In this document: positions 1 to 64,000 of the stretch, one piece after another
Numbering within the stretch: the stretch's first letter is position 1
How the letters are laid out: every line of letters starts with the position of its first letter
Assembly (NCBI GenBank): GCA_030447305.1
Contig: JAUJPC010000004.1
Location: 124,001-188,000, forward strand
Reading direction: 5' to 3'
Source of the DNA: Actinomycetota bacterium
GTDB lineage: Bacteria; Actinomycetota; CADDZG01; JAHWKV01
Length of the DNA: 64,000 bases
Position numbers and translations under genes: made by a program
Notes under the pieces: generated by a model
The model's input: only the letters and a program-made list of their open reading frames with translations
The model's database searches: none
What the model was told of the DNA's origin: nothing

Positions 1-85
1 TCACCGCCTTGCGGGCCATGCCGGGCGCCAGAGGGTTCGGCGGGAACCGTACCTCATGGACGGAGCGAGCGGTTTGGCTGATCAC
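1..85 (-). CDS. Partial N-terminus of a probable ATP-binding anti-sigma-like regulator
   Basis: A GTG at 85 is preceded on the minus strand by AAGGAGA at good spacing and opens a frame of 28 codons that runs off the left edge. The peptide (MISQTARSVHEV, then RFPPNPLAPGMARKAV) resembles the first strand and helix of small HATPase_c_2 regulators of the RsbW type, common in actinobacteria, where a basic/hydrophobic stretch precedes an Ala/Arg helix. Only the N-terminus is visible, so no ATP-binding motif can be checked and the family call is tentative. It is too short to be scored as an ORF by length alone. Confidence 0.42.
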   Translation of the reverse strand, partial: MISQTARSVHEVRFPPNPLAPGMARKAV

Positions 86-114
86 CGTGCCGTCTCCTTG
101 ACCGCAACTCCAGT

Positions 115-132
115 TTTCCGGATAGCCGGAAA
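115..132. promoter_or_regulatory. Perfect 7-bp inverted repeat upstream of the partial regulator
   Basis: TTTCCGG, four bases, then CCGGAAA lies 30 bases upstream of the GTG start at 85. There is no T-run on either strand, so it looks more like an operator than a terminator. No regulator is known from this window to bind it. Confidence 0.3.
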
Positions 133-234
133 CCGGCCATTTCTGACGGCTCTCTGTGGAAAAAGCAGTGGAGCTCACATTAAGTAGATTTCCCGCCGAC
201 TAAGTACTGAAACCGCAGAAATCTCCGATTTGCT

Positions 235-1293
235 CTACTGGACGGTCACAGGCCTCTCCTGAGGCACCAAGTGGATGAACGTGGTCCCCGGGGCGAATTC
301 GATGGTTTTGCCCGCTGCATCGGTGAAGGTGGTGTCGTCGTTGAGACTGGGCCTGCTCCAAGTGCCGGTGACCGATGTACCACCACGCACGACGATCGCC
401 TCCCCGGTTCCTACCACCGTGGTCTCCATTGTCGGGGTCCCGGAGGCGTCCCTGACGGTGCCGGGTTGGACCCTCACCTTCTGGATGACCACGTTCGCAG
501 CACTGACCTGTTTGCCTCCCACCAGGTTGTGGGGCGTATCGCCGTGAAAGCGCAAGTACGTCTCGCTGCCCTGGTCGTAGTTGTACCTGACGGTGGCTCG
601 CTCGGCGAAGGAAAGGGTTACCGAGTTGCCGCCGGCGGCAGCGGGCGGGGGCCTGTCTCCCGCGCCCGCTGGACTTGCTGCGGGAGGGTTCAGCACATCG
701 GCGTTGAACTTGAGGGCCGTCTTCGGCGGCCCCTTAACATCCTTGGCACCTTCCAGAGAGCGCAGCTTGTCCGTGGAGGTGACCAGGTTGTACGGCGCCT
801 TGCGGTCCGAGGCCCGGGTGTAGGCCTCGCCGTTTGAGCCGTGCTTGAGGTCTACGATCCAGTCTGCGCTGTCGATCCTGCCCAAGACCTGCTGGTTGGC
901 GCCCGAGTATCCGAACAGCACCGGGTCGTACTCCTTGAGGATTTCGACGTCAACGTTGCGTGAGCTGCGCACCGGACCCACCTGGTCGGCGTCGTTGCAC
1001 TGAAAGATGCTCAGGAAGCGGGTAAGGCCGCCTTCGCCTAGCTCCTCGTATACGATGTCGGCCGCCTCGAGGCCTTGCTGGGGTCGGGCGGGGGGCGCAT
1101 TGTCTATTTTGACGGCCAGTGCCGGGCGTTCGACATCGGCACCACCGGGGGCTTCCGTACCGGTCAAGGGGCACACGGCCGGCCTGTCGGGCCCAGGACC
1201 AGCAGTATTGCCGCCGCGGTTACAGGCAGCCAAACCGAAGACGAGCAGCACAAAACAAAGTAGGCGGGTCCGCATGGCCGTGAACATTAGCAT
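235..1293 (-). CDS. DUF3048 domain lipoprotein (YerB-like)
   Basis: A probable secreted, lipid-anchored protein of unknown function. The N-terminus has a basic stretch (MRTRLL), a hydrophobic core and a lipobox LAAC (Cys24 counted from the longest start), followed by a low-complexity linker. The body has the DUF3048 pattern: PALAVKIDNAPPARPQQGL near residue 58, a VYEELGEGGLTRFL segment, and VGPVRSSRNVDVEI. The C-terminal half (VTLSFAERATVRYNYD and following) matches the family's second lobe. The start may be the internal ATG at 1275, since neither candidate has a clear ribosome site. It lies downstream of lemA in the same direction, with about 50 bases between them. Confidence 0.85.
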   Translation of the reverse strand: MLMFTAMRTRLLCFVLLVFGLAACNRGGNTAGPGPDRPAVCPLTGTEAPGGADVERPALAVKIDNAPPARPQQGLEAADIVYEELGEGGLTRFLSIFQCNDADQVGPVRSSRNVDVEILKEYDPVLFGYSGANQQVLGRIDSADWIVDLKHGSNGEAYTRASDRKAPYNLVTSTDKLRSLEGAKDVKGPPKTALKFNADVLNPPAASPAGAGDRPPPAAAGGNSVTLSFAERATVRYNYDQGSETYLRFHGDTPHNLVGGKQVSAANVVIQKVRVQPGTVRDASGTPTMETTVVGTGEAIVVRGGTSVTGTWSRPSLNDDTTFTDAAGKTIEFAPGTTFIHLVPQERPVTVQ

Positions 1294-1347
1294 GGGTTTA
1301 CCGATGGTGCAGCCCGGTCCGGGGACGGCGTGCGGGGATCCGTGACC

Positions 1348-1899
1348 CTAGAACTCGACGCTTACTGGACCCCGGGAATCCTCGTCGGTCTGGAAGAAGT
1401 CCTTCTTCTGAAAGCCGAAGACCCGGGCGATCAGGACATTCGGAAACACCTGAATTAGGTTGTTGTACCTGAGAACGATGTCGTTGTAGTACTGGCGGGA
1501 GAAGGCAATCCTGCCCTCGGTTTGGGTCAGCTCGGCCTGCAGCTGAGCGAAGTTCTCGTTCGCTCTGAGCTGCGGGTAAGCCTCCGCCACTGCGAACACC
1601 TGACGAAGAGCCTGCGTGAGGAACCCTTCCGCCTCAGCCTGTTCGGGGACGCTCTTTGCCTCGATGCCCATCGCCCGGGCTCGGGTAACGGCGTCGAAGG
1701 TCTCCTTCTCGTGGGCCGCATAACCCTTGACCGTCTCAACGAGATTGGGGACCAGGTCGTACCTTCGCTTGAGTTCGACATCGACGCCGCTCCAGGCGTT
1801 GTCGACTCTATTGGCGGTCGACCGCATGCGGTTGTAGAGGAGAATCGCATAGAGGGCGAGAATGCCGCCGACGATGGACAGGATGATGCCGGTGCTGAT
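1348..1899 (-). CDS. lemA: LemA family protein, apparent ATC start
   Basis: LemA proteins have one N-terminal membrane helix and a soluble coiled helical bundle; their role is unclear. The ATG at 1827 would lose the membrane helix. The frame continues upstream to a stop at 1915-1917 and encodes ISTGIILSIVGGILALYAIL before MRSTANRVDNAW. No ATG, GTG or TTG exists in that extension. AGGAGG (1912-1907 on the minus strand) sits exactly seven bases before an ATC at 1899, which makes ATC the best start and gives 183 residues, the usual LemA length. A CTG further in is the alternative. Conserved LemA segments include LKRRYDLVPNLVETVKGYA and YNDIVLRYNNLIQVFPN. Confidence 0.85.
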   Translation of the reverse strand: MSTGIILSIVGGILALYAILLYNRMRSTANRVDNAWSGVDVELKRRYDLVPNLVETVKGYAAHEKETFDAVTRARAMGIEAKSVPEQAEAEGFLTQALRQVFAVAEAYPQLRANENFAQLQAELTQTEGRIAFSRQYYNDIVLRYNNLIQVFPNVLIARVFGFQKKDFFQTDEDSRGPVSVEF

Positions 1900-1928
1900 C
1901 GTAGGACCTCCTCGCTACATGTGGCACT

Positions 1929-2981
1929 TCATGATAGCGCCGCCTCGTAGACCTCCCGGACCTGCTTGGCCAGGACGTCCCAGTCCAGCTCCCACGCGCG
2001 CTTCCGCCCCCGTGAGATCATCTCCGAGGCGAGTTTCGAGTCCGTCAGGACCGACAGGATCATCGAAGCGGTTGCACCGGCATCTCCGACCGGAGCATGA
2101 AGCGCCGCCCCGGCGGCTGCCTCGACGTAGCCCGGCAAGTCCGAGCAGACCACCGGGACTCCGGCGGCGGCGGCCTCGGCGAGGACTATGCCGAACGACT
2201 CCCCGGAGATGCTGGGTGCACAAAAGACGGATGCCGCCCGGTAGATGCCCGGGAGAGCCTCCTGGGATACGGACCCCAGGGCGTTGACCCAGGATGGAAC
2301 GTCGTTGCGAGTGGGGCCCACAGCGACCAGTTCCACCGGGCAGATCTGCCTTACTCTTTCCACTGCAGCTACCGCCACGCTCAGCCCCTTACGAGGTTCC
2401 GGTCGGCCTACGAACAACACGAAGGGCCTTCCGCCGGCAAGACCCTCCGCCGGGGTGGCTTCGGAGAACCAGGCCGCCTCGATGCCGTTCGGGATGTTGC
2501 GGTACTCGCCCGGGAAGTAATTGGAGATCAGCGCCAGAGCCGCTCTGGACACTGCGATCCGCCCCGAGATCTTCTTCATCAGCAGGTCCAGGAACGGCTT
2601 CGCAGTGGCATATGCCCTGCTCCGCGCCTGCGACGCATGAAAGGTTGCCACCACCGGGACCTTCGCCTGGTGCAGAGCCAGCATGGAAACGCTGGGGCTG
2701 AAGGGCTCGTGGATGTGGAGCAGGTCGACGTCTGAGCGCCCCAGGCGCTTGCGTATCCGGCGGTTGGCCTGAGGCGAGAAGCAGAGACGGGCCACAGATC
2801 CGTTGTAAGGGATGCCGAGCGTGCGCCCGGCGTCAAAGATCTCAGGTTCGGTGTTGGTGGCCGGAGCAACGATCTCGATGTCGATACCGCTGCGCTTCAG
2901 AGCCCTGGACAAGCCCTGGATGTGACTGCGGACGCCACCCGGGAAAGACCAGTCGTACGGGCACACGATGGCCACCTTCAT
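1929..2981 (-). CDS. pimA: Phosphatidyl-myo-inositol mannosyltransferase PimA (GT4)
   Basis: PimA transfers mannose from GDP-mannose to phosphatidylinositol on the inner membrane face, the first committed step of PIM synthesis. The GT-B/GT4 layout is clear: PGGVRSH at residues 14-20, IPYNGSVARLCFSP near 77, DLLHIHEPFSPSVSMLAL near 86, GRIAVSR, then NIPNGIEAAWF, FVGRPEPRKGL and the ESFGIVLAEA glutamate motif near 262. These match mycobacterial PimA closely, including the amphipathic membrane-binding region. The ATG overlaps the end of the upstream acyltransferase by four bases. The context of pgsA and an acyltransferase supports PimA over a generic glycosyltransferase. Confidence 0.9.
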   Translation of the reverse strand: MKVAIVCPYDWSFPGGVRSHIQGLSRALKRSGIDIEIVAPATNTEPEIFDAGRTLGIPYNGSVARLCFSPQANRRIRKRLGRSDVDLLHIHEPFSPSVSMLALHQAKVPVVATFHASQARSRAYATAKPFLDLLMKKISGRIAVSRAALALISNYFPGEYRNIPNGIEAAWFSEATPAEGLAGGRPFVLFVGRPEPRKGLSVAVAAVERVRQICPVELVAVGPTRNDVPSWVNALGSVSQEALPGIYRAASVFCAPSISGESFGIVLAEAAAAGVPVVCSDLPGYVEAAAGAALHAPVGDAGATASMILSVLTDSKLASEMISRGRKRAWELDWDVLAKQVREVYEAALS

Positions 2982-3988
2982 CCCTGTGGCTCACCTATCT
3001 GCGGAGGCTCGGAAGTTTCCGTGGCGGTGGCCTGCGGGGTGGTGGCCTGCGGGGCGGCCTCACGACCGCGGGGCCGAAGATGCGGCTCGTCCGACGGCCA
3101 GTTCGTGCTGAACAGGTGCCACTGCTCCGGGGCCGCGCGGATGAGCTTTTCGAGGGCGTCGGCCGTGACCTGCGCCACCGCGCTGACATCCGCCTGTTCA
3201 TCCCCGGTCAGCTCGTAGGGGACCCGCTCGAGGTGCAACCGAAAACCATGCTCCTGCTTGGTAATGGATCCGGCGACCAGGGGGACCTCCTTTCGTTGCA
3301 GCAACAGGGTCGGAGACGCCGGAAACGTCGTCCTCTCTCCGAAGAACTCCACCCAGATCCCTCGCCGGCCCAGATCCCGATCCGATACCAGGGCAACCAT
3401 CCCCCCGGAGTCCAGGACATCCGCCAGACGCTCCCGCACGGATCTGCCGTTTCGGGCCGGCAGAACGGTGAGACCATGCTTCTCCCGGATTTGGGCGAAC
3501 CAGTCGAACAGCGCCTTCGGGCGCAGGACTTCGGCAACGGTGGTGAAAGACCATCCTTTGGCACCCGCCCAGGCGACTCCAAGGTCGTAGAAGCCCAGAT
3601 GCGGGGTGATCAGCAGCCCGCCTCTGCCGGCGGCTATGACCTCGTCGATGACGGCTAGCGAGTCGCCGACCGGCTCGACCATGCTCAACAGCTGATCGTG
3701 GGAGTAGCGGCCCAAGCGAAAGGTCTCCAACCAGTACTCGGCGTAGGACCGGAAGGCAGCCTTCACCATGTCGTCAAGGTGGGGGTCCTCCCCCACCACC
3801 CGAGCCAGATTGCGTTCGACCGTCCGGCGTTTACCGTGTGCCCGTCTGTAAGCCACGCGGCCGCCCCACGCCGCTACGCGGTCGGCCACACGCGGCGGGG
3901 TGTGCTCTGCGAGCCAGGCTGCAGCGCGGTAGGCGAAGTAGACGGCGGCCGGTCCCGGGCCGTCGGCGAAGGGACTCGAGTCTTTCAC
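2978..3988 (-). CDS. patA: Lysophospholipid-type acyltransferase, PIM acyltransferase PatA-like
   Basis: This is a LpxL/HtrB-like membrane acyltransferase. In mycobacteria the equivalent gene (Rv2611c) acylates the mannose of PIM1/PIM2. The H-x4-D catalytic motif is seen in LLITPHLGFYDLGVAW (near residue 130), with RDLGRRGIWVEFFGERTTFP and the substrate-loop FSTNWPSDEPHLRP further on. The N-terminus has the hydrophobic YRAAAWLAEHTP helix of the family. The C-terminal 25 residues are Pro/Thr-rich and not conserved. It lies between pgsA (7-base gap) and pimA (4-base overlap), so one operon is likely. Assigning PIM as substrate rests on this neighbourhood. Confidence 0.85.
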   Translation of the reverse strand: MKDSSPFADGPGPAAVYFAYRAAAWLAEHTPPRVADRVAAWGGRVAYRRAHGKRRTVERNLARVVGEDPHLDDMVKAAFRSYAEYWLETFRLGRYSHDQLLSMVEPVGDSLAVIDEVIAAGRGGLLITPHLGFYDLGVAWAGAKGWSFTTVAEVLRPKALFDWFAQIREKHGLTVLPARNGRSVRERLADVLDSGGMVALVSDRDLGRRGIWVEFFGERTTFPASPTLLLQRKEVPLVAGSITKQEHGFRLHLERVPYELTGDEQADVSAVAQVTADALEKLIRAAPEQWHLFSTNWPSDEPHLRPRGREAAPQATTPQATATETSEPPQIGEPQG

Positions 3989-3995
3989 GTTTACC

Positions 3996-4628
3996 TCACG
4001 CCGCCCGAGCCTGGCGCCAGACGTGTACGAAACGCTGGATCACCGTGAACCCGCAAGCTGCGGACAGCACTATCAGCGCCGGAATCATCAGGTTCAGGAT
4101 TAGACCGGCGCAGACAACGGTAATCCGTTCGGGGCGCTCGGCGATCCCGACGTTGCAGGTGAAGCCGAGGCCCTCGGCGCGGGCCCGGACGTAGGACACC
4201 ATGAGGCTTAGGATCAGGCTCACGAGTGCTAGTCCCGCGCCGAGGGGAAAGCTCTGCTCGGACACGTGAAAACCTGACTGCGCGCCGGAAGTGATCCCCT
4301 GCCCTCCGGTGTTGTAAAACCAGATCAGGCCCACGAAGATCGCGGCATCGGAGAACCGATCGAGCGTCGAATCCAGGAACGCTCCGGACTTCGACATCTT
4401 GCCGGTGGCCCGGGCCACGGCTCCATCGAGCATGTCGAACAGGGATCCCGCAATGAGGATCCAGCCGCCCAGCAGCAACCGTCCCTGCGCTATCAGCACT
4501 GCCGTCGCCACGGTGATGAGAAAACCAACAACGGTCATCATGTTCGGCGTGATTCCGGCGCGGCCGATGGCTGCGCCGAGCGGGATCGCCACCCGTTGGG
4601 CCGCTCCACCGAACATTTTCTTGAGCAT
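3996..4628 (-). CDS. pgsA: CDP-alcohol phosphatidyltransferase, phosphatidylinositol (phosphate) synthase
   Basis: It is predicted to make phosphatidylinositol(-phosphate) from CDP-diacylglycerol in the membrane. The CDP-alcohol motif D-x2-DG-x2-AR-x8-G-x3-D-x3-D is complete in LFDMLDGAVARATGK followed by SGAFLDSTLDRFSD. Several membrane helices follow. I chose the ATG at 4628 (MLKKMFGG) because family members begin shortly before the RxGITPNMMT segment. A longer start at 4679 would add 17 poorly conserved residues and leave 30 bases to the divergent EF-G gene. With acyltransferase and pimA downstream this is the first gene of a PIM operon. Confidence 0.88.
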   Translation of the reverse strand: MLKKMFGGAAQRVAIPLGAAIGRAGITPNMMTVVGFLITVATAVLIAQGRLLLGGWILIAGSLFDMLDGAVARATGKMSKSGAFLDSTLDRFSDAAIFVGLIWFYNTGGQGITSGAQSGFHVSEQSFPLGAGLALVSLILSLMVSYVRARAEGLGFTCNVGIAERPERITVVCAGLILNLMIPALIVLSAACGFTVIQRFVHVWRQARAA

Positions 4629-4709
4629 AGAGTCGCCGCTCAATATAGACCCCGGGCCAGAATCGGGAAGCGTTACCAACGGTATTCAGGAAAGCAATAG
4701 GATTCTTAT

Positions 4710-6803
4710 ATGAAGACCTACGATCCCGAGAAGATCCGCAATGTCGTTCTGCTGGGACACCAGGGATCCGGCAAGACGACCCTTGCTGAGGCGCTTCTGT
4801 ACGTCAGCGGTGTGACGACCCGTATGGGATCCATCACCGAAGGCAGCACCGTCTGTGACTTCGAGCCGGAGGAGATCAAGAAAACAATCTCGGTCTCTCT
4901 GGCTATCGCGCCCTTCGAGTGGAAGGGCCGCAAGGTAAACCTGCTCGACGCTCCAGGTTACGCCGACTTCATCGGCGAGGCCCAGGCAGCCGTCCGCGTT
5001 GCCGACGCAGCGATCCTGGTGGTGTCCGCGGTCGACGGCGTTCAGGTGCAGCACGAAGCCCTGTGGCGCCTTGCCAAGAATGCGGACATTCCGAGGTTCG
5101 TATTCGTCAACAAGCTGGACCGGGAGCGTGCCGACTTTCACGCCGTCCTCGATCAACTTTCCGACCGGCTCGGACCGGGCTTCGCCCCCGTGGACCTGCC
5201 CCTCGGGGAGGAGCACGAGTTCCACGGCATCGTGGACGTACTTAGCGAGAAGGCATTTCAGTACGACGCGGCGGGAAAATCCACCGAGAGCGACATGTCG
5301 CCGGACCAGGAGGCCGAGTGCACGTTGCTCCACACGCGCATCCTTGACTCGGTGGCCGAGACCGACGACGAGCTTCTGGAGAAGTACCTCGGTGGTGAGG
5401 ATCTCACCCCAGACGAGATCACCAAAGGGTTGCACAAGGGCGTCTGCGAGAGCTCTGTCTTCCCAGTCCTGGTTGGATCCGCTACCAAGCTGGTTGGCCT
5501 GGACCGCCTGGCCGACATCGTCGTGGAGATGGCGCCATCACCCCTGGAGCGGGGCCCGGGAGTGGGCACCAGGCCGGGAACCGACGAGCCGGAGGAGCGG
5601 GAACCTCTTGCGTCGGCTCCCCTGTCGGCCTTTGTCTTCAAGACGATCTCCGACCCGTACGTTGGGCGGATCAGCTTGTTCAAGGTCATCTCGGGCAGGA
5701 TGCGTCCGGACTCCAACGTTTACAACACCGCCACGGCGGCCGACGAGCGAATCGCCCAGCTCTTCACCCTTCGCGGAAAGCATCAGGAACCGCTACCCGA
5801 AGTCGTCGCCGGCGATATCGGCGGTGTGGCGAAGCTGGCGCACACCCACAGTGGCAACACCCTCGCCGACAAGAGCCACCCGGTCGCGTACGAGGAGCTG
5901 GAATCCCCGGACCGGGTTCTGGCCAAGGCGATCGTTCCGAAAACGAAGGGCGACGAGGACAAGCTCATGACCGCCCTCGCCCGCCTCCACGAGGAGGATC
6001 CCGCCCTGCTGGTGGAGCGTAACTCAGAGACGCACCAGACGCTGATCTGGGGTACCGGCGACACCCATCTGGACATCGCCATGGAGCGCCTCAGTCGCAA
6101 GTATGGGGTGGAGGTCGTGGAGATCCCACTGCGAATCCCCTACCGGGAGACCATTGCCGGCCCGGGCAAGGCCATCGGCCGGCACGTGAAGCAGAGCGGG
6201 GGTCACGGCCAGTACGCCGTATGCAATCTGGAGATCGAACCTCTGGAGCGAGGCGGGGGCTTCGAGTACGTCGACAAGATCTTCGGCGGAGCGGTCCCAT
6301 CCCAGTTCATCCCGTCGGTGGAGAAGGGAATCCAGAAGACCCTGGCCGAAGGCGCCGTCGCCGGCTATCCCGTGGTAGACGTGCGAGTCACGCTGGTTGA
6401 CGGCAAGTACCACGCCGTCGACTCATCCGACATGGCCTTTCAAATCGCCGGGAGCATCGGCTTTCGTGAGGCGGTGGCCAACGCCGGGGTGTCACTGCTG
6501 GAGCCGATCATGGACCTCGAGGTGATGGTCCCCGACTCCTACCTGGGTGACATCATGGGGGACCTGAACGCCAAACGAGGCCGTATCCAGGGCACGGAGA
6601 GCGTAGGAGGCGGCCGGCAGCTGGTCAAGGCGAAGGCGCCGATGGCCGAGATCGCCCGTTACGCGATCGACCTACGGTCAATGACGGGCGGGCAGGGCAC
6701 GTTTCGGTCGGCGTTCTCGCACTACGAGCCCGTCCCCCCGCACCTGGCAGAAAAGATCATCACCGAGGCGAAGCAGGCTAAAGAACCAAGCAAGGCCCAT
6801 TGA
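4710..6803 (+). CDS. Elongation factor G-like GTPase (EF-G2/FusA2 type)
   Basis: A translational GTPase paralogue of EF-G, 697 residues. The G1 P-loop is GHQGSGKTT (residues 17-25) instead of the canonical AHxDAGKTT of true EF-G; G3 is DAPGYADF and G4 is NKLD. Domains II-V are present: LSAFVFKTISDPYVGRIS, a GTGDTHLDIAMERL domain III, KQSGGHGQYAVCNLEIEP in domain IV and the C-terminal domain with MGDLNAKRGRIQG. The divergent P-loop and the lack of neighbouring ribosomal genes point to the EF-G2 class of actinobacteria and Thermus, whose role is not settled. Its stop overlaps the next gene. Confidence 0.88.
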   Translation: MKTYDPEKIRNVVLLGHQGSGKTTLAEALLYVSGVTTRMGSITEGSTVCDFEPEEIKKTISVSLAIAPFEWKGRKVNLLDAPGYADFIGEAQAAVRVADAAILVVSAVDGVQVQHEALWRLAKNADIPRFVFVNKLDRERADFHAVLDQLSDRLGPGFAPVDLPLGEEHEFHGIVDVLSEKAFQYDAAGKSTESDMSPDQEAECTLLHTRILDSVAETDDELLEKYLGGEDLTPDEITKGLHKGVCESSVFPVLVGSATKLVGLDRLADIVVEMAPSPLERGPGVGTRPGTDEPEEREPLASAPLSAFVFKTISDPYVGRISLFKVISGRMRPDSNVYNTATAADERIAQLFTLRGKHQEPLPEVVAGDIGGVAKLAHTHSGNTLADKSHPVAYEELESPDRVLAKAIVPKTKGDEDKLMTALARLHEEDPALLVERNSETHQTLIWGTGDTHLDIAMERLSRKYGVEVVEIPLRIPYRETIAGPGKAIGRHVKQSGGHGQYAVCNLEIEPLERGGGFEYVDKIFGGAVPSQFIPSVEKGIQKTLAEGAVAGYPVVDVRVTLVDGKYHAVDSSDMAFQIAGSIGFREAVANAGVSLLEPIMDLEVMVPDSYLGDIMGDLNAKRGRIQGTESVGGGRQLVKAKAPMAEIARYAIDLRSMTGGQGTFRSAFSHYEPVPPHLAEKIITEAKQAKEPSKAH

Positions 6804-7225
6804 AGCCGAGAACGGTCACCCCCGCCCGGATGATCCTCCGTGGCTTAGCGCGACGGTGCCCATTTTGCGGCCACAACAAGATCTTCGACAGCTGGTTCAA
6901 GCTCAAGGACCGGTGCCCCAGCTGCGGGCACCGTTTCAACCAGGAGGAGGGCTTCTACATCGGGGCCTACGCCATCAACTTCTCGATCACCGAGGGACTC
7001 TTGCTGTTGTGCCTGATCCCGTACATCTTGATCTCGGCGTCGAACCCCGACTTCGAGCTCAACGTAGTTCCGTTTGCCATCGTCGCGTTCGTGGCCGCAA
7101 TCGTCGGACCGATCCTGTTCTTCCCATTCTCGAGAAGCCTGTGGGTTGCCCTAGATCTCACTCTGCGCGGGGGGCGCAACCTTGACCTGACCGGCATTCC
7201 CGCACCCGACGACCGACCGGGTTAG
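6800..7225 (+). CDS. DUF983 zinc-ribbon membrane protein
   Basis: 141 residues. Two CxxC pairs near the N-terminus (RCPFCGHNKIF and RCPSCGHRF) form a zinc ribbon, followed by GFYIGAYAINFSITEG and two hydrophobic helices, the DUF983 layout. Function is unknown. The TTG start overlaps the EF-G stop (TTGA), so the two are probably cotranslated; an ATG nine codons later is possible. The last residues are polar. Confidence 0.82.
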   Translation: MKPRTVTPARMILRGLARRCPFCGHNKIFDSWFKLKDRCPSCGHRFNQEEGFYIGAYAINFSITEGLLLLCLIPYILISASNPDFELNVVPFAIVAFVAAIVGPILFFPFSRSLWVALDLTLRGGRNLDLTGIPAPDDRPG

Positions 7226-7240
7226 TCTGCGCCGGTTTCA

Positions 7241-7575
7241 GTGCGGACCGTCATGGAACCGCCTAATCGCGTCCGCTGGTACCTCCTCACCGGCGGGCTC
7301 GCGGCCAGCGCCCTGTTGCTGGGCATCTCGGCCCGGCCGGCCCGGCTCGACAGGGCGGAGGTGGTCTCGGCGTCAGCCATCCTCGTCCTCGGAGCCGCTC
7401 CCGCATTCGTCGGAGCCCTCTTAAGACCCACCGCTTCAGGATCGTCGCAGGGGCCGACATCTTCGTCCTGCTCTACCTGGCCATGTGGGGCTTCTGGTGG
7501 TCGCTCCCGATGGTTGCGCTGATGATCGGGGCACAGTTCACAGTCACGCCAACCGGGATATTCGAAGCGGCGTGA
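7241..7575 (+). pseudogene. Small membrane protein gene interrupted by a frameshift
   Basis: The frame from GTG 7241 (or ATG 7253) encodes a helix (WYLLTGGLAASALLLGIS) and a second hydrophobic stretch up to about 7430, then degenerates into a Ser/Arg-rich tail ending at 7522. A different frame picks up at about 7432 and encodes a hydrophobic segment (GADIFVLLYLAMWGFWWSLP) and ends at 7575. Read together they form one membrane protein of about 110 residues with a single-base slip near CTCTTAAGACCC. I do not recognise the family. True decay and a sequencing error are both possible. Confidence 0.5.
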
Positions 7576-7898
7576 TCGTCGGGTTGGGAGTTGTGCTCGC
7601 GGGGATGGCCTTCATCGCTGCAGTCCTGGTCGTGCCCAGCGAGCAGCCGTCCCTGTGGGCCTGCTATCCACCAGGCGGCGGATCCGACACCAACGCCGTC
7701 TTTAATGCGCTCTCGCGAACGACCAGCCTGGGCCGAGAGCACCTACCCGGCATCGACGGTATCTCTCGAAGAATGGAAGGCGTACGCGTGGACATCGACC
7801 CCTACGCCGGCGGTCGGGATGTGGATCAGATCCGTCGGTTGATGGCCGCGGCGCCTGGGGTGCCGGAGGTCAGGCGGGGAGCGCCCTGTCCGGGGTGA
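7572..7898 (+). CDS. Hypothetical membrane-anchored protein
   Basis: A GTG at 7572 overlaps the stop of the preceding frame (GTGA), implying coupling. The 108-residue product starts with one hydrophobic helix (MIVGLGVVLAGMAFIAAVLVV), then has a short extracellular-looking domain with CYPPGGGSDTN, VRVDIDPYAGGRDVDQIRRLM and PGVPEVRR. The pattern of a strand followed by a helix and another strand resembles small permease-associated extracellular domains, but I cannot name the family. No ribosome site is visible, which fits translation coupled to the gene before. Confidence 0.45.
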   Translation: MIVGLGVVLAGMAFIAAVLVVPSEQPSLWACYPPGGGSDTNAVFNALSRTTSLGREHLPGIDGISRRMEGVRVDIDPYAGGRDVDQIRRLMAAAPGVPEVRRGAPCPG

Positions 7899-7974
7899 AG
7901 GGCCGGGCTTGAACTCTCGCCAGCAATTCTCACACGGAGAAGCTCGTTGGCTCGACGGCGTTCGAGGCGGCCCT

Positions 7975-8757
7975 TTAGGGGACCTCTACCTCCTGGCCCT
8001 TTCCGCCGGGCACTCCGGGAGCACCCTTGCTGCCGGGTACCCCGTCCGGGCCATCGGCGCTTCGAACGTTTCCATCTTCATCCGGCTCGTTGATCTCGAG
8101 GTCCGGTATCTCGAGGTCGTCCGGCTCCGGGGCATTTGTTCTGGGAGGAGTCCTGGAAGCCGCCGTGCCGGTGCTGCGGCGGGTGGTTGAGCTTCTGGTT
8201 GTTGTTCTGGTCCCGGTCCTTGACCCCCCGCCGGGGGGCACAGGTGTGAGCGCAGTGGCCGTCACGGCATCGCCCGGGTTGAAGAAGATGGCACCCTGCA
8301 TTCCACGGTCAACGTGAAGCCGGCAGTAGAAGCGGAATGCTCCAGACGTGGGTAGCTGGATCACGACTTCCGCCTGCTCCGCAGGCCTGAGCTGCCGGTC
8401 GATGCCCAATGAATCGATGGTGAAGGTGTGATCCGCGAGGGTTCCGGCATTTTTGAGAGCCAGCCTGACATTGGCGCCCGGCGTGACCTTTACGAAAGTG
8501 GGGTCGAAGGCGAAGTCGGTCATCTGCATCTCGATGGCAACGGCCGGGCCCGCTCCGGTTAGGTCGCTGACCGCCTTGACGTTGACCGGCCCCTCGAGCG
8601 CAACCGGGGCAGCCGGCGGGGAGGGTGATTCATTTACCGTCGGGGTTGGCGAAGCCGTCTTCACGGGAGACGGGCTCTGCGTCACCTGTCCGGCATTGCG
8701 AGCGCAGCCCGTTCCGGCCATGCACAGCACCAGACCAAGCACCAGCCGCTTCCTCAC
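7975..8757 (-). CDS. Cupredoxin-like lipoprotein with a collagen-like tail
   Basis: A lipid-anchored blue-copper-type protein. The signal ends in a lipobox (MAGTGC), followed by a Ser/Pro/Thr linker. The cupredoxin fold spans about residues 70-155: MQMTDFAFDPTFVKVTPGA, the His ligand in ADHTFTI, and the C-terminal ligand loop FYCRLHVDRGMQGAI with Cys, His and Met in type-1 copper order. The domain is followed by a Thr/Arg/Ser-rich stretch, an acidic repeat (DDLEIPDLEINEPDE) and a short Gly-x-y segment (GPDGVPGSKGAPGVPGGKG). Electron transfer or copper binding at the cell surface is likely; the partner is not visible. Confidence 0.75.
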   Translation of the reverse strand: MRKRLVLGLVLCMAGTGCARNAGQVTQSPSPVKTASPTPTVNESPSPPAAPVALEGPVNVKAVSDLTGAGPAVAIEMQMTDFAFDPTFVKVTPGANVRLALKNAGTLADHTFTIDSLGIDRQLRPAEQAEVVIQLPTSGAFRFYCRLHVDRGMQGAIFFNPGDAVTATALTPVPPGGGSRTGTRTTTRSSTTRRSTGTAASRTPPRTNAPEPDDLEIPDLEINEPDEDGNVRSADGPDGVPGSKGAPGVPGGKGQEVEVP

Positions 8758-8943
8758 CGCAGTGCCTTTCGCCCGGTATTCCTTTCTCAGCTACCGCTGA
8801 TTCTAGCGAAGGGCAGAGCCCATCCGGCGCATTCGACGCCTCCTTGGATGGGTTTAGCGATGCCGGTGTTGACTGCTCCGGCGCGCCGTTCGGGATGGGC
8901 GGCGACGTGCCATACTCCCCAGAAACTTGGGGGAGAAGAAGGA

Positions 8944-9753
8944 ATGACAGGAGACAAGGATGACCGGCTGCCGGCTGCAACCGTGGCGAACTCAAACATG
9001 CCGTTGCACCATTGCATTCCGGTACTCGTCGTGTTGCTTCTGCTCATGGCCACCGGCTGCGGGGGCGGCGAGCGCGCACCTTCGGGCGGGAGACCAGAAG
9101 CCGGCGCTTCCCCGTCCCCCTCCTTCGACCCGGCCGAGGAGCAGAAGATGGCGGATGCCGTGCTCTTGGTAGCCGGCGACCTCCCGGCCGGATTCGTTCA
9201 GGCACCGGACACTGAGGAGAGCCCTTCGGCTGAAGAGAGCCCCACGGAGGAAGAGGAGGAGGAGGAAGCTTTCGACAAGTGCGTCGGAGATCAGGGCGAA
9301 CAACTCGACGAAGCCACCACCGCCGAGGCTGAGGCTCCCGACTTCGAACGAGGAGATGCGCTGGCTAGCTCTCTCAGCATGGTCGTAAAGACTCAGGACG
9401 ACGCCCGCGAAGGCGTCCGGGTATTCGGGTCAGACCAGATCAAGGAGTGTTTGAGGCAAACGCTAAGCGACAGCTTTAGGGATGGCATCGCCGAGGAGCT
9501 CGGCCCAGGAGAGCCGGTTCCCCAAAGCCAGGTGTCAATGGAGACTCTCACCTTCCCGGCTGTGGCCGATGAGGTGACTGCGTTTCGGCTGAACCTGACC
9601 GTCCCCACCCTGGACCTGACCTTCCCGTCGCATTTCGTCCTGGTTCGGAAAGGACGGACCCTCGGTTTCTACTTCTTCACCAACTCCGGGACGCCCTTCC
9701 CCCTCTCGGATCAGCAGGCCGCAATCGGCAAAGCGATGGGCCGGCTGCCTTAG
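8944..9753 (+). CDS. Glu-rich secreted lipoprotein of unknown function
   Basis: ATG 8944 is preceded by AAGGA; an internal ATG at 8998 would give a more typical short signal. The hydrophobic core VLVVLLLLMATGC ends in a lipobox, followed by a Gly/Ser/Pro linker. An acidic run of about ten Glu residues (near residue 100) lies in a region that also has the ADAVLLVAGDLPAGFVQAP segment seen in some actinobacterial surface lipoproteins. The C-terminal half alternates strands (VSMETLTFPAVADEVTAFRL, HFVLVRKGRTLGFYFF). It converges with the HIT gene, overlapping its end by four bases. Confidence 0.65.
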   Translation: MTGDKDDRLPAATVANSNMPLHHCIPVLVVLLLLMATGCGGGERAPSGGRPEAGASPSPSFDPAEEQKMADAVLLVAGDLPAGFVQAPDTEESPSAEESPTEEEEEEEAFDKCVGDQGEQLDEATTAEAEAPDFERGDALASSLSMVVKTQDDAREGVRVFGSDQIKECLRQTLSDSFRDGIAEELGPGEPVPQSQVSMETLTFPAVADEVTAFRLNLTVPTLDLTFPSHFVLVRKGRTLGFYFFTNSGTPFPLSDQQAAIGKAMGRLP

Positions 9754-10220
9754 AACAGCGACCGCAGTCGAGTGTAGGTCTGTTCCAGGGTCTCGGGCAG
9801 GACCTTGCTCTCCCCCACCACCGGCATAAAGTTCGTGTCCCCCGACCATCGGGGCACCAAGTGCATGTGGAGGTGCCCCGGCACGCCGGCACCTGCGGCT
9901 GCACCCAGGTTGGCCCCCAGGTTGAAGCCCTCAGGTGACATGGAGGCCTTGAGCGCCTCGATAGCCCTTAGGGTGAGCTCCATAACCTCGGAGCGCTCCT
10001 CGGTGGTCAGGTCTTCGAGGGCCCCGACGTGGCGAAGCGGTGAGATCAGCAGGTGGCCGGTGTTGTAGGGGAACCGGTTCAAAACCACGAGGCACAGGTC
10101 GGTGCGGTACAGCACCAGGCTGCCTGGCAGGTCGCCGGCCGAAGCATCGGCGCACAGGAAGCATTCGTCCGAGGGCGCCGAGCGGAGGTAATCCATGCGC
10201 TGGCGGAACAACCTCTCCAC
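9750..10220 (-). CDS. HIT domain nucleotide hydrolase/phosphorylase
   Basis: A histidine-triad protein of the Ap4A phosphorylase-like group (mycobacterial Rv2613c type). The zinc-side Cys pair is in DECFLCAD (residues 19-24), NRFPYNTGHLLISPLRHV is the nucleotide-binding strand, and the catalytic triad is GHLHMHLVPRW. The long C-terminal helix (TLEQTYTRLRSLF) is as in that group. It follows thrS by about 40 bases in the same direction, as in mycobacteria, where pgsA comes next. Confidence 0.88.
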   Translation of the reverse strand: MERLFRQRMDYLRSAPSDECFLCADASAGDLPGSLVLYRTDLCLVVLNRFPYNTGHLLISPLRHVGALEDLTTEERSEVMELTLRAIEALKASMSPEGFNLGANLGAAAGAGVPGHLHMHLVPRWSGDTNFMPVVGESKVLPETLEQTYTRLRSLF

Positions 10221-10261
10221 GGCCTACGCTCCTCGCTCGCTGCGGACCGGAAAAGGCAAGG

Positions 10262-12124
10262 CTAGGCCGGGATCAGTCGTTCGTCGACCTCTTTCACAAC
10301 GCATGCCGTGAAGTCCTCCAAGGGGACCCCCCGCTTCTCGGCGCCGCCCCGGGGCCTCACCGACAAGGTGCCGGCCTCAGCCTCCTTGTCGCCGACCACC
10401 ACCATGTAGGGCACCTTGGAGGTCTGCGCCTTGCGGACCCGGTTACCGAGCGACTGATCCGACGCATCGACGATCACGCGAACCCCGTGCTTGCGCAGAT
10501 GATCCGCCACCTCCTCGGCGTAGCCGTGGTGCCGGTCGGAGATGGGCACCACAGTTACCTGGTCGGGCGCCAGCCAGGTGGGGAAGGCACCCCCGTAGTG
10601 CTCCAGCAGGATGGCGAAGAACCGCTCGATCGAACCGAAGAGAGCCCGATGGATCATGAACGGCCGGTGGCGGACGCCGTCCTCACCGACGTATTCCATG
10701 TCGAATCGCTGCGGAAGCTGAAAGTCGACCTGCAGGGTGGAAAGTTGCCAGCGCCGGTTGAGGGCATCCTTGATGTGGACGTCGATCTTCGGCGCGTAGA
10801 AGGCTCCCTCCCCCTCGGCCACCCTGTACGACAGGCCGGTGGCTTCCAGAGCACTCCGCAGAGCCTCCGTCGCCTGGTCCCACTCCTCCGGTTCGCCGAC
10901 GTACTTCTCCGGACGGGTGGCCAGCTCGGCTTCGAACTCCGTCAGGCCAAAGGCTTTCAGCACCTTGAGCACGAACTGAAGAAGGCTGGCCAACTCGTCC
11001 GCCAGCTGGTCGGGGGTGCAAAAGATGTGGGCGTCGTCCTGGGTGAAGCCCCGCACCCGGGTGAGCCCGTGCAGCACGCCGGACCGTTCGAACCGGTAGA
11101 CCGTGCCGAACTCGAACAGCCTCAGCGGCAGCTCCCGGTAACTGCGGGTGCGCGACTTGTAGATGAGGATGTGCATCGGGCAGTTCATTGGCTTGGGGTA
11201 GTAGGCCGCGCCCTCCAGCTCCATCGGGGGGTACATGCCGTCCTTGTACCAGCCGAGGTGGCCGGACATCTCGAACAGGGTCGACTTCGCCAGGTGAGGG
11301 GTCCAGACGAACTCGTAGCCGGCGGTCTGGTGCTCGGCCTTCGAGTAGTCCTCCATGATGTTGCGGATCAGACCGCCCCGGGGATGGAAAACGGCCAGGC
11401 CGCCGCCGATCTCGGGTGGGAAGTGGAACAGGTCCATCTCCGGACCGAGCTTGCGGTGGTCCCGCTTCTGCGCCTGCTCCAGGCGCCACAGGTACTGCTC
11501 GAGTGCCTTGGGCGACTCCCAGGCAGTTCCGTAGATGCGCTGTAGCATCTGGCGCTTCTCGTCGCCGCGCCAGTAAGCACCGGAGCTGCGGGTCAGCTTG
11601 AACGCCTTGATCCGCCCGGTCGAGGGGATGTGGGGACCCCGGCACAGATCGACGAAGCGGTCGGCGTTGCGGTAGAGGGAGACCTTGTCGCCGATGACTC
11701 CTTGCTCCGACGCTTCGCCGTCCATCTCGTTGATCCACTCCAGCTTGAAGGGCTGGTCGGCGAACAGCTCGGCCGCCTCCTGAAGCGAGACCTCTTCCCG
11801 AGAGAAGGGCTGGTCCTCCTTGACGATCTCCGCCATGCGGGCTTCGATCTTCTCCAGGTCCTCGGGCGTGAACGGGCGCCCGATGTCGAAGTCGTAGTAG
11901 AAACCGTCCTCGATGGGTGGGCCTCCGGCGTACTTGGCGTCCGGCCATATCGACAGTACCGCCTGCGCCAGAACGTGAGCCGTGGAGTGCCTCAGAACCT
12001 GGCGGCCCAGATCGTCCTTTTGGAGCAGCACGATGGCATCGCCCTCCGGAGGGCGGGACAGGTCGACCTGCGTCCCATCTGGCAGCATGTACGCGACCGC
12101 GTCCTTACGTCTCGGGTCACTCAT
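10262..12124 (-). CDS. thrS: Threonyl-tRNA synthetase
   Basis: Charges tRNA-Thr in the cytoplasm. 620 residues. The editing domain starts early (HSTAHVLAQAV with the HxxxH pair near residue 46, and CRGPHIPSTG near 165), so only a reduced N-terminal TGS-like region (AYMLPDGTQVDLSRPP) is present, as in other actinobacteria. Class II motifs follow: the motif 1 helix, RVRGFTQDDAHIFC (motif 2), and HRALFGSIERFFAILLEHYGG (motif 3). The anticodon domain (VTVVPISDRHHGYAEEVADHLRKHG) is intact. Its ATG lies 15 bases from the divergent methyltransferase start. Confidence 0.96.
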   Translation of the reverse strand: MSDPRRKDAVAYMLPDGTQVDLSRPPEGDAIVLLQKDDLGRQVLRHSTAHVLAQAVLSIWPDAKYAGGPPIEDGFYYDFDIGRPFTPEDLEKIEARMAEIVKEDQPFSREEVSLQEAAELFADQPFKLEWINEMDGEASEQGVIGDKVSLYRNADRFVDLCRGPHIPSTGRIKAFKLTRSSGAYWRGDEKRQMLQRIYGTAWESPKALEQYLWRLEQAQKRDHRKLGPEMDLFHFPPEIGGGLAVFHPRGGLIRNIMEDYSKAEHQTAGYEFVWTPHLAKSTLFEMSGHLGWYKDGMYPPMELEGAAYYPKPMNCPMHILIYKSRTRSYRELPLRLFEFGTVYRFERSGVLHGLTRVRGFTQDDAHIFCTPDQLADELASLLQFVLKVLKAFGLTEFEAELATRPEKYVGEPEEWDQATEALRSALEATGLSYRVAEGEGAFYAPKIDVHIKDALNRRWQLSTLQVDFQLPQRFDMEYVGEDGVRHRPFMIHRALFGSIERFFAILLEHYGGAFPTWLAPDQVTVVPISDRHHGYAEEVADHLRKHGVRVIVDASDQSLGNRVRKAQTSKVPYMVVVGDKEAEAGTLSVRPRGGAEKRGVPLEDFTACVVKEVDERLIPA

Positions 12125-12139
12125 ATAAGGCCATTATCC

Positions 12140-13222
12140 ATGTCCCCCGAACTCCTCTACCTGCTGCGACGGCGGATCCGAGCCTCCGGACCGCTTGCAT
12201 TCGATGAGTTCATGAAGGTCGTCCTGTACAGCGATCCGCACGGCTACTACCGCAACCACGTTCCCGGAGCCGGCTCCGACTACAGAACGTCACCCTCGCT
12301 CACTCCGTGGTTCGGGAGGCTGGTGGCGGATGACCTGAGGAGGGCTTGGGAAGGTCTCGGCTCACCCGGAATCTTCACGGTCGCCGAGGTCGGAGCCGGC
12401 AACGCCGACCTCGCGGCGTCTGCCGTGGAGGCGGCCGGCGGACCGTTCGCGGAGGCCCTCAGGTGGGTGTTCGTCGAGCCGATCGACTCAGTCGCCGGGC
12501 TTCAGAGGTCCCATTTGGGCTCCTCAAGCCGGTTCTCGTGGGTCGCGGGGCTCGGCCGGCTCGACCCGATCACCGGCGCGATCCTGGCTCACGAGGTCCT
12601 GGACAACTTCCCCTTTCGGCTCTTCGAGGTTCACGAGCAGGGCCCGATGGAGGTCCGTGTCGGTGCAGTGCGCAATCACCTGGCGGAGGTGCTGGTCGCG
12701 ATCGGTCGGGAGGTAGTCGAGCTGGTGGCTCCGGCCCTGGAGCACCTTGAGGTTGGCGACCGTTTCGAGCTGCGCACGAACCTCGAGGGATGGGTGGCCG
12801 AGTGCGCCCGGGCGCTGGAGCGGGGGCGCCTGATGTTCGTGGACTACGGGGACCTGGAGCCGGAGATCTGGACCCGCCACCCCGCGGGGTCGATGGCGAC
12901 CTACCGGCAGGGCCGGCTAGGCTCCGACCCGTTCGAAGACGTTGGTGACGCCGACATCACGGCACACGTGAACTTCTCGGCGCTCGGGCGGGCGGCGCAG
13001 GACGCCGGGTTGGAGCTGGGTCCCCTGCAGACCCAGAGAGGTTGGCTGGAGTCGCTTGGGTTGAAAGACCTGGTGGCCGAGCTGCGCCGGAAGGAGCTGA
13101 AGGCCAGGGCAGAAGGGCGCCACGGCGACTACCTGAGCCACATGGCGGAGCGGTCCAGGGTGGAGACCCTGGCCGCCCGGGGCGGCCTGGGAGACTACCT
13201 GGTGTTCAGCGCCGAGCGGTGA
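12140..13222 (+). CDS. MidA/NDUFAF7-family SAM-dependent methyltransferase
   Basis: COG1565 family; the eukaryotic member methylates an Arg of complex I subunit NDUFS2, while bacterial targets are unknown. 360 residues from ATG 12140. The family signature is clear: ASGPLAFDEFMKVVLYSDPHGYY at residues 14-36, YRTSPSLTPWFGRLVA, the SAM loop VAEVGAGNADLAASAV, and AHEVLDNFPFRLFEV. The GSMATYRQGR and DITAHVNFSAL motifs are also present. It is divergent from thrS with only 15 bases between starts; AAGG nine bases upstream may serve as ribosome site. Confidence 0.88.
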   Translation: MSPELLYLLRRRIRASGPLAFDEFMKVVLYSDPHGYYRNHVPGAGSDYRTSPSLTPWFGRLVADDLRRAWEGLGSPGIFTVAEVGAGNADLAASAVEAAGGPFAEALRWVFVEPIDSVAGLQRSHLGSSSRFSWVAGLGRLDPITGAILAHEVLDNFPFRLFEVHEQGPMEVRVGAVRNHLAEVLVAIGREVVELVAPALEHLEVGDRFELRTNLEGWVAECARALERGRLMFVDYGDLEPEIWTRHPAGSMATYRQGRLGSDPFEDVGDADITAHVNFSALGRAAQDAGLELGPLQTQRGWLESLGLKDLVAELRRKELKARAEGRHGDYLSHMAERSRVETLAARGGLGDYLVFSAER

Positions 13223-13338
13223 ACGCAAGTCGACTCCCCTTAAGCGCGTCTTCGACGCTGTGCGAATCCTCCCGTCTTGACCGATCGATCAGACTGCTCG
13301 TCGAAGTGTTTAAGCTGCGGGACTTCGATAACCAAGCG

Positions 13339-14814
13339 TCATAGGCCTCGGCGCCAGACCTCAAGTCCCTGAACTAATCCGCGCCTTAACCAAGCTTCAA
13401 AACGGGAATCCGACTCTTCAAGACTGTCGCGGTAATTAACTTGGAAATATTCGTCGGAGACCGTGATCAAGTCACTGAGGTCTCGTTCGCCTTCACCGCT
13501 CTCATCTCTTCGGAAGAACAGCATCGAACCGGCGATAAGCCCCCGGTAGTCGTGACCAATCCCTTGGAGCATCAGAAGAATTTCGGAATGTTGTTCTGTC
13601 TCTAAGATCAATCTTGTCCAAGCCATATACGGACTCGGGTTGGCAAAGAACCCAAGCTCTTTGGCAGCGTGAATCATTTGGAATCGGAACCAGTGTCCCC
13701 GATGACCGCCCGACCCTTCAGTGTCAACCTTGAACCTAAAAGCGCGTGAATACGGCCCCAGCTCTTGTTGCAGCTTCGTCGCCGTTGCTTCGAGTCTCTG
13801 GCTTGCATGAGTAAGAAGGTCATCGGCAATGTGTTTCGCCTGCTCCCATTCCTTCTCAAGGGCCCTTTGTCGGGAGTCGAAGAGGCCTTTAACAGCTCCT
13901 ATTACCTGATCGACCTGTTCCTGCTCAACGACGTCTCCAGCGATGCTTAGCGCCTTCACGAATGTTCTTTTTTGAATGGTCGAGAACAATCGAACCAGGG
14001 GAACGAGATCCCCTGAATCCGCAGCCTCGAGCGCGTCGATGTATTGGACTCTCTCCTTGTCCTCGGAGGACACGGCCAACGGGAACCATCCAGCCCGAAT
14101 AAAGACAAGTGATGCCAGCGCCCGAGCGACTCTTCCGTTTCCGTCCTCAAAAGGGTGAATCTGCGTGAAGCGATGATGGAGCCAAGCGGCCTCGACTTCA
14201 GGAGAGACGCCCAACTTCTGGTGCTCTAGATGGAAGCTGACAAGAAAGTCCATCTCACTGTCGACTTGCTCCGGCGGGCAATACTCGTGAACCAGACCAT
14301 CAGGACGGGTTGGATTGTTGGGCGCTAACTTAAACTTGCCTCGTAGAAGAGGCTTCTCGTACTGACGACCGAATTGGTCTACGACGGTAGTAGTTTCTTG
14401 ATGGCGTGTGAGCTGCGCATGGAGTTCTTTGACGTAGCTGACGCTGAGAACCCGCTGCCCTTTCACAAAATCGAACAGGCCCTCTACAGTCTCGTGCTGG
14501 TCTTGAATAATCCGAGCTACGAGAGAGGGATCCTTATTGGTAGCGCTGTGGGGAATTAATGCAGCGTCAATCCCGTACTCGATCAGGGTTTCCGTAACGC
14601 CACGGTCCAATGAATACAATCGCTCGATGATCCCTGTATCAATTGCCCACTGCCTGAGAAGGCGGTCGGTGAACCGCCGAAGTGATTCGCTCTCGTGAAG
14701 AGCTTGCTTTTGATCGTCCCATACGTCTGCAAGAGCGACCAGTTCTTTGCTCGCTAAGCTCGACCAGTCAGTAGGAAGGTCTTGGATGGGGCTCCATTTA
14801 ATGATTTCGTTCAT
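13339..14814 (-). CDS. Fic family AMP-transferase-like protein
   Basis: Fic enzymes usually transfer AMP to a protein hydroxyl. The catalytic motif HPFEDGNGRVAR is intact near residue 220, followed by ALASLVFIRAGWFPLAVSSEDK. Near residue 55 there is TGIIERLYSLDRG, which sits where the inhibitory (S/T)xxxE(G/N) helix is found, but with Arg in the last position, so self-inhibition may be weaker. The C-terminal 200 residues are a coiled-coil-rich region without a family I recognise. Base composition is visibly richer in A/T than the flanks, suggesting transfer. No antitoxin gene is adjacent. Confidence 0.85.
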   Translation of the reverse strand: MNEIIKWSPIQDLPTDWSSLASKELVALADVWDDQKQALHESESLRRFTDRLLRQWAIDTGIIERLYSLDRGVTETLIEYGIDAALIPHSATNKDPSLVARIIQDQHETVEGLFDFVKGQRVLSVSYVKELHAQLTRHQETTTVVDQFGRQYEKPLLRGKFKLAPNNPTRPDGLVHEYCPPEQVDSEMDFLVSFHLEHQKLGVSPEVEAAWLHHRFTQIHPFEDGNGRVARALASLVFIRAGWFPLAVSSEDKERVQYIDALEAADSGDLVPLVRLFSTIQKRTFVKALSIAGDVVEQEQVDQVIGAVKGLFDSRQRALEKEWEQAKHIADDLLTHASQRLEATATKLQQELGPYSRAFRFKVDTEGSGGHRGHWFRFQMIHAAKELGFFANPSPYMAWTRLILETEQHSEILLMLQGIGHDYRGLIAGSMLFFRRDESGEGERDLSDLITVSDEYFQVNYRDSLEESDSRFEAWLRRGLVQGLEVWRRGL

Positions 14815-14866
14815 CGGTTTATTCTAGTAATCCAGTGCCTCGCCAGAGTCTCGAGCGTCGTTACCC

Positions 14867-15373
14867 TCAGTCCTCGAGGATTCGCTCAATCTCCTCGACC
14901 GGCGCGCCCTTGGCCTCCAGCCACTCCCGCATGAAGGCCTTCGCTTCCTGATCGGTCGGCTGTCGTGCACCGTATTGCTCCTGCAGCGCCATGGCGATCT
15001 CGATGAATTGGGTTTGCATCGCCTCCTGCTGGGGATCGAGCGGCTCGGCGCTGGGGTCCTCGACGCATCGCGGGTTGCCCGCGTCATCGACCAGGGGCTG
15101 GTCGCAGGCTGCCCACGCCGTCACGTCCCCAGCGAGGTAATCCGCGGTATAGCCGGATTCCTTGAGGGTGCGCGCCGCCCGCTCACTTCTCGGCCCGGTT
15201 CGGCAAACGGCGACGACCGGCCGGGCCTTCGCGATGCTGTCCAGGTTCTCGGTCAGCCGTCCCAGCGGGATGTGCCGGGAACCCTGGACGTGGCCGGCGC
15301 CCCACTCGAAATCCTCACGAACGTCGGTCAGCTCGACGTCGTTCCTAATGTCCGTCAGCTCTTTCGGCTTCAT
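14867..15373 (-). CDS. Rhodanese-domain protein with C-terminal extension
   Basis: A single rhodanese domain (residues 1-95) with active-site loop CRTGPR (Cys near residue 58), preceded by VELTDVREDFEWGAGHVQGSRHIPLG. The active Cys is present, so sulfurtransferase activity is plausible. A helical C-terminal tail of 70 residues (DPQQEAMQTQFIEIAMALQE, then EAKAFMREWLEAKG) is not part of the rhodanese fold. It starts 10 bases after the end of the YqeB gene, so the two are probably cotranscribed. Confidence 0.85.
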   Translation of the reverse strand: MKPKELTDIRNDVELTDVREDFEWGAGHVQGSRHIPLGRLTENLDSIAKARPVVAVCRTGPRSERAARTLKESGYTADYLAGDVTAWAACDQPLVDDAGNPRCVEDPSAEPLDPQQEAMQTQFIEIAMALQEQYGARQPTDQEAKAFMREWLEAKGAPVEEIERILED

Positions 15374-15382
15374 AGCTTTAGC

Positions 15383-16201
15383 TTAATCGGGAGAAGCGGC
15401 TAAGCCCGATTCGATCGCCTCGAGCACACCCTCGGCTATCCGGCCGGGGCGCTCGCCTATGCCGAACACCTTGGAGGGGTCGCACCTGGGGTCGACCTCC
15501 ACCACCTTGGCGCCTTTCGTCACCGGCACTGAATCGTGAACCAGACCTCGCAGGATCCCCGCGAGCGGCGCGGTTAGCAGCAGGTCCTCGAGACAGGCCA
15601 CCGATTCCCCTTCCTCCACTTGGTCGGCGATGTTCCGGTCGGTGTGGAATGTCCCCTCAACCGGGGCGTAGATGAAGCGCTCCCTGGCGTAGCCTCCGTA
15701 GCTGCGCGGCTCCCCGGCAAGCTGCTTCGTACGACCGGAGGTAAGCACCCTGCCGAGGTCGTCTCCCCACTGCGTTTCGATCACCACTGAGGTCGTCACG
15801 CCGGCTTCAAAGTTCGGTCCCAGGCCGACAGTGAGAGGCGCCAGGTGGATCTGGCGCTCCGGCTCGCCGTGCTTGCGCATTCGCGCGTCTACGACCACTT
15901 GGGGGCCAAGGTAAGAGAGCACCTTCGACAGGTCACCGAGGCAAACCGGAATGTCCCGGCGGGCCTGGAGCGCCCCGGCAAGGCGGCCCGGGCCCTGGTA
16001 GCAGGTTGCGGTTATGCCTTCGAGGACCGCCGAACCGTCGAACGCGGCATCGGTAAACGACATGCCCCGCCGAGGAGCCGCCGGGCACGGGTCGTCGGCG
16101 ATCAACACCCTGTGGCCGGCAAGAAACAGCCGGTGCGCCACAGCAGAGCCGACGTCGCCGATTCCCCGAACCACCACCGTCAGGGTAGAGGTCACGTTCA
16201 A
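15383..16201 (-). CDS. yqeB: EF2563/YqeB-type selenium-dependent molybdenum hydroxylase system protein
   Basis: A Rossmann-like protein of the EF2563 family, which by comparative genomics accompanies selenium-dependent molybdenum hydroxylases and SelD. The N-terminus TLTVVVRGIGDVGSAVAHRLFLAGH has the nucleotide-binding Gly pattern; PRRGMSFTDAAFDGSAVLEG, VVVDARMRKH and LGPNFEAG are family hallmarks; the C-terminus has PVTKGAKVVEVDPRCDPSKVFGIGERP. No SelD, hydroxylase or cofactor gene is in the window, so it is an orphan here. It is preceded by a terminator hairpin and followed by the rhodanese gene. Confidence 0.8.
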   Translation of the reverse strand: MNVTSTLTVVVRGIGDVGSAVAHRLFLAGHRVLIADDPCPAAPRRGMSFTDAAFDGSAVLEGITATCYQGPGRLAGALQARRDIPVCLGDLSKVLSYLGPQVVVDARMRKHGEPERQIHLAPLTVGLGPNFEAGVTTSVVIETQWGDDLGRVLTSGRTKQLAGEPRSYGGYARERFIYAPVEGTFHTDRNIADQVEEGESVACLEDLLLTAPLAGILRGLVHDSVPVTKGAKVVEVDPRCDPSKVFGIGERPGRIAEGVLEAIESGLAASPD

Positions 16202-16215
16202 CGACGCCTACACGC

Positions 16216-16245
16216 AAAAGGCCGGCTCATGAAGAGCCGGCCCTT
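16216..16245 (-). terminator. Rho-independent terminator after trxA
   Basis: A perfect 9-bp stem (GGCCGGCTC / GAGCCGGCC) with a 5-base loop lies between the trxA stop and the YqeB start. On the minus strand it is followed by TTTT, so it should end transcription from trxA. Confidence 0.8.
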
Positions 16246-16263
16246 CGACAAAGCGTTTGATCC

Positions 16264-16623
16264 TTAGGCCGAAGCGGCGTCTGCCGAAGGTGCCCCCGCG
16301 GGAAGGAACTGCTCGATGGCTTTGCGGATCGCGCTTGCGGGACGTGCTCCGACCACACGAGTAGCCTCATCACCGTCTGCGAAGAGGACCAGCGACGGAA
16401 TCGACATGATCCCGTAGTTGCCGGTGACGCGGGGGTTCTCATCGATGTTGAGCTTGACGACCTTCATCCGGCCTTCCAGCTCAACGGCTAGCTTCTCGAC
16501 CTCGCTGCCCACGACACGACAGGGGCCGCACCACTCTGCCCAAAAGTCGACGAGCACGGGCGTATCGGAATCCAGCACGTACTCCTGAAAGTCGCCGTCG
16601 GTTACTTCCTTAAGATTTCCCAT
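16264..16623 (-). CDS. trxA: Thioredoxin
   Basis: A cytoplasmic thiol-disulfide reductant. VLVDFWAEWCGPCRVVG carries the WCGPC redox motif with both cysteines, and the cis-Pro loop is in YGIMSIPSLVLF. I chose ATG 16623 (MGNLKEVTD) because family members commonly start there and GGAGG lies just before it; an in-frame ATG at 16647 would add eight residues. The C-terminal tail (PAGAPSADAASA) is Ala-rich and probably disordered. Confidence 0.93.
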   Translation of the reverse strand: MGNLKEVTDGDFQEYVLDSDTPVLVDFWAEWCGPCRVVGSEVEKLAVELEGRMKVVKLNIDENPRVTGNYGIMSIPSLVLFADGDEATRVVGARPASAIRKAIEQFLPAGAPSADAASA

Positions 16624-16801
16624 GTCCTCCGATAGGCTACTGCTCATCCCCGGACCGACTCAGCGGCCCTTTCTCCTTCAGGATGGCCGGGGCCTTCCTC
16701 CTCTCTCTGTCGTATCTAGAAACGTAGCGACCCACTTTTTATTCCTGGGGCTGCATTCCGCCTTACTGAACTATACGCACGGTTTAATGTTTGATAAACA
16801 C

Positions 16802-17671
16802 TCACTCCGCCTTAACCGCGTGGCCGCCGAACTCCCGGCGCAGAGCTGCGACGACCTTCATGGCAAACGAATCCTCCTGCTGCGAGACGAACCGCGCGTA
16901 AAGGGCAGCAGAGATTGCCGGAGCTGCGACCCCGCTGTTAACTGCTTCCAGCACCGTCCAGCGGCCCTCCCCCGAGTCCTCGGCGAAGCCTTTCAACTCC
17001 GTGAGGTCGGGGTCCTTCTCGAAGGCCGATGCTGCCAGATCCAGCAGCCATGAACGAACGACCGACCCCTGTTGCCACACCTGCGCGACCTGGTGGAGAT
17101 CCAGCTCGAACTCCTTCGAGGCCCGCATGATCTCAAATCCTTCGGCGAAGCTCTGCATCATGCCGTACTCGATGCCGTTGTGGACCATCTTCACGAAGTG
17201 TCCGGCTCCGGCTGCCCCGACATGCGCGTAGCCGTTGGGAGGAGCCAGCGTCACGCACAGCGGCTCGATGATACCGAAGGCGTCCGGGGAGGCTCCCACC
17301 ATCAACGAATAGCCCTCGGTCAACCCCCAGATCCCCCCGGAGGTGCCGCAGTCGGCCCACAGGATGCCCTGTGCCTCCAGCTCCGACGCCCTGCGGATGG
17401 AGTCGCGGAAGTTGGAGTTTCCGCCGTCGATCAACACATCGCCCGGCTCCAGCAGCTTCATCATCTCGTCGACGTTTCGTTGCGTGACATTGCCCGATGG
17501 AACCATCAGCCATACCACCCTAGGCGTAGGCAGTTGGCTCACCAGGTCCGTCAGATCCTTGGCCTGCTGCGTGTTCGACCTGGAGTATCCAATCACCTCG
17601 TGACCGTCCCGGCGCAGGCGCTCCACCATGTTGCCGCCCATCCGTCCCAGTCCGACCATCCCAATCTTCAT
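16802..17671 (-). CDS. gnd: 6-phosphogluconate dehydrogenase (short, decarboxylating)
   Basis: Oxidises 6-phosphogluconate to ribulose 5-phosphate. The NAD(P)-binding loop MKIGMVGLGRMGGNM starts the protein, DGGNSNFRDSIRR and the SGGIWGLTEGYSLMVG substrate segment follow, and the catalytic Lys is in HFVKMVHNGIEYGMMQ. 289 residues place it in the shorter GndA/YqeC-like type. Its ATG overlaps the stop of tal-pgi (ATGA), so the two form one operon. Confidence 0.92.
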   Translation of the reverse strand: MKIGMVGLGRMGGNMVERLRRDGHEVIGYSRSNTQQAKDLTDLVSQLPTPRVVWLMVPSGNVTQRNVDEMMKLLEPGDVLIDGGNSNFRDSIRRASELEAQGILWADCGTSGGIWGLTEGYSLMVGASPDAFGIIEPLCVTLAPPNGYAHVGAAGAGHFVKMVHNGIEYGMMQSFAEGFEIMRASKEFELDLHQVAQVWQQGSVVRSWLLDLAASAFEKDPDLTELKGFAEDSGEGRWTVLEAVNSGVAAPAISAALYARFVSQQEDSFAMKVVAALRREFGGHAVKAE

Positions 17672-20307
17672 GACATCACCTCACGCAGTTGGTCCAGGGT
17701 GACCCTCGCAACCCGGCGTCCCTCGTCCTTGAGGCTTCGGTAATCCCCAAGCGCCTGCGCTTTCATCAGGTCACCAAATGAGTACGGTGCATCGGGGATG
17801 GGCACTTCCTCCCCCAGGGCGGTATCGATCACCTGGATAAACACCCCCGTATTCGGTCCTCCTTTGTGAAGCTGTCCCGTCGAGTGCAGGTAGCGAGGCC
17901 CGAAGCCGACCGTCGTGGCCACCCGATAGCTGTCACGGATACTCAAGCGAGTCGCCTGCAGGGTCTGCTCCGTCTCGTCGGTCCGGTCGAGGTACGCCAG
18001 GATTGCGACGTAGTCGCCCGGTTGGATGGACTCCAGCAGAGGCACCAGGTCATCCTCCCCGGGGTCATCAAACGAGCCCGAGTCCAGAATTGCCTCCGTC
18101 GCGTCCTTGGCCTGGGCAACGTTCGGCTGGTCGAATGGATTAATGCCCAGTACGTATCCGGCGACTGCCATGGCGAACTCCCAGCGGAAGAACTCGCCCC
18201 CGAGGTCGGTGGGGCGGCTGTAGTCGATCTTCACCACCGGGTGGCCGGCCTTAGCCAGGTCGTCCAGACCGGCAGCGTCGCCCAGCGAAATGAACAGGCG
18301 GTCCATGCCGTAATGGTCCGGCGGCGCCAGATCCTCACCCACTACCGGGACTATGCCCTTGCCCTCCTTGCCGGTGGACTCGGCCATGAGCTGCTCTATC
18401 CAGTCGCCCAGACTGCGGATCTCCTCGGGCAGGACGATGGTTACCTTGTCCACTCCCTGCGTCGCCGCGACTCCCTGAGTTATGCCGAGCCAGGCGCCGG
18501 GATTCTGCTCGACGGGAACGCAGTGGTGCGAGGCACACGCCATCTCCTCGGCGTCGTCCAGAATGGCCAGCAGGTCGACGCCGGCCAGGGCTGCCGGAAC
18601 CAACCCGAACAGCGACAGCGCCGAGTAGCGGCCTCCGATGTCCGGCGGGTTGAGAAACACCTTGCGGAAGCCCATGAGGTTCGCAAGCCGGGCCAGGAGG
18701 GTGCCCGGGTCGGTGATCGCGACGAACTGCGATGGATTGTTCACCAGATCGAAGAAGTAGGCGAGGTGCGAGGTGGACTCCACCGTAGTCCCCGACTTGC
18801 TGGCCACCAGAAACAGCGTCTTGTCGAGCGGCAATGAATCCCTGACTCCCGCGACGGTCCGGGGGTGCGTCGAGTCGAGCACCACCAGTTCCATGCCCCG
18901 GTCGTTGCTGGAGAACGAGTTCCGAAAGACCTCCGAGACCAGTGACGAGCCGCCCATGCCGAGCACCACCGCGTGGGTCATGCCCTCCGCCCACGCCTGT
19001 TTGGCAAATTCCTCGAGCTCGGGAATCCGCTCCAGCATGGTGTCGGCAACGGTCAGCCATCCCAAACGGTCACTGATCTCGGTGGCGTCCGGCTTCCACA
19101 GGGTGTGATCCTTCCGCCAGAGGCGGCCGATGGCGTCGTTGTCGGTCAGCTCGACGACCATTGTGTCCACGAGCTGCGTCAGCTCGGCGTCAAGCTTGGC
19201 CTCCCAGCGGACCCTGCCGGCGCAGACCCGCTCGATCTTCTGCTCCAGCGTCTGCACCAAAGAGGAGAAGTCCTTCTCGAAGGCGTCGATGCCCTCCTTC
19301 TCCAGCCGGACCCCGATCTCCCTCAGATCGATTCCCAGGTCGCCGACGGCGGCCAGGGTGGCTTTGGCCTCCTCAGCACCCTCCAGGAGTGAACCGGCCT
19401 TGATGTTGCCGTGGTCCAGGAAAGCCTCCATGGTCTGCTGCGGCATTGTGTTGACGGTGTTGGGTCCGATGAGCTCGTCGACGTACAGCGTGTCCGGGTA
19501 TTCGGGGTTCTTGGTGCCGGTCGAGGCCCACAGGGGGCGCTGCACCCGTGCGCCGGCGGCGGCAAGTTTCTCCCACCGGGGGCCGGAGAAAAGCTCCAGA
19601 AATCGCTGGTACGCCACCTTGGCGTTGGCGATAGCAACCTTGCCCCGCAGCGGAGACTTCTCGGGCAGCAGGGAGTCGACCGCCGTGTCGACCCGGGAGA
19701 TGAAAAACGAGGCAACCGACGCTATTCCGTCGATCGGCAGGCGGGCAGCTTTACGGAGCTCCAGACCCTTGATGTACGCCTCGGCCACCTTCTCGTACGA
19801 CTCCACTGAGAACAGCAGCGTGATGTTGACGTTGACGCCGGCCGCCGTCAGCTCCTCCACTGCGTTCACGCCCTCGGGAGTGCCGGGAACCTTGATCATC
19901 ACGTTGGGCCGGTCGATCCTGGCGAACAGCTCCTTGGCCTTGGAGATGCTGACCTCCGCATCGTGCGCTAGCGACGACTCCAGCTCGAAGGAGACGTACC
20001 CGTCCTGCCGGTTGGTCTTCTCGTAAACGCCTGCAAAGATGCCTGCAGCACCCTGGATGTCCTCAAGGGCAAGCTCATAGAAGACGTCGACCGGGTCGCG
20101 CTCCTCCCGGGAGATCTCGACGATCGCCTGGTCGTAATCGGTGGAGCCGCCAATGGCCTTCTTGAAGATGCTCGGATTGGAGGTGACCCCGGTGAGGTCC
20201 CACTGATCGATCATGCGGGCCAGCTCCCCCCCTTCGATCAGGCCCCGGCGAAGGAAGTCCAGCCAGATAGCCGTCCCGGCTTGGTGGAGCTGTTGCAATC
20301 GATTCAT
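17668..20307 (-). CDS. tal-pgi: Bifunctional transaldolase / glucose-6-phosphate isomerase
   Basis: A natural fusion. Residues 1 to about 365 are transaldolase (IWLDFLRRGLIEGGELARMI, DLTGVTSNPSIFKKAI, and the Schiff-base Lys in NVMIKVPGTPEGV). From about 390 to the end is phosphoglucose isomerase (VVLGMGGSSLVSEVFR, the SIS core FLVASKSGTTVEST, and the GGRYSALSLFGLVPAAL segment). It links the non-oxidative pentose phosphate pathway with the glycolytic hexose pool, and gnd follows it with a 4-base overlap. I start at ATG 20307, which has GGAGG five bases before it; the longer start at 20334 adds nine residues. Confidence 0.93.
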   Translation of the reverse strand: MNRLQQLHQAGTAIWLDFLRRGLIEGGELARMIDQWDLTGVTSNPSIFKKAIGGSTDYDQAIVEISREERDPVDVFYELALEDIQGAAGIFAGVYEKTNRQDGYVSFELESSLAHDAEVSISKAKELFARIDRPNVMIKVPGTPEGVNAVEELTAAGVNVNITLLFSVESYEKVAEAYIKGLELRKAARLPIDGIASVASFFISRVDTAVDSLLPEKSPLRGKVAIANAKVAYQRFLELFSGPRWEKLAAAGARVQRPLWASTGTKNPEYPDTLYVDELIGPNTVNTMPQQTMEAFLDHGNIKAGSLLEGAEEAKATLAAVGDLGIDLREIGVRLEKEGIDAFEKDFSSLVQTLEQKIERVCAGRVRWEAKLDAELTQLVDTMVVELTDNDAIGRLWRKDHTLWKPDATEISDRLGWLTVADTMLERIPELEEFAKQAWAEGMTHAVVLGMGGSSLVSEVFRNSFSSNDRGMELVVLDSTHPRTVAGVRDSLPLDKTLFLVASKSGTTVESTSHLAYFFDLVNNPSQFVAITDPGTLLARLANLMGFRKVFLNPPDIGGRYSALSLFGLVPAALAGVDLLAILDDAEEMACASHHCVPVEQNPGAWLGITQGVAATQGVDKVTIVLPEEIRSLGDWIEQLMAESTGKEGKGIVPVVGEDLAPPDHYGMDRLFISLGDAAGLDDLAKAGHPVVKIDYSRPTDLGGEFFRWEFAMAVAGYVLGINPFDQPNVAQAKDATEAILDSGSFDDPGEDDLVPLLESIQPGDYVAILAYLDRTDETEQTLQATRLSIRDSYRVATTVGFGPRYLHSTGQLHKGGPNTGVFIQVIDTALGEEVPIPDAPYSFGDLMKAQALGDYRSLKDEGRRVARVTLDQLREVMS

Positions 20308-20496
20308 CGGAACCTCCATAAGTGCAGCGGACAAGACGGAGATGCGGTGTCGAAGTCCGCAGCAGCGTTTGCCTCACGCCAATATTCGGCGATGGTCCAG
20401 GTCTGGAGCGCCTCGCCTCATACAGGGGCGCCATCCCAGCCTAATGGGTTCTTTCCGCATTGGTATGTGAACGCTGTCCCTGGGACACTCTTACCC

Positions 20497-21132
20497 ATGA
20501 ATCTGCTTCCTCAAGACGTCGAGGCCTATATGCGCGGCCTGAACGAGCGATCGGATCATCCCGTGCTCCTGGAGATGGAAGCTCTGGCCGAGCAGAAGAA
20601 GTTCCCGATAGTGGGCCGGCTGGTAGGCGTCGCACTGGAGATGATGGCCCGGGCGATACAAGCCAAGCGGGTATTCGAGCTGGGATCGGGTTTCGGCTTC
20701 TCGGCGTACTGGTTCAGCCGGGCGGTCGGCCCCGACGGTGAGGTGACGCTGACCGACGGCGATCCCGCCAACACCGAAAAATCCAAGCATTTCCTGGGCC
20801 GTGCCGGTCTTGCCTCGCGATGCCGGTTCTTGACCGGCGACGCGGTCACCGCACTGAACGGCACTGAAGGGCAGTTCGACGTCGTCTACTGCGACATCGA
20901 CAAGGAGGGTTACCCCGCTGCGTTCGCCGCGGCGGCGGACCGGCTGCGAGTCGGCGGGCTCTACCTGTGCGACAACGTCCTGTGGTCCGGCAAGGTGGCC
21001 GACAAGGACAACACCGACGCTTCCACCAAGGCGATACGGGCGCACAACCAAGCGGTCTACGGCGACGACCGCTTCCTCACGTCGATCATCCCGATCAGAG
21101 ACGGAGTAATCTCAGCGCTGCGGATCGCCTAA
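20497..21132 (+). CDS. O-methyltransferase family protein
   Basis: A class I SAM-dependent methyltransferase of the catechol-OMT-like family. SAM motif I is VFELGSGFGFSAYWFSRAVG (near residue 58), followed by VTLTDGDPANTEKSKHFLGRAG and the metal-site region DVVYCDIDKEGYPAAF, then LRVGGLYLCDNVLWSGKV and HNQAVYGDDRFLTSIIPIRDG. These residues support divalent-metal-dependent O-methylation, though the substrate is unknown. ATG 20497 is chosen because upstream sequence is not conserved. It stands alone, divergent from tal-pgi and upstream of a tRNA. Confidence 0.88.
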   Translation: MNLLPQDVEAYMRGLNERSDHPVLLEMEALAEQKKFPIVGRLVGVALEMMARAIQAKRVFELGSGFGFSAYWFSRAVGPDGEVTLTDGDPANTEKSKHFLGRAGLASRCRFLTGDAVTALNGTEGQFDVVYCDIDKEGYPAAFAAAADRLRVGGLYLCDNVLWSGKVADKDNTDASTKAIRAHNQAVYGDDRFLTSIIPIRDGVISALRIA

Positions 21133-21143
21133 GCCGCCGGACT

Positions 21144-21149
21144 TATAAT
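21144..21149 (+). promoter_or_regulatory. -10 box of the tRNA-Val promoter
   Basis: A consensus TATAAT lies 32 bases before the mature tRNA 5' end. No good -35 hexamer is visible at 17 bases. Confidence 0.5.
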
Positions 21150-21181
21150 CCTTGGTGACCTTCATGCGGTCACCAGTTCCC

Positions 21182-21253
21182 GGGCGCGTAGCTCAGCGGG
21201 AGAGCGCTGCCTTCACACGGCAGAGGTCACAGGTTCGAAACCTGTCGTGCCCA
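21182..21253 (+). tRNA. tRNA-Val (CAC)
   Basis: All arms fold: the 7-bp acceptor stem GGGCGCG with CGTGCCC (one G-T pair), D arm GCTC/GAGC, anticodon stem CTGCC/GGCAG around loop TTCACAC with anticodon CAC, and T arm ACAGG/CCTGT around TTCGAAA. The discriminator base is A and the CCA end is not encoded (ACT follows). Confidence 0.95.
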
Positions 21254-21362
21254 CTCCTTCTCTCACGCTCAGAGAGGCCGTCTGAGAACTACCCCGGCAA
21301 TCCGCCTGAGGCCCGCAGCCCGCACGCAGTCCGCAGGATACTTCGGGACTGTGCGCTAGCCA

Positions 21363-21806
21363 TCAGTCGGACGCGTACTTCTCGATCACCGTGGTGATCG
21401 GTCGAGCGGTGGTAATTGGGTCGGCGTGGCGATGAGCGATCTTCCAGGTTTCCTCCTCGCGTCGAAAGATCAAGGTGACCCTCAGCGCGAAAGGAATCAT
21501 GTCCTCGCTACCAGGCAACCGGGCCTGGGTCCGCTCTACCTGAACGACATAGCCAAGATCGGGAGTGCTGTATCGAGACACCTCCTCGAAGCCACGTATG
21601 GAGCCGTCCCGGAGCAACGAAGCTGCCTCTTCGATCGCCCTGTCGACTTCCGCCGGTCCTCGGCGAACAGGGCCAAGCGGATTCCCGAGGGTCACGTCGT
21701 CACGCCGCGAGAAGCACTCAATCACCGGTTTCGAGTCGCCCTTCACGAACGCGTGGAGGGCCTGCCGGAACCCCTCGATCGCGCTGTTGAAGTCGGTGTC
21801 GTCCAC
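21363..21806 (-). CDS. SnoaL/DUF4440-like NTF2-fold protein
   Basis: 147 residues. Start is the GTG at 21806, seven bases after AAAGGAGG; an upstream TTG-type start would absorb that ribosome site. The NTF2-like pattern is clear: an N-terminal helix (ALHAFVKGDSKPVIECFSRRDDVTLGNP), middle helix (RAIEEAASLLRDG) and C-terminal strands (ALRVTLIFRREEETWKIAHRHADP). Such proteins bind or isomerise small molecules, or act as stress-related proteins of unknown role. It is paralogous to the gene at 57069-57497, sharing the WKIxHRHxDP ending. Confidence 0.78.
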   Translation of the reverse strand: MDDTDFNSAIEGFRQALHAFVKGDSKPVIECFSRRDDVTLGNPLGPVRRGPAEVDRAIEEAASLLRDGSIRGFEEVSRYSTPDLGYVVQVERTQARLPGSEDMIPFALRVTLIFRREEETWKIAHRHADPITTARPITTVIEKYASD

Positions 21807-21927
21807 GGGTGAACCTCCTTTGAGCAATCTGTCCGTCGTTCCCGCTGATTGTATTCGGGGACCTTCACCCGTAGTGCGCTCGTTCCGCAGCCAGTCCGCC
21901 GGAGGGCGTTGTCGGGCTTCCGGCCCC

Positions 21928-21942
21928 TATAATCCACCCGTG
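21928..21942 (+). promoter_or_regulatory. Consensus -10 immediately before a GTG start (leaderless transcript)
   Basis: TATAAT at 21928-21933 ends six bases before the GTG start at 21940, and there is no Shine-Dalgarno sequence. Transcription would begin at or near the start codon. Confidence 0.5.
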
Positions 21943-23325
21943 TCAGACCTGCGAGACCTGCTGCGGTGGACCATGGAGCAGGTCGCCGCTTATCGGGAGG
22001 GCGTAGGGGATCGACCGGTGGCTCCCTCCGTCGACGCCGCTCGGCTGCGGTCTCTTCTCGGCGGGCCGCTGGCCGCCGATGGCACCAACCCCCATGCTCT
22101 TCTCGAACAACTGGCCGGGGCGGTGGATCCCGCGCTGGTCGCGACTGCCGGTCCCCGGTTCTTCGGCTTTGTCGTCGGCGGAGCACTCGACGGCGCGACC
22201 TGCGCCGACATCCTCACTGCCGGATGGGATCAGGTGGCCTTCAACTTCACGACGTCGCCGGCCGGCGCGGTCGTCGAAGACGTGGTGGGCGACTGGTTGA
22301 AAGAGGCTTTCGGTCTGCCAGCCCACGCCTCGTTCGGCCTGGTCACCGGCGGACAGGGAGCGAACACGGTGGCGCTTGCTGCGGCGCGCCATCAGGTCCT
22401 GGCTCAGGCCGGTTGGGACGTCGAGGAGCGCGGCCTGATGGGGGCGCCGAAGATCAGGGTGGTGGCCGGCGAGGAGCGCCACGGCACGATCGACCGATCG
22501 CTCAGGCTGCTCGGATTGGGGGCCGGTATTGTCGAACCGGTGGCAGCCGACGCGAACGGCGCCATAGACCCCGAGGCCCTTGCCCGCCTTCTCGAGGCCG
22601 GTCCTGAGGCCCCGACCATCGTGTGTCTCCAAGCCGGTAACGTTAATACCGGGGCGTGCGACGATCTTGCCGCCGCGTGTGACGCAGCGCACCGCTACCG
22701 AAGCTGGGTCCACGTCGACGGCGCCTTCGGGCTGTGGGCCGCGGTAAGTCCCTCAACCAGGCACCTGGTAAACGGGATCGAACGAGCCGACTCCTGGGCT
22801 GTGGACGGTCACAAATGGCTCAACGTTCCGTACGATAGCGGCTACGTGTTCTGCGCCGATACGCAGGCGCATACAGCATCCATGTCGTACACCGCCGCCT
22901 ACCTGGTGGGACACGGCCAGGGGTCGCAACGAGCGCCCTCCGACTACGTGCCCGAATCGTCGCGCCGAGCTCGCGGCTTCGCAACGTGGGCAGCGCTGCG
23001 CGAGCTGGGCAGAGATGGTCTAGGCGAGCTTGTCGACCGCTGCTGCGCCTATGCCCGCAGCTTTGGCGACAGGCTGGGCGCCATCGAGGGCGTAGAGATA
23101 GGCAACGAAATCGTCCTCAACCAGGTCCTGGTGAGCTTCGGCTCCAATGAACGCACCGACCGGGTCATAGCCAACGTTCAGCGCGATGGTACATGTTGGG
23201 CGGGCGGGACCACCTGGCGCGGCCGGAGGTATATGAGGATCTCGGTGTCCAACTGGTCGACGGCCGAAGCCGACGTCGAACGTTCGGTAGCCGCGATTCG
23301 GCGGGTGCTCGCGGAAACGCTGTAG
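21940..23325 (+). CDS. Group II PLP-dependent decarboxylase
   Basis: An aromatic-L-amino-acid/diaminobutyrate decarboxylase-like enzyme of 461 residues. The N-terminal PRFFGFVVGGALDGATCADIL and the PLP region FGLVTGGQGANTVALAAARH are family features. HVDGAFGLWAA carries the Asp that contacts PLP nitrogen, and the Schiff-base Lys is residue 292 in DSWAVDGHKWLNVPYD. The C-terminal WRGRRYMRISVSNWSTAEADVE is also typical. The substrate amino acid cannot be set from sequence. The GTG start is preceded by a -10 box and no ribosome site. Confidence 0.88.
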   Translation: MSDLRDLLRWTMEQVAAYREGVGDRPVAPSVDAARLRSLLGGPLAADGTNPHALLEQLAGAVDPALVATAGPRFFGFVVGGALDGATCADILTAGWDQVAFNFTTSPAGAVVEDVVGDWLKEAFGLPAHASFGLVTGGQGANTVALAAARHQVLAQAGWDVEERGLMGAPKIRVVAGEERHGTIDRSLRLLGLGAGIVEPVAADANGAIDPEALARLLEAGPEAPTIVCLQAGNVNTGACDDLAAACDAAHRYRSWVHVDGAFGLWAAVSPSTRHLVNGIERADSWAVDGHKWLNVPYDSGYVFCADTQAHTASMSYTAAYLVGHGQGSQRAPSDYVPESSRRARGFATWAALRELGRDGLGELVDRCCAYARSFGDRLGAIEGVEIGNEIVLNQVLVSFGSNERTDRVIANVQRDGTCWAGGTTWRGRRYMRISVSNWSTAEADVERSVAAIRRVLAETL

Positions 23326-23673
23326 ATCACGACAGAACAACACGGTCGAAAACCGGTTCAAAAGCGTCCCCCGCCAACTAGAATCCGGCCTGCCATGCGA
23401 AGTTGGTTCTCGCCGCGCTTTGGGCAAGGTCGGCCCGGCATGGCTAGCTCCGGGGACGGAATATTGGAACGCCGATCGCTCCTTTTTCGGATGGTGCTGG
23501 GCCTGAAGGGTGTTCTTTCGTGTGGGGTCGCCGGCCACCATCGGCCTTTTGCCGACCATGGCGCTGGCTGGGCTCCGGCGGTTTTCTCCGGCCGCGAGTC
23601 GGGAACAATGTACTCCACGCTGCCACTGCCAAGAACCGGCTCGGTAGCTTCGAGTGTTACTTGAGGAGGCAAC
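23326..23673. other. Intergenic stretch, no supported gene
   Basis: 348 bases between the decarboxylase and the repeat membrane protein. A plus-strand frame at 23395-23664 has no ribosome site and its product has no protein-like hydrophobic or charge pattern. I see no terminator or repeat here; the promoter of the next gene must lie in it. Confidence 0.5.
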
Positions 23674-24690
23674 ATGAGCAGTAGACAAGGGCCGGCGGGA
23701 TCGTCGCCGGATGAGGGCTTCAGGGACGGGACTGTTCCCCTCGCGGACTATGGCAGCGGTAGCCCAACCACAAATCCGTACCCGGATCAGAGACTGGCCT
23801 CAAATACCCCGCCGTCCACATCGACGCCTCGAGCAGGCGCCGCGGTGGCAGACATTGCGGGGGAGATGCGGACGCCGGAAACCAAGGAATCCTTCAAGAC
23901 AAGTGAGTTCATGGTCCTACTCTTGGGCATCCTTGGCGTGCTGCTCGCTTCTGAGATATCGGCAGAGTTCGATGCGCCTCGGGCCTGGATGTCCATCACC
24001 ATCCTGGGCGTTGGCTACCTGCTCAGCCGGGGCTTTGCGAAAGCCGGCACGAGCCGGGAATCCGCCCGGACGGCATACGCTGCAGCGTCAGCCAATCTGG
24101 AAGCGGCGGCGTCCGACGCTCCTTACACTCCGATCATGGCCGGCCAGGCAGGTGCCTCTGCCGTAGCGGAGCAACTCTCCACCCCGGAAACCAAGGAGTT
24201 CTACAAGTCCACAGAGTTTCTGCTATGGGCCCTCGGCGTGGTGGGTATTCTGCTGGCCGCCCAAGCTAACGCTGAGTTCGACGCGACCGGTGCCTGGCGC
24301 CTGATCACTTACTTCTCCGCCGGCTATATCATCAGCCGAGGACTTGCCAAGGCCGCAACCGAGCGCGGGTACAGCGATCCAAACTACGGACTTCCGATCG
24401 ATGCAGCCGGGCGATCGGGAGCACACAGGGCGCACGAGGCCGCCGAGTTCACCCGGCGCTACATCAGCACACCGGAAACCAAGGAGTTTTTCAAGACCAG
24501 CGAGTTTCTGGTGCTGATGCTGACGGCCCTCGGGATTGCTATCGCTTCCAACGTCGACCTGTTCTTCGACGCAACAAGCGCCTGGACGTACCTGACGATT
24601 GTCGGTGCCGCGTATATGGTCAGCCGTGGTCTGGCCAAGCTGGGTACCCACGATCCCCACCTGTACGACTCTCGACCGGGAACTCGGTAG
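23674..24690 (+). CDS. Membrane protein with three internal repeats
   Basis: 338 residues starting after GAGGAGG. After a disordered Ser/Pro/Thr N-terminus (1-65) come three copies of a roughly 60-residue unit at about 67-126, 169-228 and 265-324. Each unit reads TPETKE(S/F)(F/Y)K(T/S)(S/T)EF, a hydrophobic helix, an acidic FDA-x2-AW turn, a second hydrophobic helix, then (L/M/I)(L/V/I)SRG(F/L)AK. The linkers between units differ (about 40 residues each). The fold would be three membrane hairpins, six helices in all. I do not recognise the family and no catalytic motif is visible. A strong terminator follows. Confidence 0.82.
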   Translation: MSSRQGPAGSSPDEGFRDGTVPLADYGSGSPTTNPYPDQRLASNTPPSTSTPRAGAAVADIAGEMRTPETKESFKTSEFMVLLLGILGVLLASEISAEFDAPRAWMSITILGVGYLLSRGFAKAGTSRESARTAYAAASANLEAAASDAPYTPIMAGQAGASAVAEQLSTPETKEFYKSTEFLLWALGVVGILLAAQANAEFDATGAWRLITYFSAGYIISRGLAKAATERGYSDPNYGLPIDAAGRSGAHRAHEAAEFTRRYISTPETKEFFKTSEFLVLMLTALGIAIASNVDLFFDATSAWTYLTIVGAAYMVSRGLAKLGTHDPHLYDSRPGTR

Positions 24691-24715
24691 CCACGCCAGA
24701 AAGCACTCCGCTAAG

Positions 24716-24752
24716 ACTGGAGGCGCCCCCTTGGGGCGCCTCCAGTTGTCTT
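24716..24752. terminator. Strong bidirectional terminator hairpin
   Basis: A perfect 14-bp stem (ACTGGAGGCGCCCC with its complement) and a 3-base loop, followed by TTGTCTT on the plus strand. It lies between two convergent genes and can serve both. Confidence 0.85.
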
Positions 24753-24769
24753 AAGAGAAGCATTACAGC

Positions 24770-24943
24770 CTAGGACTCGGCTCCCGGAAGAGGCTGCGGT
24801 TCGCCGGACGGCTCAACGTGCTCGGTTTCGTAACGTGGGTTGTCCGGCTCCGAAGCAGGCTCTACCGTCGGAAAGTCTTCGCTTCCGCCGCCAGAATCCC
24901 CCGAATCCATATCGCCTGAGATTGCCTCTTCGCTATCCGCCAT
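24770..24943 (-). CDS. Small acidic protein (57 aa)
   Basis: ATG at 24943 is preceded on the minus strand by AAGGAGGAGTC, a strong ribosome site. The product begins MADSEEAISGDMDSGDSGG and is rich in Glu, Asp, Ser, Gly and Pro with no hydrophobic core, so it should be disordered. It ends just before the terminator at 24752. I do not recognise a family. A similar small acidic gene lies at 46777-46950. Confidence 0.6.
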   Translation of the reverse strand: MADSEEAISGDMDSGDSGGGSEDFPTVEPASEPDNPRYETEHVEPSGEPQPLPGAES

Positions 24944-24970
24944 GACTCCTCCTTGATCCCGACAGTGCCG

Positions 24971-25204
24971 CTAAGAACTTGCGGTCAGACATTTTACCCA
25001 CCCAGCGTAGAAGATTTCCGCTGGAGAAAGGGGCCGAGCTGTCCGGAGGCGGCCGCAAGGTCCGGACCGAACTGCGGATCCATCCACCATCTGTCCAGCC
25101 ACGGCCGCCACCTCAACAGAGACGTTCTGGGCGCTATCGAGAATCATCTCGATGGTCAGGACGACGCGGCCGGTGCGGGTAAATGCGTCTCTCAGGACTG
25201 CCAT
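24971..25204 (-). CDS. Hypothetical small protein
   Basis: 77 codons with GGGAGG six bases before the ATG at 25204. The product has an alternating pattern at the N-terminus (VLRDAFTRTGRVVLTIEMILDS) that could form strands, then a Pro/Arg-rich part. The family is not recognised. It lies in the gap between the acidic gene and the propeller lipoprotein on the same strand, so it may be cotranscribed with them. Confidence 0.4.
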   Translation of the reverse strand: MAVLRDAFTRTGRVVLTIEMILDSAQNVSVEVAAVAGQMVDGSAVRSGPCGRLRTARPLSPAEIFYAGWVKCLTASS

Positions 25205-25311
25205 GACGACCTCCCGGCGCTTCCCGCCACCCCGGTTTGAGTGAGGGCCTGGCAGACCAGTGTGCTCCCGCTTCGAGGGGTGGCGCAGACCAGATATGAG
25301 ACCTCACGGCT

Positions 25312-26356
25312 TCACGTCTTCGGTGCCCCGCTCCTGACAAGCACCAGGCGAGAAGCCCCCGATTCGGCTCCCCAGACCTCGCCGGGCCGCCCCAGGATCT
25401 GCCTGACGTTTGCGCCCGGAGAGTCGTGTGGAAACTGCCGGAACTCTTCAGTGTCCGGGTTGAAACTGACCATCGCGTTCGCCGAAAAGTCGCTGATCCA
25501 TACCAGGTCCCGTTCGTCGACGTACACCGCGTAGGGCTGAGGATCGTCGCCGGGAAGGGCCCACTCCTTCCACTGCCGTGTGCCCGGGTCAAAGCGGGCG
25601 AGCTTTCCTGCGAACCACTCGGTGACCCACATGCGGCTCCGAGAGTCGCTCCACACCCGGCGTGCGCCTCCACCGGGAGTTGGCACATCGAAGACCTCCA
25701 GTTGGGCCGTAGCCGGATCGATGCGGGCGATGTAGCTTCCGGCCAGCGACGAGAACCAGGGCGTCCCGTCCGGCGCCGTGGTGATGCCATAAGGCCCGCG
25801 ACCCCTCGGCGCTGGATGTACCCGAACCTGCCCGGTACCGGGATCGACGCTTCCGAAGAGACCGGACTGACCCGTAAACCACAGAGTGCCCTTTCCGTCG
25901 AAGGTAGCGGTGTTGAGGTTTGCCCCCGGTTCCGGCAGCGGATAGCGACGAACCTGCTTGGTGGCCGGGTCGACTCTCACAATGGCGTTAAGCCCCCCGT
26001 CGGTGACCCACGGCGCACCGTCCGGACCGACGATGACGCCGTGCGGGGCCGAGCCCTCGCCCAGACTTACGTGTTGAGTGTGCCTGGTGTCGACATCGAG
26101 GTGGCCAAGGTCCCCCGAACCCTGAGCCGTGTACCAGACGCCTCCGTCTGCAGCCGGCGCAACGTCATGGGGTCGTGATCCGGCCGGCACCTCGAACTCC
26201 AAGAGCTCCACGGCGCCCGGAGCCGGTTTCGGAGTCATATCTGCGGAGGCGCGCGGCTGGAGCACTCGTTGAAGGCGAGGCCGTCTTGGTGGCGGGCCGG
26301 CCCGCGCAGCCGGCCAGCACTACCGCCAAGAGGACGCACCTCAAGATCTGCCACAC
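25312..26356 (-). pseudogene. Virginiamycin B lyase-like beta-propeller lipoprotein, frameshifted near its N-terminus
   Basis: The long frame (from 26265) encodes a six- to seven-bladed propeller with repeated units such as APHGVIVGPDGAPWVTDGG, ATFDGKGTLWFTGQSG and GITTAPDGTPWFSSLAG, matching Vgb/SMP-30-like proteins that open lactone rings or act as binding propellers. It lacks a signal peptide. A different frame just upstream, from a GTG at 26356, encodes a clean lipoprotein signal (WQILRCVLLAVVLAGCAG) and a Thr/Ser/Pro linker, then runs out of coding pattern at about 26250. The two overlap near 26230-26270, so a single-base slip separates export signal from propeller. It is either broken or mis-sequenced. 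Confidence 0.7.
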
Positions 26357-26509
26357 CAGGACCCAAGTCTAAATCGGTAAGTACGCCTTTGAGCGGACCG
26401 TGTCTGACACCACCCGAGCAGTTTGCCTCTAAACCTTGGCCGGAAAGCCGCAGGACGGCACCCCCCGGGTGTTAGCGTCGACCGTCCAACTTGGAAAGGA
26501 GGTGCGACG

Positions 26510-26629
26510 ATGACTCAATACGACACCGACCCCGACTTCTGGGCCAAGGGCGACCGGCGGCCCAACATTCGGAAGTCCGTCAGGTACAGCTTCAGACGTT
26601 TGCTCAAGCTGGCGGGACTGGCGAACTAG
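26510..26629 (+). CDS. Small basic protein (39 aa)
   Basis: An AAAGGAGG ribosome site lies 8 bases before ATG 26510. The product begins MTQYDTDPDFWAKGDRRPN and ends in an amphipathic basic helix (IRKSVRYSFRRLLKLAGLAN). The strong ribosome site and composition argue for a real small gene; the family is not recognised. Confidence 0.6.
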   Translation: MTQYDTDPDFWAKGDRRPNIRKSVRYSFRRLLKLAGLAN

Positions 26630-26721
26630 GCAATCTTCCTTCTGCGCCCGCTCCCCCAGCGGTGCGACGCCAGCATCGCCGGCCCCCTCCAATGGCGGCC
26701 TCATGACCGGGGCTGCCGTAA

Positions 26722-26747
26722 GATATATGAACAACCAATCATATATC
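26722..26747. promoter_or_regulatory. Operator-like inverted repeat upstream of the ArsR/SmtB gene
   Basis: GATATATGA, eight bases (ACAACCAA), then TCATATATC form a perfect 9-bp inverted repeat ending 10 bases before the regulator start. SmtB/CzrA-type operators are A/T-rich imperfect 12-2-12 repeats containing TGAAC, and TGAAC is present in the left arm. It also overlaps the likely -10 region, so bound regulator would block transcription. Confidence 0.7.
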
Positions 26748-26757
26748 GGAGCACCTG

Positions 26758-27114
26758 ATGGCCGGTCGCACAAGCTTCGCACCAACTGCCCGGGCCGAGG
26801 GCCGCCGTGATCCTTCGGTGATCCCGGTCGAGGAAGCCCGGCGGCTCGCGCAGATGTTCCAACTCTTTGCCGACTCCACCAGAGCGCGCATCCTGTATGC
26901 CCTCTTGGAGGCCGAGGAGATTTGCGTCAACGACATCGCGGCTGCCCTCGAGGTCCCAGAGACATCCGTCTCCCACGCGCTGAGGCTGCTCCGGATCGCA
27001 GGGGTGGTGAAGAACCGACGTGCCGGCAGGCTCATCTACTACAGCCTGGACGACGAGCACATCAGAATGCTTCTCAGCACATCACGCGAGCATCTGGCCC
27101 ATCACGTCCGATGA
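26758..27114 (+). CDS. SmtB/ArsR-family metal-sensing repressor
   Basis: A winged-helix repressor expected to release DNA on binding zinc or a related metal. The dimer and DNA-binding parts are FADSTRARILYALLEAEEICVNDIAAAL (the ICVND stretch corresponds to the ELCVxDL alpha3 motif) and the recognition helix ETSVSHALRLLRIAGVV. The C-terminal alpha5 site DDEHIRMLLSTSREHLAHH has the Asp/His and His/His spacing of zinc-sensing members. Start is ATG 26758, and its stop overlaps the CDF transporter start (ATGA), so they are one operon under the operator at 26722. Confidence 0.9.
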   Translation: MAGRTSFAPTARAEGRRDPSVIPVEEARRLAQMFQLFADSTRARILYALLEAEEICVNDIAAALEVPETSVSHALRLLRIAGVVKNRRAGRLIYYSLDDEHIRMLLSTSREHLAHHVR

Positions 27115-28088
27115 TCGAGCAGAACGGCCATCCGCACAGCCACGAAACGGAGGAGGCCCACACCCACCCCAATTCGGGAGAACACCCCACCCACTCCCAC
27201 GATCACATCGCGGATGCCATGCGCACCGGCAACCGCAGACGTCTTCTGGGAGCTTTCCTGGTCACCCTGGTTTTCCTGTTCGTCGAGGTTGTCTTCGGAA
27301 TCCTCTCCAACTCACTCGCATTGTTGTCCGACGCCGGCCACATGCTCACGGACGTCCTGGGGCTCGGCATGGCTCTGGCCGCCATGCAGCTCGCCGGTCG
27401 CCGGCACAAGGATGCTCGCCGGACCTACGGCCTGTACCGCCTGGAGATCCTTGCGGCATTGGCGAACGGGATCCTGCTGTTCGGGGTGGGTGCCTACGTT
27501 CTTGTCGAGGCCGTCCGCCGGCTTCTGGATCCGCCTTCCGTTGCCAATCTCACCATGCTGCTGGTGGCGGTGGGTGGCCTTCTCGCAAATTTGGTGGCGT
27601 TCGCCCTGCTCCGGGGAGGGGCGAACGACAGCCTGAACCTCAGGGCTGCTTATCTTGAAGTGGTGGCGGATGCCCTGGGCTCCGTGGGGGTAATTGTCGC
27701 TGCAGTGGTAATGCAGCTCACGGGCTGGCCTTATGTGGACCCGATTGCGGCAGCGGCGATTGGGCTGTTCATACTGCCGAGGACCTGGCGGCTGACCGGC
27801 CAGGCGCTGCGAATCCTGGTGCAGGCGGCTCCCCCGCACCTGGACCTCGACGAGCTGTCGCAGGCGCTCTTGGAACTGGAGGGAGTGGTGGACGTGCACG
27901 ATCTACACTGCTGGACCCTCAGCTCCCAGATGGAGGTTGCCTCCGCCCACCTGAAGGTATGTCGCGGTGCTGATGCCGCCGTCATCCTTCGCTCCGCCAG
28001 AACTGTGCTCGGCGATCGGTTCTCAGTTGGCCACGCGACACTGCAGATCGAGGACGAAACCGCCGACTGCCGAGACTGCTCATGGTAG
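27111..28088 (+). CDS. CDF-family zinc/cation efflux transporter
   Basis: 325 residues, proton-coupled exporter of Zn2+ or similar ions. The N-terminus is His-rich (NGHPHSHETEEAHTHPN). Six membrane helices follow, with metal-site pairs in LALLSDAGHMLTDVLGLGMA (helix II, HxxxD) and YLEVVADALGSVGVI (helix V, D-x2-D-like). Helix IV-V loop and the cytoplasmic ferredoxin-like domain (VVDVHDLHCWTLSSQMEVASAHLKV) are as in CzcD/ZitB. The adjacent metal-sensing regulator supports zinc export; the next gene starts inside its last codons. Confidence 0.92.
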   Translation: MIEQNGHPHSHETEEAHTHPNSGEHPTHSHDHIADAMRTGNRRRLLGAFLVTLVFLFVEVVFGILSNSLALLSDAGHMLTDVLGLGMALAAMQLAGRRHKDARRTYGLYRLEILAALANGILLFGVGAYVLVEAVRRLLDPPSVANLTMLLVAVGGLLANLVAFALLRGGANDSLNLRAAYLEVVADALGSVGVIVAAVVMQLTGWPYVDPIAAAAIGLFILPRTWRLTGQALRILVQAAPPHLDLDELSQALLELEGVVDVHDLHCWTLSSQMEVASAHLKVCRGADAAVILRSARTVLGDRFSVGHATLQIEDETADCRDCSW

Positions 28089-28627
28089 GGACCCGTCGCC
28101 TCGCTGCGCTGTGCTGCATCTTCCTGGCTTCATGCTCGGGTGACGGCGGCCCCACCGAGTCCTTTCCCTCCCCCTCCGGTGAGGAGCTGAATCCGGCCCA
28201 TCGCGCAGATTCCGAGTTCTTCAACTTCACGGCATCGCGCCTGGGTGGCGGCGGGCAGGTCACCGGCGCCGAGCTACAGGGCAAGGACGTGGCGTTGTGG
28301 TTCTGGGCCCCCTGGTGAATACCTTGCCGGCATGATGCGCCGATGGTCGCGCAGGTTGCGCGAGATTACGGGGACAGGGTGACCTTCTTTACTTCACCCG
28401 GGCAGGACAACCAGGCAGCGATGCAGCGGGCGGTGAAGGACTTCCGCTGGCCGGCGACCATGATCCATGCCATCGACGAGAACGGGCGCCTGTGGAGACA
28501 TTTTGACGTCGCGTACCGAGGCGCGTGGATTTTCCTCAACGACGACGGAACCGTTCTCGAGCAAAGCCTCACTCACATAACTGAGGACGAAGTTCGAAGG
28601 AACCTGGACCGGCTGATCGAGAGCTAG
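28082..28627 (+). CDS. TlpA/thioredoxin-fold lipoprotein with in-frame TGA at the redox centre (candidate selenoprotein)
   Basis: The frame from ATG 28082 encodes a lipoprotein signal (AALCCIFLASC), a Ser/Pro linker, and a thioredoxin-like strand VALWFWAPW, then TGA at 28316-28318, then IPCRHDAPMVAQVARDYGD and an unbroken 103-codon continuation to 28627. The TGA sits exactly where the first Cys of WCxxC belongs, giving U79-I-P-C82. Downstream elements (WPATMIHAIDENGRLW, GAWIFLNDDGTVLEQ) keep the thioredoxin-like pattern, though Gly replaces the usual cis-Pro. A hairpin lies 18-35 bases after the TGA. Selenocysteine insertion is the best reading; a nonsense mutation of a Cys codon is the alternative. 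The start overlaps the end of the CDF gene. Confidence 0.75.
28336..28353 (+). promoter_or_regulatory. Candidate bacterial SECIS hairpin
   Basis: TGCGC and GCGCA form a 5-bp stem beginning 18 bases after the TGA; with a bulged C, GA/TC extend it and leave a TGG loop 26-28 bases after the TGA. Bacterial SECIS elements place a short loop with G in its first two positions about 16-37 bases downstream. No software check was possible. Confidence 0.45.
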
Positions 28628-30121
28628 TTGTTGCAACACCGCCTTTCCGTGCCGCGGTGGCTGCGCGTCACCGTTGTCGCCGCCGTCTTTTCCCTGGCCT
28701 TGACCGCAACCGCGGTCCGGGGAGAGTACGATCTCGGTCCCGGGAAGATACAGGTCAGCATGCGCCCGCAGTGGAAGGGCGAGACGGTCGTCGCGGTCCC
28801 CCCCTTCGGATCGGTAGCGGCGTCAACCCACCGGGCCCCGCTGGCAGTGATCCTTTCCCCCACCTCGGTGGATCCACTGAGCGCCCAGAGGCTGGTGGAG
28901 AGCCGGCCGAACGAAAAGGCTCTGGTCGCCAGCCTGCGAGCGGATCTGGAGAACGCCTTCCGAGAGTACGCCCTCCGGGTCCTTCTGGGAGGTCTGGTGG
29001 GCGCGGTGATTGCTGCCGGCGTGGCCCGGGCCCGAACGCCGGTGGAGTTCTTGGCCGCCATGGGAACGGGGGCGCTCTTGCCGCTCGGTCTCTACGTGGC
29101 CAGCTTCGCCGGATACAACGTCGGCGCGTTCCGCCAGCCCACCATCACCGGTGCGCTCAGCCGCTCACCCGAGCTGCTTGGTCCGGTCCAACAGTTCGGC
29201 GAGCGGTTCCACGCCCTGCGCAACGAGCTTGACGAGATCGGCTCCATCACCTTCCAGCTCTATCAGTTCCTCGCCGAGCAGTCTCCGATACCCGAGGATG
29301 CCGTCCGGATACTGCACATCTCGGACCTCCACCTGAACCCGGTGGGCTACGACGTCGCCCAGCAGGTGGCCACCCGCTTCAAGGTCTCGGCTGTCATCGA
29401 TTCAGGGGACGTCACGGCTGAGGGCTCGCCCGCGGAGGTTGGGTTCGTCGAGCGCATCGGTGGCTTCTCGATTCCGTACTTCTTCATCCGTGGCAACCAC
29501 GACTCCCCGATCACCCAACAGGCGGTGGCGGCCCAGGCCGACGCCGTGGTGCTGGACGGGAATACCGCGGAGGTGGAGGGCCTCACCATCTTTGGACTCG
29601 GCGACCCGCTGTTCACGCCGGACAAGACGGTGGAGCAGCCGACCAACGAGCAGCAGCGAGATGCCAAGCTCGAGTTCGCCAAGGGCGCTAAAGATCGGAT
29701 GGAAGCCTTGCCGGACATCCCGGACATCGTGGTGGTGCACGACAAGCTCACCGCGAGCAGGCTGCATGGCAGCGTGCCACTTGTTCTTCACGGCCACGAA
29801 CACAAGTGGTCGGCCCGGGATGTGGAAGGCACCCGAATCCTCGGCGTCGGCAGCACCGGAGCCGCCGGCCTCAAGTCGCTTGCTCCTGAGTCCAACAGTG
29901 CAATCGCTCTTCAGGTTCTCTACTTCGAGCGGTCCAACCAAACCCTCTTGGGATACGACCGCATAGAAGTGAAGGGCTCCAGCCAGCAGTTTCTCTTGAA
30001 GCGGACGATAGTCGCGTCACAGGAGCCGGAGGAAGCCGAGTCGCCGGCGAGCCGGGGGCCGAATTCCACGACTGAGCCGCCCTTCATAGAAGTTCCGGAG
30101 GCTGCGACGCCCTCTCCGTAA
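28628..30121 (+). CDS. Membrane-anchored calcineurin-like metallophosphoesterase
   Basis: 497 residues from a TTG directly after the preceding stop. An N-terminal helix (LRVTVVAAVFSLALTATAV) and a second hydrophobic segment near residues 116-160 flank an extracytoplasmic region. The catalytic domain starts near 222: ILHISDLHLNP (DxH), VIDSGDVTAEG (GD), FIRGNHDSP (GNHD), VVVHDKLTASR and LHGHEHKWS (GHxH), a complete set of binuclear metal ligands. The C-terminal 40 residues are Pro/Glu/Ser-rich. The immediate adjacency to the TGA-containing gene suggests cotranslation within the zinc operon. Confidence 0.85.
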   Translation: MLQHRLSVPRWLRVTVVAAVFSLALTATAVRGEYDLGPGKIQVSMRPQWKGETVVAVPPFGSVAASTHRAPLAVILSPTSVDPLSAQRLVESRPNEKALVASLRADLENAFREYALRVLLGGLVGAVIAAGVARARTPVEFLAAMGTGALLPLGLYVASFAGYNVGAFRQPTITGALSRSPELLGPVQQFGERFHALRNELDEIGSITFQLYQFLAEQSPIPEDAVRILHISDLHLNPVGYDVAQQVATRFKVSAVIDSGDVTAEGSPAEVGFVERIGGFSIPYFFIRGNHDSPITQQAVAAQADAVVLDGNTAEVEGLTIFGLGDPLFTPDKTVEQPTNEQQRDAKLEFAKGAKDRMEALPDIPDIVVVHDKLTASRLHGSVPLVLHGHEHKWSARDVEGTRILGVGSTGAAGLKSLAPESNSAIALQVLYFERSNQTLLGYDRIEVKGSSQQFLLKRTIVASQEPEEAESPASRGPNSTTEPPFIEVPEAATPSP

Positions 30122-30207
30122 CAGCTCGAAGGTTTAGTACTGTCCCCGGTGGCGCGATCATACAGAGACAATTTCATCTGATTTAGCCAAGCCTTAAGGA
30201 GGCGTTT

Positions 30208-30366
30208 ATGGCCGAGTACAAATGCGACACCTGCCACCTCACTATGGACGCTGACGCGGAAGATCACGAGTGCCCGATGTGCGGCAAGGAAATGCACACC
30301 GTCGTGCGCAAGAAGGAGTGCTCCATGCGGCCCAGCGAGCAGCTCAGGGGCATCGGGGCCAGTTAA
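30208..30366 (+). CDS. Small zinc-ribbon protein (52 aa)
   Basis: ATG 30208 has AAGGAGG before it. Two CxxC pairs (YKCDTCHL and HECPMCGKEM) make a zinc ribbon; the tail (KKECSMRPSEQLRGIGAS) is basic. It is the size of small zinc-ribbon proteins of unknown role. It stands between the phosphoesterase and the DUF2795 gene on the same strand. Confidence 0.7.
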   Translation: MAEYKCDTCHLTMDADAEDHECPMCGKEMHTVVRKKECSMRPSEQLRGIGAS

Positions 30367-30458
30367 GAGCGCCTTACCGCTGCACGCTGGGTGAAGCCGG
30401 ATTCACTGCCGCCCAATGAGGGCAAGTGCCGATGGCAAAGTGAACGAAAGGAGTGGCC

Positions 30459-30689
30459 ATGGATCCAGCCCTGGACGGGAACGAGGCGGAACAGCGCTCC
30501 AAGATCGCGACATCGTTGAAGCAGACCATCTTTCCGGCCGATAAGCCGACCCTGGTGCAGGACGCCCGGGACAACTATGCCGATCACTGGGTGATCTCAC
30601 GGTTGGAACAGCTCCCCGACGACGGCAAGTTCGACAACGTCCAGCGGATTTGGGAAGCGCTCGGGGGCAGCGAGGAGCACCGAGTTTAA
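30459..30689 (+). CDS. DUF2795 protein
   Basis: 76 residues from ATG 30459, preceded by AAAGGAG. The stretch IFPADKPTLVQDARDNYADHWVISRLEQLPDDGKF carries the DUF2795 pattern (YPA-x-KxxLVxxA followed by LxxLPD-x2-Y/F), ending in IWEALGG. Function unknown. This family is common in actinobacteria. Confidence 0.82.
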   Translation: MDPALDGNEAEQRSKIATSLKQTIFPADKPTLVQDARDNYADHWVISRLEQLPDDGKFDNVQRIWEALGGSEEHRV

Positions 30690-30784
30690 GGACCACCCAA
30701 ACCCAATCCACGGCGCAGCTGTCCTCAGGCGGGGGCCGCACGGCGAGTTGGCGGGCAAGCCCCAGGGGCCTTAGGCTGCCCTCC

Positions 30785-31060
30785 ATGCCGGAATTCGAGG
30801 AGCTCGACGCTCTGACCTCCAAGGAGCTGCACGACAAAGCCGTGCGCACCGCCCTGAAGCACCTCGACATGCATTTTTTCTTCAACCTTCTCGCAAGCAT
30901 TCCCGCCGCCGAAATTGTTGCCGGCAACGAGGACGAGGCGAACGAAGACGTGGTGAGCCTTGCCAAACGCTTGCAAGACGCTGTTCACGCCGACGAGGGG
31001 GAGCTGGCCGATGCACTCAGACCCCTCTACGTCGATTATTTACTGAAGCACGAACCCTGA
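30785..31060 (+). CDS. Hypothetical small acidic helical protein
   Basis: 91 residues from ATG 30785. The product is predominantly helical (FEELDALTSKELHDKAVRTALKHLDMHFF, then EDVVSLAKRLQDAVHADEGELADALRP) with an acidic charge. I do not recognise a family. A candidate terminator follows the stop. Confidence 0.6.
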   Translation: MPEFEELDALTSKELHDKAVRTALKHLDMHFFFNLLASIPAAEIVAGNEDEANEDVVSLAKRLQDAVHADEGELADALRPLYVDYLLKHEP

Positions 31061-31062
31061 CC

Positions 31063-31095
31063 GTTTCGTGCGGCAGCACGAAGGGGGTTTGTCTG
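31063..31095 (+). terminator. Candidate terminator hairpin
   Basis: TTCGTGC, GGCA loop, GCACGAA: a perfect 7-bp stem just after a gene end, followed by GGGGGTTTGTCT. The T-run is weak, so confidence is moderate. Confidence 0.45.
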
Positions 31096-31150
31096 GTAGG
31101 CATCGGCGGGGATAAGTCTGAACCTGTCGAGACCAAAGGAAAAGTCGATC

Positions 31151-32233
31151 ATGTTCACTCTTGGAGTTGAAGAGGAGTTTCACCTGGTCGATCCCAAAAC
31201 GCGGCAGATCGCACCGGATGCCGAGCGGGTTCTGTCCGGAGCCAAAACGAATCGGGTCGAGCCGGAGCTCCAGAAGTCTCAGATCGAAACCGGAACGGAG
31301 GTATGCGAGACGCTCGACGAGCTTCGGCAGGAGCTCAAGCGGCGCCGGGGCGAGGCTGCGGAAGCCGCCGGGGCGGTCGGAAGACGGATCGCAGCTTCGG
31401 GGACGCATCCGCTTTCGGACTGGCGAAGCACGCAGACGTTCCCGAAGGAGGCCTATGTGCTGGTGGAGCGCAACTACCAGCAGTTGGCCCGCGAACAGGT
31501 GGTGTGCGGATGTCACGTGCACGTAGGGTTCGATGATCCGGAGGAAGCCATCGAAGTGATGAACCGGGTCAGACCGTGGCTGCCGCCGATCCTGGCACTG
31601 TCGTCCAACTCCCCGTTCTGGATGGGCGAGACAACGGGGTATCGCAGCTACCGGAATCGAATCTGGCAGCGGTGGCCCATAGCCGGGATACCGGGCACCT
31701 TCCGCAACCGCCTGGAATACGACACCCTGGTGAAGACGCTGTTGAGCACCGGGAGCATCGACGATCCGGCCAGGATCTACTGGGACGTGAGGGCGTCCAA
31801 CAAGTTCAACACGCTGGAGGTCCGTATAGCGGACGCATGCATGGACGTTGAAGAGTCGCTGCTCGTGGCGGTGTTGATCCGAGCCCTTTGCCAGACCTGC
31901 CACAAACAGGCTGGTGACGGTGCGCCCGCGGGCGAGCTGAGGGCCGAGCTGCTACAGGCGGCCGTGTGGCGCGCTGCCAGATACGGGGTCAGCAACGAGC
32001 TCCTCGACGTCATCGGCGAAAGATCTCTCCCGGCGTGGGAGATGTTGTCCAAGCTGCTCGAGTTCGTCGGGCCGGTGCTGGAGAGCAGGGGCGAGTGGAA
32101 GGAGGTGTCGGGCCTGATGGACCGGGTGCGGGCCCGGGGAACTGGAGCCTCACGCCAGCTCAAGGTTTACGAGCGCACCGGCCATCTGGAAGCTGTCGTT
32201 GACCTGGTGGTAGCCGAGACGGCCCAGGCCTAG
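31151..32233 (+). CDS. ybdK: YbdK-type carboxylate-amine ligase (GCS2 family)
   Basis: A glutamate-cysteine-ligase-like enzyme of 360 residues; the physiological acceptor is not known for this group. The N-terminal FTLGVEEEFHLVD holds the metal/ATP glutamates, VEPELQKSQIETGTEVCETL follows, and CGCHVHVGFDD is the His-x-His segment. SSNSPFWMGETTGYRSYRNRIW and NKFNTLEVRIADACMDVEE complete the family pattern. AAAGGAA lies before ATG 31151. Confidence 0.92.
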   Translation: MFTLGVEEEFHLVDPKTRQIAPDAERVLSGAKTNRVEPELQKSQIETGTEVCETLDELRQELKRRRGEAAEAAGAVGRRIAASGTHPLSDWRSTQTFPKEAYVLVERNYQQLAREQVVCGCHVHVGFDDPEEAIEVMNRVRPWLPPILALSSNSPFWMGETTGYRSYRNRIWQRWPIAGIPGTFRNRLEYDTLVKTLLSTGSIDDPARIYWDVRASNKFNTLEVRIADACMDVEESLLVAVLIRALCQTCHKQAGDGAPAGELRAELLQAAVWRAARYGVSNELLDVIGERSLPAWEMLSKLLEFVGPVLESRGEWKEVSGLMDRVRARGTGASRQLKVYERTGHLEAVVDLVVAETAQA

Positions 32234-32320
32234 CCTCCACCCCCAAAAAGACGTAGCGGTTCACCGGCATTAGTCTGTCCTCATTCGATGAAACCATTGA
32301 GCGACTAGGGGTGCACTTTG

Positions 32321-33037
32321 GTGGACAAATCCGGGCAGGACCTCATCTCTTCGGGTCACAACCCTTCTGGGAACGGGCAGGCCGTCACGTCCATCCTGGT
32401 GGAGGACCCGGAGGAGACCTCACATTGGGAGAGGTCCACGCCGAGACGAATCTCGGTTGAACAGTGGGAGCGCTACAAAGAGCACGTTGCGGAGATCTTT
32501 GAGGCTCTGGGGATGGACCTGAACACGCCCGGGACGCTTAACACGCCGGAGCGGTTTCTGAAGGCCCTTTTTGACTCAACTGTGGGATATGAAGGTGATT
32601 CCAAGCTGCTCACGGCATTTCCGACCGAGTGCCGGGGCGGTCCGGACTGCTCCATCAGTCAGATCATCGAAGGCCCGATCTCCTTCTATGCGCTGTGCGA
32701 GCATCACTCCCTGCCCTTCTTCGGGCATGCCTACGTCGGTTACATAGCTCACGAAAACATCATCGGCATCTCCAAGCTGACCCGGCTTGTGCGCCTGTTC
32801 GCCCGGCGGTTCACCGTCCAGGAGAGGGTCGGCCAGCAGATCGCCGACACCCTCGTTGACCTGCTCGAACCCCATGGAGTTGCGGTTCACCTGGAAGCGA
32901 CCCACCTTTGCACCCAGATGAGGGGAGTTCGCGAGGAGCAGTCCAGAACCTGGACGTCGTTTTGGAGGGGAAACTATGAGACCGAGCCCTCACTGAGGGA
33001 CGAATTCCTCCGCTTCTGTCGAAGCAACGGAATGTAG
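32321..33037 (+). CDS. folE: GTP cyclohydrolase I
   Basis: Converts GTP to dihydroneopterin triphosphate. Family segments are clear: the N-terminal LNTPERFLKALFDSTVGYEGD, SFYALCEHHSLPFFGHAYVGYI with the zinc Cys and His, the GISKLTRLVRLFARRFTVQERV segment, and HLCTQMRGVREEQSRTWTSF with the second zinc Cys. The first 45 residues are a variable extension. GTG 32321 and TTG 32318 are both possible starts. A flavin reductase gene begins seven bases after its stop. Confidence 0.94.
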   Translation: MDKSGQDLISSGHNPSGNGQAVTSILVEDPEETSHWERSTPRRISVEQWERYKEHVAEIFEALGMDLNTPGTLNTPERFLKALFDSTVGYEGDSKLLTAFPTECRGGPDCSISQIIEGPISFYALCEHHSLPFFGHAYVGYIAHENIIGISKLTRLVRLFARRFTVQERVGQQIADTLVDLLEPHGVAVHLEATHLCTQMRGVREEQSRTWTSFWRGNYETEPSLRDEFLRFCRSNGM

Positions 33038-33043
33038 CTGCTT

Positions 33044-33529
33044 GTGAACCTAAAGGTTGACGACTTTCTCGACAAGCTCGATTTCCCATTGTTCATCGTC
33101 ACTGCCGCGGCTGGTGACAAGCGCTCCGGGTGCCTGGTTGGCTTCGTCAGCCAATGCAGTATCGACCCGGCTCGGCTGCTGGTATGCATCTCTGAGAAAA
33201 ACCACACTCACGAGGTGGCCAAAATGTCGGCGGCACTGGCTGTTCACCTGATTCCCAAAGAACGGACCGACCTCGTGGACCTGTTCGGCTCACACACTGG
33301 ATACGATATCGACAAATTCTCACGATGCGAGTGGTCTGCGGGCCCTGACGGCGCTCCACTCCTCGCCGGCTGTCCGAGCCGGGTTGTCGGCAGGGTGATA
33401 GATGCACAGCCGGTGGGAGATCACACGGCTTTCCTGGTGGAGGCTGTTGAAGCCAGTGCCGGTAAGGAACCGATCTACATGTTCAGCATGGCCCTCAAGG
33501 AGCGGGTCGAACCGGGCCAGCCGCCGTGA
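33044..33529 (+). CDS. Flavin reductase-like FMN-binding protein
   Basis: 161 residues with a GTG start just behind folE. The split-barrel flavin reductase pattern is seen in PLFIVTAAAGDKRSGCLVGFVSQCSIDPARLLVCISEKNHTHEVAKMSAALAVHLI taken in shorter parts: SGCLVGFVSQCSIDPARL, CISEKNHTHEVA, and the later GCPSRVVGRVIDAQPVGDHT. It would supply or bind reduced FMN; the partner enzyme is not certain, but the position next to folE suggests a reductive pterin or flavin step. Confidence 0.82.
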   Translation: MNLKVDDFLDKLDFPLFIVTAAAGDKRSGCLVGFVSQCSIDPARLLVCISEKNHTHEVAKMSAALAVHLIPKERTDLVDLFGSHTGYDIDKFSRCEWSAGPDGAPLLAGCPSRVVGRVIDAQPVGDHTAFLVEAVEASAGKEPIYMFSMALKERVEPGQPP

Positions 33530-33532
33530 GAT

Positions 33533-34630
33533 TCAACTAGCGGCTCCTCCGGCCAGCAACCGGCCGTAAAGCTGCAGGTGCGCCTCGATACAGGGCCGGA
33601 TGTCCAGGTTCGCCTCGGCGTGGAGGCGGCAGCGGCGCCTGTCAAAACTCAGCACCTTCGCAATGGCGCCGGCCGCTCCTTTGAGATCTCCCGGCTTTAC
33701 CGCCATTCCCGTCACCCCATCTTCGATCACGTCCAACAGGGCACCTCTTCGATACCCCACCACCGGGCACCCCGCAGCTTGAGCCTCGGCTGTGACCAGG
33801 CCAAAGGGCTCCTCCCACAGAATCGGAAACAGCAGCGCCGAGGACCCCGCCATCAGCCTCCACAGCTCCGTCCGGCGCAGCGAGCCGGCAAACGAGATGC
33901 CTTCCAGCCTGCCGGCCGCGTCATCCACCTGCCGTGCGTACTCCTCGTCATAACGGGCCCCGGCGATGGTCAGGGGCATGCCGCAGACTCCGGCGATCTC
34001 AATCGCATCCAGAACTCCCTTTTCGGGACTGATCCTTCCGGCAAACAACAGACCTCCCCAGGGCTTGTTCGACCAGGGGATTCTCGTTGTCGGGATGCCG
34101 GCCGGCAGAAGCACGTCGATCCGGTTGTGGCGCCGCCAGTCGCGCAGCTGCGACCTGGAGACCGCCGCAACGGTCGGAGCACGGGGGGCCCCCTGCGCCG
34201 ACGAAACCGCCTTCGACACGGCCGGATTCGGCGGAAGGTGAAGGCTGTGGACGACCGGACAGCTGAGGCTACCCGCAAGGTCGATCGCCGCGGCGTCGAA
34301 GCTGTGATTGTGAACGACATCGAAGGACCCGCCGGCGATCATGCCGTAAACCCGTTCAAAAGCTTTGCGGGCAAGCCCGGCCCTGCTCTGCGACTGAGAC
34401 TCTGAGGGCGGGGCCATAGGCCGAAACATGGTTTCGGCCAGGGTCCCGGAGTGGATTCCGGTATCCACGATCTGCAGCCCCTCCACATACGACCCAGAAG
34501 CTGAAAACAGGTGCACGATGTGTCCGGCGTCCTGGATACCCAGCGCGAGATCGGTCAGCAGAGTTGCCACGCCCCCGATCTGCGGCTCACGAATGGGAGC
34601 TATCAAAGGTGCGACCAGCGCAATGCGCAT
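33533..34630 (-). CDS. GT4 family glycosyltransferase
   Basis: 365 residues of GT-B fold. The N-terminus MRIALVAPLIAPIREPQIGGVATLLTDL has the Gly-rich acceptor-side loop; the C-terminal donor domain has LFAGRISPEKGVLDAI, LFPILWEEPFGLVTAEAQAAGCP (E-x7-E type motif) and VVGYRRGALLDVIEDGVTG. Donor and acceptor are unknown. It starts 9 bases after the RibD-like gene and converges with the folE pair, ending within 4 bases of the flavin reductase end. Confidence 0.85.
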   Translation of the reverse strand: MRIALVAPLIAPIREPQIGGVATLLTDLALGIQDAGHIVHLFSASGSYVEGLQIVDTGIHSGTLAETMFRPMAPPSESQSQSRAGLARKAFERVYGMIAGGSFDVVHNHSFDAAAIDLAGSLSCPVVHSLHLPPNPAVSKAVSSAQGAPRAPTVAAVSRSQLRDWRRHNRIDVLLPAGIPTTRIPWSNKPWGGLLFAGRISPEKGVLDAIEIAGVCGMPLTIAGARYDEEYARQVDDAAGRLEGISFAGSLRRTELWRLMAGSSALLFPILWEEPFGLVTAEAQAAGCPVVGYRRGALLDVIEDGVTGMAVKPGDLKGAAGAIAKVLSFDRRRCRLHAEANLDIRPCIEAHLQLYGRLLAGGAAS

Positions 34631-34639
34631 TTCGCGTTG

Positions 34640-35476
34640 TCAGGCGCTGGGCCCGCGACCGTCCTCGGTGGTGCGGGAACCATATCTAAGGAACAGGTAG
34701 CTTCCGGAACGCCTGATACTCACGAGCTCCCGTGATTCCCTTCTGTCGGGCAGGATGCGTACACCCTCCAGCAGCCCCGATGCATCTCCCTTGCCCCCTC
34801 CGGCCAGCACCGGTGCGATGGTGAGAAACAGTTCATCTAGCAGGCCTGCCTGCACCAGCTGCCCGGTGATGTTCGGGCCGGCCTCGCTGAGGACATACTG
34901 CAGCCCTTGCGACCTGACGAGATCCAATGCCTTAGTCATGTCGATCGCGTGCTCGCCTGAGAGCACGTGAAGCCGGCAGCCGGAAGGCAGGGATGAACCC
35001 AGCCGTCTGGCGCCCGCGGCGGTCGTCAGCACCGTCGCCCCCGCACGAAGAGCAGGGTGGTTCACGTTGATCTTCCCGCTGGCGGTCAACAAGATGAGCT
35101 GGGGGTCGGCGGGCTTACCCAGCTTGTTTCTAAGCCGGGCGAAGCTGGACGACAACGCCGGAAACACCGACGAGGCCGTCCAGGGCTCAGCGGTATCTCT
35201 CATGGTCCCGGCTCCCACCAGTACTGCATCGGCGCAGGAGCGCAGCAGTGCCATCACGAACCGGTCGGCGGCGGAGTGGCCGCTTATGGCAGGAGCGGGC
35301 GAGCGGACCGAACTCAGTGACACCACGCCGTCTATTGATTGCACGAAGTTGGCGTAAAGCGTCGGGCCGTTGAAGCCGAAACCTCCTCCATAGAGGGTCC
35401 GAATCTGCTCGGGGAGAGGACAGTTATCAGGCCCGTGGTCGAAGAGAACCTCCAGTGGGTTCAGGGACGCGATCAC
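34640..35476 (-). CDS. RibD C-terminal/dihydrofolate reductase-like pyrimidine reductase family protein
   Basis: 278 residues with the RibD_C fold: TLYANFVQSIDGVVSLSS, FVMALLRSCADAVLVGAGTMRDTAEP (the NADPH-binding region), and the C-terminal VLSEAGPNITGQLVQAGLLDELFLTIAPVLAGGG. These enzymes reduce riboflavin-type pyrimidines or folate-like pterins with NADPH. The GTG at 35476 sits unusually close to AGGAG; a CTG a few codons on is an alternative start. It heads a two-gene unit with the GT4. Confidence 0.85.
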   Translation of the reverse strand: MIASLNPLEVLFDHGPDNCPLPEQIRTLYGGGFGFNGPTLYANFVQSIDGVVSLSSVRSPAPAISGHSAADRFVMALLRSCADAVLVGAGTMRDTAEPWTASSVFPALSSSFARLRNKLGKPADPQLILLTASGKINVNHPALRAGATVLTTAAGARRLGSSLPSGCRLHVLSGEHAIDMTKALDLVRSQGLQYVLSEAGPNITGQLVQAGLLDELFLTIAPVLAGGGKGDASGLLEGVRILPDRRESRELVSIRRSGSYLFLRYGSRTTEDGRGPSA

Positions 35477-35602
35477 CTCCTGTAAGGACCCGGGCTCGTC
35501 CGTGTTGCACCTCCTGCTATGGCACCGGCTCCAATGCCGGACTTGTCTTGTGGTGGATCATCGCGCCCGAGAGCCTTCCCCGCATGAGCCTTATCGCCAC
35601 CG

Positions 35603-35612
35603 TATTGCAATA
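35603..35612. promoter_or_regulatory. Palindrome upstream of the zinc-type ABC importer
   Basis: TATTGCAATA is a perfect 10-bp palindrome about 45 bases before the znuA start, in the region between the divergent RibD-like and transporter genes. Its position fits a metalloregulator site, but it does not match a Zur consensus I know. Confidence 0.3.
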
Positions 35613-35657
35613 AGCAACTGGTCGCCATAGACTTCTGTCCCCAGTCAAGGAGACCCT

Positions 35658-36677
35658 TTGCTCCGTGCCCGTAAGCTGTCGAAGCCGGCGTCCTTGCTGG
35701 TGCTGGCAGTGTTTCTGACGGCGTGCGGCGGTGCCCCGGACGATGCCTCAGGCCGTCAGGCGGCCGGCCGTAAGCTCCAGATTGTTACCACGGTCTCCCC
35801 GATCACTAGCATTGCCTCCAATGTCGTCGGCGACCTCGCGGACGTTAGTGGAGTCGTCCCGGAAGGTACCAACTCCCACACATTCGAACCTTCTCCCAAC
35901 GTGGCCCAATTACTGTCGAAGGCCGACGTCGTGTTCCTCAACGGTTTGGTGCTCGAAGAGCCGACGAAGAAGCTGGCGGAGAACAACCTCAAGGAGGGGG
36001 CCGAGATCGTGGAGCTGGGGTCCATGACGATCAGCCGGGATCAGTACCTCTACGACTTCTCCTTCCCCCGCGAGGACGGAAAGCCCAACCCCCACCTCTG
36101 GACGGATCCCACGCTGGGCCGCAAGTATGCCGAGATCATCAGAGACAAGGCGTCGGAACATGACCCGAACAACGCCGAGGCCTACGCCGCTAACTTCGCT
36201 GACTTTTCCGCCAGGATCGAGAGGCTCGACAAAGCCATGAGGGCGAGCTTTGCGACAGTCCCGCAGGACGATCGCAAGCTGTTGACCTATCACGATGCCT
36301 ACGCTTACTTCGCCAAGACGTACGGCTGGACCGTCGTGGGCGCCATTCAGGTTTTGGACTTCGAGGATCCGACCCCAAGGGAGGTGGCCGACCTGATCGA
36401 CCAGGTGAGGGCCGAAAAGGTGAAGGCCATCTTCGGCTCGGAGGTTTTCCCGAGTCCGGTCCTGGAGCAGATCGGCAGGGAGGCCGGCGTCCGCTACGTC
36501 GACGTGCTCCGGGACGACGACCTCCCCGGGAAGCCCGGCGATCCTCAACATTCGTGGATGGGGCTTCTGCGCTTTGACTACGTGACCATGGTGGAGTCGT
36601 TGGGGGGCGATGCCTCAACCCTCAAAGCGCTCGACGTCACCGACGTCGCCCCGGACAGGGCCGGTTACCCCCAATGA
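35658..36677 (+). CDS. znuA: Zinc-type ABC transporter substrate-binding lipoprotein
   Basis: TTG start with AAGGAG before it. Lipobox LTAC at residues 20-23. Cluster 9 binding protein with three His ligands: His74 in GTNSHTFEPS, His146 in NPHLWTDP, and His212 in LLTYHDAYAYF; Glu262 (GSEVFPSP) precedes the C-lobe. The third His, where Mn-type members have Glu, favours zinc. It is followed by the ATPase with a 4-base overlap. Confidence 0.9.
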   Translation: MLRARKLSKPASLLVLAVFLTACGGAPDDASGRQAAGRKLQIVTTVSPITSIASNVVGDLADVSGVVPEGTNSHTFEPSPNVAQLLSKADVVFLNGLVLEEPTKKLAENNLKEGAEIVELGSMTISRDQYLYDFSFPREDGKPNPHLWTDPTLGRKYAEIIRDKASEHDPNNAEAYAANFADFSARIERLDKAMRASFATVPQDDRKLLTYHDAYAYFAKTYGWTVVGAIQVLDFEDPTPREVADLIDQVRAEKVKAIFGSEVFPSPVLEQIGREAGVRYVDVLRDDDLPGKPGDPQHSWMGLLRFDYVTMVESLGGDASTLKALDVTDVAPDRAGYPQ

Positions 36678-37474
36678 GCCGCTCGACGCCCCTCATGAGC
36701 ATCGACGGGATCACCTGCGCCTACGGCGGCGAGCCGGCGTTGGTTAACGTCCGCCTGGACATCCGGCGGGAGGACTTCATTGGCGTTGTCGGACCCTCGG
36801 GCTCGGGAAAGACCACCCTCCTGCGAGCGTTGCTGGGAAGCGTGGCTCCAGTCGCTGGAGCCATCAGAAGGCAAAAGGGGCTGTCGGTAGCCTATGTGCC
36901 CCAGGTAGAGGCAATTGACTGGAATTTTCCTATCACCGTTGGTGAGTGCGTCCTGGTCGGGCGGTCCGCGGGGCGGATCCTTCCCTGGCCGACCAAGCGG
37001 GAGAAGGCCGAGGTAGCTGACGTGCTCGAGCGTCTGGGAATCGCATCCCTTGAGAACCGCCACATCAGGGATCTGTCCGGAGGCCAGCAGCAAAGGGTAT
37101 TCATTGCCCGGGCTCTGATCCGCCGGCCACAGCTCCTGCTGATGGACGAACCCACGTCGGGGGTGGATCTCACCACCCGGCACGAGGTGCTTCACCTGCT
37201 TGACGAACTCAACCGAAGCGGCTTGTCGATACTGCTGACGACGCACGACCTCAACGGAATAGCCGCCCACCTGCCCACGCTTGTGTGTCTCAATCAGGAG
37301 GTGATCGGCATGGGCCCACCGGGGACGGTCCTGACCCCGGAGGTCCTCGAGCGTACCTATGGGGCCCGGATGGAGGTGCTCCAGCACGCCGGTATCCCGG
37401 TGGTGCTCGACCCTTACGACCGCCTCAATGTCGTACCCATCAAACCATCCCACGCTCATCCGAGGGGACATTGA
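36674..37474 (+). CDS. znuC: Zinc/manganese ABC transporter ATPase
   Basis: 266 residues. Walker A GPSGSGKTT, the signature LSGGQQQRV, Walker B LLLMDEPTSGVD and the H-loop TTHDLNG are all present in normal order. VPQVEAIDWNFPITVGECVLVGR is the family's Q-loop region. It overlaps znuA upstream and the permease downstream, so the three form one operon. Confidence 0.93.
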   Translation: MSRSTPLMSIDGITCAYGGEPALVNVRLDIRREDFIGVVGPSGSGKTTLLRALLGSVAPVAGAIRRQKGLSVAYVPQVEAIDWNFPITVGECVLVGRSAGRILPWPTKREKAEVADVLERLGIASLENRHIRDLSGGQQQRVFIARALIRRPQLLLMDEPTSGVDLTTRHEVLHLLDELNRSGLSILLTTHDLNGIAAHLPTLVCLNQEVIGMGPPGTVLTPEVLERTYGARMEVLQHAGIPVVLDPYDRLNVVPIKPSHAHPRGH

Positions 37475-38334
37475 ACGAGTTCCTGAGGCCGTTTGAGTTC
37501 GAGTTTTTTCGCAACGGCCTGGTGGTCGCCACTGTAGCCGGGGCCCTGTGCGGCATGATCGGGGTGTACGTGGTGCTGCGAGGGATGAGCTACATCGGCC
37601 ACGGCCTGTCGCATGCCATCTTCGGCGGCTTCGCAGCCAGCGCTCTGATCGGTGTCAATCTCTTCGTGGGGGCCGGCATCTGGGGGCTCGCTTCGGCGCT
37701 GATGATCAGCCGGGTCACCAAGCGAGCGTCGATAGGATTCGACGCGGCCATCGGGGTGATAACCACCGCCTCGTTCGCCCTGGGGCTCGCCCTGATCCAA
37801 CTTTTCGGGTCGCCGGGTCGAGATCCCGATGCTGTCCTTTTCGGCAATGTGCTTGGCGTGAGCTCCGGCGATGTCTGGATGGTCATCGCCGTCACGCTCT
37901 TTGCCGCTGGGGTGATCTTCTTCCAATACCGGCCGCTGCTGTTCTCGACCTTCGATCCCGAGGTGGCGGCTGCGTCCGGAGTGAAGACCGCCCGCATGGA
38001 CGCCCTTTTGATGCTTGTCCTCGCCCTTTCCATCCTCGCCACCATGAACGTTATGGGAGTGACGCTGATTGCGGCAGGAGTCGTGATCCCTGCGGTTGTT
38101 GCCAGGCTCGTTACCCACTCCTTTGCGAGGATGCTGCCCCTGGCCACCCTGATCGGCGCCTTTTGCGGCTTCACCGGAATGATCGCCAGCTACCACCTCG
38201 ATGTTGCGTCGGGACCCACCATCGTCCTGACCGGCGCCATCCTGTTCTCGACCGTCTACGCGTTAGCGGCAAGGAGCAGGGTCAAAGCGCCGGCTACGCC
38301 AAAAAGCCCGCCGCGAAAGCTCAGTTCGGTCTAG
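37471..38334 (+). CDS. znuB: Zinc/manganese ABC transporter permease
   Basis: A TTG start overlapping the znuC stop (TTGA), with AGGGGA before it, gives 287 residues beginning NEFLRPFEFEFFRNG after the initiator. The permease has eight or so helices, including GVYVVLRGMSYIGHGLSHAIFGG and MNVMGVTLIAAGVVIPAVVARLV, and family-3 ABC permease loops (GNVLGVSSGDVW). A longer upstream reading would be inside znuC and is not needed. Confidence 0.92.
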   Translation: MNEFLRPFEFEFFRNGLVVATVAGALCGMIGVYVVLRGMSYIGHGLSHAIFGGFAASALIGVNLFVGAGIWGLASALMISRVTKRASIGFDAAIGVITTASFALGLALIQLFGSPGRDPDAVLFGNVLGVSSGDVWMVIAVTLFAAGVIFFQYRPLLFSTFDPEVAAASGVKTARMDALLMLVLALSILATMNVMGVTLIAAGVVIPAVVARLVTHSFARMLPLATLIGAFCGFTGMIASYHLDVASGPTIVLTGAILFSTVYALAARSRVKAPATPKSPPRKLSSV

Positions 38335-38435
38335 CCGGCGCTTCGCCGGTTCTTGCCCAGTTAGCAACAGGATGGATCGGGTACGAAAGGTTCAATCCAG
38401 TACTTTCAACGGCATCCCGTAAAGGAGCACGACAA

Positions 38436-39935
38436 GTGGGATCTCTCCATGAGGTAAACAGGTCGATCTGGGTGGAGACCACCCCGGAGACCTCGTACCC
38501 GGCACTTACCCAAGACCTTACCGTCGACGTCGCCATCGTAGGCGGAGGGATCACGGGACTCAGCTGCGCGCTGGCTTTGATAGAGCAGGGAGCGACGGTC
38601 GGAATCGTCGAAGCGGGACACCTTGCCTCCGGTGTAACCGGGTACACGACCGCCAAACTGAGCTCACTTCACGGACTCTCCTACGCCTCCATCGCAGAAG
38701 ACCACGGCGAGGAGAACGCTCGCAGCTACGGCGAGGCCAACGAGGCCGCCATTGAAAAGGTCGCTTCCATAGTTTCGGAGGCCGGAATTGACTGCGACTT
38801 CGAACGGATGCCCGCTTACACCTACACGCAGGATGAACAACGCGTACCGGAGATCGAACACGAGGTCGAGGTCGCCCGTCGGGTGGGGCTTCCTGCGTCC
38901 TTCGTCACCGAAACCGATCTTCCCTACGAGATCGCAGCAGCCGTCCGCTTCGACAACCAGGCGATGTTTCACCCGCGCAAGTACTGCATTGGCCTGGCCC
39001 GCCTGCTAAGCGACAGGGGCGGCAAGATCTTCGAGCTCAGCCGGGCGGTCGAGGTGAAATCCGGTTCGGTGCGGACCGATTCCGCCCGGATCTCCGCCCA
39101 GCATGTGATTCAGGCGACGCAGCTTCCGATCCATGACCCGGGCGGCTTCTTCGCCAAGGCCTCCCCGGTGCGCTCCTACGCCATGGCGGTTGCCACCGAC
39201 AATCCCGTAACCGGAATGTACCTCAGCGTCGATACGCCCAGCCGATCGATCCGAACCCACCGCGAGGGTGAGCAGGCCTACCTGGTGCTGGGTGGTGAGA
39301 GCCATAAGGTCGGACAGGATCCCGACACGACTCAACGGTATGCGGCGCTCGAGTCGTGGGCAGAGCAAACTTTCGGCGCCGGCGAGCCGGCGTTCCGCTG
39401 GTCGGCCCAGGATTACTCCCCCGCGGACGGCGTGCCGTACATCGGCCGGCTCGCCCCGGGCACCGACGGACTGTGGGTCGCGACGGGCTTCAAGAAGTGG
39501 GGCATGACCACGGGAACCGCGGCCGGCATGATCCTGGCCGACCTGATCCAGGGAAGGGATAATCCCTGGGCAGCGACATTCGACGCCACCCGGGTCAAAA
39601 TCAGCGTCTCCGCTAAGAAGCTGCTGAAGGAGAACGCCAACGTATTGAAGCGCTTCGTCTCCGACCGGCTCGCCAAGCTGAGCGCCCCCCAAGTCGAGAA
39701 TATCCAGAGGGCCGACGGCGGCATTGTCGACGTAGGCGGCGAGAAGGTTGCCGCCTACAGGGACGAAGACGGAAACATCCACGCCGTATCGCCGGTTTGT
39801 ACCCACCTTGCGTGCGTGGTCTCGTTTAACAAGGCCGAGAAGAGCTGGGATTGTCCCTGCCACGGCTCCCGGTTTGACATCGATGGCCGGGTGATCCAGG
39901 GTCCTGCGGTCGAAGACTTATCTCCGGCCGGCTAG
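38436..39935 (+). CDS. FAD-dependent oxidoreductase with C-terminal Rieske domain
   Basis: 499 residues from GTG 38436, with AAAGGAG eight bases before it. The DAO-type FAD domain starts with DVAIVGGGITGLSCALAL (residues 30-47). Near the end of the FAD domain lie DGVPYIGRL and VATGFKKWGMTTGTAAGMILADLI. The C-terminal Rieske domain has CTHLACVVSFN and DCPCHGSRFD, the two Cys and two His needed for a [2Fe-2S] cluster. This YhfW-like fusion may oxidise a small amine or amino acid. It stands alone after the zinc importer. Confidence 0.9.
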   Translation: MGSLHEVNRSIWVETTPETSYPALTQDLTVDVAIVGGGITGLSCALALIEQGATVGIVEAGHLASGVTGYTTAKLSSLHGLSYASIAEDHGEENARSYGEANEAAIEKVASIVSEAGIDCDFERMPAYTYTQDEQRVPEIEHEVEVARRVGLPASFVTETDLPYEIAAAVRFDNQAMFHPRKYCIGLARLLSDRGGKIFELSRAVEVKSGSVRTDSARISAQHVIQATQLPIHDPGGFFAKASPVRSYAMAVATDNPVTGMYLSVDTPSRSIRTHREGEQAYLVLGGESHKVGQDPDTTQRYAALESWAEQTFGAGEPAFRWSAQDYSPADGVPYIGRLAPGTDGLWVATGFKKWGMTTGTAAGMILADLIQGRDNPWAATFDATRVKISVSAKKLLKENANVLKRFVSDRLAKLSAPQVENIQRADGGIVDVGGEKVAAYRDEDGNIHAVSPVCTHLACVVSFNKAEKSWDCPCHGSRFDIDGRVIQGPAVEDLSPAG

Positions 39936-40029
39936 TCCCGAAGGCTCAAGCTGCACCCGCGCTCGGCATGGGAGCCACTAACACTGGTCCGTAGGTATCC
40001 ACAACTCTGACGACCCCGAGGATGATCGC

Positions 40030-40878
40030 ATGACTTCAACAGCAAGCCAGGCTACGGAAGAGCTTTACCGGGACGGGATCATCGCGCTGAAAGGAGCGCT
40101 GCCGCCCCAGTGGGCCGACGACCTACTCCATGACTTTGAGATCCTGTACGCCGAGGCTGAAGAACGGGACAAAGCCGCCGCCGACGGCGCCGGAAGGGGG
40201 CGTGTCCCCCGTGGTCCCGGAGAAAATCCGAGGCGGTACTACATGGCTGTCCATCCGCAGCGGCTTCGAGGATTTCGGGATCTCGTTACCCATCCTTTGG
40301 TGGATGCCGTCTGCCGGGGAGTCCTCGGGGACGACTACCAGTATGTTGAGATCGGATTCGACGTTGCACTGCCTGGTGCCGTGAAGCAGCCTTTGCACCG
40401 CGACTTCCCCACGCCGGACGAAACCAAGGCCACCGGCAAGTTGAGCTCACTCGCGATTAATGTAACCTGCGTCGATGTGACTCCTGAAATGGGCCCACTG
40501 GAGATTGTCCCGGGTACGCATTTCGATGACGGCACCGACTTCGTCAACGGGATGCGCGTGCCGTCAGAGATGTACGAGCGGTACGCCGGCCGCCTTCAAA
40601 GCCGCATGCCCAAGCGGGGCGACGTGTCCATCCGCACGGGGCTGACCCTTCATCGAGGCACCGCCAACACGTCGTCGCGTCCTAGGCCCGTGATGATCAT
40701 GGGCGTCATGGACGCCGAGTACAAAACGTTCGCCGACCACGAGCTCACGATGACGCACGACTACTTCGAAAGCCTGCCGTCCGACGTCCAGACCCACCTG
40801 CGACGTTGCGACCTGACAACAAATCTGCAGCCGATCTTTCAGGATTACGTCCTGGACTTCTTGCTGGAAGAGGGCTAG
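40030..40878 (+). CDS. Phytanoyl-CoA dioxygenase (PhyH) family protein
   Basis: An Fe(II)/2-oxoglutarate dioxygenase of 282 residues. The iron ligands are His and Asp in KQPLHRDFPTP (near residue 123) and a distal His in TGLTLHRGTANTSSRPRPVMI, where Arg binds 2-oxoglutarate. EMGPLEIVPGTHFDD is the usual PhyH segment. The substrate is unknown. Its last 130 bases overlap, on the opposite strand, the tail of the aldo-keto reductase. Confidence 0.85.
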   Translation: MTSTASQATEELYRDGIIALKGALPPQWADDLLHDFEILYAEAEERDKAAADGAGRGRVPRGPGENPRRYYMAVHPQRLRGFRDLVTHPLVDAVCRGVLGDDYQYVEIGFDVALPGAVKQPLHRDFPTPDETKATGKLSSLAINVTCVDVTPEMGPLEIVPGTHFDDGTDFVNGMRVPSEMYERYAGRLQSRMPKRGDVSIRTGLTLHRGTANTSSRPRPVMIMGVMDAEYKTFADHELTMTHDYFESLPSDVQTHLRRCDLTTNLQPIFQDYVLDFLLEEG

Positions 40879-41770
40879 CCGCCGGCCCGTTGGCATTGAG
40901 GAAAGCAATCTCCTCAGGATCCAGCTTCAGGTCGGCTGCACGAAGGCTGTCGAGGATTGTCTGCGGCTTGCGTGCCCCAGGAATGGGGATGACGGTTGGT
41001 GCGGTTGCAAGCTCCCACGCCAGACAAATCTGGTGAGCCGAGACGCCGCGCCGCCGCGCGACCTCTTCGAATGCCGGATGCCGGCTGCCAAGTGTCCCGG
41101 CACCTGCCATTCCTCCGAGTGGGGCCCACGCCAGAAAGGCGACGCCCCGCGTCGCGCAGAATTCAATCTCTTCCAGAGACGTCCGGAACGAGGGGGAGAA
41201 CTCGTTTTGGACGCTGGTGACCCCCACGATCTCCATCGCCTGAGCGATCTGAGTCACGCTGGCATTCCCGATACCGACGAACCGGATCTTCCCCTCGTCC
41301 TGCAGGTCTTTGAGGGCGCCGACTGAATCCTCGTATGGCACCTTGGGATCCGGCCGGTGATGCTGATAGAGCGTGATGACATCCACTCCGAGAGCGATCA
41401 GGCTTGCTTCGCACGCCCTGCGCAGGTGTTCCGGCCGTCCATCGAGGTGCCATCCCCCATCCGCCGAGCGGCAGTGACCTCCCTTTGTGGCGATCACAAT
41501 CTCGTCGCGGGACCCACTCCACGAGTGGACCGCTTTGGCGACGAGACGCTCGTTGTGGCCGACGTCAGAGCAGTTCGTGCAGTAGGTATCGGCGGTGTCG
41601 ATCAGAGTCAGGCCGGCATCGAGGGCGACGTGAAGCGTCCTGATCGCAGAACGCTCATCGGGCCCACCCTCCCGGGACAGCAGCATGGCGCCCAGGCCGA
41701 TGGCCCCGACAGAGAAGCTGCCCAGTTTTCGAGTCGGAATACCGCTGGCGCCATTGTCGGTCTGGTTCAC
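40745..41770 (-). CDS. Aldo/keto reductase with a long C-terminal tail
   Basis: An NADPH-dependent TIM-barrel oxidoreductase. The catalytic tetrad is visible: LTLIDTADTYCTNCSDVGHNE (Asp, Tyr), ATKGGH (Lys) and LYQHHRPDP (His). The cofactor region is IPIPGARKPQTILDSL. The barrel is complete by about residue 295; the rest (PAASPLPARSPGRNPERSAAD and onward) is Arg/Ser-rich and lies antisense to the PhyH gene, so the original stop was probably lost. GTG 41770 overlaps the end of the glycosidase gene. Confidence 0.85.
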   Translation of the reverse strand: MNQTDNGASGIPTRKLGSFSVGAIGLGAMLLSREGGPDERSAIRTLHVALDAGLTLIDTADTYCTNCSDVGHNERLVAKAVHSWSGSRDEIVIATKGGHCRSADGGWHLDGRPEHLRRACEASLIALGVDVITLYQHHRPDPKVPYEDSVGALKDLQDEGKIRFVGIGNASVTQIAQAMEIVGVTSVQNEFSPSFRTSLEEIEFCATRGVAFLAWAPLGGMAGAGTLGSRHPAFEEVARRRGVSAHQICLAWELATAPTVIPIPGARKPQTILDSLRAADLKLDPEEIAFLNANGPAASPLPARSPGRNPERSAADLLSGRNVAGGSGRRTAGFRSSRASS

Positions 41771-43107
41771 CAGATCTCGCGCTCCACCACGGCTTCCTGC
41801 CGCTCCACAATCTTCAGTTCAATGCGCAACAGCTCAGAGAGGTCAACCGAGCGGGTCTCTTCCGGCGCGGGCGGCTGCCACTCCCAATGGGACATGTCTG
41901 GAAGGTAACCCGTCAGCCAGGTGGCCACCGGTTCCTGTAGCTGGAAGGCGGGCAAGGCACTCGCCGGCGCTCCCCCAGATGCCAGCCGGAAAGAATCCGC
42001 TGCGGAAGTGGGTTGACGATTGAGGTCGCAGTCAAGGGAATAGATGCCGACCGGGTCGATATTGCCCTCGCACCGGAAAAGCAGCGAGTCCCAATCTGCT
42101 GAGTCGATGAACGGAAACCAGCAGTAGCCCTCCAGTGGGACGCCCATGTCCCGGGCGAGCTCACACTGCTCCAGGGTGTATTTCAGCCACGTCGCTCGGT
42201 CGGAGCCGGTTCCCCGGATGTTGGTCTCCCCCACGATGCACGGCAGCTTATAGCGGCTCCAGTATTCGAAGATCTGGTCGCCGAAGCTCATCGGCGTGGG
42301 CGACGGCACGATTCCCGTTTCCATCGAGGTGAACTCCCACTGGCAGTGGGCGTAGTAGTCAAGTCCCAGCACATCTATGTGGCCGGCCGGCATTGACAGC
42401 AGGTCCTCGAACCCGGCGTCTACCACCTTGCGAATGAAGGGCCGTGAGTGGTCGAGGTCGCGCCCAAGGAAGAGGTCGGCAATGAAGAACCTCCTGTCGT
42501 TGGCCAGCACGGCCATTTCCTCCCCGGCCGGTCCGGCGCCGGTATGGCGCTCACAACTGTCGACATAGACGTGCCTGGCGTTAGGCAGGACGTGGGCGTA
42601 GAAGCGGCTGGCTTGGGCAACAGCCGGGAGCACGTTGGACGTCAGGGCGAGGAAGTGGTCCAACCCACGTCGATAAGGCGGCCAGATCGCCTCATGGCCG
42701 CACAGAAAGAGGGTCGAAAAAGGCTCGTTGAACAGGGTGTACTCCTCCATCCAGTCATACCGGAGGGCGACGGCCTTCGCATACTCAAGGTATGCGGCCG
42801 GAAAACGAGGATCCGCGAATCCCTCCGTAAGCCATCTGGGGTAGCTGGTGTGGTGCACCAGGTCCAGGATGGGGCGCATACCCCTCTCCTTTAGGCTTCC
42901 CAAAACCCGATCTGTGGAGTCCCAGTCAAAGACGCCGGGAGAAGACTCAATTCGATGCCACCGCACCGGGTACCGGATTCGGCTTATCCCGCATGATTGC
43001 AACAGATCAAGGTCATCCTCCAAGCGCTCGATGTGAAGGGTAGTCTCGGTGACATCGACGTCGTGAGCGGGCTGATAAGTCGACTCGAAGGAGCCGAGGA
43101 GCTCCAA
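41767..43107 (-). CDS. Family 1-like glycoside hydrolase
   Basis: 446 residues, a (beta/alpha)8 glycosidase of the beta-glucosidase clan. RYPVRWHRIESSPGVFDWDSTDRVL is the N-terminal substrate region, the acid/base Glu is in YTLFNEPFST, and the likely nucleophile Glu is in PCIVGETNIRGTG. LEGYCWFPFIDSADW resembles the aglycone-side segment seen in GH1. The exact sugar is not set by sequence. It is followed by the aldo-keto reductase with a 4-base overlap, so they are one unit. Confidence 0.75.
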   Translation of the reverse strand: MELLGSFESTYQPAHDVDVTETTLHIERLEDDLDLLQSCGISRIRYPVRWHRIESSPGVFDWDSTDRVLGSLKERGMRPILDLVHHTSYPRWLTEGFADPRFPAAYLEYAKAVALRYDWMEEYTLFNEPFSTLFLCGHEAIWPPYRRGLDHFLALTSNVLPAVAQASRFYAHVLPNARHVYVDSCERHTGAGPAGEEMAVLANDRRFFIADLFLGRDLDHSRPFIRKVVDAGFEDLLSMPAGHIDVLGLDYYAHCQWEFTSMETGIVPSPTPMSFGDQIFEYWSRYKLPCIVGETNIRGTGSDRATWLKYTLEQCELARDMGVPLEGYCWFPFIDSADWDSLLFRCEGNIDPVGIYSLDCDLNRQPTSAADSFRLASGGAPASALPAFQLQEPVATWLTGYLPDMSHWEWQPPAPEETRSVDLSELLRIELKIVERQEAVVEREIW

Positions 43108-43327
43108 TGGGCGTTGCGGAGCCGCATGGTTGGCGCTCAGCGGGCGACGTCCAAAAACAAATCAGTTCTCCAGATCGCGTGCAATGTGAAGAGGCCGTCT
43201 TCCGCGCACGCCTCGTATAACTTCCTTACACACTTTCAACATATCGAACCGCACCCGGGGGAAATAGGGACACGACGGAGCTTTTTCGCCGCATCCCTTG
43301 TGGGCCCGAGCTTCTCGAAGATCACCT

Positions 43328-44806
43328 TCAATGAATTAGATCCGACACAGCGACCCCCGCGAACCGGCTGAATGTGTTGGACCAAAGGCCCACTGCGCCG
43401 GGGGGGAGGAGGTCCGGCGCCGGCTTGAGGGTCACTCCGTCCAACGTCACTTCCGTCCTTCCCGCCCCGCGCTGCACCAACAGCCGGTGGTAGGCGGCCG
43501 CCTCGAAGTCCCTCGACAGCTCACCCAGGACCGTATCGCCGGCTGCACCGTTGAACATGCATCGCGAGATCACTCGCCGGCCGGCGGGATCGACCAGCAC
43601 TGCGCTGTAGGTGTCGTCGTCTATGTAGGACGTCAACGCACCGCAGACTGCTCCGCTCGAAGCGCCACCGGCAAAAGCAAGGTTGACCTCCAGCAGGTAG
43701 GACAACGGCGGACTAAGAACGGCGATCATGCTCCCCCACCCATGGCCGGCGTGAACCGCGGCGCCTTCTCGAACCTCCCACCGCCCATTGGTTCGCCACC
43801 GGGCCGGATCCGGTCCCCGACCGTCTTCGCATCCAAACAGCTCACGAAACGGTGGCTCCGGCGGGTAAGGCTGAGGGTCCAGGCGAGGGCCGGGTGACGC
43901 CGGCTCGCCGCCCACCCACATCAAACGGTCGGCGAACATGCGCCTCCCACGCAAATGGGGGTCCCACGCGTGGTAGACGAGGTATTCACTGATGTTGTCC
44001 GGCCCAACCACGACGCAGGCGTGACCGGGGCCGATTACGCGGCCGGGTAATGTCCGAAGCACGCTCGCTCCGTCCGCGGCGCCGACCGGTTCGTAAGGAC
44101 CAAGGGGGCGGTCGGCAACCGCACAACCGACACCATAATTCTCCGCCCGCCAGGCGCCACCGCTGTAGAAGCACCAGTACCTTCCCTCGTGCTTGCGCAC
44201 GAAAGGGCCTTCCACGGTAAACCAGTCCCAAACCCCGTCGTACCAGCACCGGTCGCGCTCGAAGATCTGCCATTCGGCATGGGGGCGGAGGACCGTAGCC
44301 CACTTACCGGCAAGGCGTGACATGTTGACCAGCCGGTCTACGACGATGCCCGTCCCGACCCGGGGCCCGTCAAAGAAGTCGCGGCAGTAAAACAGGTACC
44401 ACTGGCCGTCGTTATCTCGAAAGGGGTGTGCGTCGATGGTGAATGGGTCATCGGGGTCTAAAAGCTCGTGCGATTCCTCGAACGGCCCGGTCGGAGTACC
44501 GGAAACCGCCACCCGCAGCTGGTGCCCCTCCCCCTCGGAGCCCCCGGTTGAGTAGTAGAGGAAGAAGCGACCGTTCTGATACGCCACTTCAGGGGCCCAA
44601 TGACACTCGTGCTCGGGCGCCGGTCCCGTCACCTCGCCGGCCGGTTCCCAGTTCGCGAGGTCCGGCGATCGGAGCACCGGAATACCTCCGGAATCGGGCG
44701 TGCCGTACGCGTAGTAGAGGCCGTTGAACTTCAGTACGAAAGGGTCGCCGAGCACCATCGGATGCAGCGGGTTATGAAAGGTCTTTTCCGGCACCATTTG
44801 AGCCAT
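43328..44806 (-). CDS. GH43-like five-bladed propeller glycosidase
   Basis: 492 residues. GDPFVLKFNGLYYAYGTPDSGG holds the catalytic Asp, TIDAHPFRDNDGQWYLFYCRDFF the second Asp, and FTVEGPFVRKHEGRYWCFYSGG the catalytic Glu, the GH43/62/117 set. A C-terminal lectin-like beta sandwich (SYLLEVNLAFAGGASSGAV, ISRCMFNGAAGDTVL) follows at about 370-490. It probably acts on arabinose- or xylose-containing oligosaccharides in the cytoplasm, as no signal peptide is seen. The upstream gene is a desaturase. Confidence 0.82.
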   Translation of the reverse strand: MAQMVPEKTFHNPLHPMVLGDPFVLKFNGLYYAYGTPDSGGIPVLRSPDLANWEPAGEVTGPAPEHECHWAPEVAYQNGRFFLYYSTGGSEGEGHQLRVAVSGTPTGPFEESHELLDPDDPFTIDAHPFRDNDGQWYLFYCRDFFDGPRVGTGIVVDRLVNMSRLAGKWATVLRPHAEWQIFERDRCWYDGVWDWFTVEGPFVRKHEGRYWCFYSGGAWRAENYGVGCAVADRPLGPYEPVGAADGASVLRTLPGRVIGPGHACVVVGPDNISEYLVYHAWDPHLRGRRMFADRLMWVGGEPASPGPRLDPQPYPPEPPFRELFGCEDGRGPDPARWRTNGRWEVREGAAVHAGHGWGSMIAVLSPPLSYLLEVNLAFAGGASSGAVCGALTSYIDDDTYSAVLVDPAGRRVISRCMFNGAAGDTVLGELSRDFEAAAYHRLLVQRGAGRTEVTLDGVTLKPAPDLLPPGAVGLWSNTFSRFAGVAVSDLIH

Positions 44807-44849
44807 CGGGTGGCCCTCCGCACACCCGTCGAAGCTTCCCCGGTGATGT

Positions 44850-45800
44850 CTATGCGCTCTTGGCGCTCATTTGTTCCATCGTCGGACACTTCACGTTGTA
44901 GGCCAGGCCAAGTTTGCGCAAGCCGGCGATGAACCATGCGCTCGGGTCGAATTGGAAACGGCCCAAGCCGTGCCGGTACGACGTCGGAAAGGCGTGATGG
45001 GAGTTGTGCCAGCCCTCACCGAAAGAAAGCAACGCCATCACCCAGTTGTTCGTGCTCAGGTCCTTGCTTTTGAAGGGACGCTTCCCGTAAAAGTGGCAGA
45101 TCGAGTTAATACTCCACGTGATGTGGTGCAGGAAGAAAATTCTCGCCAGGCCGCCCCAAATCAGTGCGGTCAAAGCGCCCATCCAACTGCGGGTGACGGC
45201 TAATCCGATAAGACCCGGGAGAACCACCGAGATGACTGCGATTATGGGAAAGCTCTTGTTCACCTTGCGGATGGATCCGTCGGCAATCAGATCGGGTGCG
45301 AACCTTTTGACGTTGGTTCTCTCGGCGTCGAAGAACCATCCGGTGTGGGCATGCCAAAGGCCGGTCAGGACACCCTTTATGCCCTCGGCCTCCTCCAGAT
45401 GGGGCGAGTGGGGATCTCCGGGCTTGTCGGTGAAGGCGTGATGGCGCCGGTGATCCGCCACCCAACTTATTACTGCTCCCTGCAGAGCCATAGACCCGGC
45501 GATGGCCAGCGCCACCTTGATTGGCTTTACCGTTTCAAAGCTGCGGTGCGTAAGCATCCGGTGAAAGCCGACCGTGATGCCCATTCCCGTCAAGACGTAG
45601 AAGATGAGGAACAGGCTGAGGTCCAATGCCTTGACCCCACGGTTCCAAAGAAGCGGGATCCCGATTGCTGCGCCCAGGAAGGGCAAGATCGTTACGGCTA
45701 GCGTGAGCCCTCGCTCGAGCCTAAGTGTCCGGCCGGGCGGCCGTACGGTTGTGAGCTTCTTGGCGGGAGATGGGGCTGGGGCTGTATCGACTTGGGGCAT
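44850..45800 (-). CDS. Acyl-CoA/fatty acid delta-9 desaturase
   Basis: Membrane di-iron desaturase of 316 residues. The three histidine boxes are GFHRMLTHRSFE, DHRRHHAFTDKPGDPHSPH and GWHNSHHAFP, with four hydrophobic segments between. It introduces a double bond into saturated acyl chains. AAAGGA precedes ATG 45800. The upstream region has a promoter and a pair of direct repeats. Confidence 0.9.
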   Translation of the reverse strand: MPQVDTAPAPSPAKKLTTVRPPGRTLRLERGLTLAVTILPFLGAAIGIPLLWNRGVKALDLSLFLIFYVLTGMGITVGFHRMLTHRSFETVKPIKVALAIAGSMALQGAVISWVADHRRHHAFTDKPGDPHSPHLEEAEGIKGVLTGLWHAHTGWFFDAERTNVKRFAPDLIADGSIRKVNKSFPIIAVISVVLPGLIGLAVTRSWMGALTALIWGGLARIFFLHHITWSINSICHFYGKRPFKSKDLSTNNWVMALLSFGEGWHNSHHAFPTSYRHGLGRFQFDPSAWFIAGLRKLGLAYNVKCPTMEQMSAKSA

Positions 45801-45840
45801 TCGACCGTCCTTTTCTTGGCGGGTTCTGGCTTACGCATCC

Positions 45841-45882
45841 GTAACCTACGATATAGTAACCTTTAACTCGATTAAGATTCAA
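45841..45882 (-). promoter_or_regulatory. Promoter with paired direct repeats upstream of the desaturase
   Basis: On the minus strand TTGAAT (45882-45877) and TACTAT (45858-45853) are spaced by 18 bases. Two copies of AGGTTAC (plus strand GTAACCT at 45841-45847 and 45856-45862) lie 15 bases apart over and after the -10, suggesting a repressor or response-regulator site. Confidence 0.45.
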
Positions 45883-45915
45883 CGTGTGGCCGAGGTGAGC
45901 ATGGAAAGTCCGCAC

Positions 45916-46560
45916 TCACTGCCGTCTGAATCGAGCCACCACCCAGGTGAAAGGCTGCAGCTTCCCGGACGGCGTCACGTGAGTCTGTCGACCGCTTTCG
46001 ATCACCTCGAACATGGGACCCAACGCTGAAGTCAGGTCCTCCACGGCATACCGGGCGACCGGCAGACCCGAGCATCTCTCCGGGCCATCCTGTGCGAATG
46101 TAGCCATGATCACGTATCCTCCATCCGCCACGGTGCCGGCCAGCAGATCCAGATATCTTTTCTGATCCGCCGGCTCGGTGAGGAAGTGGTACACCGCCCG
46201 GTCGTGCCAAAGATCGTATTTGCGTTCCGGGACCCAGGTCAGCAGATCTTCGTTGAGCCAATGAACGGCGGCATTGGGACCCAGCCGATCACGTGCCGCC
46301 TGAATCGCTGCACCGGACAAGTCGAGCACGGACACATCCGAATAGCCTCCCGTGAGCAGCCCGTCCACAAAAGTCGAGGCGCCGCCGCCGACATCGAGGA
46401 TTGGAGCATCCGGCGGCAGGTTCAATGCTCCCACCAGAGCCAGAGAGAGTGAGGCCTCGGGCTCGTACCAACTGACACCCTCAGGCTTCAGGCGTTGGTA
46501 CATGACGTCCCAATGGGACCCTCCGGACCCGTTCGCCGATTCGTTTTCCGCCGCCTTCAC
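45916..46560 (-). CDS. Class I SAM-dependent methyltransferase
   Basis: 214 residues. HWDVMYQRLKPEGVSWYEPEASLSL is the family's N-terminal marker, PILDVGGGASTFVDGLL is SAM motif I, VSVLDLSGAAIQAARDRLG motif II, and YDLWHDRAVYHFLTEPADQKRYL the substrate-side segment. The group includes thiol/thiopurine-type methyltransferase-like proteins of unknown substrate. Convergent intergenic space separates it from the desaturase promoter. Confidence 0.85.
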   Translation of the reverse strand: MKAAENESANGSGGSHWDVMYQRLKPEGVSWYEPEASLSLALVGALNLPPDAPILDVGGGASTFVDGLLTGGYSDVSVLDLSGAAIQAARDRLGPNAAVHWLNEDLLTWVPERKYDLWHDRAVYHFLTEPADQKRYLDLLAGTVADGGYVIMATFAQDGPERCSGLPVARYAVEDLTSALGPMFEVIESGRQTHVTPSGKLQPFTWVVARFRRQ

Positions 46561-46776
46561 ATCATGAGTTTCGTCCCATCACGAAGCCGCAACAATCCCC
46601 CAAAATTGGCTGATACTGCGCATAAAGCGCCCCACCAAAGGGAGCACGCGACCGCACCCCCGCGTTGTCGGCCGGGGATGCGGTGGGTCATTTCTTGCGG
46701 TTTGTTTTTCGAGCCCTCCCGGAGTTTGCTGAAGTTCGGTTACTTAATGGACTTGCTCGTTCCGTCGGCAATCTGC

Positions 46777-46950
46777 CTAGTTGCCGCCCTCAGGAACGAC
46801 GCCGACAACGCCGCCCGGGGTGTCCTCTTCTACGGTCGTGGTTGTGACTGGCTCTTCGCCGGCAGGGGGGAGATCCTCCACGGTGCCCTCGTCGCTCGTG
46901 GGTATGACGGCCTCTCCACTGTCATTTTCAATTTCGTCGGTATCTGGCAT
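46777..46950 (-). CDS. Small acidic hypothetical protein
   Basis: ATG at 46950 is preceded by GGGAGA at seven bases; a longer start at 46992 lacks a ribosome site. The product (MPDTDEIENDSGEAVIPTSD, then ProGlu/Thr-rich, ending VVGVVPEGGN) is highly acidic and disordered, resembling the gene at 24770-24943 in character. Family not recognised. Confidence 0.42.
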   Translation of the reverse strand: MPDTDEIENDSGEAVIPTSDEGTVEDLPPAGEEPVTTTTVEEDTPGGVVGVVPEGGN

Positions 46951-47471
46951 CGGTTGTCTCCCGTCTTGTTCGCCATTAGCTGGTCTGCTCATTCTTGAAC
47001 TTTCATGCGATGCTACCCAGCGAGGCTACCCTCGGCCCCCCACTTCAAACCCTGGATGGCATGCCATGGTGACCGGACATCCACCGATCACGGCTCCGCC
47101 CATGTGCGCCAGGCCTCGGTCTGGGAGATGCTTGGCAAACCAATGCGACCGGGATTGCTCGGTCAAATCCGGAGCGGCGGTACGATCGAACAACAGCTGA
47201 TCCAATGGAGGAATAAGGGCGGTGGTCACGAGTCGGGAGGCAGCCGTCCGGCAAGGACCATGGCGGCGGCCGACTATCGCAGAAATGTGTTTCTTTCAGG
47301 TTTATCTCATAGCTGCCTCAGGTAGTCCTAAGGTCCGGCTGCTCCCATGAAAAGGCGCCGCGTGGCGCTCACTCTCAAGTAGCGGCATAGAGAAAGGGCA
47401 TATGCAACCTCTTCAGGACCACGCCGCTGACTCCCGATTCGACGCCGGCCACGACCCGCTAGGAGAGAAAG
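46951..47471. other. Intergenic stretch, no supported gene
   Basis: About 520 bases upstream of the MoxR operon. Short frames exist on both strands (for example 47026-47229 minus) but have no ribosome site or recognisable product. A 5-bp GCGCC/GGCGC hairpin near 47360 is too weak to call. Confidence 0.45.
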
Positions 47472-48614
47472 ATGAGCTCGCATAGCTGGAGACCTCCGAT
47501 CACGGTTAACGCCACTACCGTTGATGAATCGGGCCTTCCATTTCAAGGACCACCGGCTTCAGTGGAGGAGGTCGCGCGCATCTTGGAACTGGCCCGCTTC
47601 GAAATAAAGAGAGTTCTTGCCGGGCAGGACCAGATGCTGGAGAAAGTGATGACCGCGCTGATTGCCCGGGGCCATGTCCTGCTGGAGGGGGTACCCGGTC
47701 TTGCGAAGACTCTGACCGTCCGCACGGTCGCCCAGGTCTTCGGTGGCGTTTTCAAGCGTATTCAATTCACTCCGGACCTCGTGCCGGCCGACCTCGTTGG
47801 AACGAGAGTCTTAGAGCCCGGGAATGCCACATTCCGCGTCGAGCTGGGTCCCGTGTTTGCCAATTTCCTTCTAGCTGATGAGATCAACAGGGCTCCGGCC
47901 AAGGTCCAGTCGGCGCTCCTGGAAGTTATGCAGGAGCGCCAGGTCACGATCGGCGGCACCTCGTTTCAGGTACCCGAGCCGTTCCTCACACTCGCCACCC
48001 AGAATCCAATCGAATCGGAGGGCACCTACCCTCTCCCGGAAGCACAGCTGGACCGGTTCATGCTTAAGGTCCTGGTTGACTATCCCGAGTATCACGACGA
48101 GCTGACGGTGGTAGACAGGGCGATGCAACCTCCACCTCCGCCCAGGCAGGTGCTTGAACCCCAGGTTCTGCGAGGCGCTCAAGAGCTGACCAGGAGGGTT
48201 TACGTTGACTGGCGCCTGCGGGACTATTCGGTCAAGCTGGCCTCCGCGACACGCCGCCCCAAAGACTACGGCGTCGAGGAAGTCGAGCCCTACATCCAGT
48301 ACGGTGCGAGCCCGCGGGCCCCGATCAACCTCATCCTCGCGGCAAGGGCCTTGTCGGTAATCCGAGGTCGCGACTACGTGCTACCGGCGGATGTGGAAAT
48401 GCTGGTGCCCGACGTACTGCGGCACAGGATCGTGCCTTCGTACCGAGCACTGGCCGAAGGCGTCTCAGCCGACGACATTCTCAGCCGGGTGCTGGAAAAG
48501 CTTCCGGTACCTCGCATAGACACGGTTACCTGGAACCGGCCGGCCTGGGCCATCATCGCCTCGTCTATACCCGGCGGGCCGGAGGGACCTATTATCACCC
48601 CCCCGAAGGACTGA
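47472..48614 (+). CDS. MoxR-family AAA+ ATPase
   Basis: 380 residues after AGGAGAG. Walker A is LEGVPGLAKT, Walker B LLADEINRAP, sensor 1 TLATQNPIESEGTYPLPEAQLDRF. These ATPases act as chaperones for VWA-domain partners. Here the DUF58 and VWA genes follow directly, which fits the standard MoxR module. The first 30 residues are variable. Confidence 0.92.
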   Translation: MSSHSWRPPITVNATTVDESGLPFQGPPASVEEVARILELARFEIKRVLAGQDQMLEKVMTALIARGHVLLEGVPGLAKTLTVRTVAQVFGGVFKRIQFTPDLVPADLVGTRVLEPGNATFRVELGPVFANFLLADEINRAPAKVQSALLEVMQERQVTIGGTSFQVPEPFLTLATQNPIESEGTYPLPEAQLDRFMLKVLVDYPEYHDELTVVDRAMQPPPPPRQVLEPQVLRGAQELTRRVYVDWRLRDYSVKLASATRRPKDYGVEEVEPYIQYGASPRAPINLILAARALSVIRGRDYVLPADVEMLVPDVLRHRIVPSYRALAEGVSADDILSRVLEKLPVPRIDTVTWNRPAWAIIASSIPGGPEGPIITPPKD

Positions 48615-48623
48615 TCGGCCGGC

Positions 48624-49664
48624 ATGAAATCGGCAAATGAGCGGCTTCGGCGTGTGGGTGCGCTAATCCGGAACGCTCCCACGGCACCGGTCGTTCCTGC
48701 GCAGTCTCCAGCGCAGTCTCCAGCGCAGTCTCCAGCGCAGTCTCCAGTAAAGCTTCCGACGGCTGAGCGCATATTGAGAGAGATGGAGTTGCAGATCATC
48801 AAGCGCCTGAATGGTTTGAACACCGGGGTGCATCGCAGTCCGTTCCTGGGTGATGGGACCGAGTTCGCCGAGATTCGGGAGTACCTGCCTGGTGACGACG
48901 TCCGATCTATCGACTGGAACGTAACCGCCCGTACCGGACATCCGCATGTGCGGACCTATGAGTCCGAACGTGACACGAGCGCATTCTTTCTGGTCGATCG
49001 GTCTGCCTCTATGGGGTTTGGCACCGCGGCGCAAACCAAGGAAGAGCTTCTTCAGCAGGTGGTCGCAGGGGTCTCGGCCATGATGCTGCGCCGGGGAGAC
49101 CGGATTGGGGGAATGCTCTTCGGCGACACACGCCTCGCCGAGCTGAACTTCTCCTCCGGCCGCAAAGCGGCTCTTCGGCTTCTCGAGCTCCTGAGTCAGG
49201 TCAAGCCCCAGGAAGGCAGGGGGAGCCGGCTGGACCTTGCACTGGACGAGGTCAACATGGTGGTTCGCCGCCCTTCGGTGATAGTCGTGGTCACAGACTG
49301 GCTGGGCGGAGGGTCCTGGAGGGAGCCGCTCATGCGCCTTGCTCACCGGCACGAAGTGATTGCCGTTGAGATCGGGGATCCGAGGGAGGCGTTTCTGCCA
49401 TCGGTGGGTCCGTTGATCCTGCAGGATCCGGAAACCGGTCATCAGCTTGAGCTGGACACCTCGCGGCCCGAGCTGATGCAGGCGTATCAGGCGGCTGCTG
49501 AGAACCAGATAAAGCTGCGAGAAGAGTGGATCGCTGCTTCCGGCGCCCGTCATCTGGTGGTCTCCACGGATCGAGACTGGCTCTCGGATATCACCGCCTT
49601 TCTCGCAAAAAAACGGCACCACAGGCCCCCGTCCACCTCAGCGGCATCAAGACAGGCAAAATGA
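48624..49664 (+). CDS. DUF58 protein
   Basis: 346 residues. GDGTEFAEIREYLPGDDVRSIDWNVTARTGHPHVRTYE is the DUF58 core (seen here in the parts YLPGDDVRSIDWNVTARTG and HVRTYESERDTSAFFLVDRS), followed by a VWA-like fold with DRSASMGFG (MIDAS-like). A Pro-Ala-Gln-Ser repeat at residues 25-41 comes from a 12-bp tandem repeat. It is translationally coupled to the next gene by ATGA, in the MoxR module. Confidence 0.88.
   Translation: MKSANERLRRVGALIRNAPTAPVVPAQSPAQSPAQSPAQSPVKLPTAERILREMELQIIKRLNGLNTGVHRSPFLGDGTEFAEIREYLPGDDVRSIDWNVTARTGHPHVRTYESERDTSAFFLVDRSASMGFGTAAQTKEELLQQVVAGVSAMMLRRGDRIGGMLFGDTRLAELNFSSGRKAALRLLELLSQVKPQEGRGSRLDLALDEVNMVVRRPSVIVVVTDWLGGGSWREPLMRLAHRHEVIAVEIGDPREAFLPSVGPLILQDPETGHQLELDTSRPELMQAYQAAAENQIKLREEWIAASGARHLVVSTDRDWLSDITAFLAKKRHHRPPSTSAASRQAK
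48699..48746 (+). repeat. Four perfect 12-bp tandem repeats
   Basis: Unit GCGCAGTCTCCA, four copies, inside the DUF58 gene. It encodes Pro-Ala-Gln-Ser repeats and keeps the reading frame; copy number may vary between strains. Confidence 0.9.
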
Positions 49665-50605
49665 GCTTCATCAATCCCTGGGTTCTGTGGCTGCTTCTGC
49701 TGGCGCCGGCCCTCGGGGCGATGTACCTCCTCATGCAGCAGCGCCGCAAGTCCTACGCAGTTCGCTTCACCAACCTCGAGTTGCTGGAAACCGTTGCTCC
49801 ACGAAGCCCCGGGTGGCGCCGCCACGTTGCCCCGGTGTTGTTCCTCGTGACTTTGATCCTGCTCATTGGAGCCGCTGCCCGTCCCGTGGCAACTCTGAGA
49901 ATTCCCAGGGAGCAGGCGTCCATCATGCTCGTCATGGATATCAGCGGGTCCATGGCGGCAACTGACCTGGAACCCAATCGGATCGTCGCCGCCAAAGACG
50001 CCGCAAGGGAGTTCCTTGACTCTCTCCCCGAACGGATGCGTGTAGGACTGGTCGCGTTCAGCGACTACGCCAGCTTGGTCGCTCCGCTTACTGCAGACAA
50101 AGAGGTGGTGGATGAAGCGCTGAGCAAGTTGCGCGTCCAGGGTGGTACCGCCATGGGGGATGGTCTTGCGGTCGCTTTGGATCAAATCGAGGTCGAGCGC
50201 CAAACAGGCCAGCGTGTGCCGGCGTCGATTCTTGTCTTGTCCGACGGAGCGTCGAACCGCGGGGTCCCGCCGGATCAGGTTGCCGAAGCTGCCAGGGCCG
50301 CACAAGTGCCCGTGTACTTAATCGGCGTTGGCACCGAAGCGGGAGTGGTTCAGCGAAACGGCAACCAGCTGATTCGCGTTCAACTAAACCGGGCGGAGCT
50401 GGAATCGGTTGCACAAGCCACGGGTGGACGTTACTTCCAATCGACAACCTCGGAATCTTTGGAGGAAATCTACCGGAGCGTCGGCTCCTCCCTCGGATTC
50501 CGGGAGGAGCGAAAGGAGCTCACGCCGCAGGTCGTGGGGCTGGCCGCCGTGTTTCTGGTTGCGACCGCCGCCTTGAGCCTGTTGTGGTTCCAGCGACTCC
50601 CATAG
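49661..50605 (+). CDS. BatA-type VWA domain membrane protein
   Basis: 314 residues from ATG 49661, overlapping the DUF58 stop (ATGA). Two N-terminal helices (WVLWLLLLAPALGAMYLL, VLFLVTLILLIGAAARPV) flank a short region, then the VWA domain with MIDAS residues MDISGSMAATD and TAMGDGL, SDGASNRG. A last helix (VVGLAAVFLVATAALSLLW) anchors the C-terminus. It is the third gene of the MoxR module. Confidence 0.9.
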   Translation: MSFINPWVLWLLLLAPALGAMYLLMQQRRKSYAVRFTNLELLETVAPRSPGWRRHVAPVLFLVTLILLIGAAARPVATLRIPREQASIMLVMDISGSMAATDLEPNRIVAAKDAAREFLDSLPERMRVGLVAFSDYASLVAPLTADKEVVDEALSKLRVQGGTAMGDGLAVALDQIEVERQTGQRVPASILVLSDGASNRGVPPDQVAEAARAAQVPVYLIGVGTEAGVVQRNGNQLIRVQLNRAELESVAQATGGRYFQSTTSESLEEIYRSVGSSLGFREERKELTPQVVGLAAVFLVATAALSLLWFQRLP

Positions 50606-50620
50606 CCTGATGGCATCGCC

Positions 50621-51461
50621 CTAGCGCCGGTTCAGTCGCTCATAGGGCAGCGGATTAGCCGGAGTCTCCACATTGATTTCAGAGTTGGGCTCGGCCAGTT
50701 TTAGCTGGAGGGTGAAGTTCACTCCGGAGATGCCTTCCAGGGCCTTGCGAAAGGCCTCCGGAGGGTCTCCGCCAAAATCCACGGTGACCAGCAGGCTGCG
50801 CAAGATGCGGTCGTCCTTGCCGGTGACCATCCGCAGGTTGGCCTGCTTGACCGCCCCCCTCAGCAACTCGGCGTCGTCCCCCTCGATCTCAGGACGGTCG
50901 ATGCCACCGTAATCTCTGGCGATGCCCAGCAGATCGTTTATCGCGGCGACAACATCAAGCTCCCCGGACACCGTTTCCGTATTGGAGCCGTCCTCGCTGG
51001 TCACCACCTCCGAGTCGGGGACCCAGTCGTCAAGGTCGAGCCCCGAGAAGGGCCCTCGGTTTCCTGCGTCGTCCGATCCCCGCATCGACTGCACCTTCTC
51101 ATTGGGCAGGCAGTACGTGCGCTGCCCGACCCTGATGAAGGCCGCATCCCCGGTCGACACAAAGCCAAAGACGTCCTCCGCTTTTCCGGCAAACCTGGTG
51201 TAGGTGAGATCGGCTTCAGGAAGGCCCTGCCCCTCAGGCATCGAGAAGGGACCCTTCAGCTCGAAGCCGGTCTTCTGGCCGGCAGGCGTGCTGGCCACCA
51301 GGCGCATCTCCATATTGCCGCTGCGGATGTCGCCGAGCTTGGCGGCGGTCTTCTCCAGCGGTCCGGCGAACATGCCGCATCCCGCTGCCAGCAGGGCGAG
51401 GACAGCTAACGCAATTCGCCCCGGAAATACGGAGCTGGATAGGAGGGAAAGGAACCGTCAT
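50621..51461 (-). pseudogene. LprG/LppX-like lipoprotein with a frameshift in the signal peptide
   Basis: The long frame from ATG 51373 encodes a 250-residue extracellular domain (GDIRSGNMEMRLVAST, KGPFSMPEGQGLPEADLTYT, LRSLLVTVDFGG), similar to lipid-binding LprG/LppX-type proteins. Just upstream in the same frame lies RIALAVLALLAAGC, a perfect signal core and lipobox, but this frame has no start codon. A start (ATG 51461, MTVPFPPIQLRISG) exists in another frame. Removing one base from the CCCC run at 51419-51422 joins them. So one extra base separates start from lipobox; error or decay. Confidence 0.72.
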
Positions 51462-51847
51462 TAGCATGACCGTCATCCACAGCGTCAAAGACACATGCCG
51501 GAGGTCCCGCGCGTCAGATGTGCTCTTGGGGTATAGATGGACTCATCGACGGCACTCTACGGACTCGTCGAGCAGAACTGACACTCGGCCGAGCGCGCTC
51601 GCAGAGCCGGTCAGCGTTACGCAGCACACGATCTCCCGTAGGGAGAACGAAGTCGTACCGGCACCAAATCTACTGCCAAGAGGTGGGCACTGGTTCTGGT
51701 TCGGGTGCATGGCCACGAAGGCTACTTGCAGCAAGCTACCGCCTGGTCGAGCGGGCGCCACAGGAGGTTCCGACGAGGATCATTAGGGCCGTAAGCCTAA
51801 CCATCAAGCGTTGCTGATAACCAATCGAGCTCGGAGCGCGCTCCTTG
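51462..51847. other. Intergenic stretch, no supported gene
   Basis: 386 bases. A minus-strand frame at 51543-51761 has no ribosome site or recognisable product; I see no other structure. Confidence 0.45.
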
Positions 51848-52174
51848 TCAGGGAGTGTCCATCTTTTCAGCGTCTCGCTTGCCCTCTCCGCTTTTCTGCA
51901 CTGTGAGCCAGGACCCATCCCGGGCCACGATGTGGTCGCCTGGCGATTCATGGCCAACGACCACCAGGAAGTAAGAATCGCCCTTACGGATCTGCCGGTA
52001 CTGATCCGCCGTTACTTGGATCACTTCCTCGCAGTCGCTGTTCGTGCACTCGCAAACGAGCCACATCTTTCTGGTCTGCTGTGGACCCATTCGTAAGTTG
52101 ATGCGATTGTTGATCTTGCGGCCGAGGTCCTGATTTGTCGTGTCGGCGTATACCCTTGGCTCGCCATCTTGCAT
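51848..52174 (-). CDS. Conserved hypothetical cytoplasmic protein with a CxCxxxxC zinc-like motif
   Basis: 108 residues, GGGGA before ATG 52174. WLVCECTNSDCEEVIQVTADQYRQIRKG and SYFLVVVGHESPGDHIVARDGSWLTVQK match a small family widespread in actinobacteria; the Cys cluster suggests a metal site. Function unknown. Confidence 0.7.
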   Translation of the reverse strand: MQDGEPRVYADTTNQDLGRKINNRINLRMGPQQTRKMWLVCECTNSDCEEVIQVTADQYRQIRKGDSYFLVVVGHESPGDHIVARDGSWLTVQKSGEGKRDAEKMDTP

Positions 52175-52809
52175 TGATTTCCCCGCAGCGTTGATGGAGT
52201 TTCAACTCTAATTATGCCAAAACCAGGTGCCCGTGCGCGCCCTGTGTGGTGGCATACCGCTGCATGTGTTCTAAGCCATCCGAACTCGGCAACGAACATC
52301 GCCGCGTTCGCTGGTTACATTGAGAGGCGACGCCTGTGGCAGCACGTCAGAGCAGGCAAGCTCGTTCGGTCGCGGAGCTTGATTACGACGCGAGTCGAGA
52401 CCCTCCGGTCGCCGCCTGGCGATCATCCCCTTAACTGCGCCCGACGCAACGACCCAAGATCCCCCTAGTGGCTGGCGGAGCCCATCAGCTATTGTCACCG
52501 AGGGCCTGCAGAGCCTGTCGATTCACGTTTCTGAGTCCTGGGCAAATCGACCCCATCTTTCGTTGTCGGGCACATCCACCATCACCTCCGGGTTCAGTAC
52601 CTGAACCATGGTGACGTCGTCCTCGCTCCTTACAACACTTTGCATGGACGAAGAAGCCCGAGCGCTTACGCAGCGCACTCAACCAAGCGCCTTTAGAGGC
52701 GAGCCACAAAGCCTGATGAGGTCAGAAGACGAACTAAACAAAACGTTCGGGGGTCCAATCTCCACCAAACGTCCGGCGCTCATATGCCAGACTACATCGG
52801 CGGATTGAA
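52175..52809. other. Stretch without a recognisable intact gene
   Basis: About 635 bases. Frames on both strands are short and have no ribosome sites. Together with the ABC remnant next to it this looks like a decaying region. Confidence 0.45.
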
Positions 52810-53131
52810 TCAGCTCCCGCCGTGGCTGGCCAACAGCACGGTTCCGTGGTGTTCGGCCACGATACGCTCGACCAGTTTGGCGGCAGCCGGATCCATGTTG
52901 GCATCGCTTCGTCGAGCATCAGGATCGAAGGATTTCCGAGCAGCGCCCTGGCCAGCGCCAGGCGCTGCCGCTAATGGCAACGGTATGTCCCGGTTCGGCT
53001 GTGGCGCTGAGCCCATGAATTGCTCCCTCCAGATGTATGTTTTCGAAGGTGAGTCGGCCGGGCCCGCCGGGTAGTGTTGGGACGCCTTCAAGGACGCTCA
53101 AGCGGGTGAGGCGGGCCAGAAACTCCTCCAC
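52810..53131 (-). pseudogene. Remnant of an ABC exporter ATPase
   Basis: Three frames hold adjacent parts of one ATPase. First: LPGGPGRLTFENIHLEGAI and EPGHTVAISG, the strand before Walker A, then nothing of the P-loop. Second: RQRLALARALLGNPSILMLDEA, the signature tail and Walker B, beginning immediately where the first ends. Third: SDANMDPAAAKLVERIVAEH and HGTVLLASH. The sequence between Walker A and the signature is gone, and a shift follows Walker B. Coding traces continue upstream to about 53330. It is a clear pseudogene. Confidence 0.8.
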
Positions 53132-53380
53132 CTTCTGCGTACTGACTCGGCCGTTGTGCCAGTAATCCTGAACGCGCCCCAGATCCCGATGAGTTCAGGA
53201 TGAGCGGCGAATGAGAAGTCTCTACCAAGAGGTTGCGGAGCAGCCGCACCGCGGGGAACGCGTCAGGATGCCAGATTGTCGGGTCGCCCGTGTGTCGCTG
53301 AAGCGTGAGGCTCAACAGAGATGAGAGGATTCTCATCCCCGTCTCACGAAAGTAAGGGGACAGTTGCCGATGATTGGCTT

Positions 53381-53929
53381 ATGAGTGCCCGAAGGACCGC
53401 GTCGATTGTCTTGTTCAGCTTCATACTGGGCGGAGCCCTGATTGCGGCTGGCGTCGAGTACCTTCGCCCGCCGCGGCCCTCGACGGTGTCGCCGATAGAG
53501 CTCCAAGCCTTCCCCCCCGGAGGTGGTGGACCGGAGCCGAGCCCTGCTGTGTCCGGGGATGCCTCCTCAGATTCCAATTCGCCGGGCTCGGGCTCAACGT
53601 CCACGGCGGGACGCCCAAGCAGCCTGTCTGGAGGAGCTGAGGGTCCCCAGGATTCTGTTGTTCGGGTTCCGGGTGCTCTCCCGCCGGCGCCACCGGCTCC
53701 AGCCGGATCAGGATCGGCGCCACCGGCTCCAGCCGGATCAAGATCGGCGCCACCGGCTCCGGCCCGGCCAAGATCCGCTCCGCCTGCGGACCCGGATGGG
53801 GGTCAGACGAACGGCGGCGCCCGTCCCGTCGCACCGCCACCACCGCCGTTAGCGGGAGACGACGATACGGGGACCGATGATGGAGGCGGAGATGACGACG
53901 CCGGCGGCGACGATCGCGGTGAGGATTGA
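53381..53929 (+). CDS. Single-pass membrane protein with Pro/Ala/Ser-rich and acidic tail
   Basis: From ATG 53381 (MSARRTASIVLF) one helix (IVLFSFILGGALIAAGVEYL) is followed by a long low-complexity exterior: Gly/Pro/Ser, then three 10-residue repeats of the type APPAPAGSRS from a 30-bp DNA repeat, then an Asp/Gly-rich end (DDDTGTDDGGGDDDAGGDD). It has no recognised domain and could be a cell-wall-spanning anchor. A frame-start at 53321 has no supporting ribosome site. It precedes the kinase gene. Confidence 0.55.
   Translation: MSARRTASIVLFSFILGGALIAAGVEYLRPPRPSTVSPIELQAFPPGGGGPEPSPAVSGDASSDSNSPGSGSTSTAGRPSSLSGGAEGPQDSVVRVPGALPPAPPAPAGSGSAPPAPAGSRSAPPAPARPRSAPPADPDGGQTNGGARPVAPPPPPLAGDDDTGTDDGGGDDDAGGDDRGED
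53686..53775 (+). repeat. Three 30-bp tandem repeats
   Basis: Three 30-bp units beginning GGCGCCACCGGCTCC; the first two differ at one base and the third at a few more. They lie within the low-complexity tail of the membrane protein and encode APPAPAGS-like repeats. Confidence 0.85.
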
Positions 53930-53953
53930 ACAGGGCTAAGCGGTTCTTCCGAC

Positions 53954-54253
53954 GTGCTCAGCAGCGCCCCCGCTCGCCGGGGACCGATACTCACTAGCAT
54001 CCGAACCCGGGTTGTGGCATGGTTCGTGTTCCTTTTGGCCTTGGCTACGGTGGGCTCGGTGCTGGTCGCCCGGCAGATACTCCTGAACCGTCTCGACCAG
54101 AGGATAGATCAAGAGCTCGTGCGGGAGAGCCGTGAGCTAAGGATCCTTGCCAGGGACGAGATCCCGAGACCGGAGAGCCCTTCGGTGGTGCTGTCGAGAG
54201 AGTCTTCCAAGTCTTCCTGGAACGAAATATCCCCTCACAGAACGAGGCGATGA
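53954..54253 (+). CDS. N-terminal half of a sensor histidine kinase (split gene)
   Basis: GTG 53954. An N-terminal helix (VVAWFVFLLALATVGSVLVAR) and start of the sensor (QILLNRLDQRIDQELVRESREL) are normal for an EnvZ-type kinase. From about 54180 the frame loses coding character (VVLSRESSKSSWNEISPHRTRR). The other frame at the same place encodes RVFQVFLERNIPSQNEA, the expected continuation. It ends in TGA overlapping the ATG of the next frame (ATGA), so a second protein could be translated by coupling. Confidence 0.65.
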   Translation: MLSSAPARRGPILTSIRTRVVAWFVFLLALATVGSVLVARQILLNRLDQRIDQELVRESRELRILARDEIPRPESPSVVLSRESSKSSWNEISPHRTRR

Positions 54254-55404
54254 TCACCTTTGTCGGCGGCCGGGCATATCTCAGAAGTGCTCAGCGAGTG
54301 CCTTACCGGCTCGACCGCGATCCTAGGCTAGTCGCTCGTTGGGCAAACCTGGATCAAACGGAGCGAGACTCGGTAACCACCGACGCCGGCCGTGTCGAGT
54401 TCCTGGCCGTTCCTGTAAAGCACCTCGGCGAAACCAAAGGCGTGTTCGTAATGGCCACTTTTCGAGATAGAGAGCTAGCTGCAACCAATTCCGCAATCGC
54501 CGGGATCGCCGCAACCGGTGGTGCAGTTCTGATCATCGGCTCCGTGTTGGCCTGGCTCGTGGCGGAGCGGATCCTGGGGCCGGTGAGAAACATCAGCCGG
54601 ACCGCCAGATCAATATCGGTGACGGACCTTACCCGGCGTATCGAGGTCACCGGCCGGGATGAGCTGGCGATGCTGGCATCAACCTTCAACGAGATGCTCG
54701 ACCGACTCGAGGAGACCTTCAGGTCCGAGAAGCAGTTCTTCGACGATGTGGGGCACGAGCTGAAGACGCCGATCACGATCATCCGAGGACATCTCGAAAC
54801 CGTGGGGCCTGACGGGCATGATCTGCAGAAGGTAGTGCCTCTGGTGATGGAGGAGCTCGGCCGGATGGGCCGGTTCGTGGACGACCTACTTTTGCTGGCC
54901 CGGTCGGAGCTGCCCGATTTCCTTCAACTGGAGATGGTTGACGTGCAAGCGTTGACCGAAGGTCTCTATGCCAAGGCCGTAGCCCTTGGTCCGCGCAGTT
55001 GGTCCCTGGAAGAGGTCGGGCAGGGGCGGCTCGAGGCAGACCGGGAGAGACTGACCCAGGCACTGTTGGAGCTGGCGCGAAATGCGACAAAGCACACTAC
55101 AAGCGATGACTCTATATTCATCGGATCGAGCGTGAACAATGGAGAGGCGCGCTTTTGGGTCAGAGACACCGGCCCGGGAGTTAACCGCAAGGATAGGGAG
55201 CGGATCTTTGAACGATCCCAAAGAGCCTACAACGGTCAAGTGAGAAAAGGCGGAGCAGGGCTTGGTCTGACAATCGTCTCTACGATCGCGAAGGCGCACC
55301 ACGGAACCGTTGAGCTGGAGAGCGAGCCGGGTATGGGCGCCATGTTCTGCCTGGTACTTCCAATGGATCAACCTGTGACCGCGGTGGAGGTAGCGGACCG
55401 ATGA
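54250..55404 (+). CDS. C-terminal half of sensor histidine kinase
   Basis: Residue 1 is the ATG in the ATGA overlap. Sensor remainder (MITFVGGRAYLRSAQ), second helix (AIAGIAATGGAVLIIGSVLAWLVAERI), HAMP (RTARSISVTDLTRRIEV), HisKA with the phospho-His in FFDDVGHELKTPITIIRGH, and HATPase_c with N box ELARNATKHT, G1 VRDTGPGV and G2 GGAGLGLTIV. The response regulator starts in its last codon. The first part belongs to the frame before it, separated by a slip. Confidence 0.85.
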   Translation: MITFVGGRAYLRSAQRVPYRLDRDPRLVARWANLDQTERDSVTTDAGRVEFLAVPVKHLGETKGVFVMATFRDRELAATNSAIAGIAATGGAVLIIGSVLAWLVAERILGPVRNISRTARSISVTDLTRRIEVTGRDELAMLASTFNEMLDRLEETFRSEKQFFDDVGHELKTPITIIRGHLETVGPDGHDLQKVVPLVMEELGRMGRFVDDLLLLARSELPDFLQLEMVDVQALTEGLYAKAVALGPRSWSLEEVGQGRLEADRERLTQALLELARNATKHTTSDDSIFIGSSVNNGEARFWVRDTGPGVNRKDRERIFERSQRAYNGQVRKGGAGLGLTIVSTIAKAHHGTVELESEPGMGAMFCLVLPMDQPVTAVEVADR

Positions 55405-56063
55405 CGAGAATACTGATCGTGGAGGACGAGGAGCGGATCTGTTCCTTCCTTCAAAAGGGGCTGCGCTCCAACGGATACGCGGCGTCGGTCGCGCGGTTGG
55501 GACAAGAGGCTCTCACCTTATGCTCGACAACCAACTTCGATCTGATCCTCCTCGACATCGGACTGCCGGATGTCAACGGCTTCGAGGTTCTGAGGCGCCT
55601 GAGGGCTCAAAAGCGCCGAGCCGCGGTAATTATGTTGACGGCCAGGGATGCAGTGGGAGATCGGGTCGCCGGCCTAGAGGGCGGAGCCGACGACTATTTG
55701 ACCAAGCCGTTCAGCTTCGACGAGCTGCTCGCCCGGATAAGGCTGCGGCTGCGACCCGACAGGAGCGAAGAGCCGACAATCATAAAGGTAGGGGAAGCGG
55801 TCCTCGATCTTCGCACCCGGACGCTTTCGGTTGGGGGCAAGACGGTGGAGCTCAGCGCCCGGGAATTCGCCCTGGCGGAGCTGTTCTTTCGCCATCCGAG
55901 ACAGGTCCTCTCACGAGAACAGGTACTCAGCAATGTTTGGGGATATGACTACGACCCCGGATCCAACGTTGTGGATGTCTATGTCGGCTACTTGAGAAAG
56001 AAGCTGGGCAAAGAGCGGATCAAGGCAATGAGGGGTATGGGTTACCGCCTGGAGATGGGGTAA
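55401..56063 (+). CDS. OmpR-family response regulator
   Basis: 220 residues overlapping the kinase by ATGA. Receiver: acidic pocket VEDEER, phospho-Asp in LILLDIGLPD, Thr in VIMLTARD and Lys in DYLTKPFS. The C-terminal winged helix (TVELSAREFALAELFFRHPRQVLSREQVL, SNVVDVYVGYLRKKLG) binds DNA. It is the cognate partner of the kinase. Confidence 0.93.
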   Translation: MTRILIVEDEERICSFLQKGLRSNGYAASVARLGQEALTLCSTTNFDLILLDIGLPDVNGFEVLRRLRAQKRRAAVIMLTARDAVGDRVAGLEGGADDYLTKPFSFDELLARIRLRLRPDRSEEPTIIKVGEAVLDLRTRTLSVGGKTVELSAREFALAELFFRHPRQVLSREQVLSNVWGYDYDPGSNVVDVYVGYLRKKLGKERIKAMRGMGYRLEMG

Positions 56064-56072
56064 AGCGGTCGC

Positions 56073-56855
56073 CTACTCCCCGCCGGCGGATCTCAGTGCA
56101 AAACGATCGCTTGATCGATACGCCGCGTAGGGGCGGCTGATACGCACATCTACACCGGTCGAGAAATGGACCAGCGGATCTGTCTTCGGGGTGGGAAGCC
56201 CGACGCTGGACAGCAGATTCTCCTCTAGATTCCTTATGCCGGCTCGGGCGAGAGGCCATCGGCGATGTTCAGCGAAGACTTTAGCGGCCACAGGCCCGTA
56301 TAAGGTGTACAGGACAAACCGGGCGGTGAGGAAGTGATCCAGATCCGACAACTGCTCATCGGTGAAGGGTGCTCCGGGCTCAACTGTTATGTCGTATTCG
56401 GCACCCCCCTTAGGCCACCGCCGCCGACCTGTATAGCGAATTGTCTGACCTTCGCTCTCGACGAGCATCCCGGCCCACATGTACGGCAGAAAATACACCC
56501 CACGCCCGAACAGTGCGGCGGACATACGTGCGATGTCCAACGAGAAGAACCAGATGCCGCGCTCTCCATTCTTCCCGCGCACGTAGGTACGGACGTTGGT
56601 CTCCGGGCTCGTGGATATCCAGGGCATCGGAGGCACATGCGCAGGGTGAAGATTGGCCAGCACAAACGGTGTCAGGCTCACCCACGCGGCGCCCTCAAAA
56701 GTGTCCACTTCGAGTTCTTTGGGCAGTAGCCTGCTGATTGTCTCGGCATCGTAACTCCAGTGGAGGAAGGTTTGATCGCTCCAGCTCTGGAGCATGACCG
56801 GGTGCCGGACTTGCTTTTGCGGATCGGGACAGAAGCCCATGTCAGGCGAGTTCAA
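56073..56855 (-). CDS. DUF2071 (YqjF-like) protein
   Basis: 260 residues. SDQTFLHWSYDAETISRLLPKELEVDTFEGAAWVSLTPF, taken in shorter parts (LHWSYDAETISRLLP, FEGAAWVSLTPFVLANL), and NVRTYVRGKNGERGIWFFSLD match the YqjF/DUF2071 family, an acetoacetate-decarboxylase-like fold of unknown function. Several starts are possible (TTG 56855 or ATG 56795). Confidence 0.85.
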   Translation of the reverse strand: MNSPDMGFCPDPQKQVRHPVMLQSWSDQTFLHWSYDAETISRLLPKELEVDTFEGAAWVSLTPFVLANLHPAHVPPMPWISTSPETNVRTYVRGKNGERGIWFFSLDIARMSAALFGRGVYFLPYMWAGMLVESEGQTIRYTGRRRWPKGGAEYDITVEPGAPFTDEQLSDLDHFLTARFVLYTLYGPVAAKVFAEHRRWPLARAGIRNLEENLLSSVGLPTPKTDPLVHFSTGVDVRISRPYAAYRSSDRFALRSAGGE

Positions 56856-57068
56856 ACATCGAGTGACAATCTAAGCGCTTGCACCGGCGATTTACGACCG
56901 GAGGCCGATATCTGCCCTGCACGGTTCACCGGGAGGGATATTCGACCCGTATGGGTCTCTGCGCGTGTAGGAATGCTGGGCTCGTCTGCTGAAGTCCGTT
57001 TCTGGACGTAGATTCGGCTGGTCCCTACCGTCCGCGAGCCTCTGCTTGTGCGCCAGCCCAACCCCTGA

Positions 57069-57497
57069 TCACTCGGCTTTCGGCGGGGATGGGACATTGA
57101 CTTGCGACGCCGGGTCGCCATGCCGGTGAACGATCTTCCACTCACCGTCTTCCCGCCGATAAAGATGCGTGACACGCAACTTGTACGTCTGAGGCACACC
57201 CTCGACGGAAGCCTTGGTGTGTTCGAAGCCAACCGTATACGCGAGGTCGCCGCTGGCACCAGCCGCGACGATCTGGAGTTCATAGGATTCGCAATTTGAG
57301 AAGACCGTGCCCAGCCACTCGAAGAGGCGGCTCACCTCCTCCCACCCGCTCGCGTTCGCCGCAGCGCCGAACACCGTGACCGGGTCGTTCCTCGACCACA
57401 TCGCCATCCGGGGCGCAATGTCGCCGTTGTGGAGCGCTGTCTCGGCCTCGATCTGCCGCGGGATCGTCACGGCAAGAAGATCGTCTAATTCGCTCAT
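57069..57497 (-). CDS. SnoaL-like NTF2-fold protein
   Basis: 142 residues from ATG 57497 (MSELDD), with AAAGGG before it. RQIEAETALHNGDIAPRMAMWSRNDPVTVFG and the C-terminal LRVTHLYRREDGEWKIVHRHGDP match the SnoaL/DUF4440 fold. It is a paralogue of the gene at 21363-21806. Function unknown; such proteins often sit in stress or secondary-metabolism contexts. Confidence 0.8.
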   Translation of the reverse strand: MSELDDLLAVTIPRQIEAETALHNGDIAPRMAMWSRNDPVTVFGAAANASGWEEVSRLFEWLGTVFSNCESYELQIVAAGASGDLAYTVGFEHTKASVEGVPQTYKLRVTHLYRREDGEWKIVHRHGDPASQVNVPSPPKAE

Positions 57498-57653
57498 GCG
57501 CGTACCCTTTCGGTTCAAGGCATCTTATAGGCGTAGCGTGGCACAGCACACTTGAAGGCAGCCGAGAAGGCGGCTGCACAGTGTTGAGTGAGCGCCACAA
57601 GGCTCGCTGCTTTGGCATCCGGAACGAGACCTGGCTAATCTCGGCGGCGATCG

Positions 57654-58724
57654 CTATGAAAATGTAGCCGTCGCCAGTGCACCTAAGGCTTGCAAGCCGT
57701 TTTCATAGGGCTCCCTCAACCCCAAGGTCGCGTTGGCAAAGTCCTCACGTCCTTCGGCTCTTGCTTCAGGATCCATTCGGACCGTCACCCGCGTCCGACC
57801 CTTTTCCAGCGGGGCAAACTCGATGGTTCCCACCAGTGGCCCAAAAGGGCCCAGCCACCGAAGGCTATAGTACCGGTAGGGCTTCCAATCAACAATCTCC
57901 TCCCGTACGGAGTAGCTGCCATGGACACAGTGGTTCACAGTTCCCACTCCCACCTCATCATTTGTGTCCATACGATCGATACGAAGCACATCCGGCTGCC
58001 ACAGTGGCCGCTGGGTGGGTGAGGTTGCGATCTCCCAGATGAGTTCGGGTGAAGCTGGCAGGTCGGCCGAAACTTCGAATCCGGCCTCTCCGGGTCCGAC
58101 ATAGAAGGCGCGCTGCTCAATCTCCTCCCGCCAACGCGCCTCCAAATCCTGCGCAAAGGCGTCTACCTTACCCACGTCGTCATATGTCTCACTGTGAGGA
58201 CGCATACGGTGGGTGCGCCAGTCGATCTCGAATCTTTCAATGCAGGCGCCGCTGTAGAGGGCGTAGCCTTGAAGTCGGGTGGTCTCCTTCACAGAGTTCT
58301 TCAACATGCGATGGACGACGATGACGTCCGATCCGACTAATTCGGGTCGTCCAACGACCTGATGGACGACGAACGACCCATGGTGAACCACAAACTTTAA
58401 GCTGAGCTGTGGAACGCTCACGCACGCATTACAGTCGCAGGTTGAAAGGTGTGAGATGTTTCGCAGTCGGCGTTGAAAAGCGAAATAGCATTCCTCGAGC
58501 ATATGAACCAGCTTGTTGCCGTCTTGCTCCCCCGATTCGACCAGGTAACAAAAGACCGCATCTCCCTCTAGCTTGGCCAACTGAAACGGTCCCGCCACCT
58601 GGGACACCACTGTGGTGAGGAGATCGGCCAAGATATCGTGCGAATGCTCCAGCTCCACGGCAGCGAGGTACTTGCTGTACCCGCTGATGTCCGCCAGCAA
58701 GAGGCAACCCCGCTGAACCTGCAT
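57654..58724 (-). CDS. DUF2652 plus SRPBCC domain protein
   Basis: From ATG 58724 (MQVQRG). The N-terminal 190 residues (GCLLLADISGYSKYL, AKLEGDAVFCYL, VVHHGSFVVHQVVGRPELVGSDVIVVHR) are DUF2652, related to class III nucleotide cyclase folds; metal-binding Asp is present in LADISGYS and EGDAVF, but catalytic residues are not all evident. The C-terminal 150 residues (VSADLPASPELIWEIATSPTQRPLW, then TIEFAPLEKGRTRVTVRM) are a START/SRPBCC ligand pocket. Ligand unknown. Confidence 0.85.
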   Translation of the reverse strand: MQVQRGCLLLADISGYSKYLAAVELEHSHDILADLLTTVVSQVAGPFQLAKLEGDAVFCYLVESGEQDGNKLVHMLEECYFAFQRRLRNISHLSTCDCNACVSVPQLSLKFVVHHGSFVVHQVVGRPELVGSDVIVVHRMLKNSVKETTRLQGYALYSGACIERFEIDWRTHRMRPHSETYDDVGKVDAFAQDLEARWREEIEQRAFYVGPGEAGFEVSADLPASPELIWEIATSPTQRPLWQPDVLRIDRMDTNDEVGVGTVNHCVHGSYSVREEIVDWKPYRYYSLRWLGPFGPLVGTIEFAPLEKGRTRVTVRMDPEARAEGREDFANATLGLREPYENGLQALGALATATFS

Positions 58725-58779
58725 GATCTGCAAATCCTATTGGATTGGCCGTAGAGGCTCCGACCCTGCGCGGAACGAT

Positions 58780-59304
58780 TTAGCCGCGCCCAGGACTACC
58801 TGAACAATTTGCCTCGCCCGCCAAAGGTTCTCGAGCCACCAGGATGCAAAGCCCGCACATCACCGCTGCAACAGGGGCGAACACGAACAGGGCCTGCAAA
58901 GTATTGTCCCCAAGCAGGTTCTGCAGCGCCACACCGCCGAAAGCGGCAGCCATCCCCCAGATACCCCAACGCAATATCCAACCCGGCAAAGGGGTTCTCA
59001 AAATCCCGGCCCGTCCGAGCACGATAACGATTCCGCAGAAAATAAGTGCCTGCTGAATCCAGATAAGGGCCAGCGGGATGCAGTCGTCGCATCCGCCAAT
59101 CATCCAGGCCACTCCCCATTTGCCGCCGAATCCCCAGTAGACGTTTAGAGGCGTGAACAAGGCGAGAAAGCCGGCCACGATCCACGCCGCTCGCCGAGCT
59201 CCCCCATCGCTGCGTGCCCCTCCCGACGAGGCAGGTCTTCCTCCCCCGACCTGCTCGCCGCTTGCGCCTTCCTTCCCCACTAGCGGCTTTTCATTCGATC
59301 TCAT
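58780..59304 (-). CDS. DUF3995-like membrane protein
   Basis: From ATG 59304 (MRSNEKPLVG), six bases after AGGAGG. Four helices; WIVAGFLALFTPLNVYWGFGGKWGVAWMIGG has the family's Tyr-Trp-Gly-Gly pattern in shorter parts (NVYWGFGGKWGVAW). Function unknown. A second, broken membrane gene follows in the other direction of the same strand. Confidence 0.68.
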   Translation of the reverse strand: MRSNEKPLVGKEGASGEQVGGGRPASSGGARSDGGARRAAWIVAGFLALFTPLNVYWGFGGKWGVAWMIGGCDDCIPLALIWIQQALIFCGIVIVLGRAGILRTPLPGWILRWGIWGMAAAFGGVALQNLLGDNTLQALFVFAPVAAVMCGLCILVAREPLAGEANCSGSPGRG

Positions 59305-59427
59305 CCGGATCCTCCTAACGATCATCTCGCTGCACTCTCTCTCTGTGAACGCTGCTCTTGCGTCGCTGATTACCCGGGTCAAGAGGCCGGGTTCCGCATG
59401 CTACGGGGTCCGCGTGCCGGCTACCCA

Positions 59428-59900
59428 TTAACAACGCTCCGGTTCCGGGCCATCGAGCCCTCCCCGCCGCCGCACACCATGCAATGTCCGCGAGTTCGAT
59501 AGGAAGGCTAGAGCAGCGAGGCCAAGCGTCACTCCCCAGGCGAAGAACCAGGGATACTCAATCAGGAACACCCAGGGCTCCAGAGCAATCCCGTTCTGTG
59601 AGGTCGACGAGGCCGATAGGTTTCCCAGAATGCCCGGCAGTTCCCATGATGCCCACCGGAATGAGCATCATGCGCCCAGCCCGGCCCCGCGATCGGCATC
59701 CAGTGAGGTATTCGAGTCCCCCATGGCCGAGCCAGCGCTAGCGCAATGACGGGCCCAGTCAACGCTAGCAGGGCTGTGTCTCCCAACCCGGGAGTCCACA
59801 ATTGGATGTCTCCAAAGGCATCTTTGTCTGCCAGCCCGAGCGTGCCCATGATAACGATCAAACTCACCGGAACTCCCTGAGTGTTCATTGACTGGGGCAT
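59428..59900 (-). pseudogene. Membrane protein gene with two frameshifts
   Basis: Adjacent coding parts lie in different frames. First frame: MPQSMNTQGVPVSLIVIMG, then LLALTGPVIALALARPWGT, to about GPGW. Second: MMLIPVGIMG. Third: LPGILGNLSASSTSQNG, VFLIEYPWFFAWGVTLGLA and ending RRGGLDGPEPERC at 59428. Each junction needs one base. The parts fit one four-helix protein. It overlaps no intact gene. Decay or assembly error. Confidence 0.6.
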
Positions 59901-59985
59901 CAGAAATAACAGTCTTTCCGGCCATGGCTTGAGTGTCGCGGTCGTAGACTGGGTATCGTCAAGGGAAGCCGACTGAAGGAAGCAA

Positions 59986-60243
59986 ATGAAGCTCTTGATA
60001 CTCCTCGTGGTCGTCGTTCTGGCCTGCATAGTGCTGTTCGTGGCAGGCGCCCTCTCGCCCGCGAAGTCTCGTCGTCTGCAGAAGTCAGTTGACAACAAGT
60101 CGAGGAAAGCGGAAAAGAAGGGTTATGAGAAGGCTGGCTCCCTGGGTGACATGTCCAGCGACGCATTGAAGAAGGGACGCCACGCCGCCGACCACAGCGC
60201 AGAGAAGGGTCGCCAGATTCACGACGAAATTGCGCCGGATTAG
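59986..60243 (+). CDS. Small membrane-anchored basic protein
   Basis: 85 residues after AAGGAAGC. One N-terminal helix (LLILLVVVVLACIVLFVAGAL) then a Lys/Arg/Glu-rich tail (KSRRLQKSVDNKSRKAEKKG, GDMSSDALKKGRHAADHSAEKGRQ). This composition is shared by small actinobacterial membrane proteins of unknown function. Confidence 0.65.
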   Translation: MKLLILLVVVVLACIVLFVAGALSPAKSRRLQKSVDNKSRKAEKKGYEKAGSLGDMSSDALKKGRHAADHSAEKGRQIHDEIAPD

Positions 60244-60329
60244 CGAATCACGCGCCAGTTCCTGAGGACACCAACCTAGAGCCGATCACCCAACCGGCCC
60301 ACGCACATTGCCGCGTGAGTAACTTCCCC

Positions 60330-60467
60330 TCAGTCCTTCGGCATAACGATCCACAGAACAATGTAGGCAACTTCCCCTGCACCAAACAGACCGAATAGCA
60401 GGAACAGAAATCGAACCAGGCCAACACTCCATCCATAGTGCTCAGCAATGCCGCACTCCGGCGGCCA
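60330..60467 (-). pseudogene. PspC-domain remnant with a frameshift
   Basis: One frame encodes IAEHYGWSVGLVRFLFLLFG and GAGEVAYIVLWIVMPKD, ending at TGA 60332-60330, an almost complete PspC domain. The start and first residues (ATG at 60467, MAAGV) are in another frame; the expected CGG that joins them is missing bases. No other start fits. PspC domains are envelope stress proteins, and the NarL-type system upstream on the same strand would suit it. Confidence 0.68.
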
Positions 60468-60509
60468 TCCGGTAGGTCCCCGAAGGTCGCAGTCGAGGCA
60501 AGGTCGTCA

Positions 60510-61166
60510 TCAGCGTGTAAGGGGATTCACGCCAATCTCGTAGGCGAAGATGACAATCTGAATGCGATCTCGCAGATCGAGCTTCATCAGGATCCGCTTG
60601 ACGTGAGTCTTGATCGTGGATTCTTCGATAGTGAGGACTTCGGCAATCTCGCGGTTGGAGAGGCCGCGGGCGGTTAGGTCAAACACCTCTCTTTCGCGCG
60701 GAGTGAGTCCGGCGAGCTTGGACTGATTGCCAAGCTCGGGCGTGGGCTGTTGAGCCATTCGATCGATCACGCGCCGGGTGATGGAAGGCGAAAGCAGCGA
60801 ATCACCGCCGGCGATCGTGTGCACAGCGGCGATCAGCTCTTCGGGTCGCGCTCGCTTGAGCAAAAAGCCCGAAGCTCCGGCACGCAGAGCGCCGAAGATG
60901 TAGTCGTCCTGCTCGAAGGTTGTGAGGATCAGGACGCGTATGTCAGGCGCTGCGCGGGTCAGCTCGCGGGTTGCTTCGATTCCGTCGAGATCGGGCATCC
61001 GAACGTCCATTAAGACGACATCCGGGCAGACGCGGCAGGCCAGCTCAACAGCCTGCCGTCCAGTCACTGCCTCGCCGGCGATCTCGATCTCCGGGTCGGC
61101 GGTGAGGAGCTCGACGAGCCCGGCGCGCATGAGATGGTCGTCGTCTGCTACCAGTACTCGGGTCAA
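60510..61166 (-). CDS. NarL/FixJ-family response regulator
   Basis: 218 residues from TTG 61166, which overlaps the kinase stop (TTGA). Receiver: VADDDH, phospho-Asp in VVLMDVRMPD, Thr pair in LILTTFEQDD, Lys in FLLKRARPEEL. The HTH is the LuxR type (LTPREREVFDLTARGLSNREIAEVLTIEESTIKTHVKRIL, in parts: LTPREREVFDLTARGLSN and IAEVLTIEESTIKTHVK). Partner is the sensor kinase directly upstream. Confidence 0.92.
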   Translation of the reverse strand: MTRVLVADDDHLMRAGLVELLTADPEIEIAGEAVTGRQAVELACRVCPDVVLMDVRMPDLDGIEATRELTRAAPDIRVLILTTFEQDDYIFGALRAGASGFLLKRARPEELIAAVHTIAGGDSLLSPSITRRVIDRMAQQPTPELGNQSKLAGLTPREREVFDLTARGLSNREIAEVLTIEESTIKTHVKRILMKLDLRDRIQIVIFAYEIGVNPLTR

Positions 61167-62377
61167 GGGGGTGGACCGTCGTAGAAGAGGCGTGCGCAAA
61201 CCCGAAAGGCGCCATTGGCGCATTGCTCCTGAAGGCTGCCGCCGACAAGTCTAGCGCGCTCTCGCATACCGATTAGCCCGTGGCCGCCGTCCGGCCTTGT
61301 CTCGGCTAGTGGCGGTACAGGATTGGTGACGGTAAGTTCCAACGCCCTCTCACCGAACGCAATGTCGATGCAGGCCGTGCCTACCCCGTGACGTGAGGCG
61401 TTCGTCAGCGCCTCCTGAAGGATCCGGTAGGCGGCCTGATCTACTGCGACGTTAAGTTCTCGCGCGGTTCCCACGGTGCCTACCCTCACATGGAGCCCCG
61501 CCGCTGAATGCTGAGCAACGAGCGTTTCGAGCGAGGCGAGCCCGGGCGGCGTCTCGACGGTCCCGTTCGAGTTTCGGTCTCGAAGAGTACCGACGATTTG
61601 ATCAATGTCAGCCGCAGTCTGCCGCGCCACCTCCTCGATCGTCTCGAGAGCAGCGCGGGAGCGCTCGGAATCCTGGTCGTGCCGCATGCGGGCTGCTCCC
61701 GCCCGGACCGCGATCACGTTGATCGCGTGACCCGCCGAGTCGTGGAGGTCTCGGGCGATCCGGTTACGCTCCTCGGCCAAAACGAGGCGACGCTCGCGCT
61801 CAGCCTCGCGTTCGATGCCCAGCGCGCGCTCCTCTAGATCGGCTATCTGCTCACGCCGCAAGCGGGTGCGTTCCCCTGCGAACCAGGCCACGGCCCAGGC
61901 GAGGCTCGTGTGCAAGAGCTCGGTTCCGGGGAAGATGCTCTGGGCGAAGGCGCTCGCGGACACATACGCAACGAGCAACCCCATCACGGCAAGACTGGTG
62001 CGCATCTTCCAACGACTCAGCTGGTCACTACTCGACGCAAGCAGGTAGAGCGCTGCGGTTGGACCGAGCGGCAGGCCGAAGGGCAGGCCTAGCGAATAGC
62101 CCAAACCAGCGAGCATGGTGCTCGCTATGGTCGTCATGAAGAAGACACCGAGCGGAGCGCGGCGCCAGGCAAGGATCGGTAGTGACGAGCAGGCTACAAG
62201 GAGCCCGCTTACCCAGTTGAGCTCACCGAACCAAGTTCCTGAATGATCCATACCCCGGTGGGACAGCAAGGCCAATGAGCCGATTAGAACGACGGTTGCG
62301 ATCGCGGCGTCGATCAGCGCTCCCGGCATTGGCCCGGATGTCAGCACCCCCTGCGCCCTGGCGGTTCTTAACTGCAT
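61163..62377 (-). CDS. NarL-type sensor histidine kinase
   Basis: 404 residues with five or six N-terminal helices (IDAAIATVVLIGSLALLS and so on, to about residue 165), then HisKA_3 with phospho-His in RNRIARDLHDSAGHAINVI, and HATPase_c with N box ALTNASRHG and G box GGHGLIGMRERARLVGG. It signals to the response regulator that overlaps its end. Confidence 0.92.
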   Translation of the reverse strand: MQLRTARAQGVLTSGPMPGALIDAAIATVVLIGSLALLSHRGMDHSGTWFGELNWVSGLLVACSSLPILAWRRAPLGVFFMTTIASTMLAGLGYSLGLPFGLPLGPTAALYLLASSSDQLSRWKMRTSLAVMGLLVAYVSASAFAQSIFPGTELLHTSLAWAVAWFAGERTRLRREQIADLEERALGIEREAERERRLVLAEERNRIARDLHDSAGHAINVIAVRAGAARMRHDQDSERSRAALETIEEVARQTAADIDQIVGTLRDRNSNGTVETPPGLASLETLVAQHSAAGLHVRVGTVGTARELNVAVDQAAYRILQEALTNASRHGVGTACIDIAFGERALELTVTNPVPPLAETRPDGGHGLIGMRERARLVGGSLQEQCANGAFRVCARLFYDGPPP

Positions 62378-62561
62378 GTAGGACGAGCATAGCGGTGCAA
62401 TCGCGCGGGCGAATCCTCCGCAAGGATGACTTTGCTACACCCAAGGAGGACACAGAAGTTCCCCTCGCGGGGCGTTTCCCATGGCCGGACTCCACCTTAG
62501 ATTCATGACTACGTCCTGGTAGAAAGCCGGGGCTCTCCAAACGAGAGAGGAGAACACCCAC

Positions 62562-62747
62562 ATGACCGACTTGCCCAAGTCCCGCGACTCCGAACCTCAC
62601 ACCACGGCACGCTGGGTGAAGGTGTTCGGGCTCGTCGCCCTTGTGGCAGTACTGCTGGTAGTCGTGATGATGCTTGCCGGCCGCGGCGAGCACGGCCCTG
62701 GTCGCCACACACCAGGGGGTAACACGTCGGAAGGTTCCACTCATTGA
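62562..62747 (+). CDS. Small single-pass membrane protein
   Basis: 61 residues after AGGAGA. One helix (VKVFGLVALVAVLLVVVMMLAG) flanked by polar, His/Gly-rich ends (GEHGPGRHTPGGNTSEGSTH). Family not recognised. Confidence 0.6.
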   Translation: MTDLPKSRDSEPHTTARWVKVFGLVALVAVLLVVVMMLAGRGEHGPGRHTPGGNTSEGSTH

Positions 62748-62755
62748 CATCTGGG

Positions 62756-62854
62756 ATGCAGGTCAGCGATCTCCTGGAGGCATACCCCTTGAGCACTGGC
62801 GAACTCACCCGCGCCTCCCGGCTCACCGTCGGCGAAGCCCTCGCCTACCTTTGA
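62756..62854 (+). CDS. Short frame, possible small regulator fragment
   Basis: 32 codons (MQVSDLLEAYPLSTGELTRA, then SRLTVGEALAYL) with helix-turn-helix-like spacing but no ribosome site. It could be the start of a gene truncated here. Low confidence. Confidence 0.25.
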   Translation: MQVSDLLEAYPLSTGELTRASRLTVGEALAYL

Positions 62855-62962
62855 GCATCATGAGGCGGTTAGACGCTCGGCGAGGATTGTGAATCCCTTC
62901 CGGCTCCAGCGGCATCCTCGCAGCGAGCCGGTGGGCTCGAAATGCACCACCGGTGCCCGCCC

Positions 62963-63505
62963 ATGATCATGGGACCGCGCCTGCGAAAGTTTGCGCTGAC
63001 AGCTCACGTCACCTCCTCTGTCGGTTGGCTCGGCGCGGTCGGATGCTCGCTGGCTCTCGCCATCGCCGGACTGGTCAGCGAGGATGCTCATGTTGTACGG
63101 AGCGCCTATCTGACATTGGAGCTGGTCGGCAAGTTCGTCCTCGTCCCCCTTAGCTTCGCCTCGCTGTTAACCGGGCTTATCCAGTCACTAGGCACCAAGT
63201 GGGGCTTGTTTCAACACTATTGGGTCCTGTTCAAGCTCCTCATAAACGTCGTTTCGACCCTCATTTTGCTTACCTATGTGCAGACCTTCAACTACCTGGC
63301 AGGCATAGCAACAGACACCACCTTGTCGGATGCCGAAGTCCTCGGGCTGAGGAGCCCATCCCCCCTTATCCATGCCGGTGCCGCGGTAGTGGTCTTGCTC
63401 GTGGCCACAATCCTGTCGGTGTACAAGCCTCCTGCCCTAACCCGATACGGCCTGCAAAAGCTGAGCCAGCGGCATGAGCAGAGGCGGGCAGTATCGCAGA
63501 AATAG
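62963..63505 (+). CDS. Four-helix membrane protein of unknown function (DUF2269-like)
   Basis: About 180 residues; the start is uncertain (ATG 62942, 62963 or 62969, none with a ribosome site). Helices: ALTAHVTSSVGWLGAVGCSLALAIAG, VVRSAYLTLELVGKFVLVPLSFASLLTGLIQSLG (in parts LELVGKFVLVPLSFASLLTG), LFKLLINVVSTLILLTYVQ and IHAGAAVVVLLVATILSVYKP. The HVTSSVGWLGA motif is shared by a family of actinobacterial membrane proteins. Role unknown. Confidence 0.7.
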   Translation: MIMGPRLRKFALTAHVTSSVGWLGAVGCSLALAIAGLVSEDAHVVRSAYLTLELVGKFVLVPLSFASLLTGLIQSLGTKWGLFQHYWVLFKLLINVVSTLILLTYVQTFNYLAGIATDTTLSDAEVLGLRSPSPLIHAGAAVVVLLVATILSVYKPPALTRYGLQKLSQRHEQRRAVSQK

Positions 63506-63608
63506 ATGCAGCGAACTTTCCGAGATTGAAGGTCAGAAAGCGAAGAAGGCTGGCCGCTTACTCTCTAGCGGCTGACGTCGAAGCACTTAGATGTGCTCGC
63601 GGGCCGCA

Positions 63609-64000
63609 TCATTTGCGTTTCAGGGCCGAGATCGCGTCGTCGAGGGTTTGGACTCCCGTTAAATTGAGGTCCGTTGAACCCACCGCTCCAACCTCTTCGG
63701 CAGGAACTAGCAGGACCTGCGCCCCGGCGGCTTCGGCCGCCGCCGCCTTTTGACTTAACCCTCCGACGAGACCGACCTCCCCGTCGACCTGAACGGTTCC
63801 TGAAGCGCCGATGGTTCTGCCCTCAGCCAGGTCCTTGGGGTCGAGTAGGTCCGCGATGGCGAGGGCGTAAGCCAGACCCGCAGAAGGGCCACCCACCTCA
63901 TGCTCCTCGAATGCGATCTCAAAGGGAAGATCGATGTTGAAGTCCCGGGTCTCTATCACAACCCCTATGCCAGGACGCCCGGGACGCTGACGGTCCAGTA
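63609..64000 (-). CDS. Lon-type S16 serine protease, C-terminal part (YlbL-like), partial
   Basis: Runs off the right edge. The in-frame reading continues past the nominal GTG at 63959 (LDRQRPGRPGIGVVIETRDF), so the true start is outside. The catalytic Ser is in EEHEVGGPSAGLAYALAIA and the Lys in LVGGLSQKAAAAEAAG, the S16 Ser/Lys dyad. The PDZ domain and signal expected for YlbL would lie beyond the window. It converges with the membrane protein before it. Confidence 0.88.
   Translation of the reverse strand, partial: LDRQRPGRPGIGVVIETRDFNIDLPFEIAFEEHEVGGPSAGLAYALAIADLLDPKDLAEGRTIGASGTVQVDGEVGLVGGLSQKAAAAEAAGAQVLLVPAEEVGAVGSTDLNLTGVQTLDDAISALKRK

Follow-up and report, generated by a model that had tools for sequence, protein, structure and literature searches.

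Computational analysis of the window, a stretch of 64,000 nucleotides from an Actinomycetota bacterium, revealed a gene with a recoded, conserved TGA, the selenocysteine (Sec) decoding machinery in the same genome, an RNA hairpin 3' of the TGA and a conserved operon. With a probability of about 95%, as judged from the sequence, positions 28082-28627 (+ strand) represent one intact selenoprotein gene, encoding a Sec-containing thioredoxin-fold lipoprotein. By direct reading, the frame starts with ATG at 28082 and ends with TAG at 28625-28627, and the TGA at 28316-28318 (+ strand) is the sole stop codon between them. The readthrough product comprises 181 residues when the TGA is counted as Sec (Sec79). 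The TGA is located at the first position of the CxxC motif, within the active-site line ...ALWFWAPW-U-IPCRHDAP..., and the reading bore out the original prediction of an uninterrupted WFWAPW-U-IPC frame preceded by a lipoprotein signal.

The protein carries, as judged by reading, a signal sequence with a lipobox of the form [LVI][ASTVI][GAS]C, namely L-A-S-C at residues 15-18 (Cys18), and LASC was also read in three congeners. The UIPC active site, a CxxC/UxxC motif, is present in all four congener genes, including that of the window. Redoxin (PF08534) was the best Pfam match (E 4.5e-8, above the cut-off), followed by Thioredoxin (E 9.8e-7), and both matches span the TGA. In the NCBIfam search, no model reached its cut-off; the best was ResA, with 46.7 of the 170 bits. 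An AlphaFold model computed without an alignment had a pLDDT of 43 and was too poor for use.

It had been proposed that selA, selB, selC and selD should be sought in the genome, and all four were identified when the assembly (2.88 Mb, 7 contigs, 98% complete) was searched by family. These comprise a tRNA-Sec of 77.1 bits, assigned by ARAGORN as tRNA-SeC with anticodon TCA, a SelB of 327 bits, a SelA of 517 bits adjoining selB, and a SelD of 376 bits. The selD gene (L019, G000:C4:131572-132504) contains its own in-frame TGA, in ...SHGAG-U-ACKLG..., followed by a hairpin 3' of this codon; SelD proteins are known to carry Sec at this codon, in the form UxxK (PMC13188914). TGA also serves as a normal stop codon here, terminating the ArsR gene described below. 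A reassignment of TGA in the genetic code was rejected, since, of the 28 long frames in the window that look like genes, 15 end in TGA.

Relatives of the Sec gene were gathered by genus, family, class and phylum searches. In all three congeners examined (G003, G004 and G005), a TGA occupies the identical codon, and the encoded proteins share 67-71% identity with the window protein. The distance from the TGA to the stop codon is 306 nt in all four congener genes, and dN/dS 3' of the TGA ranges from 0.08 to 0.18 across all six pairs; strong purifying selection acts on the 102 codons that follow the TGA. The suggested inspection of this column in homologues returned either TGA, in 32 distinct genes (the window gene, its three congeners and 28 others), or Cys, in 29, with conservation on both sides of it. 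The 32 TGA genes are divided into 24 with a W(F/L/M)(W/Y)(A/T)P(W/H) line, including the window gene, and 8 more distant ones with NFWESW-U. For instance, a further family member (G001) is a TGA gene with WAPW-U-PHC. The NFWESW-U-xxC genes (L053, L055, L057 and L094-L098) form a distinct class-level group in which TGA replaces the first Cys of CxxC, and this group also has Cys members (L060, L068).

In a maximum-likelihood tree, the Sec label requires 5 changes, compared with 20 when the labels are shuffled. The Sec rows adjoin Cys rows that include MPT53-like proteins (L092 and L093, sister group), and these two Cys forms (WFWTPWCPFCNAEAP) are almost identical to the MPT53 line, a resemblance suggesting that the phylum is Actinomycetota. 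A second type of Sec thioredoxin-like lipoprotein was also observed, including a paralogue in G004 (L030, G004:C73:2839-3420), a TGA gene with YAPH-U-PEC. This type (L030, L084 and L085, with YAPH-U-PEC and WAPH-U) is found as a separate starred clade of the tree with one Cys member, and L030 exhibits a very stable double hairpin 3' of its TGA (z -3.3).

Two hairpins were identified 3' of the window TGA, both on the + strand. The first, CGGC-N7-GCCG (28328-28342), folds with a mean energy below that of synonymous shuffles, in which the amino acids were kept and the codons redrawn. Its register varies among relatives, and in Sec genes it often precedes a second, SECIS-like hairpin, TCGCGCA-GGT-TGCGCGA (28347-28363), which extends from TGA+31 to +47 and presents the apical loop GGT, with its G residues. 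The interval 28316-28370, earlier suggested for a SECIS search, does hold this conserved hairpin. Among the 24 WAPW-type Sec genes, a mean of 6.00 of the 7 pairs is formed, compared with 3.82 (sd 0.19) in shuffles that ignore kinship, and the highest mean over 300 shuffles was 4.33. The local energy of the same genes is -9.60 vs -5.01 (sd 0.45), again in shuffles that ignore kinship. In contrast, the 29 Cys homologues form 2.45 pairs, compared with 2.68 in their shuffles, and the hairpin is absent from them. Compensated stems were observed among the Sec genes (GCGCA/TGCGC, GAGCA/TGCTC and TGCACA/TGTGCA), and the conservation of the hairpin in Sec genes exceeds that expected from the protein sequence.

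The NFWESW-U group possesses its own hairpin in a slightly shifted register, with a mean energy of -8.64 vs -2.92 (sd 0.83). Three Sec genes (L074, L080 and L081) pair poorly in the fixed register. The selD hairpin, GGCGCA-GGUCG-UGCGCC, is similarly spaced from its TGA and shares the GCGCA-GGU apex with the window hairpin. When the 58 nt of the window were folded alone, their stability was not above that of shuffles (z -0.26), so the RNA evidence is comparative; a search of Rfam found no family matching the hairpin.

If the TGA were a true stop, the locus would be a pseudogene, or would encode a short N-terminal peptide with the remainder decaying. The regular use of TGA as a stop in the window is in line with this, but the strong selection on the downstream codons, their constant length in four species, the conservation of the TGA itself, the Pfam match that crosses it and the complete Sec machinery make it very improbable. 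Readthrough by ordinary suppression, with insertion of Trp or another residue rather than Sec, would by itself account for the downstream conservation. However, the TGA is always found at the position of the relatives' catalytic Cys, the genome encodes both tRNA-Sec and SelB, and the hairpin tracks Sec genes, not Cys genes, and resembles that 3' of the selD TGA; suppression of this kind is even harder to uphold than a true stop. The least probable explanation is a sequencing or assembly error, in which TGC or TGT was misread as TGA. This had been raised as a possible refutation, and an error is not credible, because four genome assemblies, independent of one another, have the TGA; the 28 other relatives also carry it. 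The selenocysteine interpretation given originally is supported, and the checks on machinery, homologues and assemblies failed to refute it.

The Sec gene is the third of four genes in an operon on the + strand. A perfect inverted repeat, GATATATGA-8 nt-TCATATATC (26722-26747, not assigned to a strand), with 9-nt arms matching at 100%, is a probable ArsR/SmtB operator, and each of the three congeners has the motif ATATATGAACA...TCATA directly upstream of its ArsR gene. It is followed by an ArsR/SmtB-family repressor of 118 aa (26758-27114; Pfam HTH_5, E 1.6e-11), found in the same place in the three congeners with 82% identity, and by a CDF cation exporter of 325 aa with a His-rich N-terminus (27111-28088; Pfam Cation_efflux, E 2.7e-46, and ZT_dimer), with 78-80% identity in the congeners. 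As described previously, the Sec gene overlaps the exporter gene (by 7 nt), and a phosphoesterase frame begins directly after it, at 28628. This frame (28628-30121) encodes a calcineurin-like phosphoesterase of 497 aa, whose start is uncertain (Pfam Metallophos, E 2.8e-11), and it is also found in the same place in the three congeners, with 67-68% identity. A nonsense effect at the Sec gene could plausibly be polar on this next gene. The gene order and the palindrome are kept in the window genome and all three congeners, and ArsR, CDF and phosphoesterase genes were not seen beside the other fetched Sec relatives, for which mostly about 1.5 kb of flank was viewed. Additionally, a small frame (MTQYDTDPDFWAKGDRRPNIRKSVRYSFRRLLKLAGLAN) is present at 26511-26629, upstream of the ArsR gene, and is preceded by a strong Shine-Dalgarno-like GGAAAGGAGGTG; tblastn gave no match to it in the congener stretches examined.

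Zinc is the common substrate of ArsR and CDF pairs. The earlier label of a zinc-efflux operon fits the ArsR and CDF pair with its SmtB-type palindrome, with zinc as the exported metal predicted from operon position.

At the cis-Pro site of the thioredoxin fold, before the third core strand, the four operon copies, and only these, have Gly (YRGA). Other homologues have Pro in nearly all cases, and Ser in L082 and L091. These two Ser-containing proteins read HSSW and EQSR, respectively, and no window-like ArsR, CDF or phosphoesterase was found near their genes. The Gly had been counted against a selenoprotein; the alignment confirmed the residue, but it is no argument against a selenoprotein, since all four congeners share it. 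According to an atlas of thioredoxin folds, the cis-Pro is more conserved than the CxxC motif (PMC2757866), and a passage in this source, citing Su et al. 2007, mentions that the cis-Pro possibly prevents metal binding to CxxC. Without the cis-Pro, ordinary thioredoxin-type substrate handling is less certain.

These features also bear on the possibility that the selenoprotein mainly handles metal, with the Sec/Cys pair binding Zn or another metal at the outer membrane face and the protein serving the CDF exporter as chaperone or sensor. Such a role would suit the ArsR-CDF-Sec operon, present in four of four congeners and not seen at other Sec relatives, as well as the Gly confined to these congeners and the reported, possible blocking of metal binding by cis-Pro. 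The W-A-P-W-U-x-x-C line and the redox fold are otherwise kept, however, and co-transcription is also compatible with redox repair under metal stress, so that we consider mainly metal handling unlikely. Slightly more doubtful is the specific proposal that an ArsR-controlled, cis-Pro-free UxxC binds zinc, or another exported metal, at the outer membrane face and serves the exporter as a sensor or as a chaperone that receives the metal. If this is true, the protein would be a metal-responsive selenoprotein whose thioredoxin fold holds a Sec site that binds zinc.

Most likely, the protein functions as a selenol/thiol-disulfide oxidoreductase that is anchored to the membrane outside the cytoplasm and expressed during metal stress. 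In the proposed mechanism, metal would relieve ArsR repression, leading to production of both the CDF exporter and the Sec protein. The hairpin at 28347-28363 would direct SelB and Sec-tRNA-Sec to decode the TGA at 28316. After export and lipidation at Cys18, the protein would be anchored to the membrane on its outer side. Its thioredoxin fold, akin to DsbE/DsbF (MPT53), may use Sec79 and Cys82 there as a redox pair of the UxxC type. Electrons could be exchanged with membrane partners of the CcdA or VKOR type; two CcdA-type proteins and one VKOR were identified in the genome. The pair would presumably reduce disulfides of envelope proteins and, less likely, form them. That the protein has a specific redox role during metal stress is somewhat more probable than not, and its favoured task under such stress is to act on envelope proteins as a reductase or isomerase.

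Standard annotation would be expected to split or discard the Sec gene, so the redox protein would be missed and the operon would seem broken. The Sec forms of the DsbE/MPT53-like lineage are phylum-wide and under-annotated, and Cys forms are found in mycobacteria-like members; the SECIS hairpin pattern may aid in finding further Sec genes. Furthermore, the conserved association between a Sec redox protein and the putative zinc exporter, with the cis-Pro lost only there, makes a link between selenium redox chemistry and metal export testable.

In a search of solved structures with a six-sequence profile, the best relatives over the thioredoxin domain were two M. tuberculosis proteins, DsbF (Rv1677, PDB 3ios; E 2.9e-30) and DsbE/MPT53 (Rv2878c, PDB 1lu4; E 3.9e-25). 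Both are exported, as predicted for the window protein, and share with it an active-site line of the form WFW(A/T)PW-(C/U)-xxC. They have Cys-x-x-Cys and keep the cis-Pro (QPA), whereas the window protein has Sec-x-x-Cys and Gly (YRGA), as well as a lipobox and an ArsR-CDF operon setting that DsbF and MPT53 do not share. Because the cis-Pro is replaced, we describe the window protein as related to DsbE/DsbF and not as a DsbE/DsbF. The function of DsbF and MPT53 is given as unknown in PMC3792642, and Goulding 2004 and Chim 2010 refer in their titles to disulfide-forming or functionally distinct DsbE proteins. The extracytoplasmic oxidoreductases of the ResA/TlpA/CcmG type also have a membrane-attached thioredoxin-like domain; unlike the window protein, they are Cys enzymes with a cis-Pro, and Cys paralogues of this kind are separate in the window genome (L031, L037).

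UxxC thioredoxin-like and Redoxin (PF08534) selenoproteins appear in reviews (PMC13188914, PMC9312934, PMC2398784). Table 1 of PMC13188914 includes a 'Redoxin family protein' (PF08534, UxxC) and a 'Thiol-disulfide isomerase-like protein' (cd02966, UxxC), and PMC2398784 describes 'Prx-like 3' (pfam08534) and 'Trx-like 1' selenoproteins. The PF08534 UxxC Redoxin selenoproteins match the window protein in Pfam family and Sec position, and for the representatives HEU0032618.1 and MBA3499694.1 (PMC13188914, PMC9312934) the likeness consists of family and motif only. Literature searches on MPT53 with selenocysteine and on selenoproteins in CDF operons returned no description of the gene itself, and none of the papers retrieved describes an ArsR-CDF setting for a UxxC selenoprotein. 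Selenoproteins of metal transport, such as the SO_0444 family Cu/Zn efflux transporter (UxC) and an E1-E2 cation ATPase (UxxC) (PMC13188914), share the link between Sec and metal export. In these proteins the Sec is located inside the transporter itself, whereas in the window it belongs to a distinct lipoprotein, thioredoxin-like in fold, whose gene is transcribed together with that of the CDF exporter. UxxC thioredoxin-like selenoproteins are already known; here the operon setting is new, and the active-site loop, with its cis-Pro lost, is unusual.
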